This document shows positions 1-64,000 of a stretch of DNA of 64,000 bases, one piece after another. The DNA is from Natronosalvus caseinilyticus (lineage in GTDB: Archaea; Halobacteriota; Halobacteria; Halobacteriales; Natrialbaceae): positions 2,976,001-3,040,000 of the forward strand of contig NZ_CP071596.1 in the NCBI RefSeq assembly GCF_017357105.1, written 5' to 3'. The translations under genes were made by a program, and so were the position numbers. Below the pieces are notes generated by a model. It had not been told where the DNA came from. It saw nothing but the letters and a program-made list of their open reading frames with translations, and did not search any database. Position 1 is the first letter of the stretch, and the number at the start of each line of letters is the position of its first letter.

Positions 1-633
1 GTCGTAACACGGCGGGACGACGAGTTCGATGCCGGACCGGGACGCCTGCTCGAGGACCGAGTCGGGTGCCGAAAACGTGGGGCCGGTCTCGAGCAACGGT
101 GGATGACCGCGGAGCGTCGGGTACGTACGATCAGGTGAGTCGGTCTTGATCGACGACGAGAGCGCAGAGAGGCCGCGAGCGAACCCGGCGGGCGTGTCCG
201 GAATCGTGATCGTCTCGGCCGGCAATTCGTGACGGCTCCGGAAGCCCAGGATGGTTCGCGTGCGCTCGGGGAAGGAGACGACCAGCGAGGAATAGTCCGG
301 TGCGCGCTGGACGACCGCCTCCCCCGAGAACCGGAGGTAGGTCTTGATGCCCGTGTCGATGTCAAGGACGTACTCACCGGGCGGAAGCGTCAACGAGTGT
401 TGATCCGGCTCGAGGTGGAATCGTTCGTCGCGGCCGAGCGAGAACGCGTAGACGACGGCGTGGGGGAATCGGAAGGCGGTTGCCGTCACTGCGACGGTGT
501 CGTCGACCGGCCGCGAGATGTCCGGGCCGGGGCCTTCGACGTCGAGGCCGATCCCCTGCACGCGGAGTTCGGCGTTGTCCGCGTCGACCACTCGCAGGTG
601 GGTGTCGTCGTCGGCCACCTCCCACTCTATCAT
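1..633 (-). CDS. N-terminal part of a CHAT-associated protein (cut by window edge)
   Basis: An open frame of exactly 211 codons starts at ATG 633 (MIEWEVADDD...) and runs off the left edge without a stop. No catalytic part is visible. It is clearly related to the N-terminal 210 residues of the CHAT-type protein at 37619-39691. Shared stretches in the same order are PVDD, (P)xGEYxxxI, YLRxSG, (I)KTxSPxR and PxLRGHPP. This part looks like two beta-rich domains followed by a linker, and the protease domain would lie beyond the window. Its neighbour is glyA, divergently transcribed. The family match by eye to the in-window paralogue is sure; the function of the missing part is inferred from that paralogue. 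Confidence 0.8.
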   Translation of the reverse strand, partial: MIEWEVADDDTHLRVVDADNAELRVQGIGLDVEGPGPDISRPVDDTVAVTATAFRFPHAVVYAFSLGRDERFHLEPDQHSLTLPPGEYVLDIDTGIKTYLRFSGEAVVQRAPDYSSLVVSFPERTRTILGFRSRHELPAETITIPDTPAGFARGLSALSSSIKTDSPDRTYPTLRGHPPLLETGPTFSAPDSVLEQASRSGIELVVPPCYD

Positions 634-780
634 TCGGTTCGATGAATCTTCGTCCGTGAAGTTAGTTGTATCGCCGTACTAGTTGCATAGTTTATGTATT
701 CTACGTCGCCGCCTTGCTGCACAGTTTCGAGGCACTCGCCCTCGAGTGGGGTTGCGGCCCACGTTGCCGGGGAGAGGTAC

Positions 781-790
781 ACTTATACAG
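781..790 (+). promoter_or_regulatory. TATA-like box of glyA
   Basis: The A/T-rich element ACTTATACAG is centred about 27 nt before ATG 812. That is the usual haloarchaeal spacing for a leaderless transcript. It argues for ATG 812 rather than the longer in-frame extension upstream. Confidence 0.55.
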
Positions 791-811
791 CGTCCGGGCG
801 CCACTGGAAAT

Positions 812-2059
812 ATGGACCACGACCACGTCCGGGGGGTCGACCCCGCCGTCGCCGACGCGCTCGAAGGTGAGATCGAACGACAGCAGGACACGCTGTCGAT
901 GATCGCCAGCGAGAACCACGTCAGCCGCGCCGTTCTCGACGCCCAGGGGAGCGCGCTCACGAACAAGTACGCCGAGGGCTACCCCGGCGCGCGCTACTAC
1001 GGCGGCTGTCGGTACGCCGACGAGGTCGAACAGCTCGCCATCGACCGCGCGACGGAACTCTTCGGCGCCGAGCACGTCAACGTCCAGCCCCACTCCGGCA
1101 CCCAGGCCAACCAGGCCGTCTACTTCGCGATGCTCGAGCCCGGCGACAAGATCCTCTCGCTCGACCTGACCCACGGCGGCCACCTCAGTCACGGTCACCC
1201 GGCGAACTTCACCGGCCAGCTCTACGAGGTCGAGCAGTACGAGGTCGATCCCGAAACGGGGTACCTCGATTACGACGGCCTCGCCGACCACGCCGCCGAG
1301 TTCGAACCGGACGTCATCGTCTCGGGGTACTCCGCGTATCCGCGCGAGGTCGAGTGGGAACGCATCCAGGACGTCGCCGAGGAGGTCGACGCGCTCCACC
1401 TCGCCGACATCGCCCACATCACGGGTCTCGTGGCCGCGGGCGTCCACTCCTCGCCCGTGGGCGTCGCAGACTTCGTGACCGGCTCGACCCACAAGACGAT
1501 TCGTTCCGGACGTGGCGGCATCGTCATGACGAGCGAGGAGTACGCCGACGACGTCGATTCCGCCGTGTTCCCCGGCGGTCAGGGCGGCCCGCTCATGCAC
1601 AACATCGCCGGCAAGGCCGTCGGCTTCGGCGAGGCGCTCGAGCCCGAGTTCGAGACCTACGCCGAACGGACGGTCGCCAACGCGAAGGCCCTCGGCGAGA
1701 CGCTCACCGACCACGGGTTTTCGCTCGTTTCGGGCGGCACGGACAACCACCTCGTGCTCGTGGACCTCCGGGAGTCTCACCCCGATACGACCGGCGGTGA
1801 CGCCGAAGAGGCGCTCGAGGACGCCGGCATCGTCCTCAACGCGAACACCGTCCCCGGCGAGACGCGCTCGGCGTTCAACCCGAGCGGCATTCGGGCCGGG
1901 ACCCCGGCGCTGACGACCCGTGGCTTCGACGAGGACGACCTGCGGACCGTCGGCGACCTCATCGCGCGCGTGATCGATTCGCCCGAGGACAAGGACGTGA
2001 TCGCCGACGTGAGCGAGTCGGTCGACGAGCTGTGTGCGGCGAATCCGCTCTACGAGTGA
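812..2059 (+). CDS. glyA: Serine hydroxymethyltransferase
   Basis: 415 residues, the usual haloarchaeal GlyA length. A PLP-dependent fold-type I enzyme interconverting serine and glycine with transfer of a one-carbon unit to a folate carrier. Seen directly: the IASEN motif near residues 31-35, KYAEGYPGARYYGG near 52-65, and the PLP-lysine motif STHKT with K228, followed by SGRGG. ATG 812 is chosen because the protein then begins with the expected short helix and a TATA box lies 27 nt upstream. An in-frame extension to 683 has no family support. Cytosolic, single-gene unit; the next gene is convergent. Confidence 0.97.
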   Translation: MDHDHVRGVDPAVADALEGEIERQQDTLSMIASENHVSRAVLDAQGSALTNKYAEGYPGARYYGGCRYADEVEQLAIDRATELFGAEHVNVQPHSGTQANQAVYFAMLEPGDKILSLDLTHGGHLSHGHPANFTGQLYEVEQYEVDPETGYLDYDGLADHAAEFEPDVIVSGYSAYPREVEWERIQDVAEEVDALHLADIAHITGLVAAGVHSSPVGVADFVTGSTHKTIRSGRGGIVMTSEEYADDVDSAVFPGGQGGPLMHNIAGKAVGFGEALEPEFETYAERTVANAKALGETLTDHGFSLVSGGTDNHLVLVDLRESHPDTTGGDAEEALEDAGIVLNANTVPGETRSAFNPSGIRAGTPALTTRGFDEDDLRTVGDLIARVIDSPEDKDVIADVSESVDELCAANPLYE

Positions 2060-2284
2060 GTCGCTAGAGAGGGAGGGACTCCGAGGAGTCCGAGGGTAGT
2101 CAATTCGACTTGCGATCCTCGAGGTCGTGCGAACGGGCGTATTTGTAGCTTCGTGCCTCGAGAGAATTGCGTCGAGGTGTGTTTCTTCCCGGAATCGAAT
2201 GCGCCAATCTGCAAAACGGGATCTGCGTCGTCGATCTATGAGACCAGTAAGGTGAGACGATTCGCGGTTTTCGCGACTCGACGA

Positions 2285-3133
2285 TCAGCTCAGGATCGCG
2301 TTTTTGAAGCGGAGATACCCGAGGCTGACCGGGACGACGATCCAGAGGACCACGATGATCCACGCGAACCAGTTTTCGAGGTAGAACGGGACTTCGCCCG
2401 CGACGCGACCAGCAGCGGTGAGGTCGAGATCCTCCGCTCCCGCGATCTCGATGAGGGTCAGCGCTATCGCACCCAGTGCCTGCCCTGGGCTCAGTCGAAG
2501 AACGAAGAGGTACCAGGCAGGGAGTCCATCGAATCCCGGTAAGCTCCCTTCGAGGGCCCAGTACGTGCCCATCAGGATGAACTCCCAGAGGAAGTCGAAG
2601 ATGACGAAGAACACCAGCACACCCGCGAGTGCTTTCGCTCGAGAACTGACGCTTGCCGAAATACCCACGGCCACCGACACGTAGACGAGACCCATAACCA
2701 GCGAGAAGACCAGGAGGCCGAGGTAATCTGAAACGATGAAACCGTCGTACAGCGCGCCGATCACGACCGCACCGACGAGAAAGCCGATCAGGGTCGGAAC
2801 GGCGACGACGCCGACGCGCCCGATAACCTTCCCGAGAATCACGTCGCGACGGGTATTTGGGAGACCAAGGAGGAAGCGAATGCTCCCCGATTCGCGTTCG
2901 CTCACGATCGCCTGGTAGCCGACGACTAATCCGATGATCGGTATGAGCAAGCCGATCGGCGTAAAGAGGAAGTAAAGCGCCGCTTCGAACGTCGGCGTCA
3001 TCTCTTCAGCAAGCAGGTACGGGATCGCCGACACGCCGGCGACGAGCAGGACTAACACGACGGTGAGCGCCCACAACATCATCGATCGACCGGCGTCGGC
3101 GAAGTCCTTGCTGGCGACGTGCATCCAGCTCAT
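2285..3133 (-). CDS. ABC-2 type transporter permease
   Basis: 282 residues with about six hydrophobic segments, starting with one at residues 18-40 and ending in a C-terminal TM segment. It has the ABC-2/NosY layout, with a conserved cytoplasmic stretch after TM2 (VSERESGSIRFLLGLP). Its ATG overlaps the stop of the upstream ATPase gene by 4 nt, so the two are co-translated and form an exporter. Substrate cannot be told; the closest familiar architecture is the NosFY/CcmA-type exporters. Confidence 0.9.
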   Translation of the reverse strand: MSWMHVASKDFADAGRSMMLWALTVVLVLLVAGVSAIPYLLAEEMTPTFEAALYFLFTPIGLLIPIIGLVVGYQAIVSERESGSIRFLLGLPNTRRDVILGKVIGRVGVVAVPTLIGFLVGAVVIGALYDGFIVSDYLGLLVFSLVMGLVYVSVAVGISASVSSRAKALAGVLVFFVIFDFLWEFILMGTYWALEGSLPGFDGLPAWYLFVLRLSPGQALGAIALTLIEIAGAEDLDLTAAGRVAGEVPFYLENWFAWIIVVLWIVVPVSLGYLRFKNAILS

Positions 3134-4086
3134 GCGTTGACCTCCGCCGAATTGGCGTTGTCGTCCTCGAGTCGGCCGGAATCCGAGGTCGTGAGCACGG
3201 CAAACAGTTCCTCGAGCGACGGTTCCTTCGAGGTGATGTCGGTGATCTTCACGCCTCGTTCCTCGACGGCGTTGATGATGGCCGCCTTCTGGTCCGAGTC
3301 CCGCAGGCTGACGACGATGTCGGTTCCCGAGACCTGTGCGTCCGAGACGCTCGCCATGGATCGGAGGGGCGAGAGGATCCCGTCCGGCACCGAATCGACG
3401 GTGAGGACGAGGCGTGATTCGGCGTCGAACTGATCCTTTAGCGTGTCAATCGTGTCTTCGGCGACGAGCTGGCCGTCGCGCATGATCCCAACCCGATCGC
3501 AGATCGCCTCGACTTGCTCCATGATGTGACTCGAGAAGAACACCGTCGCCCCGCGGTCGACCTCGTCGAGGATGATCTGGCGCATCTCGCGGGCGCCGTT
3601 CGGGTCGAGTCCCGACGAGGGTTCGTCGAGGATGAGGAGGTCGGGCTCACCGACGAGCGCCATCGCGAGCGCGACGCGCTGTTTCATCCCGGTCGAAAAG
3701 CCACCTGCCTTCCGGTCAGCGGCGTCCTCGAGTCCGACTCGCTCGAGTAGTACGTCGGGGTCGTCACTCGCGCCTTTCGTGTCGATCGCGAACTGGACGT
3801 GCTTTCGCGCGGTCAACCGGTCGTACATGCCGAAGTCTTCCGGGAGGACCCCAGTCGCCTGTCGGATGGCGAGCGATTCGTCCACGATGTCGTGACCGAG
3901 AACCGTCGCGGTTCCGGACGTCGGCGGGGTGAACCCGAGGAGCATGTTGATCGTCGTCGACTTCCCGGCGCCGTTCGGACCGAGGAACCCGTACACTTCA
4001 CCCCGCCTGACCTCGAGGTCGAGCCCGTCCACGGCCGTGACGTCGCCGAACCGTCGTGTGAGCGAATTTATTTGAATTGCGACCAT
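3130..4086 (-). CDS. ABC transporter ATP-binding protein
   Basis: 318 residues. The nucleotide-binding domain occupies residues 1-215: Walker A GPNGAGKST at 36-44, a signature variant FSTGMKQR (S-T-G instead of S-G-G), Walker B LLILDEPSSGLDP and the switch His in SSHIMEQ. The C-terminal 100 residues form the accessory domain seen in CcmA/NosF-type exporter ATPases, ending in an acidic tail. First gene of a two-gene operon with the permease at 2285-3133. Confidence 0.95.
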   Translation of the reverse strand: MVAIQINSLTRRFGDVTAVDGLDLEVRRGEVYGFLGPNGAGKSTTINMLLGFTPPTSGTATVLGHDIVDESLAIRQATGVLPEDFGMYDRLTARKHVQFAIDTKGASDDPDVLLERVGLEDAADRKAGGFSTGMKQRVALAMALVGEPDLLILDEPSSGLDPNGAREMRQIILDEVDRGATVFFSSHIMEQVEAICDRVGIMRDGQLVAEDTIDTLKDQFDAESRLVLTVDSVPDGILSPLRSMASVSDAQVSGTDIVVSLRDSDQKAAIINAVEERGVKITDITSKEPSLEELFAVLTTSDSGRLEDDNANSAEVNA

Positions 4087-4430
4087 AGTATCGTCAGTAT
4101 CTAAACAAAGTGCAAGGACAAATAGTTTTAGCTATCGATCGCTGAATTTCGCTTCAGGTGCCGTGGTTACCGTTTCAACCCCCCCCCCCCCCCTTCCATT
4201 CCTCATCCCCCGTCCTCTTTTGGGAGCAGTCTCGAGTTCGATCGGTCTGGGAGTGAACTACCATCCTGGCCTTTCGGTCCGTCGAGCAAACGGTACCGTC
4301 CTCAGAATCTCGAACGAGAAAACGGGAGCGGGTCGAGTCGTGGAATCGGATACCTCTTGACCACTCTGACCGTTCACGCTGACCGTCTACTCTACGGCTG
4401 TCACGGCATCAAGACGTTTGTACGCGCTCG
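4087..4430. other. Intergenic region with a 15-C tract
   Basis: 344 bp between the divergent ABC operon and the CNNM gene, so it must hold both promoters. I see no convincing gene. A 65-codon frame at 4163-4360 is opened by the poly-C run (Pro-Pro-Pro...) and looks accidental. Confidence 0.6.
4179..4193 (+). repeat. Homopolymer tract, C x 15
   Basis: Fifteen consecutive C residues, by far the longest homopolymer seen in the window, in the intergenic region upstream of the CNNM gene. It could slip in vivo, and its length may be uncertain in the assembly. Confidence 0.9.
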
Positions 4431-5642
4431 TTGAACCATCCTCGAGTGAACAGTCTCGAGATCGGTCTCAGGTTGCTCGCCGGGGCTGGATTGATTCTGG
4501 TGAACGCCTACTTCGTCGCCACCGAGTTCGCGCTCACTCGCGTCAGGCAGTATCCGGAGTCGGAGTTCGACACACCGGGACTTCGACGGGCGTGGGAGAT
4601 GACCGAGGACCTCGAGTTCTACCTGACAACCTGTCAAATCTGGATTTCGGGGACCAGCATCGCGCTCGGTATCGTCGCCGAACCGGGGCTGGCGGCCATC
4701 TTCGAACCCGTCTTCCAGAACTCGTTTCTCGCGTCCGTCGGCGCCGGTTCCCTGCTGGCGTTCTTCATCATCAACATGATCCACCTCACCCACGGCGAGC
4801 AGACGCCGACCTACCTCGGCGTCGAACGCTCGAAACAGGTCGCACGATACGGTTCCGGGCCACTGTACTGGTTCGCGTGGGTGATCTCCCCGCTGATCGC
4901 CGTCGGCGACTGGACGGCGAAGGCAACGCTCAGGCTCTTCGGCGTCGAGATGACCGGCGCCTGGCTCGAGGCCGAAACTGAGCGGATCGAGACGCGCGCC
5001 GAACTCCACCGCGAACTCGGCTCCGTCCTCGAGCAGGGCGAACTGTCCAGGGAACGACGAGAGGAGGTCTTCAACGCCCTCGCCGTCGACGAACTGCGGG
5101 TGAGCGACGTCATGACCGACCGAGGGGACATCGTCTTCCTCTCGACTGACGTCTCGGTCGCCGAGAACCTCGAGCGGATGGGATCGAGCCCACACACGCG
5201 ATTCCCACTGGTCGAAGGGGACCTCGAGCGATACGTCGGGATCGTCTACGTGCCGACGGTCGTCGATCGGATCGATGCGCTTCGGTCGGGCGACACCTCG
5301 TTCGAGGATATCTCGACGCCGCCGATGTCGCTGGCGCCCGACACGCCGGTTAGCGAGGCGATCGACGAGTTGCAGGCCGAAAACCAGGAACTGGGCCTCG
5401 TTCAGACGGCCGTCGGGGCCGATGGCGAGTCGGTCGATGCCGGCGCATTCGCGGGTGACGAACGTGCGTCTCGAGAGAGCGACGCCGTCGGCGGCGGGAA
5501 CGGTTCCGAGACGGACCAGCAGATCATCGGCCTGATGACCGCGACCGACGCCCTCGAGGCAATCGTCGGGGCGTTCGAAGATCCGCTCGAGACGGAGGAG
5601 TTCCAGGCCGGCGATCCAGATTCTTCGCGTAGACGCGAATAG
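4431..5642 (+). CDS. CNNM/CorC-family membrane protein with CBS pair
   Basis: About 400 residues. The first 180 form the DUF21/CNNM membrane domain: NAYFVATEFALTRVR at TM1, then TTCQIWISGTSIALG, the family's typical second segment, and a HLTHGEQTPTYL stretch. They are followed by a CBS pair (residues 215-400) beginning ELRVSDVMTDR. The second CBS motif is interrupted by an acidic/Gly-rich insert near 345-375. This family is linked to Mg2+ or other divalent cation transport. The start is uncertain: TTG 4431 opens the frame, but GTG 4446 (VNSLEIG...) is equally good. Confidence 0.88.
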   Translation: MNHPRVNSLEIGLRLLAGAGLILVNAYFVATEFALTRVRQYPESEFDTPGLRRAWEMTEDLEFYLTTCQIWISGTSIALGIVAEPGLAAIFEPVFQNSFLASVGAGSLLAFFIINMIHLTHGEQTPTYLGVERSKQVARYGSGPLYWFAWVISPLIAVGDWTAKATLRLFGVEMTGAWLEAETERIETRAELHRELGSVLEQGELSRERREEVFNALAVDELRVSDVMTDRGDIVFLSTDVSVAENLERMGSSPHTRFPLVEGDLERYVGIVYVPTVVDRIDALRSGDTSFEDISTPPMSLAPDTPVSEAIDELQAENQELGLVQTAVGADGESVDAGAFAGDERASRESDAVGGGNGSETDQQIIGLMTATDALEAIVGAFEDPLETEEFQAGDPDSSRRRE

Positions 5643-6003
5643 AGACGCGAGTAGTGGCACGAATAGCGTCGCTGGGTCTGGGGTGGTTCGGTCGCTCTAA
5701 TGGTCCAGGTCGTCGCACTTTAGTACCCGTCGTCTGGTCTCGATAGCCGTTCATCGGATCTCTGTAGCAGTTCTCGGACCTCGGTAGCAGTTCGTCAAAT
5801 CTCTGTGACCCGTCGTCGACGTCGATCCAGAACCGATCTGGAAACGCCTCACAATTATGGCCATCCCGGTCGAATCCTCTCCATGTACGACTTCCCCCTC
5901 GTCCCGGTCGACGGGAGTGACGCGTCGACCGTCGCGCTCGAGTTCGATCGACGGCCAGTAGACACAACAGGTACGTATCTCCAATCCGAACCGATCACCG
6001 ACG
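5643..6003. other. Intergenic region with short direct repeats and a usp remnant
   Basis: 361 bp between the CNNM and ZIP genes. Positions 5750-5815 hold degenerate direct repeats of a CTCGGTAGCAGTTC-like unit. Positions 5883-5945 encode the beginning of a universal stress protein (listed separately). No intact gene. Confidence 0.6.
5883..5945 (+). pseudogene. UspA N-terminus remnant
   Basis: From ATG 5883 the translation reads MYDFPLVPVDGSDASTVALEF, the signature first beta-strand and ATP loop of UspA-type universal stress proteins (normally MYDxILVPVDGSDxSxxALE). After that the frame carries unrelated residues and overlaps the start of the ZIP gene. The rest of the ~140-residue domain is missing, so this is the decapitated end of a deleted usp gene. 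Confidence 0.6.
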
Positions 6004-6801
6004 ATGAGTCTCCTCGAGAATTTGACGCTGGTGTTCGTCGCCGGATTCGTGACTGCCCTCGCGACCGGGCTCGGGGCACTCCCGTTTTTCTTCTTCGACG
6101 ACATTAGCGACCGGCACAACGTCGTCCTCTGGGGGCTCGCATCCGGGATCATGGTCTCGGCGTCGGTGTTCGGCCTCATCGAGGAGGGGCTGGCCGAGGG
6201 GACCGCCCTCGAGATCGCGGTCGGAATGGCGGTCGGCGTCGTCCTCGTCGTCATCGCTCACGACGTGCTCCTCGACGCGGATCTCGACCCTCGAGAGTAC
6301 GAGGAGGCCGACTTCAAAAAGCTCGTGCTCATCCTCGGCATCTTGACGGTACACAGCTTTCCAGAGGGAATCGCCGTCGGCGTCTCCTTTGCCGATCTGG
6401 GACTCGAGGGTGGGTTCGGATTCCTCGGATTCACCGTTCCGCTGCTGGCGGTGTTCATGACGATCGCTATCTCCATCCACAACATCCCAGAGGGAACGGC
6501 GATTTCGATCCCGCTGAAGTCGATGGGTGTCAGCCGCTGGAAGATGGTCTGGTGGGCCATCTTCTCGAGTCTCCCCCAGCCAATTGGAGCCGTCATCGCC
6601 TTCGCGTTCGTCCAGGTGGCCCGCGACTTCCTCCCGTTCGGATTTGGGTTCGCCGCGGGAGCGATGATCTACCTCGTCGTGAGCGAATTCATCCCCGAAG
6701 CGCTCGACATCGGTTCGGCGTTGCCACGCGGCGGAAAACCGGAGCTCGCTGGTGGGATCGTCGCGGGGGTTCTGGTGATGGTGCCGCTGGCGTTCATCTA
6801 G
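6004..6801 (+). CDS. ZIP-family divalent metal transporter
   Basis: 265 residues, eight predicted TM segments, entirely hydrophobic apart from a short charged loop at residues 92-106. The two metal-binding helices are plain: HSFPEG (H117, E121) in TM4 and HNIPEG (H159, N160, E163) in TM5. ZIP proteins move Zn2+, Fe2+ or Mn2+ into the cytoplasm. The loop between TM3 and TM4 is short and has no His-rich stretch. Stands alone, 202 bp upstream of the DsrE-like gene's body. Confidence 0.93.
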   Translation: MSLLENLTLVFVAGFVTALATGLGALPFFFFDDISDRHNVVLWGLASGIMVSASVFGLIEEGLAEGTALEIAVGMAVGVVLVVIAHDVLLDADLDPREYEEADFKKLVLILGILTVHSFPEGIAVGVSFADLGLEGGFGFLGFTVPLLAVFMTIAISIHNIPEGTAISIPLKSMGVSRWKMVWWAIFSSLPQPIGAVIAFAFVQVARDFLPFGFGFAAGAMIYLVVSEFIPEALDIGSALPRGGKPELAGGIVAGVLVMVPLAFI

Positions 6802-6847
6802 CGGTGGTTCGTCGAACACGAACGCCGTGAGGGTTATTGGGCCGAGG

Positions 6848-6853
6848 TTTTAT
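6848..6853 (+). promoter_or_regulatory. TATA-like box of the DsrE-like gene
   Basis: TTTATG about 28 nt before ATG 6879, suggesting a leaderless transcript. Confidence 0.45.
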
Positions 6854-6878
6854 GGTATTGGGATAATAATACACAACT

Positions 6879-7256
6879 ATGTCAGATACGGTGGACGAGA
6901 ACGAACGAGCACACGCACGAACCGACGTGGCCGATCGAATCGGCATCGTCCTCGAGACCGCCGACCCCGAACGGGCGTGGAACGCGTTTCGGTTCGGCAT
7001 CACCGCTCTCGAGGACGGTCACGACGTCTCCGTGTTCCTCCTCGGCGAAGGCGTCGAGGCCGAAACGATCTCCGGAGGGCAGTTCGACGTCCGCGAGCGA
7101 ATGGAGGCGTTCGCCGACGCCGGTGGCGACCTCCTCGCCTGCGGAACCTGCCTCGAGATCCGAAACAGCGAGGGCAGCGACGTGTGTCCAGTTTCGACGA
7201 TGAGCGACTTACTCGAGATGGTGACCGACGCCGACCGCGTGCTGACGATTGGGTAG
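6879..7256 (+). CDS. DsrE-family protein
   Basis: 125 residues. Rossmann-like DsrE/DsrF fold: strand IGIVLET near 22, helix ERAWNAFRFGITALE, strand VSVFLLGEGVE, and the Cys motif CGTCLEIR near residue 88, followed by a third Cys in VCPVS. Proteins of this group carry sulfur on such cysteines. With the TusA, DsrE2 and rhodanese genes 3-5 kb away, a role in intracellular sulfur transfer is a reasonable inference. Partner unknown. Confidence 0.85.
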   Translation: MSDTVDENERAHARTDVADRIGIVLETADPERAWNAFRFGITALEDGHDVSVFLLGEGVEAETISGGQFDVRERMEAFADAGGDLLACGTCLEIRNSEGSDVCPVSTMSDLLEMVTDADRVLTIG

Positions 7257-7326
7257 GGTCTGATACTGTGTGGAGTTCGATGGAGAGAGTGAGTTTCTTG
7301 TCGGTCCAATTCCGAGAGAGGATCGT

Positions 7327-7656
7327 ATGTCTGACATCACCATCACGACGACGGACGGACTCGAGGGACGGGAAGTAACGGAGTACCTGGGCGTGGTCTC
7401 CGGGGAAGCCGTCATCGGCGCGAACGTCATCAGCGACATCGCGGCGGAAATCCGCGACGTTGTCGGCGGACGGAGCGGTTCCTACGAGAAGAAGATCGAA
7501 GCGGGACGCCGGGAGGCGATCACGGACGTGCGAGCGGGCGCAGCGGAACTCGGTGCGGACGCCATCGTCGGCGCATCCTTCGATTACGAGGAGATGGGCG
7601 AGGGAATGCTCTGGGTCAACCTCTCTGGTACCGCAGTCGAGACCCGACGGCGGTAG
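7327..7656 (+). CDS. YbjQ/UPF0145 family protein
   Basis: 109 residues from ATG 7327 (MSDITITTTDGLEGREVTEYLG). The pattern VVSGEAVIGANV...GGRSGSYEKKIEAGRREAITDVRAGAAELGADAIVG is characteristic of the small pentameric YbjQ family (sometimes called heavy-metal-binding). Molecular function is not established. An in-frame extension to 7270 lacks family similarity, so the shorter start is used. Cytosolic, monocistronic. Confidence 0.93.
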   Translation: MSDITITTTDGLEGREVTEYLGVVSGEAVIGANVISDIAAEIRDVVGGRSGSYEKKIEAGRREAITDVRAGAAELGADAIVGASFDYEEMGEGMLWVNLSGTAVETRRR

Positions 7657-7945
7657 CTGCGTTCGGCCCGGCGGAGGTGACGGTTATCCAGTCTGGAAGC
7701 GGTGGCGGTAACTCAGCCTGCCGGCGGTAACGCAAACTCGGTAGAGAACTGGAGCTTCCGAAAGCCTGGTCGAACTCGAGCACGACCTCGTGTCGATTGT
7801 TCCTCGAGTCGGTCAATCATGCTCCTCGAGTCCGTTAATCGGGTCGTCAATGGTGTGAACTCAATTTTGACAGCCGAATCGTCAGTTCCAGAAGCTCGAG
7901 AACGTCGGTGGACGGGTTGAACCTATGTTACAGAACGACGACTCC

Positions 7946-9096
7946 CTACCCGAGGCCGAACGCCAGGACGAACGACCCGATCCAGGCGAGGACCGTCACG
8001 CCGAGTTTTCGAGGACTGACGCCGCCGCTCCCACCCACGGCCAGTCCGCTACCGATGATCGCGCTGACGATGATCTCGTTGAACGAGACGGGAACGCCGA
8101 GCAGGACGGCCGTCTGTGCGATCAGAAACGAGGGAACGAGCGTCGAAATCGAACGTCGCGGGCCAAGTGAGGCGTACTCCTGGGAGATCGACTTGATCAT
8201 TCGCGGCGCACCGGTCCAGGAGCCCACGAGGATCCCGAGACCGCCACCGGTGAGGATCGCGATGGTCGAGACGGCCATCGCCGACTCCTGTTCGAGCAGT
8301 GGCAGCAGGGGCCCGACCGCGAGTCCGACCTGACTCGCCCCCGCAGAGAAGGCGACGAGGCCACCGAGCGCGAGCAGGAACCGGCGAAGCCCTCCGGCCT
8401 GGTCGCGGCTGACGTCCCAGCGAACCAGCAGGCCCACCGAAATCGCGACGAGCGCAGTTGCGACCGCCGGTCCGACGAGTCCCTCGAGCGGGATAAACCG
8501 GCTGCCGGCCGCCGCCAGCGTCCCGCCTGCGGATGCGAGGAACGCGAACTCGAGGTTCGCGACGACGGCGCCGACGATCGCGGCCAGGATCGGCACGCTC
8601 ACCCGTTCGGGGACGTCATCGCGTGGCAGGACACTCGCGATTCCGTAGGCGATCCCGCCGCCGACGAACGGGGTCAGGACCCACAGCGCCCCGATTTCGG
8701 TATACTTCGAGGGGCGGGCTGGCCGCCGAGGGCGAACCCGACGCCGATCACCGCGCCCGTGACGGTGAACGCGGTCGCGATCGGATACCCCGTTACGATG
8801 CCAATCGCCATCAGGCCGGCACCGATCAGGAGAACGATGATGACGGCGCTGGGAGGGAGCGTGACTCCCTGCACGAGGCCGCGGCCGACGGCGTCCGAGA
8901 CGCTTCCACCCTGTGTAACCGCGCCAGCGAATCCGAGGATGCCGACCACGAACGCCGCCCGCATGGTCGAGATGGCGTTCGCGCCGACCGCCGGGGCGAA
9001 CGGTGTCGCGCCGCTCGAGCCGGCGCCGATCACCCAGGCCATAAATAGACTGGCGAGTGCCGCGACGCTGAAGAGCGCAATCGTTGTGGGGTCCAT
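7946..9096 (-). pseudogene. PiT-family anion permease, single frameshift
   Basis: The N-terminal part starts at ATG 9096 (MDPTTIALFSVAAL), carries the PiT signature GAxxxGATPFAPAVGAN and keeps frame to about 8712. The rest (from KYTEIGALW) lies in another frame and ends at 7946, with the second PiT repeat (SWTGAPRMIKSISQEYASLGPRR). Together they would make about 383 residues, normal for the family. The break falls at a run of four G on the + strand (8711-8714); one extra base there restores the protein. PiT proteins move phosphate, but CysP-type members move sulfate, which would fit the neighbouring sulfur genes. It may be a real mutation or a base-call error. Confidence 0.85.
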
Positions 9097-9149
9097 CGTT
9101 GGTGACGTGTATGTCGAAAATCTGGTCGTTGGCTCGAGAGCTGGTCCTT

Positions 9150-9235
9150 CGCTCGAGGGATGCGTGGGTCGTTGGTCGTGGAGCGTGGACGCGGGTCGTG
9201 GAACGTAGGTCGTCGGTCGTTGGTAAAGGGGAGTC
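9150..9235. repeat. Degenerate GGTCGT-rich simple repeat
   Basis: Upstream of the permease start the sequence is a drifting array of GGTCGTTGGTCGTGG-like units. No gene. Confidence 0.6.
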
Positions 9236-9295
9236 GGTCGTCGCGTATCAGTCCGCGCTCGACGGTGTCGTCCCGCTCGAGGCGCGCTGGCTCCG

Positions 9296-9718
9296 CTAGA
9301 CACCCTGGAGGTAGGCGCCGGCGAACATCCCGCCGATCGCCCACAGGATCGTGACGTTTCCGATCCCGAGGCTGGCGTAGGCCGCGCCGGGACAGATCCC
9401 GGAGAGGCCCCAGCCGACGCCGAAGATGGCGCCGCCGATCAGGACGTTCCGGTCGAACGACTTCAGGCGACGGCCGTAGGTGTCGCCGGTCAGCGGCGCC
9501 CGTTCGCGAAGGCGCGGCGTGATCCAGAACGCGATGCCCGAGATGATCGCCGCGCCGAACATCACGAACAGCAGGCCGAAGTCGTCGAACTGGAGGAAAT
9601 CCAGCACGACTTCCGGCCGGGCCATGTGACTGTAGGCGAGGCCGAACCCGAAGATCAGGCCGCCGACGAGAATCAACGGCATGAACAGCGGGTGCCGTTC
9701 GGGCCCACTCGCGCTCAT
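9296..9718 (-). CDS. YeeE/YedE-type transporter, C-terminal subunit
   Basis: 140 residues from ATG 9718 (MSASGPERHP), four TM segments, with the conserved Cys motif GWGLSGICPGAAYASLG near residue 105. It corresponds to the second half of YeeE/YedE (TsuA-like) proteins, which import thiosulfate through relay cysteines. The start overlaps the stop of the partner gene by 4 nt, so the two halves are translated together and should form one channel. Confidence 0.92.
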   Translation of the reverse strand: MSASGPERHPLFMPLILVGGLIFGFGLAYSHMARPEVVLDFLQFDDFGLLFVMFGAAIISGIAFWITPRLRERAPLTGDTYGRRLKSFDRNVLIGGAIFGVGWGLSGICPGAAYASLGIGNVTILWAIGGMFAGAYLQGV

Positions 9719-10254
9719 GGGCTCACCCCCAGTGCAGAGACCAGCTGTGCGGTCACGATCGCCACCGCCAGGAACGTCACGACGCCGACGATCGAGGTCT
9801 TCGAGGCCGAGCCGACGCCGCAAACGCCGTGACCCGACGTACAGCCCTTCCCGACGCGCGTGCCGATACCGACGAACACGCCGCCGACCAGGAGTCGCCA
9901 CGGCTGGACGTCGGTCGTCCAGGCGCCGCCCTGCCAGACGACGGCGTAGACCGCCGCCCCCAGAACGATCCCGAGGGTGAAGACGACGCGCCAGTCTCGA
10001 GACGCCCGATACTGCTGGAACCGGGACTGGTCCGAGACGTACGACAGCGTCGACTCGAGGAACGTGCTCGCACCGGCGGCGATGCCCGTCCCGAGGTAGA
10101 TTGCGACCGCGCCGAGACCGACGAGTAAGCCCCCGGCGGCGTACCGCGAAATGCCGTTCGGGAAGAGGTCGGCGGGTGGCGTCAGTTGCAGTGGCAGGTG
10201 CAGTTGTAAGGGCAGTTGCGGGTACAGTTGTAGGGACAGGAGTTCAGCGATCAC
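9715..10254 (-). CDS. YeeE/YedE-type transporter, N-terminal subunit
   Basis: 179 residues, four to five TM segments after a Leu/Pro-rich N-terminus. The motif GKGCTSGHGVCGVGSASK near residue 135 holds the two cysteines characteristic of the YeeE family. It lies 11 bp downstream of the rhodanese-persulfide dioxygenase gene and overlaps the second transporter half. The three genes form one leftward sulfur operon, probably bringing in thiosulfate or a similar sulfane-sulfur compound. Confidence 0.92.
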   Translation of the reverse strand: MIAELLSLQLYPQLPLQLHLPLQLTPPADLFPNGISRYAAGGLLVGLGAVAIYLGTGIAAGASTFLESTLSYVSDQSRFQQYRASRDWRVVFTLGIVLGAAVYAVVWQGGAWTTDVQPWRLLVGGVFVGIGTRVGKGCTSGHGVCGVGSASKTSIVGVVTFLAVAIVTAQLVSALGVSP

Positions 10255-10265
10255 GGGTATCTGGA

Positions 10266-11459
10266 TCAGTCGTCAGCCAGGGAATCCTGGCTGGCGGCGC
10301 AGTTGTTCGGGCCGAGCTCGAGTTCGAACGCCTCGTCGTTCTCGGCGGTCTGCTGTCCCAGGTTCGTCGCGATGATGTCCTCGTAGTTGGCCGGACGGGG
10401 CGGCATGTCCGCGAGGATCAGATCGACGAACTCGTCTTCGTCCATCGTGAGGGCGTCCATGCGGTCGACGAGGTCGCCGATCGGCGCCGTGTACGTCCCG
10501 TCCTCGGCGGGGACGGCCGCGTCGCTGAAGTGAGCCCCGCCGACGAGCGTGTCCTCGGGCAGGGTCAGCACTCGCTCTTGCAACGATTCGTACAGCGTGC
10601 GCGCGGCGTCTTCCGCGCCGTCGTCGCCCTCTTCGAGGTCCGGCCGGGCAACGCTCTCGACGAACAGGCCGTCTCCGGTCGCGAGCAGGCCGTCGTCGAT
10701 CAGGTAGGAGGTCATCCCTGAGGTGTGTCCGGGCGTGTAGACTGCCTCGATCGTGGCGTCGCCAACCGCAAATTCGTCCCCGTCCTCGGCCAGCGTCACG
10801 TCGTCGGTGTAGGTGACCCCGCGGTCGGCCGCGGGCGCGGGGAGAACGCTCACGACGCCCTCCTCGGCGAGCGATCGAAGTCCCGAGATGTGGTCCGCGT
10901 GTACGTGCGTGTCGAACGCGTACGTCAGGTTGACACCGAGGTCGTCGGCGTCCTCGAGGTAGCGGTCAGTGAAGGCACGCAGCGGGTCGATCACGGCGGC
11001 GTCGTCGCCGTCGTAGAGCAGGTAGCCCAGGCAGCCCGAGGAGGGACGCTGGTACTGGAGCAGGGTGCCGGCGCCGTCGTAGTTCGTGACTTCGCGGGCC
11101 TCGTAGATGCGCGCCCACCCGTTCATCCCGTCCTCGAGGTGGTTGACGTCGTAGCCGCGCTCCTCGAGCGCCCCGGCGACGAACTCGCTGGCGCCGCCTT
11201 TCGCACAGAGGACGGTGACTTCGCGGTCGTCCGGAATCTGTGCAAGCACGTCGTCGTCGATTTCGTCGTCCAGAAATTCGAAGTACGGGACGTTGATCGT
11301 CTCGACGGTGTCACCCTCGATGCGCCACTTGTCGTAATCCGACTGCATACGGGCGTCGAGGATTGTGACTGATTCTCCATCGTCGATGCTGGCTTTCAAC
11401 TCCACAGGTGTGATCGAATCGACTGCAACGTCGGGCGTTGGAAAGTCCATTTCGCTCAT
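10266..11459 (-). CDS. Rhodanese - persulfide dioxygenase-like fusion
   Basis: 397 residues from ATG 11459. Residues 12-122 are a rhodanese domain with active-site loop C85-AKGGAS. Residues 135-390 are a metallo-beta-lactamase domain of the ETHE1/persulfide dioxygenase type: THVHADH at 184-190, GHT at 244-246 and the bridging Asp in TGDGLF near 263. In bacterial fusions the order is usually dioxygenase first and rhodanese last; here the rhodanese is first. Expected role: move sulfane sulfur onto a thiol and oxidise the persulfide to sulfite. First gene of the operon with the YeeE halves. ATG 11468 is an alternative start. Confidence 0.93.
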   Translation of the reverse strand: MSEMDFPTPDVAVDSITPVELKASIDDGESVTILDARMQSDYDKWRIEGDTVETINVPYFEFLDDEIDDDVLAQIPDDREVTVLCAKGGASEFVAGALEERGYDVNHLEDGMNGWARIYEAREVTNYDGAGTLLQYQRPSSGCLGYLLYDGDDAAVIDPLRAFTDRYLEDADDLGVNLTYAFDTHVHADHISGLRSLAEEGVVSVLPAPAADRGVTYTDDVTLAEDGDEFAVGDATIEAVYTPGHTSGMTSYLIDDGLLATGDGLFVESVARPDLEEGDDGAEDAARTLYESLQERVLTLPEDTLVGGAHFSDAAVPAEDGTYTAPIGDLVDRMDALTMDEDEFVDLILADMPPRPANYEDIIATNLGQQTAENDEAFELELGPNNCAASQDSLADD

Positions 11460-11489
11460 GGTGTACATCCCTCTGTACCTGGCGCCCCC

Positions 11490-11550
11490 ACTTAAGAGTT
11501 TGTATAGTAGTTCCAAATATATGCAATACTATCTTTGCCGTCTGGTCGAC
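11490..11550 (-). promoter_or_regulatory. Promoter side of the leftward sulfur operon with an inverted repeat
   Basis: On the minus strand a CTTAAG box sits about 34 nt upstream of ATG 11459. Just beyond it the + strand reads ATAGTA, 17 nt, TACTAT, a small inverted repeat around CCAAATATATGC. Only a candidate regulatory site. Confidence 0.35.
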
Positions 11551-11658
11551 GATATCCTGAATAACGCGTGTAGTGGTGTGAACGAGCAATTATAGTCATC
11601 ACCCTACATTGCGGTGGTTCACGAGAGAGGCAATAATCGATACGCTTTTATTCCCCTG

Positions 11659-11688
11659 TATGGTATTGTGGGGTAGATCCAATACATA
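11659..11688 (+). promoter_or_regulatory. Inverted repeat near the expected tusA transcription start
   Basis: TATGGTATTGTGG (11659-11671) and CCAATACATA (11679-11688) pair with one bulged base around a 7-nt centre. A T-rich TATA candidate (CTTTTA) lies at 11645-11650, so the repeat would sit across the expected start point. That is a good place for a repressor or redox switch of the sulfur genes. Confidence 0.5.
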
Positions 11689-11702
11689 GCACACGATAAC
11701 CA

Positions 11703-11948
11703 ATGAGTTCAGAATACACCGTTACGGAGACGCTCGACGTGAAAGGACAGTCTTGCCCAATACCCATCGTGAAGACCAAGCAGGCCATCGACGACCTCGA
11801 CGACGGCGACGTTCTCGAGGTCGTGGCGACCGACTCGGGTAGCATGAGCGACATTCGGGGCTGGGCCGAGGGAATCGACGGCGTCGAACTCCTCGACCAG
11901 GTCGAATCGGACGACCTCTACACGCACTACGTGAAGAAAACCGAGTAA
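11703..11948 (+). CDS. tusA: TusA/SirA-family sulfur carrier
   Basis: 81 residues. The catalytic Cys lies in GQSCPIPIVKTKQAI (C18), and the body has the beta-alpha-beta TusA pattern with VVATDSGSMSDIRGW. It carries sulfur as a persulfide between donors such as rhodanese and acceptors such as DsrE2. Followed after 1 nt by the DsrE2-like gene, so co-transcribed. Divergent from the rhodanese-dioxygenase operon. Confidence 0.95.
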   Translation: MSSEYTVTETLDVKGQSCPIPIVKTKQAIDDLDDGDVLEVVATDSGSMSDIRGWAEGIDGVELLDQVESDDLYTHYVKKTE

Positions 11949-11949
11949 C

Positions 11950-12528
11950 ATGAGCACCGACAACGCAACCCCATCGATCGACGGTAGCGAGTTCGACGCC
12001 GCCGACGTGGAGGCCCTGCTCGAGCGCGTCGAGGAACTCGAGGACACCGTCGCCGACCTGGACGACGACCAGAAGAAGATGACGATCGTCGCGACGCAGG
12101 GCAGTTTCGACATGGCGTACCCGCCACTGATCCTCGCGAGCACGGCAGCCGCCTTCGGCTGGGACGTCGTCGTCTTCCACACGTTCTGGGGGCTCGACAT
12201 TCTCCACGAGGAGAAGTCCCAGAACCTCAAGCTGAGCGCCGTCGGTAACCCGAACATGCCGATGCCGAACGCGCTGGCCGCGCTCCCCGGAATGGACTCG
12301 ATGGCGACGAAGATGATGCAGAAGAAAATCGACGAGAACGGCACGGCTACCATCGAGGAGCTTATCGACCTTTCCCTCGAGAGTGGAGTCGACCTCCAGG
12401 CCTGCCAGATGACCATCGAGCTGATGGACTACGACGAGGACGACTTCTACGACGGCGTGACGACCGGCGTCGGGGCCGCGACGGCGCTCCAGCACATGGC
12501 TGAGTCGGACATCCAGCTCCTGGTCTAA
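11950..12528 (+). CDS. DsrE2-like peroxiredoxin-family sulfur carrier
   Basis: 192 residues. It begins with an acidic coiled-coil stretch (about 15-42), then the DsrE2/DrsH pattern KKMTIVATQGSFDMAYPPLILASTAAAFGWDVVVFHTFWGLDIL, and a late Cys in LQACQMTIELM. Members of this group pass sulfur to or from TusA and often have a membrane link; no TM segment is seen here. Second gene of the tusA operon, 2 bp before the next gene. Confidence 0.92.
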   Translation: MSTDNATPSIDGSEFDAADVEALLERVEELEDTVADLDDDQKKMTIVATQGSFDMAYPPLILASTAAAFGWDVVVFHTFWGLDILHEEKSQNLKLSAVGNPNMPMPNALAALPGMDSMATKMMQKKIDENGTATIEELIDLSLESGVDLQACQMTIELMDYDEDDFYDGVTTGVGAATALQHMAESDIQLLV

Positions 12529-12530
12529 CC

Positions 12531-12785
12531 ATGAGCATGGCACCAGACGATGCACCCGATTCGTGGGCGACGGATCCGAGTTTGCGCGTCATCGAAACCG
12601 TCGCCGAGGCCGACGGAATCGATCCAGAAGCCTGTAAACCACCGCTCAACGACGTCGTCGACCCGTCCGCTCTCGACCAGATCTTCCTGGAGACGGGACC
12701 AGCGGCACCGTTCAGGCAAGTGAGTTTCGAGTACCGTGGCTACGACGTCACCGTCCACTCCGACGGTCGTGTCACGCTCGAGTGA
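12531..12785 (+). CDS. Small HalOD1 output-domain protein
   Basis: 84 residues consisting only of a HalOD1 domain: VIETVAEADGIDPEACKPPLNDVVDPSALDQIF, then a beta-rich end with VSFEYRGYDVTVHSDGRVTL. HalOD1 is a haloarchaeal domain usually found as output of signalling proteins; its binding partner is not known. Third gene of the tusA operon, 2 bp after dsrE2. Confidence 0.85.
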   Translation: MSMAPDDAPDSWATDPSLRVIETVAEADGIDPEACKPPLNDVVDPSALDQIFLETGPAAPFRQVSFEYRGYDVTVHSDGRVTLE

Positions 12786-12795
12786 GACACTCCTT

Positions 12796-12876
12796 TCTGT
12801 GACTACGTTCGAGGTCGAGAAGTCTGTGGCTGCGTATGGATTCGAGAGGTCTATGACTGCGTTTGGAGTCGAGAAA
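12796..12876 (+). repeat. Three tandem copies of a 27-bp repeat
   Basis: Units at 12796-12822, 12823-12849 and 12850-12876 share the pattern TCTGTGACTGCGT...TCGAGA, with about 75-80 percent identity between copies. They fill the gap between the convergent tusA operon and the aldehyde dehydrogenase gene. Confidence 0.85.
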
Positions 12877-12922
12877 TATCGCTCGCACCGAACTCGAGCG
12901 GAGGATCGCTCACGCGTACGTA

Positions 12923-14449
12923 TTAGAACGGATACTCCCGACGGTCGTGCTGGAGCGAGATCCACTTCTTCTCGGTCATCTCGTCCATGATGTCAGTCCC
13001 GTTGTAGCCGCCGACACCGGACGCCTTCGTGCCGCTGAACGGAACGTGAGCCTCGTCGTTGACCGGCTGGTCGTTGACGTGGACCATTCCCGTCTCCATC
13101 CGCTCGGCGATTTGCATTCCCGTTCCGACGTCGCCGGCGTGGACCGATCCCGAGAGGCCGTACTCGGTGTCGTTGTGGACCTCGATCGCCTCGTCGACGC
13201 TCGAGACGCTGATCACCGGCGCGATGGGGCCGAAGTGTTCGTTGCACGCGGCGGCCATGTCGTTCGTGACGCCGGAGAGTACAGTTGGGGCGACGAGCAG
13301 GGAGTCGCTGGGTCCGTTTTCGCGCTCGTCAGGTCCTCCATCGCCACCGCTATCCATCGGTACCGTCTCGCCGCCCGTCTCGAGCGTCGCCCCGGCCTCG
13401 ACCGTCTCCTCGACGTAGCCCAGCATCTCGTCGCGCTGGGATTCGTCGATGACCGGGCCGACCACCGTATCGGGGTCGTGAGCGCTGCCGACCGGGAGAG
13501 ATTCAGCGCGGTCGGTGAGCCGATCGACGTACTCGTCGTAGACGTCCTCGTGCACGATGTGGCGGTTGATGGAGATACAGACCTGTCCCTGGTGGACGAA
13601 GGTCCCGAAGACCGCCGAATCGACGGCCGCCTCGAGGTCGGCGTCGGCAGTCACGATGTGTCCGTTGTTTCCGCCCAACTCGAGCGCGATCACGGAGAGG
13701 TTCTCGCCGCCGGTCGTCGCGACGCCGCGGCCGACCGGGGTCGAACCGGTGAACGCGACGACGTCGCTCTCGGGGTGAGCGACCACCGGATCGCCAATCT
13801 CTGAACCGCTCCCGGTGACGACGTTCAGGAGGCCATCCGGCAAGCCCGCCTCTTCGTACAGTTTCGCGATCAGGAGCCCGCCCGTGATCGGCGTGTTCGA
13901 CGCGGGTTTGAGCACGACGGCGTTGCCGGTCGCGATGGCGGGCGCGACGGCCCGCCCCGAGAGATTGAGGGGGAAGTTCCACGGCGAGATGACCGTGACG
14001 ACGCCCTGCGGTTCTCGCCTGACGAGGTTTTCCTTGCCCGGCACGTTCGAGTCGGCCTGCTCGCCCTTCATGCGGCGGGGGAGCGTCGCGGCCTCCATCG
14101 CCTGGTCCGCGGCGATCTGGACCGACGTTTCGCCCATGATCCGAGAGCCGCCCGCCTCGTGGGCCAGGAGGTCCACGATTTCGTCTTCGTACTCCTGAAG
14201 CAGGTTCGCCACCTCGAGGGCGACGCGCTCGCGCTCGATGGGTGGGGCCTCTCGCCACTCGGCCTGTGCCGATGCCGCGGCCTCGAACGCTGCGTCGACG
14301 TCGGCTTCCGTCCCCGCAGGGACGCGGGCGATTTCCTCGCGACTCGAGGGATCATCGACAGAGATTTCTTCGTCGCCGTCTGATTCCGTCCATTCGCCGT
14401 CTATGTAGAGTGCGTTCCAGTCTGCGTCGATCGAGAAGGTATTCGGCAT
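12923..14449 (-). CDS. NAD(P)-dependent aldehyde dehydrogenase
   Basis: 508 residues, full-length ALDH superfamily. Catalytic residues are visible: PWNFP with N158, LELGGNN with E257, GQVCIS with nucleophile C291, and the late FGPIAPV motif. An acidic Gly/Asp insert (about 380-397) is an extra surface loop. Substrate cannot be inferred; the salicylaldehyde/vanillin dehydrogenase-like subgroup is possible from the ETSVQIAADQAM and INRH motifs. Monocistronic and convergent with the tusA operon. Confidence 0.95.
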   Translation of the reverse strand: MPNTFSIDADWNALYIDGEWTESDGDEEISVDDPSSREEIARVPAGTEADVDAAFEAAASAQAEWREAPPIERERVALEVANLLQEYEDEIVDLLAHEAGGSRIMGETSVQIAADQAMEAATLPRRMKGEQADSNVPGKENLVRREPQGVVTVISPWNFPLNLSGRAVAPAIATGNAVVLKPASNTPITGGLLIAKLYEEAGLPDGLLNVVTGSGSEIGDPVVAHPESDVVAFTGSTPVGRGVATTGGENLSVIALELGGNNGHIVTADADLEAAVDSAVFGTFVHQGQVCISINRHIVHEDVYDEYVDRLTDRAESLPVGSAHDPDTVVGPVIDESQRDEMLGYVEETVEAGATLETGGETVPMDSGGDGGPDERENGPSDSLLVAPTVLSGVTNDMAAACNEHFGPIAPVISVSSVDEAIEVHNDTEYGLSGSVHAGDVGTGMQIAERMETGMVHVNDQPVNDEAHVPFSGTKASGVGGYNGTDIMDEMTEKKWISLQHDRREYPF

Positions 14450-14746
14450 ATCCTACCTCACGGGAAATCGCTGTGTAATACCCAGGCTTGCCTCTTCAGA
14501 CGTGGTGGAATTGATGGACAGGCGCTCAACTGCCGCACAATAGACTGTGGTACAGGTCGAGAATTCCCAGATCAGTATGCTGGGCTCACGAACCGTCTCG
14601 AGCCTGGTCGCCCTAACACGAGGGAGGTTCGTCGCCGTTACTGGTGCAGCGTTTTGTCTCTGGCCTCGAGGCGAAGTTGCGTTTCGTTTCCGAGGCGAAA
14701 GTCGAGTTGCGTCGCCTACCGAGACGAAGTTACGCAACCATCACGA
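14450..14746. other. Promoter region of the aldehyde dehydrogenase gene; degenerate repeats
   Basis: 297 bp. Near 14485 the minus strand has a GTATTACAC TATA candidate for the dehydrogenase. Positions 14665-14735 hold three drifting copies of a CGAGGCGAAGTTGCGT unit. No gene seen. Confidence 0.5.
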
Positions 14747-17023
14747 TCACGCGGTATCGTTCTCGTCACCCCCGTTTGATTCGGTCTCGTTTCCGTCGGC
14801 GGTCTCGTTTCCGTCGGCGGTCTCGTTCCCGTCGTCCGTTCCTTCGTCCTGCTCCGTATCGTCACCCGCATCGCTTTCATCGTCGTCCGTCTCGCTTTCG
14901 TCTCCTTCACCGTCTTCTTCGTCGCCTTCTTCCTCACCCGTCTCCTGTGCGACCGAATCTTCGTGCGGTTCGATCTCCTCGCCATCTTCCTCCGAGACGA
15001 TACGGTACACTTCGCCCGTTTCGCCGTCGGTGTACCGTGCCGTCGTCAGGACGTACAGTTCGCCGTCGTGGTCCCGACCGAACGAGAGGACGAATCGGTT
15101 GATCGCATTCTCGGGCGCGTTGGCAACCGAAAGCCGGATGATGTCCCACAGGTCCTCCTCGCTTCGATCGGCCATCGGCTCGTACTCCTCGAGCGGCGAC
15201 GCGAAGAGCGCCCCCGACGGTCGTTCGAACGCGTCGCTCCAGTCGCCGAAGACGTAGTGGCCCTCGAGCGCCGGTGCCGCCTCGCCCTCGTAGACGTAGC
15301 CGCCGGTAATCGAGATGCCGATGGTCTCCTCGCCGACCTGGTGTGGGTAGTGGATGACGGGATCGAGCAGCGGTTCGCCGCCGCGAACGTCATCGGGAGT
15401 TTGCGACGGGCACTCCGAGGGCGGAGCGTTCGGATCGGCCGTCGAGAAGCACTCGATGCCCTCCTTGACGTTCCAGCCGTAGTTGCCGCCGTTCTCGACG
15501 ATGTTGACCTCTTCGTACAGGTTCTGCCCGACGTCTGCGACGAAGAGACGACCCTCGCCGTCGAACGAGACACGCCACGGGTTGCGAAGCCCCCAGGCGA
15601 AGTACTCGTCGAAGCCATCCTCGCTGTCGACGAACGGGTTGTCGTCCGGGATGGCGTAGGGTTTGTCGTCCTCGCCTTCGCTGTCGACGTCGATCCGGTG
15701 AATCCCGCCGAGCAGGGTCTCGGTCGTGTTCTGGGCGTTGCCGCCCTCGTTCTCGTCGTACCAGTCTTCCAGGTGGCCGAAGCCGATGTCGTCCGCTCCG
15801 CCGCCGTCGCCCAGTGCCCAGTACAGGTAGCCGTCCGGCCCGAATACGACGGGGCCGCCGTTGTGGTTGAACTGCGGTTGGTCCACCTCGATGAGAATCC
15901 GCTCCGAATCGAGGTCGACCGACGCGAAGTCCTCCGTCGCCTGGAACTCGGCGAGGACGGCCGTGTGGTCGTAGGACTCTTCCGCTTCGTCCTCCTCGCT
16001 CGAGTCTTCGCTGCCGTTCTCGTCGTCGCTTGCGTTTTCGTCGTCGGCCTCGCTGTCGTCACTCGCGTTCTCGTCTGTGGTACTGTCGGTTTCGTTCGCA
16101 TCGTCGCTCGAGTCGTCACCGGTTTCGGCTTCGTCCCCGCTCTCGGCGCTACCGTCGCTCGAGTCCTCACGCAGGGGCGCGCTGTAGTAGACGAAGAGCC
16201 GGCGATTCTCCTGGTACTCGGGGTGGAATGCGAGGCCGAGGAGGCCGCGCTCGTCGAACCCCGCATCCGTCGCGGCGCCGACCTCGACCATTCGGTCGGT
16301 GAGGTCGAGGAACTCCGTCGGTTCGCTACCGTTGGCATCGACGTGGTAGATCTGACCCGGTTGATCGAGTACGTAGTAGCAATTTTGCTGCCCGGGTGCC
16401 ACCTCGAACCCGACCGGCGAGACGAACCCACCGGCGACGCGCTCGAGGCCGATCGTGGGGCCCTCGCCGATGACGTCGCTCACGTCCTCCTCAGTCTCGT
16501 CGCCGTCGGCACCGTCGGCTGGTTCGCCGATCTGGATGTCGCCGCGCATCGATCCCGGATGGACTGAGCAGTAGTACTCCGCCATCTCCTCGGTCGCCTC
16601 GAACTCGAGGGTTTGGGTTTCGCCCTGCTCGCTCATTATTTCCGTCCCGACGATGTCGTTCCCGTCCGCGTCGAGAATAATGATGTCGTGTGGAAGGCCG
16701 TCGACGTTCTCCCAGGTTATCGAATACGTCTGGCCGGCCTCGAGCGTCAGCGTCGGATTCGTCTCCCCTTCGATATCGGATGGCGACCGCCCCTCCCAGC
16801 CGGAGGTGACGCCGCCGAGTTCGAACGTCGTTTCTTCCTGGGCGACAGTGAGTCCGCTGAGGCCGGCTACGGCGCCCGCCGTAGCGGTCGCCCGGAGAAA
16901 GGTTCGTCGTGACGGCCACGTTCGTCGACTCGTTCCGTCGCGTAATTCCCCGTCGAGTGTCGTCCGTGCGGTGTCGGACGCCTGTTCGTTGTCAGGTGCC
17001 CGTCCGTTGTCGTGTGGTTTCAT
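14747..17023 (-). CDS. Secreted cupredoxin - PQQ-type sugar dehydrogenase fusion
   Basis: 758 residues. A Tat signal (SRRTFLRA at 38-45, then Ala-rich) is followed by a plastocyanin-like domain at 62-170 with copper ligands H112, C152, H155 and M159. After a short acidic linker comes a soluble aldose-dehydrogenase (GSDH/HHIP-like) beta-propeller at about 190-690: ERGLLGLAFHPEY, FNHNGGPVVFGPDGYLYWALGDGGG, WGLRNPWRVSFD and GGNYGWN. A ~60-residue Asp/Glu/Ser-rich insert interrupts the propeller near 290-350, and the C-terminus is an acidic tail with NETADG repeats. The copper domain is well placed to take electrons from sugar oxidation outside the cell. Confidence 0.9.
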   Translation of the reverse strand: MKPHDNGRAPDNEQASDTARTTLDGELRDGTSRRTWPSRRTFLRATATAGAVAGLSGLTVAQEETTFELGGVTSGWEGRSPSDIEGETNPTLTLEAGQTYSITWENVDGLPHDIIILDADGNDIVGTEIMSEQGETQTLEFEATEEMAEYYCSVHPGSMRGDIQIGEPADGADGDETEEDVSDVIGEGPTIGLERVAGGFVSPVGFEVAPGQQNCYYVLDQPGQIYHVDANGSEPTEFLDLTDRMVEVGAATDAGFDERGLLGLAFHPEYQENRRLFVYYSAPLREDSSDGSAESGDEAETGDDSSDDANETDSTTDENASDDSEADDENASDDENGSEDSSEEDEAEESYDHTAVLAEFQATEDFASVDLDSERILIEVDQPQFNHNGGPVVFGPDGYLYWALGDGGGADDIGFGHLEDWYDENEGGNAQNTTETLLGGIHRIDVDSEGEDDKPYAIPDDNPFVDSEDGFDEYFAWGLRNPWRVSFDGEGRLFVADVGQNLYEEVNIVENGGNYGWNVKEGIECFSTADPNAPPSECPSQTPDDVRGGEPLLDPVIHYPHQVGEETIGISITGGYVYEGEAAPALEGHYVFGDWSDAFERPSGALFASPLEEYEPMADRSEEDLWDIIRLSVANAPENAINRFVLSFGRDHDGELYVLTTARYTDGETGEVYRIVSEEDGEEIEPHEDSVAQETGEEEGDEEDGEGDESETDDDESDAGDDTEQDEGTDDGNETADGNETADGNETESNGGDENDTA

Positions 17024-17298
17024 GTCCCTTCGAGAACAACTCCTGACACCGGAATAACGTGAAGCGACTGTTACGGCGGGTAATCGAGGCTTCGTCGAGG
17101 TAGTGATCCTTTTCTTCGAGAAACAGTCTCGAGCGAGGTCGGTGATCGAACGGGATGCGGAGAGCGAGACTCAGACGAGAGTCGAACTCGAGGAGAGGCC
17201 GATACAAGATGAGGAGAAGAAGGTAGAAGAGGAAAGGTAAGGAGGGAGAGACAAAAAAGAGAGACAGGAGAGCGCGTCCGAGAGTGGGCGCAGCTTGC

Positions 17299-18423
17299 TC
17301 AGCCCTCGTAGCCGGCGTACCCCATGAGGTCGCTGAAGATGTCGGTGTCCATGACGTCTCGGTAGACGATCGCACTGACCATGCCGCCTGGGTAGAAGTT
17401 CCTGTTCATCGCGTGGTCGACCTTGTGACAGTGCATCAGATAGATGCCGGGATCGGCGTTCGCCTCGAACTCGATCGTGTGGCGCTCCGCGGGCGCGACG
17501 TTGGTGATGTCGCGCTCGTACTGCGCCGCTTCGGGGATCTGGCCGCCGTCCTTCTCGACCAGACGGAAACGGTGGTTGTGCGTGTGCAGCGGGTGAGACA
17601 TGTACCCCGCATTGACGAAGTGGAGTCTGACCGTGTCGCCCGAATCGACGATCATCGGTGAACCGTCTTCGGGATGGAGCGTCCGGGGGAGGCTCTTTCC
17701 GTTGATCGTGAACACGTCGGGGTTACGCTGGCGAGGGCTGTAGTCGACGTCCTCGCCGTTCATCTGCCTGGGGACGCGCGAGTCCCAGTCTTTGACCGTC
17801 ATGAAGTACTCCTTGTCGGCTGGTTCGTACCCCTTCGGGTCGACGCGGAAGATGCCGTACATCCCCATGTCGATGTGCCGGTTCGTTTGGTAGTGACAGT
17901 GGTAGAGGTGCGTCCCCGGAACGTTCGCCGGAATCGTGTAGGTGTGTTTCTCGCCCGGGTCGACGCGAATACCCGTCGTCGTCGGCACGCCGTCGTTCTC
18001 CCATGTCTTGTGTGAGCCGTGAAAGTGAAGCGTGTGCGGGTGACTCCCGTCCGTGTTGTCGAGCGTCACTTCCATGTCGTTGCCCTCGGTCGTTCGCAGG
18101 ATCGGCCCCGGAACGCTGGGTTCCCTGTCGTCGGCCTGGAACGCCCAGACCTGTGGGAACTCGATTGGACCGCCCATCGACTCGAGCGGGTGCACGGGGT
18201 GTCGGGAGGTGACGCTTCGAAGCGTGACTTCCCCGCCCTGCTCGTCGACCTGGACGACCGACGGTGGGCTCGTCGTCGGGAGGTCTGATTGGGCAGTTGC
18301 TTTGGAACTCAGGTTCATCGGTGACTGACAGCCGGCGAGAACGGCAGCACCGGTTCCGCCGGTTGCAGCCAGATATTCCCGCCGCGAGATACCAATTCCA
18401 GGGGCTCCGATGTGATCGGTCAT
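17299..18423 (-). CDS. Tat-exported two-domain multicopper oxidase (lipoprotein)
   Basis: 374 residues from ATG 18423; the longer in-frame extension has no signal-like start. Twin Arg at 14-15 (ISRREYLAA) and a lipobox ending LAGC32 predict a Tat-exported membrane-anchored lipoprotein. Domain 1 carries HTLHFHG (131-137) and HLYHCHYQ (172-179). Domain 2 carries HPLHTHNH (277-284) and MHCHKVDH (330-337). These are the type 1 and trinuclear copper ligands of two-domain laccase-like oxidases, related to nitrite reductase. Possible oxidase partner of the cupredoxin-dehydrogenase next door (inference). A TATA candidate is at 18452-18457, 30 nt upstream. Confidence 0.92.
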   Translation of the reverse strand: MTDHIGAPGIGISRREYLAATGGTGAAVLAGCQSPMNLSSKATAQSDLPTTSPPSVVQVDEQGGEVTLRSVTSRHPVHPLESMGGPIEFPQVWAFQADDREPSVPGPILRTTEGNDMEVTLDNTDGSHPHTLHFHGSHKTWENDGVPTTTGIRVDPGEKHTYTIPANVPGTHLYHCHYQTNRHIDMGMYGIFRVDPKGYEPADKEYFMTVKDWDSRVPRQMNGEDVDYSPRQRNPDVFTINGKSLPRTLHPEDGSPMIVDSGDTVRLHFVNAGYMSHPLHTHNHRFRLVEKDGGQIPEAAQYERDITNVAPAERHTIEFEANADPGIYLMHCHKVDHAMNRNFYPGGMVSAIVYRDVMDTDIFSDLMGYAGYEG

Positions 18424-18574
18424 GTACACCCGAACGTATGAACTCCCGTAGTATAGCGGGTCACGCCAGTTATTAGCCGCTGGGAATACGAGCGAAGATG
18501 TTCGTCCAGATGACTTAAAGCAAGAGGACGGCCAATTCGAGGTCGGAACGGTCGGTCGGCATTTTGTGAGGTGT

Positions 18575-18601
18575 CCCACCCCACAGTGTCGAGTGTTTTT
18601 T
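18575..18601 (-). repeat. ORB-like repeat 1
   Basis: CCCACCCCACAGTGTCGAGT followed by TTTTTT, minus orientation. Matches the consensus including the G-string. Confidence 0.85.
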
Positions 18602-18643
18602 GGAGTGAGGCCGGCCGTCGTCTGAGGGGTGGTAGGGTGAGAG

Positions 18644-18664
18644 ACCCCACTTTGTCGAGTGTTT
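18644..18664 (-). repeat. ORB-like repeat 2
   Basis: ACCCCACTTTGTCGAGTGTT and one further T, minus orientation, 65 bp from repeat 1. Two substitutions in the CACRGTG part. Confidence 0.75.
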
Positions 18665-19151
18665 CGGGTCAGGGGGTGGTGATGTCTGCGAGGCGAGCAA
18701 ATCGGAGGCGTCTCCGATGAAGGAGGCCAGGGTGGGTAAACTCAAGGCATCTTTGGGGGAGTGGTCTAAAAAAGGACGGTACCTCGAGAAAGAGGACGGT
18801 ACCTCGACAGTGAGGCTCCTGGCAGGGGAGGTGATAGTAACATCACCAACGAAGAAAATAACGTCGGCATCGCAATATCGAAAAGATAGTCATCGTCGAA
18901 CGCAAACTCCCATTAACGGAACGTAACGAGCGATTCACTCGGATGGCTCATTGGGACCGTCAATGCAGATGAGAGATCGGAATCGAGCGTACGTCACTGG
19001 AAGAGGGGTTTCCCGGCTACGCATGCGGTGGGAAACTCGAGGGGTGAACTCGGCTATCGAGACAGCCTATCTGGCATCTCGGTACGATCGCTCGCAACGT
19101 GCCATAGGTTGATCCGGAAAGGTGATCAACTCGAGCTCCTGGAACGGTCCG

Positions 19152-19176
19152 GAACACTCGACACGGTGGGGTGTCC
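19152..19176 (+). repeat. ORB-like repeat 3
   Basis: GAACACTCGACACGGTGGGG then TGTCC; full consensus, plus orientation, facing repeats 1 and 2. Confidence 0.85.
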
Positions 19177-19218
19177 ATCTCATCGAGGGGCGGTAGGGAC
19201 GATTGGGGACGCTCCGTT

Positions 19219-19245
19219 GAACACTCGACGCACTCGACACGGTGG
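19219..19245 (+). repeat. ORB-like repeat 4 with an internal duplication
   Basis: The CACTCGAC part occurs twice (GAACACTCGACGCACTCGAC then ACGGTGG), and the G-string is shortened. The repeat ends directly at the TATA box of orc1. Confidence 0.8.
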
Positions 19246-19254
19246 TTTTATATA
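19246..19254 (+). promoter_or_regulatory. orc1 TATA box abutting an ORB
   Basis: TTTTATATA centred about 28 nt before ATG 19278, so the transcript should be leaderless. ORB-like repeat 4 occupies the position of the BRE. Orc1 bound there would block its own promoter. Confidence 0.7.
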
Positions 19255-19277
19255 TCTTGCAGCGAGCAGTCCAACTA

Positions 19278-20504
19278 ATGCCGCTGTTCGATCGGGACAC
19301 GTCGATCTTCTCCGACGAGGACGTGCTACGGGAGGACTATCAACCGGAGTCGATCCAGGAACGAGACGAAGAGATCGACACGTACATGGCTTCCCTCCAG
19401 CCCGTCATCAACGGAGCACAGCCACGGAACCTCTTTCTCTACGGCAAGGCCGGCGTCGGAAAGACGGCCGTCACCCGCTATCTTCTCTCTCACCTCGAGC
19501 GTGACGTCGACGCTTACGACGACGTCGCACTGACCGTCGTCTGGCTCAACTGTAACAACCTCTCTTCTTCCTACCAGGTCGCCGCGAATCTCGTCAACGA
19601 ACTGCGACCGCCGAGCCAACAGATCAGTACGACTGGCTACCCACGACAGACGGTCTTCGACATGCTCTACACTGAACTCGAGAGCATCGGCGGTACCGTC
19701 CTGATCGTCCTCGACGAGATCGACCACATCGGCGACGACGACGGCATCCTCTACGAACTCCCACGTGCTCGAGCGAACGGCTATCTTTCGTCGGTCAAAC
19801 CCGGCATCATCGGCATCAGTAACGACCTGAGTTTTCACGACAGTCTCTCCCCGAAGGTCAAGGACACTCTCTGTGAGGAGGAGGTTCACTTTCCACCCTA
19901 CACCGCCGGCGAGTTGCGCTCGATTCTCGAGCAGCGAGCGGAGAACGCCCTGTACGAAACCGCCTACGAGACGAACGTACTCTCGCTGTGTGCGGCACTC
20001 GCTGCCCAGGACACCGGCAGTGCGAGACAGGCACTGGATCTGCTCTACAAGGCAGGGGACATCACGCGTGCGGCGGACGAGACGACCATTAGAGAATCGC
20101 ACGTGCGTGACGCCCAGCAGGCGCTCGAGCGCGGACAGATCCGTCAGGGCATGATGGAGTTGACCCGTCACGGTCACCTGGCGCTGGCGGCGGTGCTCAG
20201 CATCGCGATCGGCGACGAAACGCCCGCCCGCGTTCGCGAAATCTACCCCGAGTACTCGGCGATCGCCGAACGGTTCGGGACGAAGCCACTCGTTCGCCGG
20301 CGGATGCACGACCACCTCTCCGATCTGGCCATGCAGGGAATTTTGAAGCGGTACGCTCGCAACCACGGTCGGTCTGGTGGGCAGTACTACGAGTACGACC
20401 TCGACGTGACCCTCGAGTTGGCCCTCGACGTCGTCGACGAACTCGAGGACGTCGACATCTCACTCGAGGCGGTTCGTGGGGCGAAACTACGTGGATTACG
20501 GTGA
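19278..20504 (+). CDS. Orc1/Cdc6-type origin recognition protein
   Basis: 408 residues from ATG 19278. AAA+ domain: Walker A GKAGVGKT (56-63), Walker B LIVLDEID (142-149), sensor-1 Asn in GISND (N182) and the arginine-containing helix [11 protein letters not shown]. From about 300 on there is a winged-helix domain ([20 protein letters not shown]...GGQYYEYDL) that reads the ORB. It recognises the flanking repeats and loads the replicative helicase. ATG 19278 is chosen from the TATA spacing and the conserved MPLFDRD start; the frame is open upstream to 19242. Confidence 0.96.
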
Positions 20505-20794
20505 CTGCAGGTATGCGGTGACTATGGGGAATACGATGACTGCGGGGGTATGATGGCTGCGGGAAGTACTATGATCGACAACCGCCTGAACGATAGCTAC
20601 CTGATTGTGAGCTACTCGTCCGTTCGAGTTGATTAGATCGCAAACTCGAGCCGCCGTAAATCTCAATTGATCCGTTTACTCGCCGTCGATCTCTCTTGAT
20701 CCCAGTCGTCGAGTCGTCGTCTTCCGTCGACTCTTGAGATGCTCCCTGGCAGTCCCTCGAGTACCTCTTTTTCGAACCTCCACTAGCGTTCGCA

Positions 20795-20820
20795 GAACAC
20801 TCGACACAGTGGGGTGGGGG
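20795..20820 (+). repeat. ORB-like repeat 5
   Basis: GAACACTCGACACAGTGGGG then TGGGGG; full consensus, plus orientation. Confidence 0.85.
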
Positions 20821-20906
20821 TGTACCTGCAGACTTCCTGTCCTCAAGCCAACGGATATTCACCCTCGTTCGATTGAATGTGATTCGAGACGGACGGTCGC
20901 CCGATT

Positions 20907-20930
20907 AAACACTCGACACGGTGGGTAGGT
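20907..20930 (+). repeat. ORB-like repeat 6
   Basis: AAACACTCGACACGGTGGGT then AGGT; G-string one base short. Confidence 0.8.
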
Positions 20931-20993
20931 CACCCAGATGCCCGAATATTTTGGACGTCTTCTCCTATTCTGACCGTTCCCCGCCGACGCAGG

Positions 20994-21021
20994 GAAACAC
21001 TCGACACAGTGGGGTGGGTGG
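20994..21021 (+). repeat. ORB-like repeat 7
   Basis: GAAACACTCGACACAGTGGG then GTGGGTGG; full consensus, plus orientation, 87 bp after repeat 6. Confidence 0.85.
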
Positions 21022-21153
21022 GCCACGGATAACCTTCGAGTGGCTCCCCTCGAGCTGACTCAGTACAGTCTCATCGAGGATTACTCATCTCGTCTAACTC
21101 GCTACGTCACCCTCTCACACGTTTATCGAGCCGGACTGGACCGAATGGCAACC

Positions 21154-21161
21154 CTTAAAAC
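21154..21161 (+). promoter_or_regulatory. TATA-like box of rpl11
   Basis: CTTAAAAC about 27 nt before ATG 21184; leaderless spacing. Confidence 0.55.
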
Positions 21162-21183
21162 TCGAGCGAGGATTCATTCGGGT

Positions 21184-21660
21184 ATGGCTGGAACCATCGA
21201 AGCGCTCGTCCCGGGTGGCCAGGCCAATCCTGGCCCGCCGCTCGGTCCCGAGCTCGGACCGACGCCCGTCGACGTACAGGCGGTCGTCAACGACATCAAC
21301 GAACAGACCGAAGCCTTCGACGGCACCGAAGTGCCGGTTACCATCGAGTACGAAGACGACGGCAGCTACTCGATCGACGTCGGTGTCCCACCGACGGCCG
21401 CTCTCGTCAAGGACGAGGCCGGATTCGACACGGGAAGTGGCGAGCCCCAGAAGGACTTCGTCGCCGACCTCTCGATCGATCAGGTCAAGACGATTGCCGA
21501 GCAGAAAAAGCCCGACCTGCTCGCCTACGACACGAAGAACGCGGCCAAAGAGGTCGTCGGTACCTGCGCCTCGATGGGGGTCACCATCGAAGGCGTCGAT
21601 GCTCGAGAGTTCAAAGCGAAAGTCGACGACGGCGAGTACGACGACGTTCTCGTCGAGTGA
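21184..21660 (+). CDS. rpl11: Ribosomal protein uL11
   Basis: 158 residues. The N-terminal signature EALVPGGQANPGPPLGPELGP and the C-terminal rRNA-binding domain with KTIAEQKKPDLLAYD and VVGTCASMGVTIEG are classic archaeal L11. It binds the GTPase-associated region of 23S rRNA at the base of the L10/L12 stalk, whose genes lie 1 kb downstream. ATG 21184 fits the TATA spacing. Confidence 0.98.
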   Translation: MAGTIEALVPGGQANPGPPLGPELGPTPVDVQAVVNDINEQTEAFDGTEVPVTIEYEDDGSYSIDVGVPPTAALVKDEAGFDTGSGEPQKDFVADLSIDQVKTIAEQKKPDLLAYDTKNAAKEVVGTCASMGVTIEGVDAREFKAKVDDGEYDDVLVE

Positions 21661-21779
21661 CGACTCGAGTTTCGAGCTGTCACCCACTTCTCAAACGTTC
21701 GGTGGTTCGAGTAGTAGCCGCGATCGTTCTCGTTTCGTCACATCACTAACAAAGTCTGATACGGCAATCGCTCGAGTCC

Positions 21780-22397
21780 TTACACCTTGTTCGCTGGTGG
21801 TACGACCCGCTCTTCTGGCTGGCGAACGCCACCGTTCCCGACGAGCACTCGAGTACCGGCACCGACTCCCAGCGCGGTGGCTATCGTGACGAGTGCGATC
21901 CCGAAGACCGGAACGAGCATGGCGACTCCCCCGAGGAGGCCGCCAGCGATGACCCAGGCGGGGGTCCGAGACAGGCCGACCCGCGTCGAAATCGTCGCGC
22001 CGATAGCGACGTAGCCAAGCGCCGCACTCACCGGAAGTACGATCACGCCGATGGCGACGAGTGGAATCGCGAAGAAAATTCCGACCGACGAGGACGAAAG
22101 CAGGATGCCAGTGTAGAACAGGCCGCCGAGGACGAGCGCGCCTGGCACCCCGATACATAGGGAGATGACCGGGCTCCGTCTGGAAACCTCGAGCGTTTTC
22201 CGTCCCGAATACCGGAGGATTCCGAGAGCAACCCCGCCGATCAGGACGATCGCGACGGCCTGTATCGCGGCTTGCTCGAGCGGCGACAGCTCGGTGAACG
22301 CCGCGACCGCCTGTTCGTAGACGCGAACGGACCCGCCCTCGCCCCCTCTCCCGACGCCCCCAACGATAGCGTATAAATCTATCGGCCCCATTGTCAC
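21780..22397 (-). CDS. Haloarchaeal multi-pass membrane protein, function unknown
   Basis: 203-205 residues with five to six hydrophobic segments (roughly 42-60, 75-100, 105-130, 135-155, 160-185). The N-terminus is Gly-rich and the C-terminus short and charged. No catalytic motif is seen. The start is GTG 22397 or ATG 22391. It sits on the opposite strand between rpl11 and rpl1, splitting what is often one ribosomal cluster. Confidence 0.75.
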   Translation of the reverse strand: MTMGPIDLYAIVGGVGRGGEGGSVRVYEQAVAAFTELSPLEQAAIQAVAIVLIGGVALGILRYSGRKTLEVSRRSPVISLCIGVPGALVLGGLFYTGILLSSSSVGIFFAIPLVAIGVIVLPVSAALGYVAIGATISTRVGLSRTPAWVIAGGLLGGVAMLVPVFGIALVTIATALGVGAGTRVLVGNGGVRQPEERVVPPANKV

Positions 22398-22562
22398 GTC
22401 CTACACTTGCCACGATAATGTATATTTCGGTCAGTTGCACATTCACAATTTCTAATTGGTCAATCTGGATAATTCAGCCGGGTGAACCGCACGCTCGAGT
22501 GGCGTCCAACTGGATTAATTCGAGGCCACGAAACTCCTCGCTCCTCGAGGCGCGGAGTTCGA

Positions 22563-22660
22563 CGGGTTTAAGTTCGCCATGACACTTTCTCAAAGCGAGA
22601 CAGGCATGGCCTGTTTCACTGACCCGTAGGAGCATACCCTGCGTACTACGGAGGTGAACG
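22563..22660 (+). promoter_or_regulatory. Promoter and structured leader of the rpl1-rpl10-rpl12 operon
   Basis: A TATA box GGTTTAAG at 22565-22572 predicts a start near 22592 and a leader of about 70 nt, unlike the leaderless neighbours. The leader contains a perfect hairpin ACAGGC-ATG-GCCTGT (22600-22614) and a strong Shine-Dalgarno GGAGGTGA (22650-22657) just before ATG 22661. From what is known of the halobacterial L1 operon, such leaders carry an L1-binding mimic of 23S rRNA for autogenous control. That this hairpin is the site is inference. Confidence 0.65.
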
Positions 22661-23293
22661 ATGGCAAATTCGGATATCGAAACAGCAGTCACTCGCGCAC
22701 TCGAGGACGCGCCCGATCGGAACTTCACCGAGACGGTCGACCTCGCGATCAATCTGCGCGATCTAGACCTCAACGAACCGTCGAATCGCGTCGACGAGTC
22801 CGTCGTGTTGCCGTCTGGAACCGGCCAGGAGACCCAAATCGTGGTCATCGCCGAAGGCGAGACCGCCGTCCGCGCCGAGGAGGTCGCGGACCAGGTCCTT
22901 TCGGGGAGTGACGTGGCCGATCTGGACGACGACGACGCCAAAGATCTGGCGGACGAAACCGACTTCTTCATCGCCGAGGAGGCGATGATGCAGGACATCG
23001 CGCGGCATCTAGGGACGATCCTGGGCCCGCGAGGGAAGATGCCGGACCCACTCTCGCCCGACGACGACGTCGTCGAGACGGTCAACCGGCTGAAGAACAC
23101 CGTGCAAGTTCGCTCACGGGACCGACGCACGTTCCACACGCGCGTGGGTGCCGAGGATATGGGCGCCGAGGAGATCGCCGACAACATCGACGTCATCCTC
23201 CGACGCCTGCACGCCGACCTCGAGAAGGGCCCCCAGAACATCGATTCCGTCTACGTGAAGACGACGATGGGGCCGTCCGTGGAGGTGGCCTGA
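22661..23293 (+). CDS. rpl1: Ribosomal protein uL1
   Basis: 210 residues. Archaeal L1: [29 protein letters not shown] at the start, [48 protein letters not shown] in the middle, and [14 protein letters not shown] at the end. It binds the L1 stalk of 23S rRNA and probably its own leader. First gene of the rpl1-rpl10-rpl12 operon, with one base before rpl10. Confidence 0.98.
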
Positions 23294-23294
23294 G

Positions 23295-24344
23295 ATGAGC
23301 GCCGAAGCACAGGCGGAAGCCGAACGCAAGACCGAGAACCTTCCCGAGTGGAAGCGCGAGGAGGTCGACGAACTCGAGACCCTCATCGAGGACTACGAGA
23401 GCGTCGGCGTCATCGGCATCACCGGGATTCCCTCGAAGCAGCTGCAGGACATGCGTCGCGGCCTCCACGGCACCGCCGTGGTCCGCGTCAGTCGCAACAC
23501 GTTGCAACGACGCGCGCTCGAGTCCGGCGGACTCGACGATCTCGTCGAACACGTCGACGGACAGGTCGGCCTCGTCGCGACGAACGCGAACCCGTTCGCC
23601 CTGTACAAGGAACTCGAGGCCTCGAAGACGCCCGCCCCGATCAACGCTGGCGAGGTGGCCCCAAACGACATCGTCATCCCCGAGGGTGATACGGGGGTCG
23701 ACCCCGGTCCGTTCGTGGGCGATCTACAGCAGATCGGTGCCAACGCCCGGATCGAAGACGGTTCGATCCAGGTCATGGAGGACTCGACCGTCCTCGAGAC
23801 CGGCGAGGAGGTCTCGGCTGATCTCGCGAACGTCCTCAACGAACTCGGCATCGAGCCCAAGGAAGTGGGTCTCGACCTGCGCGCCGTCTTCTCCGAGGGC
23901 GTGCTGTTCGATCCCGAGGACCTCGACATCGACGTCGAGGCCTACGAGAGCGACGTGCAGACGGCCGCGGCCTTCGCACGCAATCTCTCGATCAACGCGG
24001 GCTACCCGACGGCCCAGACCGTGCCGACGATCATCGCGAAGGCGACGGGCGAGGCGAAGAGCCTCGGCCTGCACGCGGCGATCGAGAACGACGACCTCAT
24101 GCCCGACCTCGTCCGCAAGGCCGACGCGCAACTGCGCGCGATTGCGGCCCAGATCGACGACGAGGAGGCGCTCCCGGAGGAACTCCAGGGCGTCGAGGTC
24201 CCCGCTGCGGACGCGGGTGCGGCAGGGTCTGAGGAAGAATCGAGCGACGACCAGAACGGCGACGAGTCCGAGGCCGCCGACGAAGACGAGGACGATGACG
24301 ACGACGATGACGGCGCAGAAGGACTCGGCGCAATGTTCGGATAA
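23295..24344 (+). CDS. rpl10: Ribosomal protein uL10 (archaeal P0)
   Basis: 349 residues. rRNA-binding domain with [39 protein letters not shown], then the archaeal insertion domain, the long helices that bind L12 dimers ([52 protein letters not shown]), and an acidic tail ending GLGAMFG. The tail resembles that of L12, and this ending is the contact site for translation factors. Confidence 0.97.
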
Positions 24345-24383
24345 CACAGATACAAACACAGACACACTACGAGGATTAGACCA

Positions 24384-24725
24384 ATGGAATACGTTTACGC
24401 AGCACTCATCCTGAACGAGACCGACGAAGAGATCAACGAAGACAACCTGACCGGCGTGCTCGAGGCCGCCGGCGTCGAAGTCGAGGAGTCCCGCGTCAAG
24501 GCGCTCGTCGCCGCGCTCGAGGACGTCGACATCGACGAGGCCGTCTCCGAGGCCGCCGCGGTTCCCGCTGCCGGCGCTGCAGCCGGCGGTGCGGCTGCTG
24601 CTGGCGCTGAGGAGGGTGGCGAGGAGGAAGCCGAAGAGACCAGCGACGTGCCGGACACGACGGACGACGACGATGACGAGGAAGAGGAGGCCAGCGGCGA
24701 GGGTCTCGGCGAACTCTTCGGCTAA
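24384..24725 (+). CDS. rpl12: Ribosomal protein P1 (archaeal L12)
   Basis: 113 residues. It begins [26 protein letters not shown], the dimerisation domain. An Ala-rich hinge and a Glu/Asp tail ending EGLGELFG follow. Several dimers bind the L10 helices and recruit elongation factors. Last gene of the operon; a T-tract terminator candidate follows. Confidence 0.97.
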
Positions 24726-24756
24726 GTCGGGTTTCGACGTTTTACAGTCACATCGA

Positions 24757-24763
24757 TTTTTTT
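24757..24763 (+). terminator. T-tract terminator candidate of the stalk operon
   Basis: Seven T residues 32 nt after the rpl12 stop, without a preceding strong hairpin; this is the usual archaeal form. Confidence 0.5.
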
Positions 24764-24962
24764 GGCGCGACGCGCACACGTAATGAGAGTCGCAACCGCA
24801 GTCACAGTCGAGCTATAGCCGCTGGTGAGGTACTTGCGTTACTACGGGGTTGGTCGCCTATTTAGTAACGTTAGTCAGATTGGCAATCGCACCTATGTTC
24901 AGTTTTCACCTATTTTGACTATCGACCGCTCTCACTCGAGCAACCATTGTACACTCCTCGAG

Positions 24963-24968
24963 TTTAAG
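24963..24968 (+). promoter_or_regulatory. TATA-like box of tctA
   Basis: TTTAAG about 29 nt before ATG 24995. Confidence 0.5.
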
Positions 24969-24994
24969 TACCGAAACGCGCCCAAACGCGACCA

Positions 24995-25894
24995 ATGGCA
25001 CAGGCGTTCCTCGAGGTGACCGTGGACCCGCGGTTCACGGTCGCCCTCCTGTGCTGGATTCTCGGCGGTGCCGCCCTCGGCTCGGTCAGCGGCCTCATTC
25101 CCGGGCTGCACGCGAATAACTTCGCGCTCCTGCTCGCAGGCGTCGCCCCCTCCATTCCGGGGCCGACGTTGTTCGTCGGCTGTGCGATGCTCTCGGCGGG
25201 CGTCGTCCACACCTTCCTGAACGCCGTCCCGGCGATGGCGCTCGGAGTCCCCGACGCCGAGATGGCCGTCACGGCGCTGCCGGGTCACCAGCTGGTACTC
25301 GAGGGCCGGGGCTTCGAGGCGATTCGGCTCTCGGCGGTCGGGAGCCTGCTGGCCGTCCTCGTGGCGATTCCACTCGCGATTCCCGTGACCGTCGCCGTCA
25401 CGGCCGTCTACCCCCAGCTTCGAGCTAATCTCTCGGTCTTGCTCGCGGTCATCGTTCTCGCCCTCGTGCTCTCGGAATCCTCGTGGCGACGCCGGTTCGC
25501 TGGTCTCTTCTCGTTTTCGCTCGCGGCGACACTCGGCTGGGCGACGCTCGACCTGTCGCCGGACGCGCCGCTCGAGGCCGGCGGGATGCTCGCGCCGCTG
25601 TTCGCCGGCCTCTTCGGCGCGCCGGTGTTGATCGACGCCGTTCGGGGCGGCGGCGTCCCGCCACAGGGAGGAACGATGCTCCGGATGTCCCGACCGCTCC
25701 TTCTGGTGACGGCTATCGCCGGCGCACTGTCCGGTGCCATCGTCGGCTACCTCCCCGGTATCTCCGCGGCCATCGCGGCGGTCGCCGTGCTCGTCGTCCT
25801 CCCAGGCGGAGCCACCCCTCGAAGCTACATCGTGGCAACGAGCGGCGTCGACACGGCCAATACGCCCTTTGCTGTTTTTCCTACCATTGTTTGA
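24995..25894 (+). pseudogene. TctA-like tripartite transporter permease, 5' part, interrupted
   Basis: 299 codons. Strongly hydrophobic, with the family motifs GLIPGLHANNFALLL near 35 and GYLPGISAAIAAVAVL near 250. Related permeases run to roughly 400 residues. Here the frame ends shortly after TANTPFAVF, where homologues go on with another TM segment. The missing continuation FAVFAVFGIR is found in frame at 63969-64000, after an element of about 38 kb. The gene was therefore split by integration; the truncated product is probably inactive. Confidence 0.85.
25868..25878 (+). repeat. attL core of the integrated element
   Basis: TTTGCTGTTTT, beginning exactly at a codon boundary of tctA. The same 11 bases occur at 63969-63979, followed by the expected continuation of the tctA frame. 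Confidence 0.7.
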
Positions 25895-25948
25895 CCCCTC
25901 TGATACCTCCACGGATATTAAACCCTATGCCTATTTTACAGTTTAGCG

Positions 25949-26113
25949 TTACTCGATCTGCCACAGCGCGTCCTCGAGCCCCAGCCCGTGCTCGCCAGCG
26001 ACGTCCTCGGCGAGTGCCAGCGCCCGATCGCGTCGGTCGGGGTCGTGAAGTTCACGTTCGCGAGCGTATTCGATGAGCGCCTCGACGATGAGCAGGTCGT
26101 CCTGTGGGTGCAT
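25949..26113 (-). CDS. Small acidic protein of unknown function
   Basis: 54 residues from ATG 26113 (MHPQDDLLIVEALIEY...), ending ALWQIE. Helical throughout, rich in Glu, Asp and Ala, with typical haloarchaeal codon use. First gene inside the left joint of the element. No family recognised. Confidence 0.6.
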   Translation of the reverse strand: MHPQDDLLIVEALIEYARERELHDPDRRDRALALAEDVAGEHGLGLEDALWQIE

Positions 26114-26152
26114 CGCCGGTGTTGGCCGCGTGGTCGGATAAAATGGGTCGGA

Positions 26153-26341
26153 TTAGATGTCGAACAGAAGAGCCGCGCCGACCATGATTCCTAAGACGAG
26201 AGCAATTTCCGCCGGAACCATTGATAGCGTATCACCCCAGGACGCGCCGAGATATTCACGATAACCACTTGCTTCGAGGATCCAAGCTGCGGCCCCGAAA
26301 GCACCTAATACCACGATTGTTTTCTGCCTAATCTCACCCAT
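26153..26341 (-). CDS. Small two-TM membrane protein
   Basis: 62 residues. Hydrophobic segments at about 8-23 and 42-60, separated by a polar loop (ASGYREYLGASWGD). Unknown function; its position between two leftward accessory genes supports it being real. Confidence 0.55.
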   Translation of the reverse strand: MGEIRQKTIVVLGAFGAAAWILEASGYREYLGASWGDTLSMVPAEIALVLGIMVGAALLFDI

Positions 26342-26379
26342 AACTGTTCGTGAACGTCAGAGGTATTGAAACTCTAGGG

Positions 26380-26991
26380 CTATCGAAGGTCGGTCGCCTC
26401 GAGCCCACAGTGCTCGAGTTCCTCCGGAATCGGTCCCTGGACCTTTGGCGTGATCGACGCCGTCGACGCCACCATGTCGGCGGTGTGGACGAGGTCCTCC
26501 AGGTCGTTCGACGGATAGGGGCCATCATACCACGCGCCCATGTGGGAGGCGATCGCGTCGGCCACCGCGTCATCGAGGTCGGATTCGAGAACGACCTCTG
26601 CCATCTGGAGGTCGTGATCCGACGTCGATTTCGGCGACGGGTTCAGCGGGTCGCCGTTTTTGCGTTGGTCGTGAAGGATCGCCGCCGCGTGAGCGAGATC
26701 GATATCGTACTCGGTGAGACGGCCCTGTCCGGTGTAGCTATCGGCGAGGCGGTCGATCACCGTCGAGAGCATCAACGTGTGCGCCCAGAGGCCGCGCTCG
26801 TTGCGACAGGCTGGGTGGTGGAACCCAGAGGTGCTGGCCGGAACCTCCCAGAAGTAATCAGGTGCGTCGGCGGTGAGCTCGCCGACGATGTGGCGAACGT
26901 CGCCATCGTCGATGAGATTGATTGTCGGCATTCGGCGGTACACTTCATCTGCATCGAGTGTCTGGTTTATAGATATGAAACGATACAACAC
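26380..26991 (-). CDS. HD-domain hydrolase
   Basis: 203 residues from GTG 26991; ATG 26931 is possible, but the residues before it (VYRRMPTINLIDD) fit the family. Metal ligands of the HD fold are visible: H71 in WAHTLML, H107-D108 in AAAILHD, and later His in DHDL and ASHMG. Proteins of this type in haloarchaeal viruses and plasmids are predicted phosphohydrolases, perhaps acting on nucleotides. The TATA candidate TTTAAATAATCC on the minus strand near 27025 fits the GTG start. Confidence 0.8.
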   Translation of the reverse strand: MLYRFISINQTLDADEVYRRMPTINLIDDGDVRHIVGELTADAPDYFWEVPASTSGFHHPACRNERGLWAHTLMLSTVIDRLADSYTGQGRLTEYDIDLAHAAAILHDQRKNGDPLNPSPKSTSDHDLQMAEVVLESDLDDAVADAIASHMGAWYDGPYPSNDLEDLVHTADMVASTASITPKVQGPIPEELEHCGLEATDLR

Positions 26992-27131
26992 GCATACCGT
27001 ATTATACTTACTGGTGTTGGATTATTTAAAACACTACCCGGGGAAAAGCGGGTAGATTTAAATATTTTACTCGGTTTTTCAGAATTCTCCCTCTCGATCT
27101 TCGTTCTACAGCCCGGACGTCTGCCGAAGTA

Positions 27132-27208
27132 TTAAGAGAGTTAGGAACGTTCGGAATAGTTGTGAGTCCTAAGACGTTATGAGTTCCAAACTGTCCGAAC
27201 CCTACCGA
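27132..27208 (+). promoter_or_regulatory. 9-bp-phased operator of the par operon
   Basis: TTAAGA, TTAGGA and TTCGGA begin at 27132, 27141 and 27150. TCCTAA, TCCAAA, TCCGAA and TACCGA, which follow the inverted form, begin at 27167, 27185, 27194 and 27203. All spacings are multiples of 9. The two half-arrays face each other across the parA start, the expected layout for an autoregulating partition operator. Confidence 0.65.
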
Positions 27209-27982
27209 TTGGTTGTATCGAACCAGAAAGGCGGCGTCGGGAAGAGCACGATCGCCTTGAACACGGCCGGCGCGCTCGCGAACCGTGGGAACGACGTGCT
27301 GTTGATCGACCTGGACCCGCAGGGCTACCTGACGAGCGGGACTGGCTTCGACGACCTCTACACCGACGAGGGAGTGAAGCAGTACAACGCGTTCAAAGAT
27401 CCGAGTGAGCACGACGTCGCCGATCTCGTCCACGCGCACGAGGAGTTCGACGTCCTCCCGGCGAACATTGATATGTTCAACCTCGAGCAAGAGCTCGTCT
27501 CGATGATGCAGGGGCGCAAACGTCTCCAGATGCTCCTCGAGGACGTCACCGACTACGACTTTATCGTGGTCGACTGTCCGCCCTCGCTCGGGCTGTTGAC
27601 CGACAACGCACTTCTCGCATGCGGGAACCTACTCATCCCGGCCGAAGCCGAGGACACGAGTATCCGAGCGCTGGATTTGCTGTTCAAGCAAGTCGATTCT
27701 CTCGAGGCGAACTTCTCGGAGGCCTCGATCAACGAGCAGGCGCTCGTCGTCTCGAACGTCGACTACCCGCTCGACGGCGAGCAACGCGGGATGCTCGAGT
27801 GGTTCGAGGACCAGTTCGGCGAGTACATCCCCGTCTTCGAGATCCGGAACCGGGCGGCCATCAAACGCGCCTGGAACAACGGCCGGTCGATCTTCGGTTT
27901 CGATGAGGAGTGTGACATGGAAGACGAGCTCGACCAGATCGCCGCGCACTTCGAAGCGGTTGCTCGAGGTGAGGACGAATGA
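27179..27982 (+). CDS. ParA/Soj-type partition ATPase
   Basis: 267 residues. Deviant Walker A KGGVGKST at 17-24, switch DLDPQGYLTSG, and Walker B FIVVDCPPSLG. There is no N-terminal DNA-binding extension, so it belongs to the small ParA class, where the partner represses the operon. The partner gene overlaps its stop by 4 nt. It should segregate the element when it exists as a circle. Confidence 0.95.
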   Translation: MSSKLSEPYRLVVSNQKGGVGKSTIALNTAGALANRGNDVLLIDLDPQGYLTSGTGFDDLYTDEGVKQYNAFKDPSEHDVADLVHAHEEFDVLPANIDMFNLEQELVSMMQGRKRLQMLLEDVTDYDFIVVDCPPSLGLLTDNALLACGNLLIPAEAEDTSIRALDLLFKQVDSLEANFSEASINEQALVVSNVDYPLDGEQRGMLEWFEDQFGEYIPVFEIRNRAAIKRAWNNGRSIFGFDEECDMEDELDQIAAHFEAVARGEDE

Positions 27983-28431
27983 GCGACCGAAACGAGCGAG
28001 GTCGGGATGTGACGGATCGGCTCGCCAAACGCTTCGAAAGCGGCGAACCATCCGATGAGGACGAACTGTCCGAATCTTCTGGTAGTTCCCAACGTTCCAA
28101 ACCTTCCAAAGACGTACAAGAGTCCGAAGACTCCAAAGAGGCACAAGGAGCCGATCCGTCCGAGAGTTCCAACAATGATGGGGGTTCCAAGGGTGGTGTG
28201 AACGTCAAAGAGGATTGGACAGGCCGTTACATGTATCTCCCCGACGAGATCGACTCGACGTTCGATAACGAGTACGACCGGCTGGTCTACGAGTGCGGGC
28301 GAGAGTTGGACTGGAAGCCGAAGAAGAACAAGCACTACTACCCGATAGCCGTCAAACACGGCGTCGACGCGATCGAGGACATGAGCGCTGGCGAGTTCGT
28401 CGAGGCTGTCGATGGAATGGAACTTCGGTAA
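27979..28431 (+). CDS. Probable ParB-like centromere-binding partner
   Basis: 150 residues: a charged, Ser-rich disordered first half (1-75), then a compact domain VKEDWTGRYMYLPDEIDSTFDNEYDRLVYECGRELDWKPKKNKHYYPIAVKHGVDAIEDM. This domain type follows parA in many haloarchaeal replicons. The position and 4-nt overlap with parA support the role; the DNA-binding fold is not recognised directly. Its gene carries a nucleotide-level repeat array (28051-28191). Confidence 0.8.
   Translation: MSDRNERGRDVTDRLAKRFESGEPSDEDELSESSGSSQRSKPSKDVQESEDSKEAQGADPSESSNNDGGSKGGVNVKEDWTGRYMYLPDEIDSTFDNEYDRLVYECGRELDWKPKKNKHYYPIAVKHGVDAIEDMSAGEFVEAVDGMELR
28051..28191 (+). repeat. Intragenic TCCRAA array in 9-bp phase, candidate parS
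   Basis: TCC(A/G)A-type hexamers begin at 28051, 28069, 28087, 28096, 28105, 28123, 28132, 28159, 28168 and 28186; every spacing is a multiple of 9. The same hexamer in the same phase occurs in the parA operator. Other Ser codons are used freely in between, so this looks like selection on the DNA, not only on the protein. Confidence 0.65.
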
Positions 28432-28566
28432 GACGGTGTAATTATTGAGTGAAGATGTATAGAACGTAATGATCTGACAAGGCCTTATTTCTGACTATAA
28501 GTCTGAATTTCTGATCTGGGCGTACGAGACATTAAATATCAGAGTCGCATCCTCCAACGTGCTACT

Positions 28567-28659
28567 TCCCGGGAGTGGCTACAGTTGAGTAGCGCACCCG
28601 CCAGCGAGGCGGTGTGGTGGTCCTGGGGAATAGCGTTCCCACAACCCACTGAAGAGTGG
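28567..28659. ncRNA. Candidate structured RNA: four successive hairpins
   Basis: In 93 bp: the palindrome TCCCGGGA (28567-28574); stem GCTAC/GTAGC with a 6-nt loop (28578-28593); CACCCGCC/GGCGGTGTG with a 5-nt loop and one mismatch (28595-28616); GGGGAA/TTCCCA with a 5-nt loop (28625-28641); and CCACT/AGTGG with loop GAAG (28646-28659). No reading frame fits. Either strand could be transcribed; it lies between the par operon and a convergent microprotein pair. No known RNA family recognised. Confidence 0.5.
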
Positions 28660-28684
28660 TACGGCCAGATACTCTCTTGAGAAG

Positions 28685-28870
28685 CTATTCCTCGTCGACG
28701 GCTCGATTGCGGGCCCGCGACGCCTGGCCCGCTTCAGTCGCCGGCCAGTCCTTGCGTCGGAATTCGCCCGGATGTTCGGTGTTGACGTGCTCAGCCAGCT
28801 CGGCAGCGCCGCCAGTGGAGTGCGAACAATCCGGCGACGGACACACGAACGATCGTGGCGTCACAATCAT
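28685..28870 (-). CDS. C2H2-type zinc-finger microprotein
   Basis: 61 residues. One finger CPSPDCSHSTGGAAELAEHVNTEH with the C-x4-C ... H-x4-H pattern, then a basic tail. Its ATG overlaps the stop of the zinc-ribbon gene upstream (ATGA), so the two are translated as a pair. Such microproteins are common in haloarchaeal viruses and plasmids; target unknown. Confidence 0.75.
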   Translation of the reverse strand: MIVTPRSFVCPSPDCSHSTGGAAELAEHVNTEHPGEFRRKDWPATEAGQASRARNRAVDEE

Positions 28871-29001
28871 TCATCCTCCGGGATTTGAGTTTTGTATCGG
28901 CAGTCCGCGTTCGCGCAGTTCGTGTACGCCCCTCGAGGCTTCGATCCGGTGTAGTTCCATTCGTGTCCGCACTTGTGGCAGGTCATCCGTATCGCGGGCA
29001 T
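28867..29001 (-). CDS. Zinc-ribbon microprotein
   Basis: 44 residues from ATG 29001 (MPAIRMTCHKCGHEW). CHKC and CANADC make a four-Cys ribbon around a Trp/Tyr core. Coupled by a 4-nt overlap to the C2H2 gene downstream. Confidence 0.75.
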   Translation of the reverse strand: MPAIRMTCHKCGHEWNYTGSKPRGAYTNCANADCRYKTQIPEDE

Positions 29002-29069
29002 CTCGTCATGTAGTACTACATAGAAACGCAAAGGCGTTCGGGCCGATCGGCCCAGCGCTCACTCGAGGG

Positions 29070-29204
29070 CTATTCGCAGATCGTGAACCAATCCATTCCA
29101 AGTGTGTCACAAACTAGCCACTCTGTTGCTCCAGCTGTTCCCATCACAGCAAAGACGAGTGTGACTGCCAGTCCGATTGCCAGTACTATTACGGCACGAA
29201 GCAT
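29070..29204 (-). CDS. Small single-TM or secreted peptide
   Basis: 44 residues from ATG 29204: one hydrophobic segment (residues 4-22, LRAVIVLAIGLAVTLVFAV), then a short polar tail with two Cys (VCDTLGMDWFTICE). Could be an anchored peptide with a disulfide outside. Not recognised. Confidence 0.55.
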   Translation of the reverse strand: MLRAVIVLAIGLAVTLVFAVMGTAGATEWLVCDTLGMDWFTICE

Positions 29205-29304
29205 ATGCTACCTGTAGGGATACGTGTCTATAGAAGTAAGGATTCTAGAAAGTAGAACGCTCACAGCCCTAATGCTTTTGGTATTTCACGTACAGAGGTA
29301 GATC

Positions 29305-29490
29305 ATGTCATTCGTAAGGTTCCTGGGATGGGTTGCAAAGTTGGCTTTCGGGTATATTGGCGGGTTCTTCCTGGTGTTTGCTGGAATCATGATTGCCGCT
29401 CAAGGCTCCAGCATAATTGGAGGACTCGTAGGGTTGGCTGGATTTGTCCTGATGCTGTTTGGCGTCTACACAGAGAAGGTTCAGCGATAG
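29305..29490 (+). CDS. Small two-TM membrane protein
   Basis: 61 residues with two Gly-rich TM segments (14-33 and 37-54) and a basic end TEKVQR. Stands alone, plus strand. Function unknown. Confidence 0.6.
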   Translation: MSFVRFLGWVAKLAFGYIGGFFLVFAGIMIAAQGSSIIGGLVGLAGFVLMLFGVYTEKVQR

Positions 29491-29520
29491 ATCCGCTCTC
29501 ATTTCTCCGATTGGCCCGAG

Positions 29521-30306
29521 CTATTGATCGAGGGCCAAATCGACAAAGTCCGACCATGACCCCTCAAACCGGTTGTAATAGGTTGTGGCGGAGTAATCGC
29601 CCTCCTCGTTCATCATCGTAGCCGTTGGCCGTTTTCCGTGTTTGCTATTCAACGACCGAATTTCCTCGAGTAGTTCTTTTTCCGGTATTGGATCGATTCC
29701 TGACGTTGGTACCTCGTCAGGATCCAGGCCAGCTTCCGAGATTGCCTCGGCCCATGAGCCGAACCGCTTTGAGATAGTTCGCGCTTTGACGTCCCCGTGT
29801 TCGTCCATTTCAGAGAAAGATGGTGGCCTCCCAAACTCGTTCGCTAACCGTTGGATCTCTTTGATAAGTTCGCTACTCATGATCCAGGTCGTCGAAGACG
29901 CCTTTCTGTGTTCAGGAACCTCAATCCCAGCTTCTTCTAAGGATTTGACCACACCACCAAACCGAGAATCGTATAGATGAAGGCTATATTTCGAGTGTTC
30001 GGTGATATCGTCCCGTCTTGGAATGCGATCAAGATCCTCGTTCAATTGCTTCAATTCGGAAAGGAGTTCTTCGTCAGAGACACCGGAGGATTTAGTCCGT
30101 GGCTCGAATCCTGCTTTCAGGATTGCGTTATTCCACGACCCGAACCTGTATCTGTACGTTCCCGAATTGAACGTTCCAAACTTGTCCATCTCTTTCTGTT
30201 TCGGAGGTCGACCAAACCGCTTTTTTAACCTCTTGATATCGTCTATAAGCGCTTCTTCGGAAATAGAGGGCCGTTTTGCTCTATCACTAGTTCTGTTGGG
30301 ATTCAT
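29521..30306 (-). CDS. Four-repeat protein (homing-endonuclease-associated repeat type)
   Basis: 261 residues made of four units of about 60 residues. Each has the pattern LI..I..L...FGRPP...EMD..G...... T...RFGSW..A...AG, at about 20, 78, 145 and 207 (FGRPPKQKEMD, DRIPRRDDI, FGRPPSFSEMD, GKRPTATMM). The unit resembles the helical DNA-binding repeat found with HNH homing endonucleases, but no nuclease motif is present. Probably a sequence-specific DNA-binding protein; base use is less G+C-rich than its neighbours. Confidence 0.8.
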   Translation of the reverse strand: MNPNRTSDRAKRPSISEEALIDDIKRLKKRFGRPPKQKEMDKFGTFNSGTYRYRFGSWNNAILKAGFEPRTKSSGVSDEELLSELKQLNEDLDRIPRRDDITEHSKYSLHLYDSRFGGVVKSLEEAGIEVPEHRKASSTTWIMSSELIKEIQRLANEFGRPPSFSEMDEHGDVKARTISKRFGSWAEAISEAGLDPDEVPTSGIDPIPEKELLEEIRSLNSKHGKRPTATMMNEEGDYSATTYYNRFEGSWSDFVDLALDQ

Positions 30307-30365
30307 ATTCTAACCAGGATATGCTTACTGGTAAATTGTAGGGCCAATAGTCTGAGTTCACGACT

Positions 30366-30542
30366 TCACTCCTTCGTCGACGACATGATCTCGAGCCACG
30401 GGTCTCGGTTTGCTTCCTCGATCCGGTCGAAGGCGTGACGCTCACAGTAGTACTCGATGCGCTGGGAGACTCGACGTCGGTTTTTCACGTTGAACCGGTA
30501 GTCTGAGTTCCGGTCGCAGTCACGCCACTCGCACGAGAGCAT
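30366..30542 (-). CDS. Cys/His microprotein
   Basis: 58 residues from ATG 30542 (MLSCEWRDCDRNSDYRF...). C-x4-C and C-x3-H (YYCERHAFDR) make a likely zinc site, with a basic patch NVKNRRRVSQR between. The frame is open further upstream, but the extension is composed like non-coding DNA. Likely nucleic-acid binding. Confidence 0.65.
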   Translation of the reverse strand: MLSCEWRDCDRNSDYRFNVKNRRRVSQRIEYYCERHAFDRIEEANRDPWLEIMSSTKE

Positions 30543-30813
30543 ACGCTGTCGTTCGCAGCGCTGGGTAGAAACACTCAGCCTCGGAACGAAAGTGGAGGTA
30601 ACAGGCAACGGTGGGAGACCATGCTGGCCCGATGTGGTGGTGCGCAAGGTGCATGATGGACCTACAGCGCGGCCAGGGGTCGTCTCGGGCGATTGTGCGC
30701 CTCCGGGCCTGGTTTCGGGGGCCAGCCGTGGCCGGTGGATCGGCGCTCGAGCCGACGCGCCGAAAGCCACAGTGAGTCGTGAACTCGTGTCGCCGTGAGC
30801 GAGCTGGTGGCTG

Positions 30814-31185
30814 TTAGTCGTTTGGCTGTTCTTCCGTCGCGGATAGCATGATCTGTTTCGTCTCCTCGAGCTCGATCACGTTCGAAACGTCAAACGTGTG
30901 CTCGACTCGCTGGCAGTCGTTGTGACCGTCGCCCTTGTCGAAAAGGAGACGGTGAATCTCGTGGGTGTACTTATCGGATGACGTCGTGTAGCTGATTAGG
31001 TGCTCGTCGGTATCGGGGAAGAATCGAAGAACTACGAAGTCCTTGTAATCGTCCTTCTCGCGGTCTATCCAGCCGTACACCGTGTAGAACTTCCCGAGCC
31101 CATCGTCGTAGCTCTCGGTGAACCGGTCCCACGAGACCATTTCCAGGCGCTCGAGGGTCTGCTCTATCCAGGCTTTTGCGTTCAT
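30814..31185 (-). CDS. Conserved-looking protein of unknown function
   Basis: 123 residues, mixed alpha/beta, no TM or catalytic motif. It starts MNAKAWIEQTLERLEMVSWDRFTE and has a Tyr/Phe-rich middle (KFYTVYGWIDREKDDYKDFVVLRFFPD). Typical accessory-element gene; not recognised. Confidence 0.65.
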   Translation of the reverse strand: MNAKAWIEQTLERLEMVSWDRFTESYDDGLGKFYTVYGWIDREKDDYKDFVVLRFFPDTDEHLISYTTSSDKYTHEIHRLLFDKGDGHNDCQRVEHTFDVSNVIELEETKQIMLSATEEQPND

Positions 31186-31299
31186 TTGTCCACCCCCGAA
31201 CGATCAGTCCCCGGCTGTAATGAAACCTTGAAATTGCCGGCATGATATGTTATTACAGCCCATGATACAGAGTATATCACTTTCAGGAAGTGTAACGAT

Positions 31300-31500
31300 A
31301 TGAGTGAACGCAATGGGCAGAAAAAGCGGATAGTGTGCCTCTGTGTGAACTGTGAAGCAATGTATGCTGCACACGAATATACAGATGGTACGATCCTCCC
31401 CATCGGCAGAAACGGGTGCTCGTGTGAGAAGCCATCGTTCAAAAAATTAGATGCCGCCTCGAGCGACGATGAGGCGGACCCAACTGGTAAGACTGGCTGA
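31300..31500 (+). CDS. Zinc-binding microprotein
   Basis: 66 residues. CLCVNCEAMYAAHE and GCSCEKPSF provide C-x2-C and C-x-C pairs, followed by an acidic disordered tail. The opposite strand also has an open frame here, but without recognisable motifs, so this strand is preferred. Confidence 0.6.
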   Translation: MSERNGQKKRIVCLCVNCEAMYAAHEYTDGTILPIGRNGCSCEKPSFKKLDAASSDDEADPTGKTG

Positions 31501-31531
31501 TCAATACCGCTCGAGGACTGACACTCTTCGT

Positions 31532-31819
31532 TCATGCTGAACCACCTGCAAATTTCTCGAGTGTCGTCCGCTGGGTCGTCGGCTCTTCGCTTTCCTCCTC
31601 AGACCCACTCGAGAGCAGGTCCGCCGCCACGCTGCCGGAGGGCGGTCGGTAGCCCGTCGCCTCGAGTCCGTACTGGTTCAACGCCCGCTCGACGTGGCGC
31701 TCGCCCTCACCCGTGAACTCGCCGATCTCCTCGATGGTGAGTCGCCGGGCGCACAGCTCGGTGAGTGTTTCTTCGGTCAGTTCGCGGTCCAGATCGTCGA
31801 GTGGGGTTCTATCGTGCAT
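31532..31819 (-). CDS. Small helical acidic protein
   Basis: 95 residues. The first 55 look like a helix-turn-helix (LTEETLTELCARRLTIEEIGEFTGEGERHVERALNQYGL), the rest is disordered and acidic. Last gene of the leftward operon that starts at 36418; its ATG lies inside the 3' end of the 27-codon gene upstream. Confidence 0.65.
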   Translation of the reverse strand: MHDRTPLDDLDRELTEETLTELCARRLTIEEIGEFTGEGERHVERALNQYGLEATGYRPPSGSVAADLLSSGSEEESEEPTTQRTTLEKFAGGSA

Positions 31820-31892
31820 CGTCGTCCTCCTCTAATTGGTCGATCGCCTGTTCGACGTCCTGCTGGGTCGCCTCCGGGAGGTCGTCGGTCAT
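31809..31892 (-). CDS. 27-residue acidic micro-ORF in the operon
   Basis: MTDDLPEATQQDVEQAIDQL and seven more residues. ATG 31892 overlaps the upstream stop (ATGA) and its end overlaps the next start, the same coupling as the rest of the operon. Very short, so only moderately supported. Confidence 0.45.
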   Translation of the reverse strand: MTDDLPEATQQDVEQAIDQLEEDDDAR

Positions 31893-32167
31893 GCCGGCAC
31901 CTCGCTGGCATCGTCGTGAACGGCCGCCCGGACCTTCCGGGCGAGGACGCCCATCGGCGTGTCCGTCTGCGATTTGCGGTGATACCGCTCGATCACCTCG
32001 AGCGGAAGCAATCCGAACTCGCTGGGGTCGCGAAGCCTGTTCGCGATGCGCTCCGTTGAGTAGTAGATCGACTTGTCGCCCGGATAGTGGAACGACGCGA
32101 CGACATCGTTGCCCGTCACAGCGAGTTGCCAGTTGAACCGGCCGTTGTCCTCGATGACGCGTCTCAT
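31889..32167 (-). CDS. Operon protein of unknown function
   Basis: 92 residues from ATG 32167 (MRRVIEDNGRFNWQLAVTGN...). Compact alpha/beta with SIYYSTERIANRLRDP. The start is coupled to the upstream stop by overlap (32164-32167). The longer frame upstream is the shadow of the neighbouring gene. Confidence 0.65.
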   Translation of the reverse strand: MRRVIEDNGRFNWQLAVTGNDVVASFHYPGDKSIYYSTERIANRLRDPSEFGLLPLEVIERYHRKSQTDTPMGVLARKVRAAVHDDASEVPA

Positions 32168-32370
32168 TGGCCGTCCTCCTGGCGCGTGAAGTCCGGATTC
32201 GAACCGGCGCCGCGCTGCAGGTCGCGGAGGGGCGTGCAGGCTGGACATGCGAAGAGGTCGCCGTCGTTCGATCCGAACACGCGGATGGTCCCCTCGAGCA
32301 CTCGCGTCTCGCAGTTGAGACAGCGGTTCCCGGTGAGATCGGCGCCGTAGACCGTCGGTACGGTGCTCAT
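32164..32370 (-). CDS. Zinc-ribbon microprotein
   Basis: 68 residues from ATG 32370. CLNC (about residues 17-20) and CPAC (about 42-45) form a ribbon around ETRVLEGTIRVFGSNDGDLFA. Coupled by overlaps on both sides. Confidence 0.7.
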   Translation of the reverse strand: MSTVPTVYGADLTGNRCLNCETRVLEGTIRVFGSNDGDLFACPACTPLRDLQRGAGSNPDFTRQEDGQ

Positions 32371-32696
32371 GCGACCACCCCGATGAGGTAGACGTTGAGA
32401 CAGACGGCGACGAGCCATGGTACGGCCAATCCTGCTGGAGCTATCGGTCGGTACTGTTTGTCGAGTACCGTCCGGCACGCGAGAGCGACCGCAACAGCCC
32501 CGAGTTTCATCGCCACCATCCCGACCATGCCGTGGCCGTCGATCACGTCGCTCGCGATCGGGTTCGATTCCGTGAGGCCAGCCTCGAGTCCATGCGCGGT
32601 CGTCGCGATATCTGCGACCAGGGCGATCGCGGCGAGGCCCCACATCGCTCGCTCGAGGTCGATTTCCGGGAGGTCGATGGTCTGGGTCTGGATCAT
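32367..32696 (-). CDS. DUF5658-like small membrane protein
   Basis: 109 residues from ATG 32696. Three to four TM segments with the pattern ADIATTAHGLEAGLTESNPIASDVIDGHGMVGMVAMKLGAVAVAL, which resembles a small haloarchaeal membrane family (DUF5658-like, by memory). Role unknown. Start overlaps the upstream stop. Confidence 0.7.
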   Translation of the reverse strand: MIQTQTIDLPEIDLERAMWGLAAIALVADIATTAHGLEAGLTESNPIASDVIDGHGMVGMVAMKLGAVAVALACRTVLDKQYRPIAPAGLAVPWLVAVCLNVYLIGVVA

Positions 32697-32800
32697 GACC
32701 GAATCGCCTCCGGGAGACCCGTCCCACAGTAGGGACACCGCGTGTTCAGCGTGTGAACCGTGCTCGAGCACGATGGACACGAGAGCGTCCGGCTAGTCAT
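32693..32800 (-). CDS. 35-residue double-CxxC peptide
   Basis: MTSRTLSCPSCSSTVHTLNT then RCPYCGTGLP. Two CPxC knuckles make a minimal zinc ribbon. It overlaps the end of the methyltransferase gene by 8 nt and the next gene by 4 nt. Confidence 0.65.
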   Translation of the reverse strand: MTSRTLSCPSCSSTVHTLNTRCPYCGTGLPEAIRS

Positions 32801-34346
32801 CGCTCGCCACCTCCTCGTACGGAGGGATCTCAACGTCGGCGTCAGTGGGAAACCCGGCGCCGTAGGTAGACAGCGACGGTGCCTCGGTCGCGAGGATGTG
32901 CTCACAAAGAGCTCGCGCCATCCCGACCGGGACGGCGTTGCCGATCTGGGCCCGCCGGTCTTTCTTCGTGTCGCCCGTGATCTCGTAGTCCGCCGGGAAG
33001 CCCTGTGCTCGTTTGGTCTCTGGCGGGTCGAGCATCCGGTACCGGAGGTCGATTCCGAACGGGTAGACCGCCGGATCGGCCAGTGCGTACCGAGCACGTT
33101 TGGTGAGCGTCGGGAGTGGATCGTCGATCGACTTCACCGAGTGCTCTGGCGTCCCGTTGTACTGGACGAGAAACGGCGAGAACAGCCGACCGTCGTGATT
33201 GCGGGCCGTGACCGTATGGAACGGTCGGTCGTCGGGGTCGTAGGCCGGGTTCGAGTGCTTGCCACGAGCCGAACCGTTCCGGGGGAGGACGAACGCCTGT
33301 GCCTCGATGTAGTGGATGGCGCCGCGTGTCGTGATGGTCGATACCGGTTTCGTCTCGGCGTCTCTCGGGTAGGCGCCGCCGTGCTGGCCCATCACCATCG
33401 GCGTCGACGTCTCGTCGTCGACGGCGACCTCGCCACGGACCAGGAACGGTTCGGTCCGCTTCTCGATCGCGTCCTCGACGTCTTCGACCGGAACGACGTC
33501 ATCCTGGAGCGCGTAAATGTCTGCTTCGTCCATTCGCTCAAGAGCCTCCGCGTAGGGCGCGAGTCGGTCGTTGCAGTGGTCGCGGATGCCCTTCGCGATG
33601 CGAACCATCGTCTTGCTCGCGAGTGCCTTCGAGCGCGTGAACATCGACTCGCCCCGGTCGCTCCAGTCGATTATCTCGCTGGCTGGCACCCAGTCCTCGA
33701 GGTCGTCGGTCGGGTCGTTCGAATGCGTGGGTTCCGGTGGCGTCGGGCGGTTGGTTCGCGAGGCGATCACGAACAGGCGCTGTCGGGTCGTCGGGTCGCC
33801 GTAGTCGGCCGCCCGGAGCTTGACGCCGTAGCGGTCCTTGTCGTCACGAACGACGGTGTACCCGAGCGCATGCAGCATTCCGATCCAGCGCTCGTAGATC
33901 GAGCCGTCGTTCGAGGGCCTGCCGTTCTCTTCAACTGGCCCCCACGATCGGAGCTCACCGACGTTCTCGATCAACAGGTGTTTGGGTTGCAGGAGTTCGA
34001 CCCACCGGAGGACGTGCCACGGCGAGGCGCGTTCCTGGTCTTTCACGGGCTTGCCGCCGCGTGCGTTCGAGAAATGCGTACACGAGGGGCCAGCCGTCAG
34101 CAGGTCGACCGTTCCGGGCTTGGCAACGTCCGGCGGGAAGATTGCCTCGACCTTTGTATGGTAGTGGTCGGCCCACGGGTGGTTTTTCTCGTGGGTCGCG
34201 ATCGCGTACTCGTTGTGGTTGATCGCCGCGAGGTGGAAGTCCTCGCCGGGCGTGTAGCCGAGATTCTTCGCGCCGTCGATGGCGCCTGTCGAGATCCCGC
34301 CCGCGCCTGCGAAGAGGTCGACGACGGTGAGGGAATCTTCAGACAT
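32793..34346 (-). CDS. DNA (cytosine-5-)methyltransferase
   Basis: 517 residues from ATG 34346. C5-MTase motifs in order: I DLFAGAGG (10-17), IV with catalytic Cys in GPSC (C89; the usual GPPC is changed to GPSC), VI IENVG (126-130), VIII TRQRLF (187-192), and X QIGNAVPVGMARAL near the end. The region between VIII and IX, which reads the target, is long (about 200-430). No endonuclease gene is adjacent, so it is probably a solitary methylase protecting the element. Start coupled to the preceding gene by overlap. Confidence 0.93.
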   Translation of the reverse strand: MSEDSLTVVDLFAGAGGISTGAIDGAKNLGYTPGEDFHLAAINHNEYAIATHEKNHPWADHYHTKVEAIFPPDVAKPGTVDLLTAGPSCTHFSNARGGKPVKDQERASPWHVLRWVELLQPKHLLIENVGELRSWGPVEENGRPSNDGSIYERWIGMLHALGYTVVRDDKDRYGVKLRAADYGDPTTRQRLFVIASRTNRPTPPEPTHSNDPTDDLEDWVPASEIIDWSDRGESMFTRSKALASKTMVRIAKGIRDHCNDRLAPYAEALERMDEADIYALQDDVVPVEDVEDAIEKRTEPFLVRGEVAVDDETSTPMVMGQHGGAYPRDAETKPVSTITTRGAIHYIEAQAFVLPRNGSARGKHSNPAYDPDDRPFHTVTARNHDGRLFSPFLVQYNGTPEHSVKSIDDPLPTLTKRARYALADPAVYPFGIDLRYRMLDPPETKRAQGFPADYEITGDTKKDRRAQIGNAVPVGMARALCEHILATEAPSLSTYGAGFPTDADVEIPPYEEVASDD

Positions 34347-34782
34347 CGTTGCCCTCCTGGAGGTCATCGTATCCGTAGCGTTCGACCAGCGCCTCGAGTT
34401 CGTCGACGACCGTCTCGGTCTCCCGTTTCCCCAGTCCCGACAGATCGTAGAGCAGTCGAACCAGCAGATCGCGTTTCGGTTTGCGCTTCCCGCTCTCGAG
34501 GTCGGCGATCGTCTCGTCGATGGTTTCGAGCGCCGTCTCGATGGTGGACTTGTTCAGACTCGCGTTCCGGCCGTAGAGCAACGCGACCACGTCCTCGTCG
34601 GTGAGGCCACTTCGGCGCAGCGCTCGCAGATCCGTCGCGAGGGTTTCGATCGACTCGGCGGCCTGGGCCACTTCGACGAGATCGGTGTGGAACTGTTCAG
34701 TGTCGATCGTGACGTCCTCGAGTTCGAGTTCCTCGTCGGCGTTCGTGAGGAGTTCCTCGAGCGGGTGTTCGTCGTCGGTCAT
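34339..34782 (-). CDS. Helical operon protein of unknown function
   Basis: 147 residues, predicted all-helical, very acidic N-terminus (MTDDEHPLEELL). It ends by overlapping the methyltransferase start by 8 nt and begins in a 4-nt overlap with the gene before. No family recognised. Confidence 0.7.
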   Translation of the reverse strand: MTDDEHPLEELLTNADEELELEDVTIDTEQFHTDLVEVAQAAESIETLATDLRALRRSGLTDEDVVALLYGRNASLNKSTIETALETIDETIADLESGKRKPKRDLLVRLLYDLSGLGKRETETVVDELEALVERYGYDDLQEGNDV

Positions 34783-35465
34783 CGGTCGGCCCTCGCGGCG
34801 TCGGTATCAGCCTGTTGTGAGCGGTCGAGTCGGTCGGCCCACTCCGCGATTACTTCCGCATGGCACGCGGGTTCATCGTCAGTAAGGCGTTGGCACCAGC
34901 ACCCGAGCGTTTTCCCCGAGATATTTGCCACCGCTTCGGCGAACGTCGGGTCGCGCTCTAGCTTCGCTTCAAACTCGGTTCGGAACTTTCGGATGCTCTC
35001 GGCCCGGTCGTACTCGTCTACTGTGAACGGGTTTCCGAGCCATCCACGATCGTCGACGAGCGAGTTCAGCAGGTGTCTCCCACCGGGCCCGCGACCGACG
35101 TAGACATCCGTTTCATCTGCCTTGCAGTGGGCGACTCTCGTTGGGTCAGTCTCGATCGAGCCGCCGTCAGTGACGAGTTTTTGTCGTTCCCAGACGGGTT
35201 GCTCTTCGGGTTCGGGCTCGCCGTCGGCCGGGAGGTAGGAGTCCCGGACGCCCATCGGGCCGATCCCACGACAGTGCTCGAGGTCTCCGCGTTCGACGAG
35301 TGCCGTACAGTATCGTGTAATCGTCGTCGGCGAACGCTCGAGTTCCTCAGCAATCCGGCTCGAGGCAACACCACCGTTGGCGGCGTCCGTCTCGCCTGCG
35401 TCGACAAGTCGATCGATCGTCTCCAGGATGTTCTCTGCGATCGTCTCGTTCGGAACGTGGGCCAT
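34779..35465 (-). CDS. Winged-helix - DUF4326 fusion
   Basis: 228 residues. Residues 8-75 look like a winged helix (SSRIAEELERSPTTITRYCTALVERGDLEHCRG). Residues 110-215 match the DUF4326 pattern: VYVGRGPGGRHLLNSLVDDRGWLGNPF, IRKFRTEFEAKL, GKTLGCWCQ and PACHAEVIAEW. DUF4326 is common in phages; its activity is not known. The fusion to a DNA-binding domain is notable. Confidence 0.8.
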   Translation of the reverse strand: MAHVPNETIAENILETIDRLVDAGETDAANGGVASSRIAEELERSPTTITRYCTALVERGDLEHCRGIGPMGVRDSYLPADGEPEPEEQPVWERQKLVTDGGSIETDPTRVAHCKADETDVYVGRGPGGRHLLNSLVDDRGWLGNPFTVDEYDRAESIRKFRTEFEAKLERDPTFAEAVANISGKTLGCWCQRLTDDEPACHAEVIAEWADRLDRSQQADTDAARADR

Positions 35466-36053
35466 CTACGCACCACCCCCGAGTGCCGCTGATACTTCGT
35501 CAGTCGTCGTTCGTTCGTGCTCGCCGTTGAGCCGCCGGAGGAGATCGTCGTTCCGGAGGTCGTCGTTCTCGTTCCAGACGTCGCCGTTCTCGTCGAGCGT
35601 CCGGGAGACGTAGGGCGCGTCGGCGCCAGCGCTCGCGGGCGTTACATACTCGGTTCGGTCGCCTCGCGGGATGACCAGAACCTCGTCGGTCTCGAGGCGC
35701 GAATCGGGGTGGTTGGGAGAAGGGTCCGGGGTGGGTGCCTCTGGTACGTCTGGGAACGCTGGACCCGTTTCGGTCTTCTCCGATGATGTAGATGAATCAA
35801 CCGGTTCCCCCAATATTTCGCGCTCACGAGCGTCGAGTGCTCGGTGAACGCGGCGTCGGTCGCCGCCTTTCGAGGTCTCGACCGCTCGCCAGGCCTCGAG
35901 GAGTTCGAGATCGTTAATCCCGCGAATGCGTGCGAACGCGAGATGCAGGTCGTCGAGACAGAGGAATCGGGCCGGGTCCTCGCCGTACTGTTCGGCGACG
36001 GGTTCCGACGTCGGGAGCTCGCGAACCGCTGGGTTGTATGCGCTCACGCTCAT
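35466..36053 (-). CDS. Accessory protein of unknown function
   Basis: 195 residues. A helical N-terminal part with DDLHLAFARIRGINDLELLEAWRAVETSKGGDRRRVHRALDAREREI resembles small DNA-associated domains of haloviruses. The rest is acidic and probably disordered. Coupled to the following and preceding genes. Confidence 0.65.
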   Translation of the reverse strand: MSVSAYNPAVRELPTSEPVAEQYGEDPARFLCLDDLHLAFARIRGINDLELLEAWRAVETSKGGDRRRVHRALDAREREILGEPVDSSTSSEKTETGPAFPDVPEAPTPDPSPNHPDSRLETDEVLVIPRGDRTEYVTPASAGADAPYVSRTLDENGDVWNENDDLRNDDLLRRLNGEHERTTTDEVSAALGGGA

Positions 36054-36418
36054 CGGTCGATCGCCTCGAGATCCCAGGTGACCGTACGCGTCTGGGTGCG
36101 CTCGTTATCGATCTCCGTCCCGCAGAACGGGCATCGTGGCGTGTCGTACTGGGCGAGTTCGCCATCTTTCGCATTGGCGTGAATGGCACCGTCCTTACTG
36201 AACGTACGCTCACAGCCGCCGCAGCGGCAGACGGTCTGTTCGAACTCGTCGCCGCCATCGGCTCGAAGTTCGCCGCTCGAGCCGTAGCCTGGCGTCGCTG
36301 AAAACTCGACGTCGATGTGGATTCCTTCGGCGTCCGACCGGCCGTAGCGTCGGAAACCGTTCTCTGCTTGTGTTTCGTTCCCCGCTAGTTTAAGGGGATT
36401 GGCGTTATATTCTCGCAT
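36050..36418 (-). CDS. Zinc-ribbon protein, first gene of the leftward operon
   Basis: 122 residues from ATG 36418 (MREYNANPLKLAG...). CRCGGC near residue 66 and CPFCG near 97 make two knuckles. It heads an operon of ten tightly overlapping genes running to 31532, with a candidate operator just upstream. The role may be regulatory (inference). Confidence 0.75.
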   Translation of the reverse strand: MREYNANPLKLAGNETQAENGFRRYGRSDAEGIHIDVEFSATPGYGSSGELRADGGDEFEQTVCRCGGCERTFSKDGAIHANAKDGELAQYDTPRCPFCGTEIDNERTQTRTVTWDLEAIDR

Positions 36419-36457
36419 GGTTCTGCGTATCCTTCCAGGGGTACACGAACCGACCCG

Positions 36458-36477
36458 CGCCAAGCCCTAACTTGGCG
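36458..36477. promoter_or_regulatory. Inverted repeat in front of the leftward operon
   Basis: CGCCAAG-CCCTAA-CTTGGCG, perfect 7-bp arms, 40 nt upstream of ATG 36418. Right position for an operator of the operon. Confidence 0.55.
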
Positions 36478-36556
36478 TTTCTACGGCGCAATTGCACCGT
36501 TGAGTGGCTCGTATGGATAGTTCATTCGTTTGGAGGGTCTTAGTTCTTTCTAGATA

Positions 36557-36603
36557 TAGTATATACTAAATTCCGTAAGCCCCTTATCAGTGGCCGTATA
36601 TAC
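36557..36603. promoter_or_regulatory. Two GTATATAC palindromes before the divergent regulator
   Basis: TAGTATATACTA (36557-36568) and GTATATAC (36596-36603), 37 bp apart, lie in the A+T-rich gap between the leftward operon and the gene at 36614. A TATA candidate CATATAATG follows the second. Confidence 0.5.
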
Positions 36604-36613
36604 CATATAATGT

Positions 36614-36844
36614 ATGAATGATGCCGTTGAAGCGGGTGTAATGTCATCTGGCCGGGCGTTGTTGACCGACCGTGAACGAGAAATTCTTGCTGGAGATGCT
36701 GATGTGAAAGACAACTATCGATACAAGGTTGAATCGACAGCTCGCCAGCGTATCCGCGATCTCGAGAAGGATATAGACGTCTTGCGAGAGAACTACCCGA
36801 AGATTTTCGAAGAGATTGAATGTATGGTGTGTGAAGATGCTTAG
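36614..36844 (+). CDS. Small regulator-like protein (haloarchaeal)
   Basis: 76 residues. The pattern LLTDREREILAGDADVKDNYRYKVESTARQRIRDLEKDIDVLRENYP is familiar from small haloarchaeal and haloviral proteins placed at divergent promoters. Helical, probably DNA-binding. Its position opposite the big leftward operon suggests a repressor of a lysis/maintenance-type switch; that is inference. Confidence 0.75.
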   Translation: MNDAVEAGVMSSGRALLTDREREILAGDADVKDNYRYKVESTARQRIRDLEKDIDVLRENYPKIFEEIECMVCEDA

Positions 36845-37490
36845 TGGTCGCCAAGATTTCTACCAGATTCAGGAGGTGTGCACAAGGGTGTGCTGAATAT
36901 AGAGCGCGAATTGGGCAGAAATTGGTGGCCGACCAGACGGGAGATCGATCGCTCAATACAGAAGAAACAAATGCACGAGGGCTATGTTTGCCAGTGGTCA
37001 ACGATTGCTACCACGATACCATCACTATCGGACTGCACATAGACACCTAAGGGGGTGATCGAAATCATCAAAGTAGGGGAGCGATTCAACCGTCGTGTCA
37101 ACCTGTTAAAATGCGTCGGTTGATTTTGGTATCACAGTAAATTGTTCGTATCTCCACTTGCCATCTTCTCCGTCTCGCACTGTTTTTTGATCTGTGGCCT
37201 CCTAAAGAATCCGGTCATAATCACGGCCTCCCTCAAATTTTCTTCATCGATGGAGACAATCGAAGCATCATACGATGGGTCTTTGACAATATTAACGTTT
37301 AAAGAACAGTCTGATGGGTTGTCTTCCATCTCGGCATTGTGTGCGGAGCTAGCCGAGTTATTGTCGTCATTTCCTAAGAAATAGTATATTACTTCGTATA
37401 ATTGGATAGCCAGTAGAGTAGTGGGGTATTAGTTACGTTCAAATGTCCACCCGAAAGTCCATGGGATCCAGATCGTAACGAACGGATGCA
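36845..37490. other. Decayed region between the plasmid-like part and the CHAT system
   Basis: No confident gene. At 36890-36912 it contains GTGCTGAATATAGAGCGCGA followed by ATT, the end of a dispersed repeat seen also at 45484, 54556 and 58144. A weak leftward frame (37132-37329) is listed separately. Confidence 0.55.
37132..37329 (-). CDS. Possible small protein (weak)
   Basis: 65 codons, MEDNPSDCSLNVNIVKDPSY... acidic start and basic end. No motif; the other strand is also open here. Listed only because composition resembles protein coding more than the opposite frame does. Confidence 0.25.
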   Translation of the reverse strand: MEDNPSDCSLNVNIVKDPSYDASIVSIDEENLREAVIMTGFFRRPQIKKQCETEKMASGDTNNLL

Positions 37491-37622
37491 ATGGCAGAAA
37501 ACAGTTCCCTCACCGCAACTTTAGCCAATAATCCGCGACTAATGGGCGTATTGTTTATGATATGCCTCCTCCTGTCCCAAGCAGGCACTGTAGCCGCCGG
37601 CAACGGATCCACTATCGGCTAA
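37491..37622 (+). CDS. 43-residue single-TM peptide (DUF7503-like)
   Basis: ATG 37491: MAENSSLTATLANNPRLMG, then a TM segment (VLFMICLLLSQAGTVAA) and the end GNGSTIG. I recognise it as a tiny haloarchaeal family with a near-invariant MAENSS...LANNPR start; the name DUF7503 is from memory. The stop overlaps the 3' end of the CHAT gene by 4 nt in tail-to-tail arrangement. No function is known; a membrane peptide so close to a protease is a possible substrate or effector (inference). Confidence 0.75.
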   Translation: MAENSSLTATLANNPRLMGVLFMICLLLSQAGTVAAGNGSTIG

Positions 37623-39691
37623 GGAAGGTCGGCAGAAGTGACATCAGTCGACCAGTGAAACTCGTCGTCCACAATCGCTGGAACTCGCTCAAGAGAGAGG
37701 AGATTGACGATTTCTGGCAGCGATAGCCTGATTGGCGGAAGTTCACCACCGACGAGAAAATGTTGGTCAACGCTGGGAACGTAAGGCGTGTAACAGGCGC
37801 CCATGGCGGGCCCAAGCGTTGGATACGTCGCTATTTGAAGCTCGTATCCCTCGTCGTCGGGCGGCCGGGAGATCCGCAAGAGATTCGGTGTCCCGTTCTC
37901 GGATTGTGCGATTTGGACACCACCATCACCAATAACGGTATAACGACCTTCGACGGTGTAGCGATACCCCACAACCGTAAGCGCCGATCTAAGCGAATAA
38001 CCGGCATTGAGCAGCCCCGCTACGAGCTGGCCGACGGCGGTCGCGTTCGTGTTATCGACCGCACCGTGGGTTACGATCCCGCCGATACTTCCGCTTTCGA
38101 TGAGAGACAGACCCTGATCGTAGGACCGACACCCATTCAAGAAGAACGTGTCGACACCCACGGTATCGAGATCGGATGCGTTGAGCACCCCATCACGACA
38201 GACGAATCCGCCACGCTCCACGTGGCCGATATAATGGAGAAAATCGAGATCTGTTGCGAGTAGGTCCCGTAGATCATCGCAGGCGAGTCCCCTGTGGACG
38301 GTCACCGTAAATGGAAGCTCCTCGCGGTCACCGTAGAGATCACCATCGTCTACCTCGGCACTCATTTGATCGTCATTACAAACAACGCCGATATTGATGG
38401 GATCGCCGGTTGCTTGAGAGTCGAATCGATTCCGGACGCCACCCAAGTGCAGATCGTTCGCGTTCACAGAACGTCCCTCGCCGAACCAAGTGCGCTCAAG
38501 TGTATCGGTGGCTGAAACCTGAACGTACGATAATTCCGGCGACGAATTGGCTGTGTCAGTCGACGACATCGTAGACCTGACAAATTCCTCATATCCTGGT
38601 GGAGAGATTGGGTGGGGGTCGATCGGTTCCCGTTGCTCAACGCTGATGATCGACAGGGCGTTCGCCGCATACGAGAGGAATTCCGTCGAAGCCGGTGCTG
38701 GCGACAGATGCACCGACAAGTACCACGTCGGAACCAGATCCAGTACCGGTTCCGAGGGGATGTCCAGATAACGAGTGACGCGCTCAGAGATCGGCGCATC
38801 GTAGAGGTCTCGAAGCGGAAGATCCATTCGTTCTGTGAGTTCCCGGCGTTCGTGGAGGTCCAACGGATACCGCCCTACCGTCCGGACGACACAATCGAGC
38901 AGGAACACCTGCTGTAATGTTTCAGTGACGGCTCCTTGGAGACCGTCTGGCCCCTTCAGAGATCGTACGATAGCATCATCGGCAAGCAGGCGAGCAGTCT
39001 CACCTGGTACGACGCGAGCGCCGAGATAGTGAGCCAATGTCGCGACGGAGTACACGGCTGAGCGGGTAGGAGGCACCTCGATTCGCAGGTCGGTCTCGGG
39101 TGGAGTGACTGCATCCGGAATTGAAAGTGATTCACCAAGCTCGATAGCGGGGGGGTGTCCCCGAAGAGATGGGAACGATCGCTCCGGACTAGTCGTCTTG
39201 AGCGCCGATCCAAACGTCGAAATAGCCGCCATCAGATCTTCGGGAGTAGCTGTTGTTGTGACCGTCGCCGCTGGCTGATCGTGATACGATCGGGCTGCCA
39301 GGTCAACCGAAGTCGCTTCACCGAACGAGAGGGACATCGTGTCGCTCAACGAACGGATGGTCACTTGCCCCGACACCCGCAGATAGAGCTTGATTGGGGC
39401 TGCGATCTCGATTTCGTACTCGCCGTCTGGCAGTTCTTCCAGGGCGAAGTCGTGGCACTCGGCTACCATCTCGCCGCTCGCATCACGAACCAGGACAGCC
39501 ACTACATATGGCAGTTCGAGTTCATCTATTTGGCATGAAACAGCATCGTCGACTGGAGCCCGAAACCGGTTCTTCGAGCCCATTTCGAGCGTGACCGTCG
39601 GCTGGGTCAACAGCGAAAACCGTCGGCCTTCGATGTGGTCGATGACGCTGATCCCAGACTCGTCGTCGCACTCGCGAATCTCGACTGTCAT
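37619..39691 (-). CDS. CHAT-domain caspase-like protease
   Basis: 690 residues from ATG 39691 (MTVEIRECDDE...), which overlaps the upstream stop. Residues 1-135 are beta-rich and 150-400 form a mixed linker region with conserved LRGHPP. Residues 425-610 are the CHAT fold: NIGVVCNDDQM, then FLHYIGHVERGGFVC with catalytic His about 490, then FFLNGCRSYDQG with catalytic Cys about 521, then GIVTHGAVDNTNA. CHAT proteases of prokaryotes are usually switched on by a partner protein and cleave a specific effector. The partner here is likely the HalOD1 protein translated with it. A relative of its N-terminus lies at 1-633. Confidence 0.85.
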   Translation of the reverse strand: MTVEIRECDDESGISVIDHIEGRRFSLLTQPTVTLEMGSKNRFRAPVDDAVSCQIDELELPYVVAVLVRDASGEMVAECHDFALEELPDGEYEIEIAAPIKLYLRVSGQVTIRSLSDTMSLSFGEATSVDLAARSYHDQPAATVTTTATPEDLMAAISTFGSALKTTSPERSFPSLRGHPPAIELGESLSIPDAVTPPETDLRIEVPPTRSAVYSVATLAHYLGARVVPGETARLLADDAIVRSLKGPDGLQGAVTETLQQVFLLDCVVRTVGRYPLDLHERRELTERMDLPLRDLYDAPISERVTRYLDIPSEPVLDLVPTWYLSVHLSPAPASTEFLSYAANALSIISVEQREPIDPHPISPPGYEEFVRSTMSSTDTANSSPELSYVQVSATDTLERTWFGEGRSVNANDLHLGGVRNRFDSQATGDPINIGVVCNDDQMSAEVDDGDLYGDREELPFTVTVHRGLACDDLRDLLATDLDFLHYIGHVERGGFVCRDGVLNASDLDTVGVDTFFLNGCRSYDQGLSLIESGSIGGIVTHGAVDNTNATAVGQLVAGLLNAGYSLRSALTVVGYRYTVEGRYTVIGDGGVQIAQSENGTPNLLRISRPPDDEGYELQIATYPTLGPAMGACYTPYVPSVDQHFLVGGELPPIRLSLPEIVNLLSLERVPAIVDDEFHWSTDVTSADLP

Positions 39692-40923
39692 CCAAGAGAG
39701 AACCAGGGCGTCTCGTACCCGGTCGCCGTGAGCCGCCACTGCTGCTCAATGCCGACGTCACCCATGCGAAGTTCGACGATCGCATCGAATACCGGTGTGA
39801 GCGCCTCAACTTCGTCGCTGTCTGCCTCGACCGGGAGCAGGAAGTGCCCTACTCCGTTGTGATCACGAACCATATGGCTGATGTTTTTAAGGACCTCACT
39901 GGTTTGCTTGAGGCCGCTCGAAACGAGCATGGCGCGAACGGAATCAACGCTAACTCTCAGTTCTCCTGGCACACTCGGGCTGATCGTCGAAATGGTTTCG
40001 TGAAAAATATCGGGGAAGGCTTTTATTCCGTCCGAAACCGGGACAATCGTCAGCCCGTGATCGTCACCAGTATTGGGCCCGTCAGAGGCCGCTGCTGCGC
40101 CTGCCCTCGCAGTCGATTGATCAACCAGGGCCGTGGCATTTGACGCAGTCAGACCTGCCATCGACAGGCGTCGGCGGGCGGTTTCGATATCTTGTCCATG
40201 CTGGATGAACACGGGAGAGCGGGCAGCATCAGGGTTGCCGAGCAACGTCGCAGCGGCTCGGTCCAACTCCTGTTCGGGGACGGTACCGACAACGAGGAGC
40301 GTCGTCCCTGACCGTTTGAGCACAGCGAGCGAGGGCTCGACTATGATCTTCCCATCAGGATCGATCACGGCTTCGTATCCATCCACCGAGAGGAAAAGAC
40401 GACTGTCGTGACGTTCTGATTCATCGTAAAGTGGTTGAAGAAGGCGATCGAGGGCGTCCGGATCAAGCCGCCCCCGAAGCAACTCACTGATCTCAGCTGG
40501 GGACTTACCCGATTTGGCCGCGATTGCCCGACTAACCGACCAGAGGAGGGAATTCTTCCCCAGCCAGTCATGCTCGAGCGTCACCGCAGCTTCTTTGTGG
40601 TCCGACGTTTGATCGGTCGGGTATTCTTCTATATGTCCATCATCACGAACTAACACGGAGGCACCGTCCCACGACACCTCGATCGCCATTCGAACACCCG
40701 ACTGCGAATCGGATGGGAAATCCGTAAGAATACGATCAACACTATCCGGGTCGATACGATCGTTCAATGTAGATATGACGAATGGATCGGCTTCCATTGC
40801 CGCCGCAACTGGCGGGACGAGCGCAGTGGCTGCACGTTCTACGTCAGGGTCAAAGGGCCGCGACGGAAGTGACCGCTCAGCGGTCAAAAACGGCCAACGC
40901 ACCCCCCGCTCTTCGGTATCCAT
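39688..40923 (-). CDS. Double HalOD1 signalling protein, partner of the CHAT protease
   Basis: 411 residues. Two HalOD1 domains: FVISTLNDRIDPDSVDRIL near 47 and SVSRAIAAKSGKSPAEISELLRGRLDPDALDRLL near 128, each followed by a beta-hairpin (VRMAIEVSWDGASVLVRDDGHIEEY). Residues 208-411 resemble a degenerate RecA/KaiC-like domain (TTLLVVGTVPEQEL...GELRVSVDSVRAMLVSSGLKQTSEVLKNISHMVRD) without Walker motifs, like the haloarchaeal DUF7504 group (from memory). The stop overlaps the protease start by 4 nt. Plausible sensor or activator; divergent from the DUF7344 gene. Confidence 0.8.
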   Translation of the reverse strand: MDTEERGVRWPFLTAERSLPSRPFDPDVERAATALVPPVAAAMEADPFVISTLNDRIDPDSVDRILTDFPSDSQSGVRMAIEVSWDGASVLVRDDGHIEEYPTDQTSDHKEAAVTLEHDWLGKNSLLWSVSRAIAAKSGKSPAEISELLRGRLDPDALDRLLQPLYDESERHDSRLFLSVDGYEAVIDPDGKIIVEPSLAVLKRSGTTLLVVGTVPEQELDRAAATLLGNPDAARSPVFIQHGQDIETARRRLSMAGLTASNATALVDQSTARAGAAAASDGPNTGDDHGLTIVPVSDGIKAFPDIFHETISTISPSVPGELRVSVDSVRAMLVSSGLKQTSEVLKNISHMVRDHNGVGHFLLPVEADSDEVEALTPVFDAIVELRMGDVGIEQQWRLTATGYETPWFSLG

Positions 40924-41001
40924 GCAAAGTAATCGCGATCAAGAGTTGAGTATCATTCGGTCAGTTCACGCGAAGATCATTGACAACTCGATGTCCTCTG
41001 A

Positions 41002-41007
41002 TTTATA
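41002..41007 (+). promoter_or_regulatory. TATA-like box of the winged-helix gene
   Basis: TTTATA about 27 nt before ATG 41031, leaderless spacing, in the 107-bp divergent promoter shared with the HalOD1-CHAT operon. Confidence 0.55.
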
Positions 41008-41030
41008 GTCGGTGACGGCGTTTTACCCCT

Positions 41031-41402
41031 ATGAATAACGATAGAGGAGGGCCACCATTCGCGAGTGATGAAACTCGCCGTCAGCTCGACAAACTCCTCG
41101 CCGTTCTCTCCAACCAACGCAGGCGAGATCTCCTTTATCATCTTCTCGCGGTCGAAGTTACCGATGTAGAGACCCTTGCAATTGAAATGTCAGCAGAAAT
41201 CGAAAGCGTTTCGACCACCGAAGTTTCGAACGATATTCGAGAACAGGTGCAAATAAACTTGGTTCATACCGATCTCCCGAAGCTCGTTGAGATCGGTGCA
41301 ATCGAGTTTGATCGGCGGACTGGCGATATTCGCAGCCGAAACTTTTCGCCACTACTCGACCAGATCGTAGAAGCCTGTCAGGATATCGAAATAGACGACT
41401 AA
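41031..41402 (+). CDS. Winged-helix regulator (DUF7344-like)
   Basis: 123 residues. RQLDKLLAVLSNQRRRDLLYHLLAVEVTDVETLA is a helix-turn-helix, followed after an insert by QINLVHTDLPKLVEIGAIEFDRRTGDIR, the typical ArsR-like wing with the HxxLPKL motif of this haloarchaeal family. Divergent from the HalOD1-CHAT operon over 107 bp, hence a likely regulator of it. Confidence 0.82.
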   Translation: MNNDRGGPPFASDETRRQLDKLLAVLSNQRRRDLLYHLLAVEVTDVETLAIEMSAEIESVSTTEVSNDIREQVQINLVHTDLPKLVEIGAIEFDRRTGDIRSRNFSPLLDQIVEACQDIEIDD

Positions 41403-41855
41403 TTGTCCAAGCCGAGACAACAACATCCCCGCTTCTATTACCAATATGCCAGATAGCCGGCTTGCAATTCAAATTGGCGAGGTTGCTGAGGACTTCGATA
41501 TTCATCGGAATTCGACTCGGCATCTAAGAATGAACTTGAGAAAGACGGTCGCATTCGGAAAGAGGAGCCGGAAAGAGGAGCACGGTTATGCGTTTGTTTG
41601 GTGGTCAAGGTGTTTTCGAGCAATAGTATTTTGATTTGCTGTTGAACAGCTGGCCTTGTTGAAATCCCCTGTCAGTGATGTGTTCAGCAGCCGTGCTGAA
41701 CTCAAAGCACGAATATTGCAAGGACTGAAAGTCGACCTGGGAAAGTAGTGATCGGTCAGTAGAGGGAAGACACTCACACTGCCATATTTCTTGACTTTTT
41801 ATTTCTTTGTAAGAAAGTCTTTTGACGGTGGCTGCGAATATCGATGTGAGAGTTT
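41403..41855. other. Intergenic region with mobile-element debris
   Basis: 453 bp. 41640-41715 contains GTTGAAATCCCCTGTCAGTG and CCGTGCTGAACTCAAAGCAC, the latter matching the left border of the dispersed repeat at 57142. Short frames are not supportable. Confidence 0.5.
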
Positions 41856-42647
41856 ATGGGAGCCAATACCACTCGTGAGAGCCTGAACGTCCGTTACGAT
41901 TTGGCATCATGGCTCGTCACGGCTGTCGGCATTGTACTGGGGATTGCTGGCGTTGCGTATCTCGTCGCTCATCCAGAACCGATAACAACGTGGGGGATCG
42001 AACTCGTCCTTGTCAGCGCTCCAGCGGCGGCAATCGTCTACGGTGGCTACTGGATCGCGGCGCACGAAGTGCCTCGTAGCGACGGCTGGAACATTGCGAA
42101 GTGGTGTCTCACGGGGACAGTCGTCGCAGCAGTCCTTCTCTTTGGATATGTGAGTGCCGAACAGATCGGAGGCACGACTGTACTCGACTCCAAACTGCTC
42201 GCCCTTCTCGGCGCACTCGGCGGGGGAGCCGTGTCGTTGTTCGCGGCGATCTCGAACGAACGGCGACATCTGGATGTTGCCCTCGGCACCGATGCAAACC
42301 GATTAGTCGCAGCGGGTGCTGAATCGTTCTCCGCCGACGCGCAGGCGTTCGCCGAACTCGCAGCAGATACTCGGTCGTGGTACGTTATCCGCGCACTCGG
42401 ACTGGCCGAAGAGCCACTCGGCGTCGAATCACTCGCTACCCAGATTGCAACGCTCGAAGAGACGGACCCACAGAAGGTGCGGACCGATTTAGTCCACTCT
42501 CGACTCCCGAAACTGGCCGCCGGCGGACTGATTCACTACGAGCCTGATGTGGACGTTGTGTGGCCCGGCGACCGGCTTCCATCAGTGATACAGGCGAGTG
42601 AAGAACTGTCTACAGTCAGTGAAACCATCATCTCGACCGAGCAGTAA
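41856..42647 (+). CDS. Membrane-anchored DUF7344-like winged-helix protein
   Basis: 263 residues. Four TM segments (about 17-40, 48-68, 84-102, 113-132), a short coil ISNERRHLDVALGTDANRL, then a winged helix from about 165 with SWYVIRALGLAEEPLGVESLATQIATLE and VRTDLVHSRLPKLAAGGLIHYE. The last part matches the HxxLPKL region of the regulator at 41031. Likely a membrane sensor with a DNA-binding or protein-binding output, part of the CHAT locus by position. Confidence 0.8.
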   Translation: MGANTTRESLNVRYDLASWLVTAVGIVLGIAGVAYLVAHPEPITTWGIELVLVSAPAAAIVYGGYWIAAHEVPRSDGWNIAKWCLTGTVVAAVLLFGYVSAEQIGGTTVLDSKLLALLGALGGGAVSLFAAISNERRHLDVALGTDANRLVAAGAESFSADAQAFAELAADTRSWYVIRALGLAEEPLGVESLATQIATLEETDPQKVRTDLVHSRLPKLAAGGLIHYEPDVDVVWPGDRLPSVIQASEELSTVSETIISTEQ

Positions 42648-42712
42648 TCGATTTGCCCCTCTACTGCGCTGCTGGTTCAGTATAAATTGCGTGTGAGAAC
42701 CACCATCGGTTT

Positions 42713-42790
42713 GCTGCATCCATTCTATTTAGTCCGCCGCTCTTACCACCAATTCGTCAGTTCTGATCTCGCCTGCTGGATACAAGGCGC
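42713..42790. repeat. Dispersed repeat, copy A
   Basis: TGCTGCATCCATTCTATTTA ... CTTACCACCA ... GCTGGATACAAGGCGCG. It aligns with the repeat arms at 48093-48396 (split by the MITE) and 57142-58170 (split by the IS). Directly abuts the IS copy at 42796. Confidence 0.5.
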
Positions 42791-42795
42791 GGGCC

Positions 42796-43720
42796 GTGTT
42801 TAGACGCTAGTAATATTGCCTCTATGTCGGGATTTCTAGGAAATGAAGCGAGCACGGTCGGATGTGCACTCTAAACTGGCCCGCTTCACCGAACGATGCG
42901 TCGAATTATCTCAAAAAGCTGTCGGAAGCGATCCGAAAGAACCCCTCAGCAAAGGAAAAGATGGCTACGCTGATTGGGTGATCGTGGCGATTCACGGCCT
43001 TCGAGAATACCTCGATCACTCCTATCGACAGTTGCTAGATGTGCTTCGGGAAATGCCCGATATCGTCGCCAAACTCGGCCTTTCACCGGATGAGCTGCCG
43101 GACTTCACGACTGTTTATGCTCGAAAACAAGAGCTCAAGATGCCAGTCTGGCGGATGCTGTTGCAGCTGTCGGCGGAACTATTCAATACCGGAGAGGTCC
43201 AGGTAATCGACTCGACCAGCATCGCTCATCGCTCGTCGTGTCATAACTACGCAAAACGTGTCAAAGGGACGTTTGAGTCAGTCAATACCACTATTCTCGT
43301 AGACTGTTCTACGCGAGCCATCCTCGATGTCCACTGTTCGATGAACCTACCACATGACACGCAGATTGCGTGGCAAGTCCTGAAAGAAATCTCAGTACCG
43401 TGGAAACTGTCGTCGCTGACAAAGGGTTTGATTGGGATGAACTCCGGCAGATGCTGCGGAACGAGGGGATTAAACCGGTAATCAAGCATCGTGAGTTCTA
43501 CTCGCTCGACGCCGCACACAATGCTCGGATTGATGATGAAACCTACCACCAACGATCTATCGTAGAATCGATATTTTTCGCGTTGCGCAAGCGTTTCGGT
43601 TCAACACTTAAGGCAAGAACGTGGTCTGGACAGTTTCGAGAACTCGTCCTAAAGGCTGCCGTCAGAAACATCGAACAATCGATCAGGGCCTAACCCGGCT
43701 GATTTCGCGCGTCTAAACAA
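42796..43720 (+). mobile_element. IS5-type insertion sequence, 925 bp, inactive
   Basis: Terminal inverted repeats GTGTTTAGACGC (42796-42807) and GCGTCTAAACAA (43709-43720), 11 of 12 matching. One transposase gene inside, frameshifted. No convincing target duplication, so the insertion is old or rearranged. Confidence 0.8.
42843..43693 (+). pseudogene. IS5-family transposase, frameshifted
   Basis: Starts at ATG 42843 (MKRARSDVHSKLARF). DDE residues: D in QVIDSTSIAHR (about 134), D in VVADKGFDWDEL, and E in QRSIVESIFFALRKRF. The frame breaks near 43383, where one base is missing (CAAGTCCTGAAAGAA); the second half continues in another frame to the stop at 43693. Otherwise full length. Confidence 0.88.
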
Positions 43721-43781
43721 GACCCACGGCGCATCTCTTGCTCTCCATTTACGGTTGTACCTGGTGTAGCCCGAAAACGGG

Positions 43782-44573
43782 TTAGCGTTCTCCAGTTTGT
43801 ACGTCGAAAGAGGCGGTAATCAGCTCGCCATCGGGCTTCGCCTGGAGGAAGAGACGGTATCCACCGGTGGTAGGGAATCGAACGGCGAATCGAACGATAC
43901 CGTCCTCTGGGTTTGTCTCTTCGGGGTGAACGTGAAGATATGCGAGGTCACCGTCTCGAAGCGCTACGAGGTGGCCGAGTGCACCGAGATACGGATCGAG
44001 ATGAGCGACGCCGCCTCCGCCCTGATGCACCTCGAACTCGATATCGACAGTCTCACCCACAGGGATCTGGTCTGATGAAAGTTCGACACTGTATCCCTGG
44101 ACTGCGGCCTCTCGTGTGGTTTGCGGACGCTCTACGTACTGAGCCGGCCCCGACGATAGTACATCTACACCGAGTGTCGTCGGCTGACCATCTACCAGGA
44201 CGTCAACGAATGCCCGGTAAACGCCGGGATCGGGAAGGACCAACTCTACTAACCACGTCCCGTCGTCGGCCAGTGTCGGATGAAGATGCTGGAAACGCGT
44301 GAGGTCACGACGGACGAGAATCAAGTGAGCAAGCTGGTCATGCGTATCTTCGAACTCCGTGACCACGCCACCATTCTCATCGTGTATCTGGTACGTCCAC
44401 TCGTGGGTTTTCCCCGGCTCCAATCGCGTCTCGGATGCCTCAAGCTGGAGTTGATCTGCGGCGACGGTTAGTCCACCTGGGTGAGCATAACTACCCGCGT
44501 CAGTGTACCCGTGAGGAGCATCGTGACCGTGGTGAGTGACTGTGGACTCCGGATCGTGATTGTCGTTATCCAT
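43782..44573 (-). CDS. His-rich two-domain beta-sandwich protein
   Basis: 263 residues from ATG 44573 (MDNDNHDPESTVTHHGHD...). The N-terminus is His-rich (HHGHDAPHGY...YAHPGG), followed by two similar beta domains. Each has an HLHP-like motif: HLILVRRDLTRFQHLHPTLADDGTW...PGVYRAFVD and HLVALRDGDLAYLHVHPEE...GGYRLFLQ. No signal peptide or TM. Homologous proteins occur near copper-handling genes in other prokaryotes (memory), so metal binding is plausible but unproven. Confidence 0.75.
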   Translation of the reverse strand: MDNDNHDPESTVTHHGHDAPHGYTDAGSYAHPGGLTVAADQLQLEASETRLEPGKTHEWTYQIHDENGGVVTEFEDTHDQLAHLILVRRDLTRFQHLHPTLADDGTWLVELVLPDPGVYRAFVDVLVDGQPTTLGVDVLSSGPAQYVERPQTTREAAVQGYSVELSSDQIPVGETVDIEFEVHQGGGGVAHLDPYLGALGHLVALRDGDLAYLHVHPEETNPEDGIVRFAVRFPTTGGYRLFLQAKPDGELITASFDVQTGER

Positions 44574-44745
44574 ACCCAATGTACGCCCGCCATCACCTAC
44601 TGTCTTGTCCTGCTCGATTATCAACCAATAGAGCCGGAAACGACGAAATCAGGTATCTTGGTGAATATACCCTCTCTATTCAGCACTGTAGAACAATCTG
44701 AACTTTGAATAGTTTCTCTGGTAACCGCGCACACCTCTGGCTGTA

Positions 44746-45450
44746 ATGACACAGCATCAGTCTGAGTCATCATCGTGGGCGAAGCGACATCGACGAGCAT
44801 TGACGACACGACATTCTCACGAAGATGTTCTCACCGACCGAGAGTTCGAGTTGTTGCTCGAAGCCTGTTCGGAGTTACCTAGCCCCCATGATTTCCAAGC
44901 GCGGTTCATCTGTTTGGTCGCAGGTCGGCTCGGACTCCGTGGGGGCGAGATTTCACATCTCAATACCGACTGGTTTGACTGGGATCGGAAGCTCCTCCAA
45001 ATTCCACAGCACGAGCCGTGTGCTTGTGGGTACTGTCGTCGCCAAGCAGCTCAGGAAGCGACCCACTGTGACGACCTCACCGAGGACAAGGCAGTAGAGG
45101 CCCGGTGGCACCCAAAGACGGTCTCGTCCGCTCGGGCGATCCCGTTCGACCCGTCGTTGCGTCTCGAATTGTGTCTCGAACGCTTCGTCAATCGTTACGA
45201 TTCATTTCCACATTCGCGCTCGACGATCAATAGGCGGGTGAACGAAGCTGCGGAGACTGCCGATCTTCGGGGGCGCGTCTACCCACACTGTTTCCGAGCA
45301 ACCGCTGCGAGCTATCACGCCTATCAAGGAGTTGCGCCAGTTCCGCTTCAGGCCTTGATGGGGTGGAGTGATTTCGCTACCGCCCAGAAATACATCCGAA
45401 TTTCCGGAACAGCGACCGCAGATGCACTCCGGCAAGCGCATCACCGATAA
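44746..45450 (+). CDS. Tyrosine recombinase (integrase), short form
   Basis: 234 residues. Catalytic set visible: R65 in LGLRGGEISHL, K124 in WHPKTV, H181 and R184 in YPHCFRATA, W207 in MGWSDF and Tyr216 in AQKYIRIS. The N-terminal SAM-like core-binding domain is nearly absent. A Cys cluster PCACGYC with a later Cys (residues 91-108) makes a probable zinc insert between the first Arg and the Lys. It may be the integrase of the element, but it lies 19 kb from either end. Confidence 0.85.
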   Translation: MTQHQSESSSWAKRHRRALTTRHSHEDVLTDREFELLLEACSELPSPHDFQARFICLVAGRLGLRGGEISHLNTDWFDWDRKLLQIPQHEPCACGYCRRQAAQEATHCDDLTEDKAVEARWHPKTVSSARAIPFDPSLRLELCLERFVNRYDSFPHSRSTINRRVNEAAETADLRGRVYPHCFRATAASYHAYQGVAPVPLQALMGWSDFATAQKYIRISGTATADALRQAHHR

Positions 45451-45479
45451 CTAACAGTTTACTTCCGATTCTTGGAGCG

Positions 45480-45515
45480 TCTGCTGCATACAGGGCGCGA
45501 ATGTCGCATTTGATG
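45480..45515. repeat. Dispersed repeat, right-end fragment
   Basis: TGCTGCATACAGGGCGCGAA then TGTCGCATTTGATGC, matching the ends at 54556 and 58144. Confidence 0.55.
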
Positions 45516-45614
45516 CGTCGAACAAACGGGGACTGTTCAATCTCGATCAGACTGGTTCGAAAAGATATAATATCTCAACTTCAGAAATCGGTAGAGTAAA
45601 CCAATTATAGTATT

Positions 45615-48053
45615 ATGGAGTCATCAATGAGCCTTTTCGGACGACACTCCATAAACGAGGTGATAGGAGGAGTCACCCGAGCGTTGATTCCTGCTAACAC
45701 CGAAAACGAGATTCACCAACGAGTTTGCGAGCAGTTCGCCGCATCTGAGCTGTACGCCTTTGCATGGATTGGACGCTATAATCCAGAGGAAGAGGGGGTA
45801 ATTCCGGCGGGGGCCGCCGGAATTGCAGAGAATACGCTCGATGGAATGCTTGACATAGGGGAATCACCTCCACAGAAACTGGCAAACGAAGCAGCGCGCA
45901 CACGGGAGGTCACGGTCAGACAGAATCTCGTTGACGACCCACCTTGCGAGAATTGGCGCGACCACGCCCTCAAATACGACTACCAAACGTGTGCGTTCAT
46001 CCCCCTCGTTTACGAAGAGACGCTATACGGCGTCTTGCATCTGGCCACCAACCGGTCGCAAGGATTCGGGACGGCTGAACGAGAATCGCTCACAGAGTTA
46101 GGAGTGACAATCGCATACGCCGTCGAAATTGCGGAGTCGCCCGCGAATACTGATAGCACCGAACACAAAGATTCGGAGACAGAGTTGACAAGAGTGACCG
46201 CTGAGCCTGAACAGGAGCGGCGGCTTTACGAGACCATTATCACCAGTACTCCCGACCTCGTCTACGCGTTCAACCTCGACTACCGCTTCATATTTGCAAA
46301 CGAGGCACTGCTGGAAATGTGGGGCCAGACCCTCGAAGAGTCCATAGGAAAGACCCTGCTGGAAATTGGCTATGAGCCGTGGCACGCTGAGATGCACAAG
46401 CGCGAGATCGATCAGGTCGTGGAGACAAAAGAACCCATCCGTGGCGAGGTAGCGTTCGAACATGCCGAACTCGGCCACCGAATCTATGACTACATCTTCG
46501 CACCGGTCCTCAACGATGAGGGGGAAGTCGAAGCCATCGCCGGGACAACGCGTGATATCACCGACCATAAGAAAGCCGAGGAGGCGCTTCAGAAAAGCAA
46601 GGAGCGATTCCGAGCGTTGGTCAACGCCAGCTCGGATGTCGTATATCGGATGAGTCCCGATTGGAGCGAAATGCACCATCTCGAAGGCCGGGACTTCATC
46701 GCCGATACACACGAATCGACCAGCGATTGGCTCGACAAATACATTCACTCGGACGATATGGAGCGTGTCAAGAAGGCTATCAACGAAGCGATCCGGACCA
46801 AGAGCGCCTTCGAACTGGAACACCGGGTAGAGCAGGTCGATGGAAGCCTGGGCTGGACGTTCTCGCGTGCGGTACCGATGCTGGATGATGACGGAAATAT
46901 CGTCGAATGGATCGGTATGGCGAGCGACATCACCGAGCAGAAGAATCGCGAACGAGAACTCGAACGAGCACTGGACTTGCTCGAGAAGACCGAGCGCATC
47001 GCAGACGTCGGCGGCTGGGAGATCGACGTGGAGACACAGGACGTGTTCTGGACCGACCACATCTTCGAGGTTCTGGAGGTGGACGCCGACGAGGAACCGC
47101 CGCTGGAGGAAGCAATCGACATGTACCACGAGGACGACCAGCCGATCGTCCAGGAAGCCGTCGAGAATGCGCTCGACTCTGGTGAGTCCTTCGACGTGGA
47201 GGCACGGATCCGAACGGACAGTGACGACGTGCGCTGGCTTCGACTCCAGGGCGTACCGGAGACCGTCGACGGTGAGATTATTTCATTACGAGGGGCTGTC
47301 CAAGACATCACCGAACGCAGGCAGCGCGAGCGACGGTTAGAGGAGGTGGTCGAGAAACTCGAGGAGTCCAACGAACGCCTCGAACAGTTCGCCTATGCTG
47401 CCTCCCACGACCTCCAGGAGCCACTACGGATGGTTTCAAGCTACCTCCAGTTGCTCGAGCACCGCTACGCCGACAGCCTCGACGAAGACGCCCAGGAGTT
47501 CATCGCGTTCGCCGTCGACGGCGCCGACCGAATGCGAGCGATGATTGACGGTCTCCTCGAGTACTCCCGTGTCGACACTCGCGGAGAGTCCCTCGAACCG
47601 GTCGACCTCGACAGCGTATTCTCGGACGTCTATCAGGACCTCCATGTGAAAATCGAGGAGCACGATGCCGAGATCACTGCCGAAGGGCTCCCTCACGTCA
47701 TAGGCGACGCCGAGCAACTCCGCCAGCTCTTCCAGAATCTGCTGGACAACGCGATCGAGTATAGCGGCGACCTCCCGCCGCGAGTGCACGTCTCCGTCGA
47801 GCAGACTGACAACGGCGACGAGCGGGTGATCTCGGTCAGTGACGGGGGGATCGGCATCGACCCGGAGCAGGCCGACCGGGTGTTCGAGGTATTCGAGAGC
47901 CTTCACAGCCAGGACGAGTACGATGGAACTGGCATCGGCCTCGCACTGTGCGAGCGAATCGTCGAGCGCCACGGCGGTGACATCTGGGTCGAATCCGAAC
48001 CCGGGGAGGGCGCGACCTTCTCATTTACGCTTCCAGCCGTACGCAGTCCATGA
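45615..48053 (+). CDS. GAF-PAS-PAS-PAS sensor histidine kinase
   Basis: 812 residues. GAF domain at about 15-170, PAS 1 around 205-325 (YETIITSTPDLVYAFNLDYRFIFANEALLEMWG), PAS 2 around 330-450 (RFRALVNASSDVVYRMSPDWSEM), and PAS 3 around 460-575 (TERIADVGGWEIDVETQDVFWTDHIFEVL). HisKA has H598 in FAYAASHDLQEP, then HATPase with N box QNLLDNAIEYSG and G boxes DGGIGI and GTGIGLAL. No TM segment, so it senses a cytosolic signal. No response regulator is adjacent; the HalX regulator 10 kb away is a candidate. A palindrome AGATATAATATCT lies at 45563-45575 upstream. Confidence 0.95.
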   Translation: MESSMSLFGRHSINEVIGGVTRALIPANTENEIHQRVCEQFAASELYAFAWIGRYNPEEEGVIPAGAAGIAENTLDGMLDIGESPPQKLANEAARTREVTVRQNLVDDPPCENWRDHALKYDYQTCAFIPLVYEETLYGVLHLATNRSQGFGTAERESLTELGVTIAYAVEIAESPANTDSTEHKDSETELTRVTAEPEQERRLYETIITSTPDLVYAFNLDYRFIFANEALLEMWGQTLEESIGKTLLEIGYEPWHAEMHKREIDQVVETKEPIRGEVAFEHAELGHRIYDYIFAPVLNDEGEVEAIAGTTRDITDHKKAEEALQKSKERFRALVNASSDVVYRMSPDWSEMHHLEGRDFIADTHESTSDWLDKYIHSDDMERVKKAINEAIRTKSAFELEHRVEQVDGSLGWTFSRAVPMLDDDGNIVEWIGMASDITEQKNRERELERALDLLEKTERIADVGGWEIDVETQDVFWTDHIFEVLEVDADEEPPLEEAIDMYHEDDQPIVQEAVENALDSGESFDVEARIRTDSDDVRWLRLQGVPETVDGEIISLRGAVQDITERRQRERRLEEVVEKLEESNERLEQFAYAASHDLQEPLRMVSSYLQLLEHRYADSLDEDAQEFIAFAVDGADRMRAMIDGLLEYSRVDTRGESLEPVDLDSVFSDVYQDLHVKIEEHDAEITAEGLPHVIGDAEQLRQLFQNLLDNAIEYSGDLPPRVHVSVEQTDNGDERVISVSDGGIGIDPEQADRVFEVFESLHSQDEYDGTGIGLALCERIVERHGGDIWVESEPGEGATFSFTLPAVRSP

Positions 48054-48107
48054 ACTTGATATTGGTATTACGCTCGCCTGTTCAAAATGATCTGCTGCAT
48101 GCATCCT

Positions 48108-48341
48108 CTGTATTTTGCTCTGTAGGACCACTAGACTGCGGCGACTTTGGAGCAATTGGGGCTGGTTAATCGCGATAGGATCTGACCGAATATATCCTGG
48201 ATAATGATAGCTGGATGGACAGATTCCTGCAAAATCAAGAGACTGCGATGAATTTCAGATACTAGCCAAGTGGTTGACTGTTCTCCGATGATATTAGGCT
48301 GATCTCAGCGCCGTCTCGCGATCCTACAGAGCACTGTATTT
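48108..48341. mobile_element. MITE (218 bp) with 8-bp target duplication
   Basis: The MITE spans 48116-48333, starting TGCTCTGTAGGACCACTAGA and ending CGATCCTACAGAGCA, flanked by the perfect duplication CTGTATTT at 48108-48115 and 48334-48341. Its ends match those of the IS at 57168-58092 over 12 bp plus the subterminal CTAGACTG. No gene inside: a non-autonomous relative moved by the same transposase. Confidence 0.85.
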
Positions 48342-48429
48342 TGCACGTCGCTTTTAACACCAGTTCGATAGTTAGTCGAGCCGCTGCAAGATACAAGGCG
48401 TGGAGAGGGGTGCGGTGCGGTCCTCGAGG

Positions 48430-48800
48430 GAATGACGACGAGTACGTGTTCACACCCAAGTTCCTGGATGGGATGTTCGTCTGGAACCCGGATCGGGTCA
48501 CGGAGGTCGCCGCTTGCGAGAACACAAACCACCCTCGTCTACGACCACCTCCCCGACGGCAACCGCTGCGGCCTCGGCATCGTGGACGATTCGGGCCGGC
48601 ATCTGCTGCCACGACGCTGGGACTGGGGGTTCGTGGCGGTCATCGACACCGACGCCTTGAAGGCCCGTGACTGGGCCATCTCGGTCTTCGAACAGGTTCA
48701 CACGGAGGCGACTCGGGTAGACCCCGCTGCCTGCGAGTCCCCCGCACTTGGCCCCTCGGAGGATCCGAGTACACCGACGAGCGCCGCGAGGTCGACGCTG
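48430..48800 (+). pseudogene. Fragment of an unidentified gene with a frameshift
   Basis: Two frames carry protein-like sequence in series: NDDEYVFTPKFLDGMFVWNP and on to CENTN, then TLVYDHLPDGNRCGLGIVDD and on to WDWGFVAVIDTDAL, AISVFEQVHTEATR. Removing one C from AAACCACC near 48533 joins them. There is no proper start (the upstream side is the repeat carrying the MITE) and no end. Family not recognised. Confidence 0.6.
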
Positions 48801-48978
48801 GTGAGTTCCTGCTTTGGCTCGGTGCTCATACACCACAGTGTCGTCCACGGTGGGAAAGACGTGGCGCTCCAAGAACGTGGGGAGCGCGAACTCAACAGAC
48901 CGGCGTTTGGAACACGTGTCAGCTACCACTCGGTCCGCGGGTTTCGAATAAAAAGTTACAAGACGAAGAGTAAGCGCC

Positions 48979-49542
48979 TTAGTTGTCAGCGCCGCCGCCG
49001 TTTCCGGCACCATCTTCGGTTTCGTTCCCAGCGCCGCCGCCGTTTCCGGCTCCGTTCTCCTCTTCCTCCTCGTCCTCGGCGCCTCCTGCAGCGCCTCCAG
49101 CAGCGCCGATATCCAGCTCGAGCAGGTTCAGCTCCGGATTGCGGTACGACACGGTGTCAGACGACATCGTTGCCGTATCACCTTCGCTCACTTGCGCCTC
49201 GTCTTCGTCGACGAAGATGTGCCCTAACGGGCCGCCCGAGCCGATGTTGGCCTGGATCACGTACACGTCCCAATCGTCGTCGAACTCGTCGCCGAGTGCC
49301 TCGACGAGGGTGTCTCGAGTTCCCGAGTCCATCTCGGCGAGCACCGTGAAATCGGTGTCCGGGAAGTAATCGCGACCGTGGATGACGACTTCTCCTTCCT
49401 GGAGTCCTTCACCGTTCTCGTCATCTTGCTGAGCCGCCACGTTCGTGCTGGCACCGGCACCGACAGCCAGGGCGGTTGTTGCTAACGCGCTCTTCTTCAT
49501 GAATGACCGTCTTCCGTCGTCTGGATCTCGTTCTTCTTCCAT
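48979..49542 (-). CDS. Tat-secreted acidic protein of unknown function
   Basis: 187 residues from ATG 49542. A TATA candidate (CTTATAC on the minus strand near 49594) would put the transcript start after the TTG at 49581, so the shorter form is chosen. Twin-Arg signal GRRSFMKKSALATTALAVGAGAS, a compact beta-rich middle (VVIHGRDYFPDTDFTVLAEMDSGT...SGGPLGHIFVDE), then a Gly/Asn/Glu tail with repeated GAGNGGG. The tail looks like an extracellular linker. Not recognised. Confidence 0.75.
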   Translation of the reverse strand: MEEERDPDDGRRSFMKKSALATTALAVGAGASTNVAAQQDDENGEGLQEGEVVIHGRDYFPDTDFTVLAEMDSGTRDTLVEALGDEFDDDWDVYVIQANIGSGGPLGHIFVDEDEAQVSEGDTATMSSDTVSYRNPELNLLELDIGAAGGAAGGAEDEEEEENGAGNGGGAGNETEDGAGNGGGADN

Positions 49543-50382
49543 GTCTCTCAGCCCAGTTTGGGCGGTCGATTGTTTGGCCAAGGTTTCGTATAAGTAAGTT
49601 CGTTCGTTTCACTTCTTTTCGCAAACAGTCGGTGAATAATACTCCGTGCGGACTCAAAAATGGCTGTAGCGGCGCTCTCTCGTCTATCGAATTCGATCTG
49701 TAACTGTTGATTTCTTCACCGAACCGACGGCCGCCACCGTAACGGACACATTTACACCTGAAACACACGGACAGAGAGGGGTAATGATTTCCTCGTTCGA
49801 ATCCGGGTGCTCGCTCGAGGGGTCTTGGTAGATACGGTCTCACGGAGCGTGTTCGGTAGTGTGCTCAACCCACCGTTAAATCGCAGTGTAAACCGCTCAT
49901 GCCGTCGTCCAGCGCCACTGGACCGATCCGAACCAGCAATAAGAGTCAGGTCATGGCGGGGCAATTGAACCAACTTTCTCCCCGAAACGGCTTGATTACG
50001 TGAAAGTGAACACCCGGTCCAGTACGGCGACCCTTGGGAGGCGAACGCGCTCTCGCCCCGTTTTCCATTACGAACAACGCTGGATGATCTCGTCGGGCGA
50101 ACGTTGAACGCTGTGAACGGCGAAGGCATCCGTCGTGCAATACAATTGGACAATTGATTAGAACCGAGGGTAGATCCGAATGGATAGTACCGTTCCGATG
50201 CCGTCCTCGAGGCGTCGACGATAACGTCAAACGCTCTCCGGTGGCAATGTAGTAGTTATCAAAACGCGACTACTTCGACCTACTGTTGAGGCCGCTATCT
50301 GAGCTATCAGGGTGGACGAGAACACGAGGGCAATTCCAAAGTCACCAATCGATTTATGTAAAACAGAGGCCGAAAGGTGTGT
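49543..50382. other. Gene-poor region
   Basis: 840 bp with no supportable gene on either strand; stop codons are frequent and the open frames are mutually overlapping shadows. The right end (50351-50360, GATTTATGTA) is a TATA box for the next gene at leaderless spacing. Confidence 0.6.
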
Positions 50383-50649
50383 ATGGCGACTATCCCCGTC
50401 ACCGACCGTCCCTCCATTGATGACGCCCGCGACGAACTTCAAGCCGCCGTTCCCGAGGCCGCGAAAACCCTCCGCGAGCTGCTTGAGGCCGAGGACGAAC
50501 GTGTCCGCATCCGTGCCGCTGAAGCCATCCTCGATCGTGCCGGCGTGACCAAAGCCAAGCAGACCACCACCCACGCCGCCGAGCGCGATGTCGGTGGGAA
50601 AGCCGCTGGTCCCACCTCGACGTCTTTCCTCGAGGATCTCGCCGACTGA
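50383..50649 (+). CDS. Small HEAT-like helical protein
   Basis: 88 residues from ATG 50383 (MATIPVTDRPSIDDARDEL...). A repeat-like helix RELLEAEDERVRIRAAEAILDRAG resembles one HEAT unit; such short proteins occur in phages and mobile elements next to packaging or DNA-binding genes. It is followed after 5 bp by the frameshifted zinc gene, so the two were an operon. Confidence 0.65.
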   Translation: MATIPVTDRPSIDDARDELQAAVPEAAKTLRELLEAEDERVRIRAAEAILDRAGVTKAKQTTTHAAERDVGGKAAGPTSTSFLEDLAD

Positions 50650-50654
50650 CGCAG

Positions 50655-51340
50655 ATGGGTGGCCTTGGCTCTGGCCGGTACGACTACGCGACGACGCCGA
50701 CAATCGGGGCGTGCCGCCACTTGAACATCGACCGCCTCACTGATCTGGTTACCTCTCCGGGGGAGTCGGCGACTCTGTGGTGGGGTCCTCGTGCAGATCC
50801 CGACGCTAGCGTCACCGTCCACCTCAGTCCCCCCTCGGAGGGAGACCGTGCCCCTGGATTCGACTTGCGTACGTAGTCACCGATGCCTGGACTGGCGAAC
50901 AGCGCCCCCACGAGTACCAGGTCTCACTTGAGTATACCGAGTGCCACTTTGGAGGAGCGCGCCCGTGGTTTCAGTGCCCCGGTGTCGTCGACGGTGACAC
51001 CTGTGAGCGCCGCGTGGGCAAACTCTATCGCCCGCCCCACGACGATCTCTTCCTGTGTCGCCACTGTTACGGGCTCGGGTATACGTCGAGCCGAACGTCC
51101 GGTGACGATCTGAAGCAAGCCGAGTTGCGGTTTCGACGGGCGTACGCGAAGCTCGACCCCCAGGGGCGACGTCCCCATCCGAACAACGAGACCGTTCCTC
51201 ACGTCCCCGATCGGCCAGCGGGGATGCACCACGAAACGTACGATGCGCTCGTCGCTGACCTCGAAACGGCTCGGCTCGAGTGGGAGGAAGAATGGATTAG
51301 TCGACTCCAGGCGATGACGCAGAGCCTACGCGGCGACTAA
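50655..51340 (+). pseudogene. Zinc-finger mobile-element gene, frameshifted
   Basis: Starts MGGLGSGRYDYATTPTIGAC, a widespread start in phage- and transposon-related proteins. Frame 1 ends at a TAG at 50875-50877. In the next frame the protein continues from about 50868: YVVTDAWTGEQRPHEYQVSL, then CHFGGARPWFQCPG, CRHCYGLGYTS, and ends GMHHETYDALVADLETARLE... SLRGD. One missing base near 50866 explains the break. Cys pairs point to two zinc sites. Confidence 0.8.
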
Positions 51341-51463
51341 CCAACGGTACGCAGCACACCCGAGTCGCGACCCTGTGAATCGCCGAGTAGGTGGTGGGAC
51401 CCGACTGTCGCTCCAGTGGGAGCCCCCGTACCGATTAGCTCATAATCCTGTTACTGAATGCGA

Positions 51464-51836
51464 ATGAATATGGGTGATCAGCCCATTCTCGTGATGGGGA
51501 TAACCACGGCGACGTGGACTCACTGGCGAAAGTCGTTGAGGATACCGAGAGAGACCTTTGATTTCGTCATTCATGTTGGTGGCCTCACAAATGCGTACTT
51601 AGACGGATTAGAGGCTGGTGTCCAGCAACTCTAAGCCGTCGAGGAATACCTTCGCCTCATCGAGGATCGAACGACGAACGGGTTGCTCTACATCTACGGC
51701 AACCGCGATCACACTCGAGGGTCCGACTTGCAGTACGTATACAAGCACTACGAGCTGGATGTCGGGACGCGGGTCCCAATGGAGGGGGCAGTCACCGTTG
51801 CCGGCCAGCGATTCACACAGACTCCCGCGAAGCTGG
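51464..51836 (+). pseudogene. Metallophosphoesterase remnant
   Basis: MNMGDQPILVMG should go on DNHGDVDSLAKVVEDTERE, which appears in the +1 frame after a missing G at about 51498. The first frame is then regained (TFDFVIHVGGLTNAYLDGLEAG, where the motif Asp of VGD has become Gly), hits a TAA at 51632-51634, and continues LRLIEDRTTNGLLYIYGNRDHTRG with the NRDH signature. At least two frameshifts, one stop and an active-site change: dead. Confidence 0.75.
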
Positions 51837-52001
51837 GTTTCGACGGTATTCTGGTCATCCACGAACTCGCTCACTTCCAAGAGGTGAATCACACGGATGC
51901 CTTCTGGGCGCTCGTCGCCGAGCATGACCCCGAGTACGCCACCCACGGAGTGGCTCAAAGAGCACAGTACACAGCTGATCTTCTCGCCTGAGGATCTGTA
52001 G
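51837..52001 (+). pseudogene. YgjP/SprT-like metallopeptidase C-terminal fragment
   Basis: Joined in frame to the phosphoesterase remnant: GFDGILVIHELAHFQEVNHTDAFWALVAEHDPEYATH shows the HELAH zinc motif and a third His ligand in NH. After a frameshift at about 51944 it ends EWLKEHSTQLIFSPEDL and a stop at 51999-52001. Only the last ~55 residues of the usual 200-plus remain. Confidence 0.7.
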
Positions 52002-52651
52002 CCCCCCTGAGGGGGAGCTGCTGAGATTCAAATTCCGGCCAATCCCAATTGCATCCTGGATGATTCGTAGTACTCTCCACCCCCACAGGGGACGTCACGT
52101 TACCTTCTCGAACGTCTGAATTGTCTTGGTGGCAGTCGAAACTAATCAACTTCGTTCCTTCTATATCTCTATCTGCTCATGAGGTTCCTCCGCCAGACTG
52201 AGCACCATAGTGACGAATGTTTCAAGCGAGTCATCTACCACGTTGTTTAGAACCCCTTTGGGTTCGAAGGATAGAGACTGCCTACTCTACCAATAGATAG
52301 CCCATTACAAACAATGATTTTACCGATGGTCTTTCTACGGAAGGGTTGCTCGATGGAAGAGCACCGTGGTGCACTCTGTCATCGCGGCGGCCAGTCGGCC
52401 TCGTGGCGTTCGAATCCCACCCCTTCCGCTATGCGGTACTTCAGGCTGAATGACCGTCAGCCGCTGGAATCGAGGTTGAGATATCATTTCGTTGTCTCAT
52501 GAGCTGGTTATTGACGTTATTGTGCGCTTTGAGCCCAGATTTGACAATCCAACACCCCTACGCGTCCGGTAACGCCTGCCGCCAGCAAGATTAGCACTCC
52601 AAAGCACCGACGGCGGTCGTCTACGGCCGGTGAGCTGCTGTCTCTGGAGTC
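52002..52651. other. Region with a tRNA-like sequence and no gene
   Basis: 650 bp between a dead metallopeptidase fragment and the convergent FemAB-like gene. Only the tRNA-like sequence at 52339-52428 stands out. Confidence 0.55.
52339..52428 (+). tRNA. Decayed or unusual tRNA-like sequence
   Basis: Acceptor GGAAGGG (52339-52345) pairs perfectly with CCCTTCC (52421-52427). A D-arm GCTC-GATGGAA-GAGC follows at the right place, and the T-loop is GTTCGAAT with stem GTGG.G/CCCAC containing one extra C. A GGCC-AGTC-GGCC hairpin looks like a long variable arm (Leu/Ser class). The anticodon arm CCGTG/CGCGG would enclose 14 nt instead of 7, so no anticodon can be read with confidence. Probably a tRNA relic. 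Confidence 0.4.
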
Positions 52652-53686
52652 CTAAGACAATAACGATTGGATGAGTTCGTGGCCCCGCTTTGGGAGGCGT
52701 CGATAACCGAACTTGGTCGCCTGCCAGACCTGTGACTCCCATCGCAGTTCAAACATCACTCGGGGTTCAGGGCCGAACTTGGCTTTGTAGTCTGCCAGAC
52801 TGGGAATCATTGCCGTCGTTAGGTCTACACGATCAAGGTCTTTCGCCGCGGCCTGTTCGATGATGTGCCAGTAGAGTAGTTCATTCACCGGGAGGTCGAC
52901 ATCAGTTTTCACGCCACCGATCCAGACGTGCATCGTGTCGCCGAACTCCAACGCCAGCAACCCACTCACCATCTCCTCATCAATGCAGAGACAGTAAGGA
53001 TGCAGTTGCTCATCGGGAAGCCGAGCGTGGAATTCCGCCATCAACTCGGGGGTGAGACCATAGGTCATCCCCTGTTCTTTATGCCGATCCTGAAGCTGTC
53101 GAACAAGCAGTTGAGTAGCGTCGAGGTCGCCTTCAATGATCTCGTAGGCTTGCTCATCGGTATTCCGGATTCGTCGCCGCGTCTCCTTAGTCAGATCATT
53201 GAAGAGTGCTTCGACACCGCTGCCAAGTTCGATGATGTATATGTATCTGGGCGAGGCTTCAAAGTCATTCCAAAGGTAGGGTCGGACGTCGGTGTACCGA
53301 TCGCTGCTCCACAACGACACAAAATCGGGTTCAATCGAGGTTTCGATCCATTCCCAACAGGCGTTAACGAACCGTCGGTGGTCTTTCTCGACCTTCCGCT
53401 GTTTCACACCGTTCGAGTGTAATTGAACCGGGCCGAGATGTGCGAGTTCTGCCGCGTCGGGTGGAGAGTGTATCTTGGTAAAGGGCCCTCGGTTCGTCTC
53501 GAAGAGCGGAAGCAGCTCAACGGGTTCTTGACCCTTGTAGCCGATTAGGAGATGAAGATCGGTGTTCGTGTGGTTAGCAAATAGGTCAAGAGCAGCGTAC
53601 TGGTGAAATGGCGTCGCATGAGATGCTTGTGTGACGTATGAATCCCATTCTTCTGGTTTATTCGTCTTGACAACCTCAATGGTCAT
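52652..53686 (-). CDS. FemAB/GNAT-fold acyltransferase
   Basis: 344 residues. N-terminal domain MTIEVVKTNKPEEWDSYVTQASHATPFHQYAALDLF is the typical opening of FemAB-like and lipid II-related aminoacyl transferases. ETRRRIRNTDEQAYEI and then DLDRVDLTTAMIPSLADYKAKFGPEPRVMFELRW are the matching C-terminal GNAT half. In archaea such proteins lie in surface-polysaccharide loci and probably add an acyl or amino-acid group to a glycan; substrate unknown. Monocistronic. Confidence 0.85.
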   Translation of the reverse strand: MTIEVVKTNKPEEWDSYVTQASHATPFHQYAALDLFANHTNTDLHLLIGYKGQEPVELLPLFETNRGPFTKIHSPPDAAELAHLGPVQLHSNGVKQRKVEKDHRRFVNACWEWIETSIEPDFVSLWSSDRYTDVRPYLWNDFEASPRYIYIIELGSGVEALFNDLTKETRRRIRNTDEQAYEIIEGDLDATQLLVRQLQDRHKEQGMTYGLTPELMAEFHARLPDEQLHPYCLCIDEEMVSGLLALEFGDTMHVWIGGVKTDVDLPVNELLYWHIIEQAAAKDLDRVDLTTAMIPSLADYKAKFGPEPRVMFELRWESQVWQATKFGYRRLPKRGHELIQSLLS

Positions 53687-54779
53687 GTATCAACCATTCT
53701 ACCACAATAGGGCTTATTAACAAGCGGGGGAAAGCGGATTTATAGGCTGGAGTTACTCATGGCCCACAGAGAAATTGTAAGCCAAAGAAAACCCATCGAA
53801 TTCTTGGCTGAGAAGGGAGTCGCCGGTAGCAGTTTTGGTATTGATGTCGAGACGGACAGCGATTGTAGTGATGGCCGAGGCGGTGACGTCTCGGGGAATG
53901 TGGACTACATCCTCCGGAGCTGCTTGAACCAAGGACAGTTATTGCCCTTCGAAACAACGGGTACGAGGCTCTGGTCTATTGGCGACCCATAAGGCGATGT
54001 TGTTTATGTCCTGACGAGTGGCGGAATTCTGGAACCTATCGACATGAGCTACGACGTTACTGACGGATCAGGATGGTAGGCTCATAGCCAACCACACGAC
54101 CTTGAAGGAGTTTCACTGAACTGGCGATGCCAGTGAGCCACTGCGGGAACTGTGTCTCCGTCTACTCGTGCACCTCAACACCGCTGTAGTCTCAAAACAA
54201 TCATCTGCTCATACAGATGGCCGGTGGCGGGTTGTAAGGATCCAATCACGAGCACATGATTAGTGCCACCGGTGTGTGAATAATAGACGTGATTAAAGAT
54301 AAGCGTTTTTCAGGACTACTCGACTGTCAGCAAGTCCACGTCATTCATCGCTGGACATGCCAACGCCGACATATCGAGCGTCATCTCTTCCTTCTGTACT
54401 CGAAAAGCGTCCTCGTGGAGGGAACCCCAGCTACTATGAAGGACGCTGATGACCTGGAACCGTCCTCGGCGCCGTGGCTCGACTGATTTCACTTTCACTT
54501 TTCTAAAGGGTGCCTTTGGCTTTGTGGAAATCCACGCAGCTTGACGGCTTTTAGTATCTGTGCTGAATACAGAGCGCGAATATCGCATGAGATCCGGCCC
54601 AATTTGTGAAGGTGGTGGTCGCTCAGTACAAGTAGACCCATTACCGCTACCGGCATCCGTGAACGAAGTGAACGGCCCCGCCGAAACGGGCGGAGCCCGC
54701 GCGGACGGTTTTTTGCTTTTTGCAATCGATCGAACGGAGTGAGCGAGGCCCGTAGTAAAAAGGTTGCGTGTGACATGCT
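53687..54779. other. Gene-poor region with a dispersed-repeat fragment
   Basis: 1093 bp. A frame at 53759-53992 reads MAHREIVSQRKPIEFLAEKG and stops; the protein-like sequence goes on past its stop (GDVVYVLTSGGILEPIDMSY), so it may be the wreck of a secreted-protein gene. 54556-54640 carries the dispersed repeat end (GTGCTGAATACAGAGCGCGA...). GGCCCCGCCGAAACGGGCGG with a T-run at 54680-54725 looks like a terminator stem. Confidence 0.5.
54556..54640. repeat. Dispersed repeat, right-end copy
   Basis: GTGCTGAATACAGAGCGCGA, then ATATCGCATGAGATCCGGCC and AATTTGTGAAGGTGGTGGTC. Similar along about 70 bp to 58144-58210. Confidence 0.6.
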
Positions 54780-56654
54780 TTAGACGCCCCAGATTGCGAC
54801 GATGCCGAGCGTCGTCACGATCGTCAGGAGCAGTTGCAGCGGGGCACCGAGCCGTGCGAAATCGGTGAACTTGTAGCCACCCGGCCCGTATACCATCAAA
54901 TTCGTCTGGTACCCCACGGGAGAGAGCAAGGGTGTACTCGCCGCAAACATTACAGCCAGCACGAACGCGTACGGGTCGCCGCCAAGGCGAACGGCGGCGT
55001 CGAACGCCACCGGAATCATCAGTATCACGCTCGCGTTGTTGCTCAGCATTTCCGTCAACAGCGCTGTGAACAGGTAGAATAACCCAAGGACGACCACGAT
55101 GTGGAGGCCACCAGCGAGGCCGATGGCGTGGGCAGCGAGAAAGGCAGCCGCACCGGTTTCTTCCATCGCGACGCCCAGGGGGAGGACGCCGGCAAGCAGG
55201 AAGATCACGCTCCAATCGATCGCATCGTACAGTTCCTCCGGTTCGAGGACGCCGGTTGCAACCATTGCGATCACACCGGCGATTGACGTGATGAGGATAG
55301 GGACCACCTTGAGAGCGGCCAGTCCGACGACCCCGGCGATGATGGCGATTGCGAGCGGGAGTTTTGCTCGGCGGAACGCCGGTTGCGTAAATTCTTGGGC
55401 GACGATGACGTCTCGATCGACCCCTAACCGATCGAGTGCCTCGCGACTCGCTTGCACCAGCAAGATATCGCCACCGCGGAGCGGTCGCCGATCCATTCGC
55501 GTGTGAACGATTTCCGGGCCGCGACGAATCGCCAGTACGGTCGCTTCGTACTGCTCACGAAACCGGACGCTCGCCAGCGTCTCTCTGACGAGCGCCCCGT
55601 CCGGTGCGATTACCACTTCCGCGAGCACCTGTGGCGTCGCTCGCCCCTCGTCGGTTGCGTCCGCCCCGTGCGAGACGGCATCTACGCCGGAGACCGCTTT
55701 GGCATCGATTTCGAGGTTCGCGTCGTGAACGACGCTCTGTGAAACGTGGTCAAACCCTTCGAGGTCGACCACGTCGAGAATCGCCTCCCTGTCGGTCCGA
55801 ACGAGGAGGACGTCTTCGGGCTGGAGCACCTTTTCCTCGATCGCCGTACCGAACGTGTCACCGTTGCGGAGGAGCGTCACGGCTTCGACCTCCACGTCAA
55901 CGTCCGCTAACGCTTGTTGGACGGTTTGACCGATTACCGGCGACCTGTCGGGGACGACGACCTCGGTGAGGTACGGCGCTATCTCGAACTCGTCGGTTAA
56001 CTCTCTCCGTGGAGTGAGGCGTTCCGGGAGCAAGTAGGGGGTCGCAACGAGCAGATAGAGCGAGCCCGAAACCAGGACGAGCGCCCCCAGCGCGGTGAAT
56101 TCGAACATGGAGAAGGGGCGCCCCAGGTACTCTGGTCGAGCCACGATTGAGCTCGCGAGGAGATTAGTCGAGGTGCCGATCAGGGTGAGCATCCCGCCCA
56201 GCATCGAGGCGAACGACAGCGGGATTAGGAGCCGAGATGGCGACGTATTCGTCCGGCGTGCGAGATCGTTCACCACCGGGATCATAATCGCTACTACCGG
56301 TGTGTTGTTGATGAAGCCCGCAGAGAAGCCGGAGACGCCGATGATCGATCCGAGTTGTCGTCGCTCGCTATCCCCGGCGAAGGCGGCGAGTCGTTCACCC
56401 AACAATTGCACTGCGCCGGTTCGGCGCACCCCCTCACTCAAGATGAACATCATCAGCACGGTGATCGTCGCGGGATTGGCGAAGCCAGCAATACCTTCCT
56501 CGGGAGAGATCGTCGTCCACGGCTCGAGGAGGACGAGAACGACGATCAGGAGCAGCGCCGTCACGTCGAGCGGGATCGGCTGCGTAATAAAGAGTGCCAG
56601 CGCGACGGCGATGATGCAGAATACGATCAGCATTTCGATCGTTGGAGAGGACAT
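54780..56654 (-). CDS. SLC13/DASS-type anion transporter with two TrkA-C domains
   Basis: 624 residues from ATG 56654 (MSSPTIEMLIVF). Membrane part 1 (1-205) has GFSAGFINNTPVVAIMIPVV and LIGTSTNLLASS. Two RCK_C/TrkA-C domains follow (about 225-310, DEFEIAPYLTEVVVPDRSPVIGQT; and 345-430). Membrane part 2 (440-624) has LTEMLSNNASVILMIPVA and SPVGYQTNLMVYGPGGY. This is the standard layout of the SLC13 permeases with a regulatory insert; substrates in the family are sulfate, phosphate or dicarboxylates, with Na+. The open frame upstream to 56819 lacks similarity. Confidence 0.93.
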   Translation of the reverse strand: MSSPTIEMLIVFCIIAVALALFITQPIPLDVTALLLIVVLVLLEPWTTISPEEGIAGFANPATITVLMMFILSEGVRRTGAVQLLGERLAAFAGDSERRQLGSIIGVSGFSAGFINNTPVVAIMIPVVNDLARRTNTSPSRLLIPLSFASMLGGMLTLIGTSTNLLASSIVARPEYLGRPFSMFEFTALGALVLVSGSLYLLVATPYLLPERLTPRRELTDEFEIAPYLTEVVVPDRSPVIGQTVQQALADVDVEVEAVTLLRNGDTFGTAIEEKVLQPEDVLLVRTDREAILDVVDLEGFDHVSQSVVHDANLEIDAKAVSGVDAVSHGADATDEGRATPQVLAEVVIAPDGALVRETLASVRFREQYEATVLAIRRGPEIVHTRMDRRPLRGGDILLVQASREALDRLGVDRDVIVAQEFTQPAFRRAKLPLAIAIIAGVVGLAALKVVPILITSIAGVIAMVATGVLEPEELYDAIDWSVIFLLAGVLPLGVAMEETGAAAFLAAHAIGLAGGLHIVVVLGLFYLFTALLTEMLSNNASVILMIPVAFDAAVRLGGDPYAFVLAVMFAASTPLLSPVGYQTNLMVYGPGGYKFTDFARLGAPLQLLLTIVTTLGIVAIWGV

Positions 56655-57159
56655 CTCCCCCACTTGTTGAAGCGGGTACTCGGTGACGCAGTGTGCAGTT
56701 ACTGCACCTCGATCAAGCGAGAGTGCGGATGAGCAAACCGTTCGAAAAAACGCAAACCGAGTACCATTCGGCAAATACATACCGCACTCACAACCTTCGG
56801 GATGAAGTGTTCCGGTCAAGTCGAATCGTCGATTTCGATGAAGCTGCTTTTTCCACAGTGACAGGTCGCACGACCCAGCAGTGTGGGCCCACCATCCACC
56901 AAGCGAAACCCGGTGTGGACTTTATCACAAGGGTGCAACCCACCATAACCACGTTGTCTCGGTTGAGCATGACACGATAACCATCGGTAGTGTCAGAAAT
57001 CATCTTTTCTGAACTAACCGTATATTATCAATTCGAGTGTGAATAAGCGGAACTGGTAACTTGGTTCTTCGATACTATGTTCAGTTCGCAGCTGCATGTA
57101 GCGATTGGTTTCGGCATGAACGTGTGGAATAAACGAGAGTACCGTGCTGAACTCATCCT
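56655..57159. other. Intergenic region upstream of the transporter
   Basis: 505 bp. It contains the transporter promoter and, at 57142-57158, the left border of the dispersed repeat into which the IS has jumped. Open frames here are short and unconvincing. Confidence 0.5.
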
Positions 57160-58100
57160 CTGTATTCTGCTCTGTAGGATCGCTAGACTGGAAGGTGACG
57201 ACTGGGTTATCTCCGTAGAAAGCGAAGCGGCAGAGTGTTCTGAGTTCTGAAATCCGCCGCTTCACCCGGAAGTCGGTCGCCAAAGCTAAACACGTTGTCG
57301 CTAATCCGGATGCCCCTGCCGACCCCGTCGGCGGTGGCGGGTTCGCCGAGTGGACGATGCTGACGCTCCATGCGCTGCGGATCGAGTTGGGTAAATCCTA
57401 CCGCGTGACGTGTGATTTGCTGAGCGAAATGCCCGGTGTGCTCGAGGAAATCGGGCTGACTCGGGTACCCCATTACACCGTGCTCCGTGACTGGTTTGAG
57501 ACGATCACGATGGCGACGTGGCGAGCGTTTCTCGCTGCATCGGTCGAGACTCGCAGCGGTCACGCAGCGATCGACTCGGCCGGCTTCGACCGTGACCAGC
57601 CCAGCCGTCACTACGCAACCCGCTCACACTACCGCGTTCGGACGCTGAAAGTCACTGCCCTCGTGGATGTCGAGACGCTGTATATCACCGACATCCACTC
57701 GACGACGTGTACGCCGTCGGATTTCCGAATCGGCCCGCAGGTCGCTCGACGCAACGCAACCGACCTGCGGAGCCTCGCTGCGGATCGCGGCTACGACGAC
57801 AAAGCCTTCCGCGACGCCCTCCGTGAACGCGGAATCCGCCCGCTGATCAAACATCGGATCTACTGGGCGCTCGACCACGCACACAATGCCCGGATGAACA
57901 GCGACCGCTACAACAGACGCTGGATGGTCGAAACCGCCTTCTCAAGCGTCAAACGGACGCTCGGGGCAGCCGTTCGAGCCAGAACGTGGCACCTGGAGTT
58001 CCGCGAGATGGTGCTCAAGGCCACCGTCTACAACCTCCGCCGCAGCGTCCGCTACCGATGAATCCACCGCCAGGTACCGATCCTACAGAGCACTGTATTC
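57160..58100 (+). mobile_element. IS5-type insertion sequence, 925 bp, with 8-bp target duplication
   Basis: The IS spans 57168-58092, beginning TGCTCTGTAGGATCGCTAGA and ending CGATCCTACAGAGCA (15-bp perfect inverted repeats). It is flanked by the perfect duplication CTGTATTC at 57160-57167 and 58093-58100. The clean duplication shows a recent insertion. Same ends as the MITE at 48116-48333. Confidence 0.92.
57240..58061 (+). CDS. IS5-family transposase
   Basis: Protein-coding similarity starts at about 57240 (CTG AGT TCT GAA ATC, SEIRRFTRKSVAKAKHV...) and runs to 58061, 273 residues. DDE residues: D in HAAIDSAGFDRDQPS, D in LAADRGYDDKAF and E in RRWMVETAFSSVKR. The expected start codon appears to be CTG where ATG would be normal; the first in-frame ATG is 57357, which removes 39 residues. 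The copy may therefore be poorly translated, though its IS looks recently moved. Confidence 0.88.
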   Translation: MSSEIRRFTRKSVAKAKHVVANPDAPADPVGGGGFAEWTMLTLHALRIELGKSYRVTCDLLSEMPGVLEEIGLTRVPHYTVLRDWFETITMATWRAFLAASVETRSGHAAIDSAGFDRDQPSRHYATRSHYRVRTLKVTALVDVETLYITDIHSTTCTPSDFRIGPQVARRNATDLRSLAADRGYDDKAFRDALRERGIRPLIKHRIYWALDHAHNARMNSDRYNRRWMVETAFSSVKRTLGAAVRARTWHLEFREMVLKATVYNLRRSVRYR

Positions 58101-58440
58101 AGCACGCCACTTTTGACAACACCTCGGTAGTTCAATCCCGATCCGTTGAATACAGGGCGCGAATGTCGCATGGTATCCGGTTTGATTCGCGAAGGCAGTG
58201 GTGAGTCTCTTCCTGCGACTTGGTAAAGAGGACCTCAACGCCGAATAGTAGGTAACTAAGAGCTATGTGCGGGATTAAATCAAAAGAGCGATTATTGAGA
58301 ATTGAACACCGCTCTGTACTGACCATAGACAATTATTACATTGTAAATAACTTAATGAATAATAGAATTTCGAAAAAGGTGATAATTGTCTAGAGATGCC
58401 ACTATATATGGAATGAGAAACGAAACTCGATATAATAAGC
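58093..58440. other. Repeat right arm and promoter of the HalX regulator
   Basis: 348 bp. 58101-58210 is the right part of the dispersed repeat (AGCACGCCACTTTTGACAAC ... GTTGAATACAGGGCGCGAAT). A TATA candidate CTATATAT lies at 58402-58409, about 35 nt before the regulator. Confidence 0.55.
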
Positions 58441-59019
58441 ATGCCTAACGATTCGAATACAGTGATACTGATTGTCGATGACGAACCGCGTATCGCCGAT
58501 TTATATGCTCAGCAATTAGAATCTGAATATACCGTTCGCACGGCGTACGGTGGCAAAGCTGCTTTAGAGCTGTTTGACGAGACCGTCGATATCGTCCTGC
58601 TCGATCGCCAAATGCCGGATTTGAGTGGAGATGAAGTCCTTGAGGCAATCCGGGATCAAGGGGTGAATTGTCAAGTTGCGATGCTCACCGGCGTCAAACC
58701 TGATCTTGATCTTCTAGAACTCCCATTTGACTCTTATCTTGTCAAACCAGTTTTGGAACAAGAGTTACAACAGAAAGTCCGGGCGCTTCGCGCCCGCTCA
58801 GAGTATAGTGATCACATCCAGGAGGGGTTCGCGATCGCCTCTACCGTTGGCGTTCTTGAAACAGAGCTAGACGAAGATGAACTCGCAAATAGCAGCAAGT
58901 ATACAGCACTGAAGACTGAATTTCGCCAAATGCAAAATTCATTATCAAAGACGTTCCAGGAATTTGATGATGAGAGTTTCCGGGCCGCATTTCAATCCCT
59001 CGAAAATGAATCCGTATAA
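58441..59019 (+). CDS. Response regulator with HalX domain
   Basis: 192 residues. Receiver domain 1-115: acidic pair D13-D14 in IVDDEPRIA, phosphoacceptor D55 in LLDRQMPD, Thr in MLTGVKP and Lys in YLVKPV. Residues 120-185 are a HalX domain (LETELDEDELANSSKYTALKTEFRQMQNSLSKTF), the haloarchaeal helical output module of unknown mechanism. Convergent with the kinase at 58992, whose 3' end overlaps it by 28 nt; a functional pair is likely. Confidence 0.93.
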   Translation: MPNDSNTVILIVDDEPRIADLYAQQLESEYTVRTAYGGKAALELFDETVDIVLLDRQMPDLSGDEVLEAIRDQGVNCQVAMLTGVKPDLDLLELPFDSYLVKPVLEQELQQKVRALRARSEYSDHIQEGFAIASTVGVLETELDEDELANSSKYTALKTEFRQMQNSLSKTFQEFDDESFRAAFQSLENESV

Positions 59020-60503
59020 CTGCTTATCTTTTGTGGGCTGAGCGTGTCTTTTTCGCGGGTATCAACGTTTATAATCTCGATTCGAAAGCCACCCTCCTCC
59101 GACTCAGTAACCGTTAAATCCCAGTCATGGAGTTCGACGATTCGCTTTACAAGCGCTAGCCCTATTCCCGTCCCCCCATTCATTGTATGGCCCCACTCGA
59201 AGATTGCATCGTGTTTCTCTGGAGAAATCCCGCAACCCGTGTCTTCGACGAAAAATCCTTCTTGACAGGTTCCAACCCGAACGGCTACATCGGAACCAGC
59301 GTGATCGGCTGCATTTCGGAACAGGTTTTCGAAGAGTAATACGGCGAGCGGACGAGAACACAGAATTGGTGTCGAAGCTATAACTGTTATCTGCGGAGAG
59401 AATTCTGCGAGCCCAGACGCGGCAGCGTCAACGAGCGTAGAGAGTTGTACAACGGTTTGATCGGCCTCGTCGAGTGAGTTCTGAGCAATGATTGATGCCT
59501 CGCGGTTTAAGTGTTCGATTCGATCGATGGTGGCAAGAAGCTGATCACGTTGTTCAGCAATATCGTGCTCGTTTTCGAGGGCCGCTCTGGCCCCCTGGAG
59601 ATGATTCCGAAGTTCATGGGAAAACACGCGAGTGAACGTCTCGAGTGGGGGCTGACTTCCGTCGCTGTGTATACTCGTTTCGATGGTGTGGATGGCCGCT
59701 CCTACAGTCGCTCCGATATCTGCAAGAAGTTCTCGTTCTACCTCATCAATGGTTCGACAGGTTGTAAGAAAAAGTACACCAAATAATGTTGTCTCATGAC
59801 GAAGGGGAATTGATACTGTGGAACCGTCTGTCCCTGTACTGCTGTTTTCTTCGATTGCTACGGTATCAAGGGCAAAATCGGATGTTGTGAACTCTGGTGT
59901 GTGACGAGGATTAATGCCGACAGCTGCCCGTGGCCTGAGCTTATCTGAGTCCTGAATGTATCTTGAACACCATGCAATTTGATATAGGTCTGTAGACGCA
60001 AGCTGATTACAGACGGTTGTTTCGATTTCGTCGCGTTTCGTCAGTGTCAAAAGGCGTGAGGTGAGTTCATGAATGGTCTCTTGAAGCCTCCGATGCTGTT
60101 GAAGTTGTTCATTCAGGGCTGACCCCGCGACAATTTGCTGGATATGATTCGTGAGTTGCTGAACAGTGTTTGCTTCGTACCACAGTGTGTGAGTGTCTTC
60201 GGAGACAGCCGCCCAATTGAGAGCTTCTGTGTGCGCAGTCGTACATAACAGAATCAACGGTGAACTCCCTGTCCGTGTTGAGATCCAATTAAGAAAGTAT
60301 AGTGGATCTGTATTGGGGATCGCACTAATGATCCCAGAATATGATTTTGTGTTCAGGAATTTGGCTGCTGCTGACTTACTATTAGCCCTATCAACTGAAA
60401 CTGCGTCCTCACTTGCCAAAATTGTCGCAATGATATCGGTATCAACTGAATCAGTTCCTCCGATTATTAGGTACTGTTCGGCACCTTCTCCCTCTACCCC
60501 CAT
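58992..60503 (-). CDS. Sensor histidine kinase with receiver-like and GAF domains
   Basis: 503 residues. Residues 10-125 resemble a degenerate receiver (YLIIGGTDSVDTDIIATIL...), lacking the phosphoacceptor pattern. GAF at about 150-275 (LTKRDEIETTVCNQLASTDLYQIAWCSRY). HisKA with H296 in FSHELRNHLQGA, then HATPase with N box FENLFRNAADHAG, and DTGCGI and GTGIGLALV. Cytosolic. Tail-to-tail overlap with the HalX regulator suggests they form one signalling pair. Confidence 0.92.
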   Translation of the reverse strand: MGVEGEGAEQYLIIGGTDSVDTDIIATILASEDAVSVDRANSKSAAAKFLNTKSYSGIISAIPNTDPLYFLNWISTRTGSSPLILLCTTAHTEALNWAAVSEDTHTLWYEANTVQQLTNHIQQIVAGSALNEQLQQHRRLQETIHELTSRLLTLTKRDEIETTVCNQLASTDLYQIAWCSRYIQDSDKLRPRAAVGINPRHTPEFTTSDFALDTVAIEENSSTGTDGSTVSIPLRHETTLFGVLFLTTCRTIDEVERELLADIGATVGAAIHTIETSIHSDGSQPPLETFTRVFSHELRNHLQGARAALENEHDIAEQRDQLLATIDRIEHLNREASIIAQNSLDEADQTVVQLSTLVDAAASGLAEFSPQITVIASTPILCSRPLAVLLFENLFRNAADHAGSDVAVRVGTCQEGFFVEDTGCGISPEKHDAIFEWGHTMNGGTGIGLALVKRIVELHDWDLTVTESEEGGFRIEIINVDTREKDTLSPQKISSYTDSFSRD

Positions 60504-60717
60504 CTATCGCTGACAACTCTCTTTTTCTATATTTAATTTTTGTAATCCATCGATCATCTGTGAGCCAATTACTATTGTAGATATTGTTATGTGTTGTATG
60601 GCCATTGCTAATGTTATATAGGAGTCAACCTCATCACCGCCCTAAAAGTCAGTGGGTCGTACAATTGCAGAGGTAAAGAATCGGACATCGATCAAGAAGA
60701 GAGAACGTTGAGACCGA

Positions 60718-63700
60718 CTAGTCGGCGGAGGCCTGTCGCATGGCGGTTTTGATCGGTTGTTGCTTATTTACCGGCCCCATTAACAGGTCCGAATCCTCGG
60801 CACTGGGCGATGATTCGCCCGTGAGTTTCGCCGCGAGTCGGATCCACGGACCGTACTCCTCGTGGTCGAGTAGCGCCCACGGGTCTTGTGGCCAGAAGAG
60901 GACGCCGCCGATCGGGTCCGATGGGTCGCCGTAGCGATCCGGTGGCAGTGACTCGATGAGCAGTTCGTCGACAGCCTCGAGGAACGATCCATCGGCGAAC
61001 GACGGAAGGACAGGGTCCGCGCGTTCCTTGCTCGTCGAGAACGAAAGTGCCAGTCGGTAGCCGTCGTCGGTGACGAGCAAGAGGCCCAGCGACTCGAGGT
61101 CGTCGCGATAGTTGTAGACCGTCTTTGGGGAGACGTCGGCCCGATCGGCGAGCTCCATTTTCGAGATCGATTCGTCGGCTTCGAGCAGTCCCTTCACGAT
61201 CTTGCCCGCCGAGTCCGTCCTGCGTTCGTCGGTGCCGAGATCGGGGACCAGGCAGTCGGCCTCAAGGTTCGCGAAGGCCGTCCGGAGTTCATCGGGACGG
61301 ATCTCGCGGCGATCGGACTCCGGAGAGAGGTAGCGATGCAGGACGCGGGCGGCGTCCTGGGGCGTCTCGACAAGCGCGTGAGTCGTCGCGACGGCCTCGG
61401 CAGTCGGTCGAAGGTTCTTTCGAGAGAGGATGCGCTGGAGCGTGTTGGCGTAGGCGACTCGGCCGGGTTCCGAGCGAACCTCGATCGCGACGCCGAACTC
61501 GGGAGCGTCCTCGTGGACCTCTTTCGGTGACTCGAGACGGTCGCGAAGCGGTTCCTCAAGTTTGTGGACGTCGGGCCCACGGAGTATGAATGAGCCGATC
61601 AGGGAACCGGTCGGGTCGTCGGCGTCGACGGTGGGCGTCATGGCTGCCTCTCGCTTCTCCGTGCGGTCCTCGAAGAGTTGGCGGTAGCAGGCGTGGGCGC
61701 CGTACAGAGATTGGACGGCCGCCGCGTGAGCCAGTGAGTCGGCAAAGGCCTCGCGTTTCTCGAGTTTTAGCCCCTCCGGAACGCGGATCTCGCGGTGGAT
61801 CGAGATATCCAGTGCCTCGAGGATATGGACGATCGTGCCCCAGAGTCCGTGTGCGGAGCGGACGATCGCCGACCGGAACGAATCGCCGTCGTCGTACTCG
61901 CCTCGCTTGTACTGGGTCGTGAGGAGAGCGAGCTCGTCTCCCCACTCGATGAGGTTGTCCCGGAACGTCTGTCCGTCCTCGAGCGCTTCATCGGAGGCCG
62001 CACCGATACACCGTGCATCGCGAATAATCGAGGATGGGTCGTCGATCGACTCCAGTTGGGACGGCGTCAACACCCGGTCTACAAACTCCTCGCTGGCTAA
62101 CGCCAGTGCACTGCTCACCGTCAGTGGCAGCGGTTCGCCTGCTCTCACAGCCACCACTGCCTCCCGGCGTTCATCGTCGTAACTCACGTACCGGGTCTTC
62201 TTTTCGTGGTCCTCAATCCCCCCGCGTACAAGCGTCAGGCCGCCGTTTTCCCCACATGCCGCCACCGCCGCGTGCGCCGCCGGGCCCAGGTAGCGGGTCC
62301 GGTAGTAGGCGGTGCTGTCCTGGTCGTCCCCTCCCCCACCCAATCCCGTTCCGGTGCATACACGGTCCTGTCTGTCTTGTTTACCGCCGCCATTAACGAA
62401 AGACGAAATCGACCGCTGTCTGGCGGTTTCACGTTCGAACGTCTCGAGGACCTGTTCACCGAGGGGCCGAAGCTCGACCTTCTTCGAACGCTGGGGACCG
62501 AAGCGGTTCACGAGATCGTCGTCGACGAACTGGCCGACGATCTGGCGAACACGCGAGTCGTTATCGCCCGGATAGAGGTCGTACAACTCCGCGTACGACA
62601 GGATACCACTCGGGTCGGCGTACAGTTCGCGGAGCATCGTGACCTCGAATGAGTCGGCCTCGAGGTCGGCGGCAATCGCCTTCGCAGCGTCATCGCCAGA
62701 GCGTCGAGTACGCTGACGACTGCACCACTCACTAACACCTGGGAGGTCGACGCGGTGGGAATCGACGACCTTCGAGAGGGTGAGGCCGCTCGCGACCACG
62801 CGGACATTGAAACTGTCGGCCAGAACGGCGAGCAGGTGACAGACGTCGACCCGCTGGTCGCGACGCCGGCTCTCGAGCCAGGCATTGTCGACGGCGACCG
62901 AGAGCGTCCCGTCGGTGCCAGCGAACAGTTGCGCACACGCGAGGAGGTCTTCGGTCGCGGCCATCGGGCTCTGGTGGATCGATGGGACGAGTTCGCCGAC
63001 GAGTTGGCCGAGTGCGTTCGTGTCTCCACGTGCGGCGTTGAGGATCTCCGACCGGATCCAGTAGGGAATCCCCAGGTCTTCGAGTGCATCGTACACACTG
63101 GCGACGTCGGCCCCGGCGAATAGGTCGCGAAGGCTGTCGGCGAGCGCCGTGCGCACGCTCTCGAATTCGAACAGAGACTCCCAGACGCTGGTGATCGTAG
63201 CGTCGGCGTCCAACTCGAGCATTGCGAGCGTCGAAACGGGAGGCTGGTCGGTCGGTGTGACCTCACCGCGTGCGAGGGCGTCCCGATCGGGCCGGGCGGC
63301 CCACGCCTCGAGGTCGTCTCTGATCTCGCTCTCGAACAGTTCGTGATCGGGGTCCTCAAGGTCGACGAGATCGGCGAATTCGTCGCCGGGCTCTGAACAC
63401 CACGCATCGACGAGGTCGGCGTAACGTTCGCGTTCCTCGGCCATCGAGACGTCGACGAGTTCTTCAAAGCGGTTGTAGTCCGACACCTCGAGATCGACGT
63501 CGAAGCTATCGACGAGGGACTCGGCGCGTTCGAGTAGATCGGCCTCCTGTTGCCCGTACTGGCCGTTCTCGAGGACGAAGTCGTTGTACAGTTTCGCCTC
63601 ATCGACCTCTTTGGCGTGATAACGCGATCGCCACTCGGCGGCAGCGTCCCACGACCCGAGCGTCTTCTCGCATTTCACCTTCTTTGGGACGCGCTCTTTC

Positions 63701-63801
63701 CCGCAGTGGGGGCACGAGATAGAAGTCTGCGAGCGCCACCCGGTCTCGTGTATCCAGGTCTGTTTGCACGTTGCGCATACGAGCACGTCGAAGTCGCTCA
63801 T
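60718..63801 (-). CDS. Large zinc-ribbon/HTH protein next to the right att site
   Basis: 1027 residues, no TM. The N-terminal zinc ribbon C9ATC12 ... C30PHC33 is followed by WDAAAEWRSRYHAK, a start I associate with haloarchaeal DUF5817-type proteins (memory). The middle has a wHTH-like part (MLRELYADPSGILSYAELYDLYPGDNDSRVRQIVGQFVDDDLVNRFG, about 385-430). The C-terminal part has another HTH (ISKMELADRADVSPKTVYNYRDDLESLGLL, about 895-925). Clearly DNA-handling; replication or maintenance of the element is an attractive guess but no helicase, primase or nuclease motif is seen. Adjacent to the element end. Confidence 0.75.
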   Translation of the reverse strand: MSDFDVLVCATCKQTWIHETGWRSQTSISCPHCGKERVPKKVKCEKTLGSWDAAAEWRSRYHAKEVDEAKLYNDFVLENGQYGQQEADLLERAESLVDSFDVDLEVSDYNRFEELVDVSMAEERERYADLVDAWCSEPGDEFADLVDLEDPDHELFESEIRDDLEAWAARPDRDALARGEVTPTDQPPVSTLAMLELDADATITSVWESLFEFESVRTALADSLRDLFAGADVASVYDALEDLGIPYWIRSEILNAARGDTNALGQLVGELVPSIHQSPMAATEDLLACAQLFAGTDGTLSVAVDNAWLESRRRDQRVDVCHLLAVLADSFNVRVVASGLTLSKVVDSHRVDLPGVSEWCSRQRTRRSGDDAAKAIAADLEADSFEVTMLRELYADPSGILSYAELYDLYPGDNDSRVRQIVGQFVDDDLVNRFGPQRSKKVELRPLGEQVLETFERETARQRSISSFVNGGGKQDRQDRVCTGTGLGGGGDDQDSTAYYRTRYLGPAAHAAVAACGENGGLTLVRGGIEDHEKKTRYVSYDDERREAVVAVRAGEPLPLTVSSALALASEEFVDRVLTPSQLESIDDPSSIIRDARCIGAASDEALEDGQTFRDNLIEWGDELALLTTQYKRGEYDDGDSFRSAIVRSAHGLWGTIVHILEALDISIHREIRVPEGLKLEKREAFADSLAHAAAVQSLYGAHACYRQLFEDRTEKREAAMTPTVDADDPTGSLIGSFILRGPDVHKLEEPLRDRLESPKEVHEDAPEFGVAIEVRSEPGRVAYANTLQRILSRKNLRPTAEAVATTHALVETPQDAARVLHRYLSPESDRREIRPDELRTAFANLEADCLVPDLGTDERRTDSAGKIVKGLLEADESISKMELADRADVSPKTVYNYRDDLESLGLLLVTDDGYRLALSFSTSKERADPVLPSFADGSFLEAVDELLIESLPPDRYGDPSDPIGGVLFWPQDPWALLDHEEYGPWIRLAAKLTGESSPSAEDSDLLMGPVNKQQPIKTAMRQASAD

Positions 63802-63944
63802 GCGGCGACCACCGGCGAGTCACCTGCACGAGATTCCAGGTCGGTCCTCGTCCCTGGGACGCGAGTAGATTCATCGGCACGTGCCGAGTTTCCGAGATGA
63901 GGCGCAACGGCTAACTGGAGCGCTGGTGAAGAACAGGTATCGAA

Positions 63945-63968
63945 CAGTGGGTGGGAAATCCACCACTG
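63945..63968. repeat. Hairpin next to attR
   Basis: CAGTGGGTGG-GAAAT-CCACCACTG, nine pairs with one bulge, ending exactly at the attR core. Could be a recombinase arm site or part of attP. Confidence 0.55.
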
Positions 63969-63979
63969 TTTGCTGTTTT
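63969..63979 (+). repeat. attR core of the integrated element
   Basis: TTTGCTGTTTT, identical to 25868-25878, and here followed by the in-frame continuation of tctA. Confidence 0.7.
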
Positions 63980-64000
63980 CGCAGTTTTCGGAATACGATC
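63969..64000 (+). pseudogene. Resumed 3' part of tctA (cut by window edge)
   Basis: TTT GCT GTT TTC GCA GTT TTC GGA ATA CGA TC reads FAVFAVFGIR, which fits the hydrophobic continuation expected after TANTP in TctA-like permeases. Only 32 bases are in the window. Confidence 0.65.

Follow-up and report, generated by a model that had tools for sequence, protein, structure and literature searches.

A phased 9-bp repeat array shared by the operator and the partner gene of a haloarchaeal partition module: a putative centromere within coding sequence

A review of archaeal genome segregation lists the centromeres of archaeal chromosomes and plasmids as an open question (PMC5120986). The locus described here raises this question in a particular form, namely whether the DNA that encodes a partition protein can at the same time be the segregation site that the protein binds. 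The window, by which we mean the whole 64,000-nucleotide stretch that was analysed, comprises positions 2,976,001-3,040,000 of the 4.0-Mb chromosome of the haloarchaeon Natronosalvus caseinilyticus, which is accompanied by a 230-kb contig, C2. Within it lies a par module, probably on an integrated plasmid relative (Table 1). A first-pass annotation had proposed that hexamers of the TCCRAA type, found around the parA start and inside the partner gene, form the element's parS, which doubles as a coding region. This is also the reading best supported by our sequence comparisons, in which the word is retained where the peptide changes, and we consider it likely that, in this two-gene module, the DNA encoding the disordered segment of the binding protein also holds an iteron-type centromere/operator array for that protein.

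Table 1. Features of the par locus and of the surrounding element, in window coordinates
Feature	Position	Strand	Remarks
Inverted operator words TTCCTAAC and TTCCGAAC	27140..27156	-	TTCCTAAC at 27140-27147, TTCCGAAC at 27149-27156; noncoding; 9 bp apart
Direct operator words GTCCTAAG, TTCCAAAC and GTCCGAAC	27166..27200	+	at 27166, 27184 and 27193, respectively; cross the parA start codon at 27179
parA	27179..27982	+	267-aa ParA/Soj-type Walker ATPase; P-loop NQKGGVGKS near the N-terminus
Partner gene (parB-like)	27979..28431	+	150 aa; PHROG 29165
Coding array	28051..28191	+	ten TCC words in one 9-bp register; encodes disordered linker; proposed extension of the centromere/operator
C-terminal domain of partner	28201..28428	+	76 aa; conserved part among homologues; proposed DNA-binding domain; AlphaFold mean pLDDT 81
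Match to C2 48-137	26059-26144		
Match to C2 1692-1828	28728-28864		
Match to C2 2054-2426	30372-30747		
Match to C2 2624-4000	40192-41567		inverted orientation
Tyrosine integrase gene	44746-45450		

The parA product matches Pfam AAA_31 (6.9e-41), PHROG 164, a ParA-like partition protein (1.5e-53), and Soj/ParA relatives in the PDB (best 2e-26). It has the deviant Walker A motif and lacks an N-terminal HTH, a small partner gene follows directly with its start overlapping the parA end by ATGA (27979-27982), and a repeat array lies at the parA promoter (27140-27200), all as expected of a type Ib system. The partner itself has no family match in Pfam or NCBIfam at E <= 1, and thus neither the ParB CTPase domain nor the HTH of type Ia/chromosomal ParB was detected at that threshold. 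AlphaFold predicts a helix at residues 7-20, with a recurrent RL..R pattern, a low-confidence linker at ~22-82, which coincides with the array-coding DNA, and helices at 89-109 and 116-127. In type Ib partners, the flexible N-terminal part carries an arginine that stimulates ParA. The model of the C-terminal domain consists of an extended YLP segment, a long helix and a second helix, an arrangement that would suit a ribbon-helix-helix protein, as in type Ib partners (PMC5016525). Foldseek, Pfam and PDB profile and sequence searches gave no significant match of the partner to a known DNA-binding fold.

The operator words are of the type TTCCRAAC, spaced by 9 or 18 within each orientation. Three of them contain an exact TCCRAA, one inverted (27150-27155) and two direct (27185 and 27194). 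Similar words are found at the parA starts of two related loci, L003 and L054. The first-pass annotation had described words that are inverted before and direct across the parA start, and which also occur beyond coding sequence; both statements hold, the inverted words being noncoding. It had also stated that all spacings are multiples of 9, which is exact inside each group of words, but the groups are mutually out of register. Simple counting of TCCRAA was rejected as a signal, since there is no enrichment over the whole window (66 observed vs 83 expected).

Inside the partner gene, ten serine codons are TCC (28051, 28069, 28087, 28096, 28105, 28123, 28132, 28159, 28168 and 28186). They are followed by RAA in five cases, by RA and another base in four, and by CAA in one. 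Exact TCCRAA therefore occurs only five times in this gene (28069, 28096, 28105, 28123 and 28132), and the ten further hexamers of the first-pass annotation are properly ten TCC codons. Its observation that other serine synonyms are used between the words was borne out by a test of codon phase, which it had suggested: all ten TCC codons are in one 9-bp phase, compared with 2 of the 8 other serine codons (hypergeometric P = 0.0015, or ~0.0045 once the choice of phase is allowed for). TCC makes up 10/18 of the serine codons here, compared with 14.7% in 13 other genes of the window. The 5' half of the partner gene has a DNA identity of 0.45 at lag 9, against 0.36 under synonymous resampling (P <= 0.0005), where the protein was held fixed and codons were redrawn from parA and the C-terminal domain. 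The coding array is thus under selection at the level of DNA. A period of 9 bp is also three codons, so that a repeat and a reading frame are easily kept together, and this counts against our reading.

In the window alone, the sharing of 7-mers between the partner gene and the noncoding operator was not above the synonymous null (P ~0.41), because the small operator shares few 7-mers. The significance obtained from the window hence rests on the phase and on a genome-wide search for pairs of the word. With up to one mismatch, TTCCRAACNTTCCRAAC, which represents paired TTCCRAAC words, has exactly four sites in the 4.24-Mb genome, all at this locus: 3003140 (-) and 3003184 (+) at the operator and parA start, and 3004086 and 3004095 (+) in the partner gene, the latter two being 28086 and 28095 of the window. 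At that stringency, the operator word is therefore present in the partner gene and nowhere else.

The noncoding array in the window has ~5 units, against ten in the coding array. At this ratio of about 2:1, the coding part would make up most of the centromere. An alternative is that binding of the partner to the coding array serves autoregulation only, the array being an internal operator or a transcription roadblock that limits the amount of partner, with the upstream array alone as centromere. This would agree with the overlap of operator sites with the parA start, which is seen in many loci; the sites upstream of the archaeal segAB genes likewise could not be assigned to either centromere or regulation (PMC5120986). 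We regard it as unlikely, given that the coding units would be the larger share of the centromere, and given a subfamily with the word AACGAR (most of L010 to L023, plus L048, L051 and L052), which has more than 300 bp of noncoding array before parA and nonetheless repeats the word within the partner gene, where it is read as SET/NET. We take the coding DNA itself to be the probable segregation site.

Comparison with related par loci, another suggestion of the first-pass annotation, showed that the operator word of a subfamily recurs in a 9-bp register within its partner genes. For example, in Natrinema pallidum (L003, on the same contig as L005) the noncoding array GTTCCAAACATTCACAAC contains a TTCCRAAC-like word, and the partner of 199 aa has a longer coding array; in that genome the only exact pair lies at the parA start of the par locus, and one pair with a single mismatch lies on another contig. 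In genome G040 (L006), operator and gene share a 19-bp exact match, GTTCCAAACGTTCCAAACC, which lies at -86 in the noncoding operator. Exact matches between operator and gene reach 15 bp in L011, L021 and L045, 14 bp in L047, and 13 bp in L036 and L037. The words differ between plasmids and hosts, being TGTTAAACAAGAT in pNG500, ACTTCACAGAACG in pNG200, ACCGGACAAACTGG in Halococcus dombrowskii and CCAGTAAAAC in L032, and in each case the gene shares its word with the operator or the start of parA.

The encoded linker peptides vary as well (KPS/EPS, SET/NET, DKP, TGQ and TSQN), while subfamilies tend to keep their own operator word. The case named in the first-pass annotation as one that would speak against its proposal, a serine-rich segment kept without the words, is mostly the opposite of what is seen. 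The core GGACAAAC is read as GAC AAA (DK, in DKP) in L002 and as GGA CAA AC (GQT) in L047. In L002, the 3' end of the gene also carries GTCCAAACC in reverse, where it appears as GGTTTGGAC repeats encoding GLD. Selection on the peptide would hardly account for words that occur in two reading frames and on either strand. Since the words differ by subfamily, yet recur in a 9-bp register as different peptides, it appears to be the DNA word rather than the peptide that is conserved.

Across loci, the coding linkers (averaged over subfamilies) have an autocorrelation of 0.40-0.43 at lags 9, 18, 27 and 36 over a background of ~0.26, and noncoding upstream DNA, averaged in the same way, has ~0.30-0.31 at lags 9, 18 and 27 compared with ~0.25. 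The operator and coding words also covary. When loci were clustered at 50% identity of the C-terminal domain only, and hence blind to the words, the sharing of 8-mers between a cluster's coding segments and its own noncoding operators was 2.2 times the permuted value (P = 1e-4). The own operator was the best one in 5/8 clusters, and in 6/8 with the first 30 bp of parA included. Coarser clusters weakened this signal (P = 0.002 at 45% and 0.05 at 40%). No preference for the own operator was seen in the phage phiH1 locus (L034) or in L033. A further 26 loci, mostly of the AACGAR subfamily and including at least four already seen before, were tested for operator 7-mers in the gene, and in 25 of these the 7-mers exceeded the synonymous null. 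The phase test for TCC fails in L006 and L054, because the TCC codons there use two registers.

The near-exclusive location of the words was also apparent in the AACGAR subfamily. The sequence AACGARNNNAACGARNNNAACGAR, which is made up of three AACGAR units in phase, has 16 exact matches in four whole genomes, and every one of them falls within the par locus, with matches in front of parA as well as in the partner gene. The density of AACGA per kb is 32-48 upstream and 23-45 in the linker DNA, compared with 1-5 in parA, 0-9 in the C-domain and 0-10 downstream.

These data bear on two further explanations. Operator repeats could have entered the gene by slippage or duplication and persisted neutrally because the linker tolerates any sequence. 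Disordered linkers do tolerate repeats, the partners of close relatives differ in length (150 to over 200 aa), and some units are near-identical tandem copies. We nevertheless think this very unlikely, as the core and the register persist while variable positions differ between units, core words exceed synonymous nulls in many loci, and several subfamilies show the pattern with words of their own, in L002 also in reverse at the 3' end. The other explanation is selection on the protein for a Ser-Lys/Glu periodicity in the linker, which might serve phosphorylation or contact with ParA, the DNA periodicity being secondary. In most subfamilies the linker is indeed acidic, Ser/Thr-rich and of low complexity, but the peptides differ between subfamilies, the synonymous nulls are exceeded, and the same word occurs in noncoding DNA in addition to two reading frames and the opposite strand, so that this explanation has hardly any probability left. 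As to 3' ends in general, a reverse array there was rejected as a feature of the family, only L002 standing out. Four GGTTTGGAC units, encoding GLD repeats, do lie at the 3' end of the C2 partner gene (L004, 1334-1392), opposite to its 5' array, and L055 and L056 have similar TTGGAA-type units at this end.

If the coding array is part of the centromere, as we prefer to read it, the module would be that of a plasmid-like element, composed of a ParA ATPase and a small centromere-binding partner, whose target would be a short word recurring at 9-bp intervals. This array begins in the parA promoter, crosses the parA start codon and is taken up again in the partner-gene DNA that encodes the disordered linker. 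By analogy with type Ib systems, partner dimers would bind the 9-bp units cooperatively, one per unit, by means of the C-terminal domain, and a partition complex would form on all units, upstream and coding. The bound array would repress the operon from its upstream units and act as centromere, in which the coding units would take part beyond any role as operator. The N-terminal basic helix of the bound partner would then stimulate the ATPase of nucleoid-bound ParA.

A parS inside the gene of a partition protein is known from Bacillus subtilis, where it is located in spo0J, the parB gene. That site is a single 16-bp palindrome among dispersed sites, and Spo0J is an HTH ParB with a CTP clamp, unrelated to the partner described here. 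In the SCP2 ParATS system of Streptomyces coelicolor, the partner gene, parT, likewise contains parS in its coding sequence, but as one 18-bp inverted repeat (PMC12260392), whereas here a tandem array fills about one third of the gene. Unlike the SCP2 parS, the array is common to operator and gene and covaries between subfamilies.

The closest likeness in architecture is to the type Ib systems of pSM19035 and pCXC100, with a small ParA, a small partner that has a flexible N-terminal part (here predicted) and a separate C-terminal domain, and contiguous short repeats that are, here putatively, operator and centromere in one. The small dimeric partners of type Ib bind such contiguous repeats; the unit of pSM19035 delta-omega is 7 bp, WATCACW, compared with 9 bp here, and full activation of its ParA needs four contiguous units (PMC9499535). 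The pCXC100 ParB uses direct repeats only (PMC5016525). Type Ib arrays lie upstream or in promoter regions, whereas the present array also recurs within the partner gene, and no sequence relationship to type Ib partners was found. The SegAB system of Sulfolobales resembles this module in having an archaeal ParA homologue, an overlapping downstream gene for a small DNA-binding partner, and sites just upstream of the ATPase start; SegB binds palindromic motifs, and the available text of its reports describes no phased array in segB (PMC12284271, PMC5120986). We found no description in the open-licence literature of a haloarchaeal par array, or of a centromere array within a partner gene. Single embedded parS sites and type Ib phased arrays are both known, and within the same literature we found no report of a phased array in a coding linker that is shared with the operator and covaries across a family.

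Homologues of the partner are widespread. A protein search found them in 45/125 genomes of the family, and a profile search in 141/293 genomes sampled from the order, which represent 55/87 genera. At least 76 plasmid records carry one, including pNRC100, pNG200, pNG500, pHTIA and pHLAC01. No match was obtained when viral contigs were scanned with the single partner protein, but a query built from an alignment gave four. The homologue of phage phiH1 is PhiH1_260, adjoining the ParA gene PhiH1_265 in the L-region (L034); the available text of its report annotates the pair only as a ParA-domain protein and an uncharacterized protein, and does not describe the repeats (PMC6210493). In the annotated regions that we examined, nearly all homologues follow a ParA-annotated gene and are themselves called hypothetical. 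Six loci (L026-L031) have homologues of the C-terminal domain with no ParA P-loop gene found directly upstream and no obvious linker arrays, which counts against our reading; these proteins have perhaps been recruited to another role.

The genomic setting of the window locus offers a view of how such modules may move. Homology to the chromosomes of genus relatives ends at ~25872, within a membrane protein gene (24995-25894), and 25946-26100 matches plasmid contigs. On the evidence of this left edge, the C2-matching stretches and the integrase gene (Table 1), the window from 25872 to at least 41567 probably holds a relative of C2, the 230-kb plasmid of the same cell, that has become integrated. 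A right edge was not found, nor were att repeats of 13 bp or more near the left edge. Between matching flanks (26059-28864 of the window, 48-1828 of L004) the par cassettes differ, with TTCCRAAC in the element and GTCCAAACC on C2, and the two carry different partner subfamilies, as if the cassette had been swapped as a unit. Embedding would join the specificity protein and its site in one exchangeable cassette, and the different cassettes on the integrated element and on C2 suggest exchange of this kind. Partition incompatibility would favour a different word on a co-resident relative, and with the site embedded in the gene, an exchange would move site and protein together.

For haloarchaeal plasmids and viruses at large, we lean, with some reserve, towards the view that the gene of the centromere-binding protein itself contains the centromere, such that the linker is in effect a translated centromere, that word, operator and protein change together, and that each cassette carries its own incompatibility type. 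The comparison provides explicit candidate centromere sites for many of the 76 plasmid records, including pNG500 and pNG200, with a word that differs per subfamily. Centromere identity, plasmid incompatibility and protein-DNA specificity thereby become directly testable. The locus would further offer a clear example from nature of coding DNA in which the peptide seems to be dictated by an array for protein binding.

Two other genes were observed in the putative integrated element. One (29521-30306) encodes a protein of four homing-endonuclease-associated HNH repeats (Pfam PF18780, 1.8e-75), and the other (32793-34367) is a C-5 cytosine DNA methylase gene.
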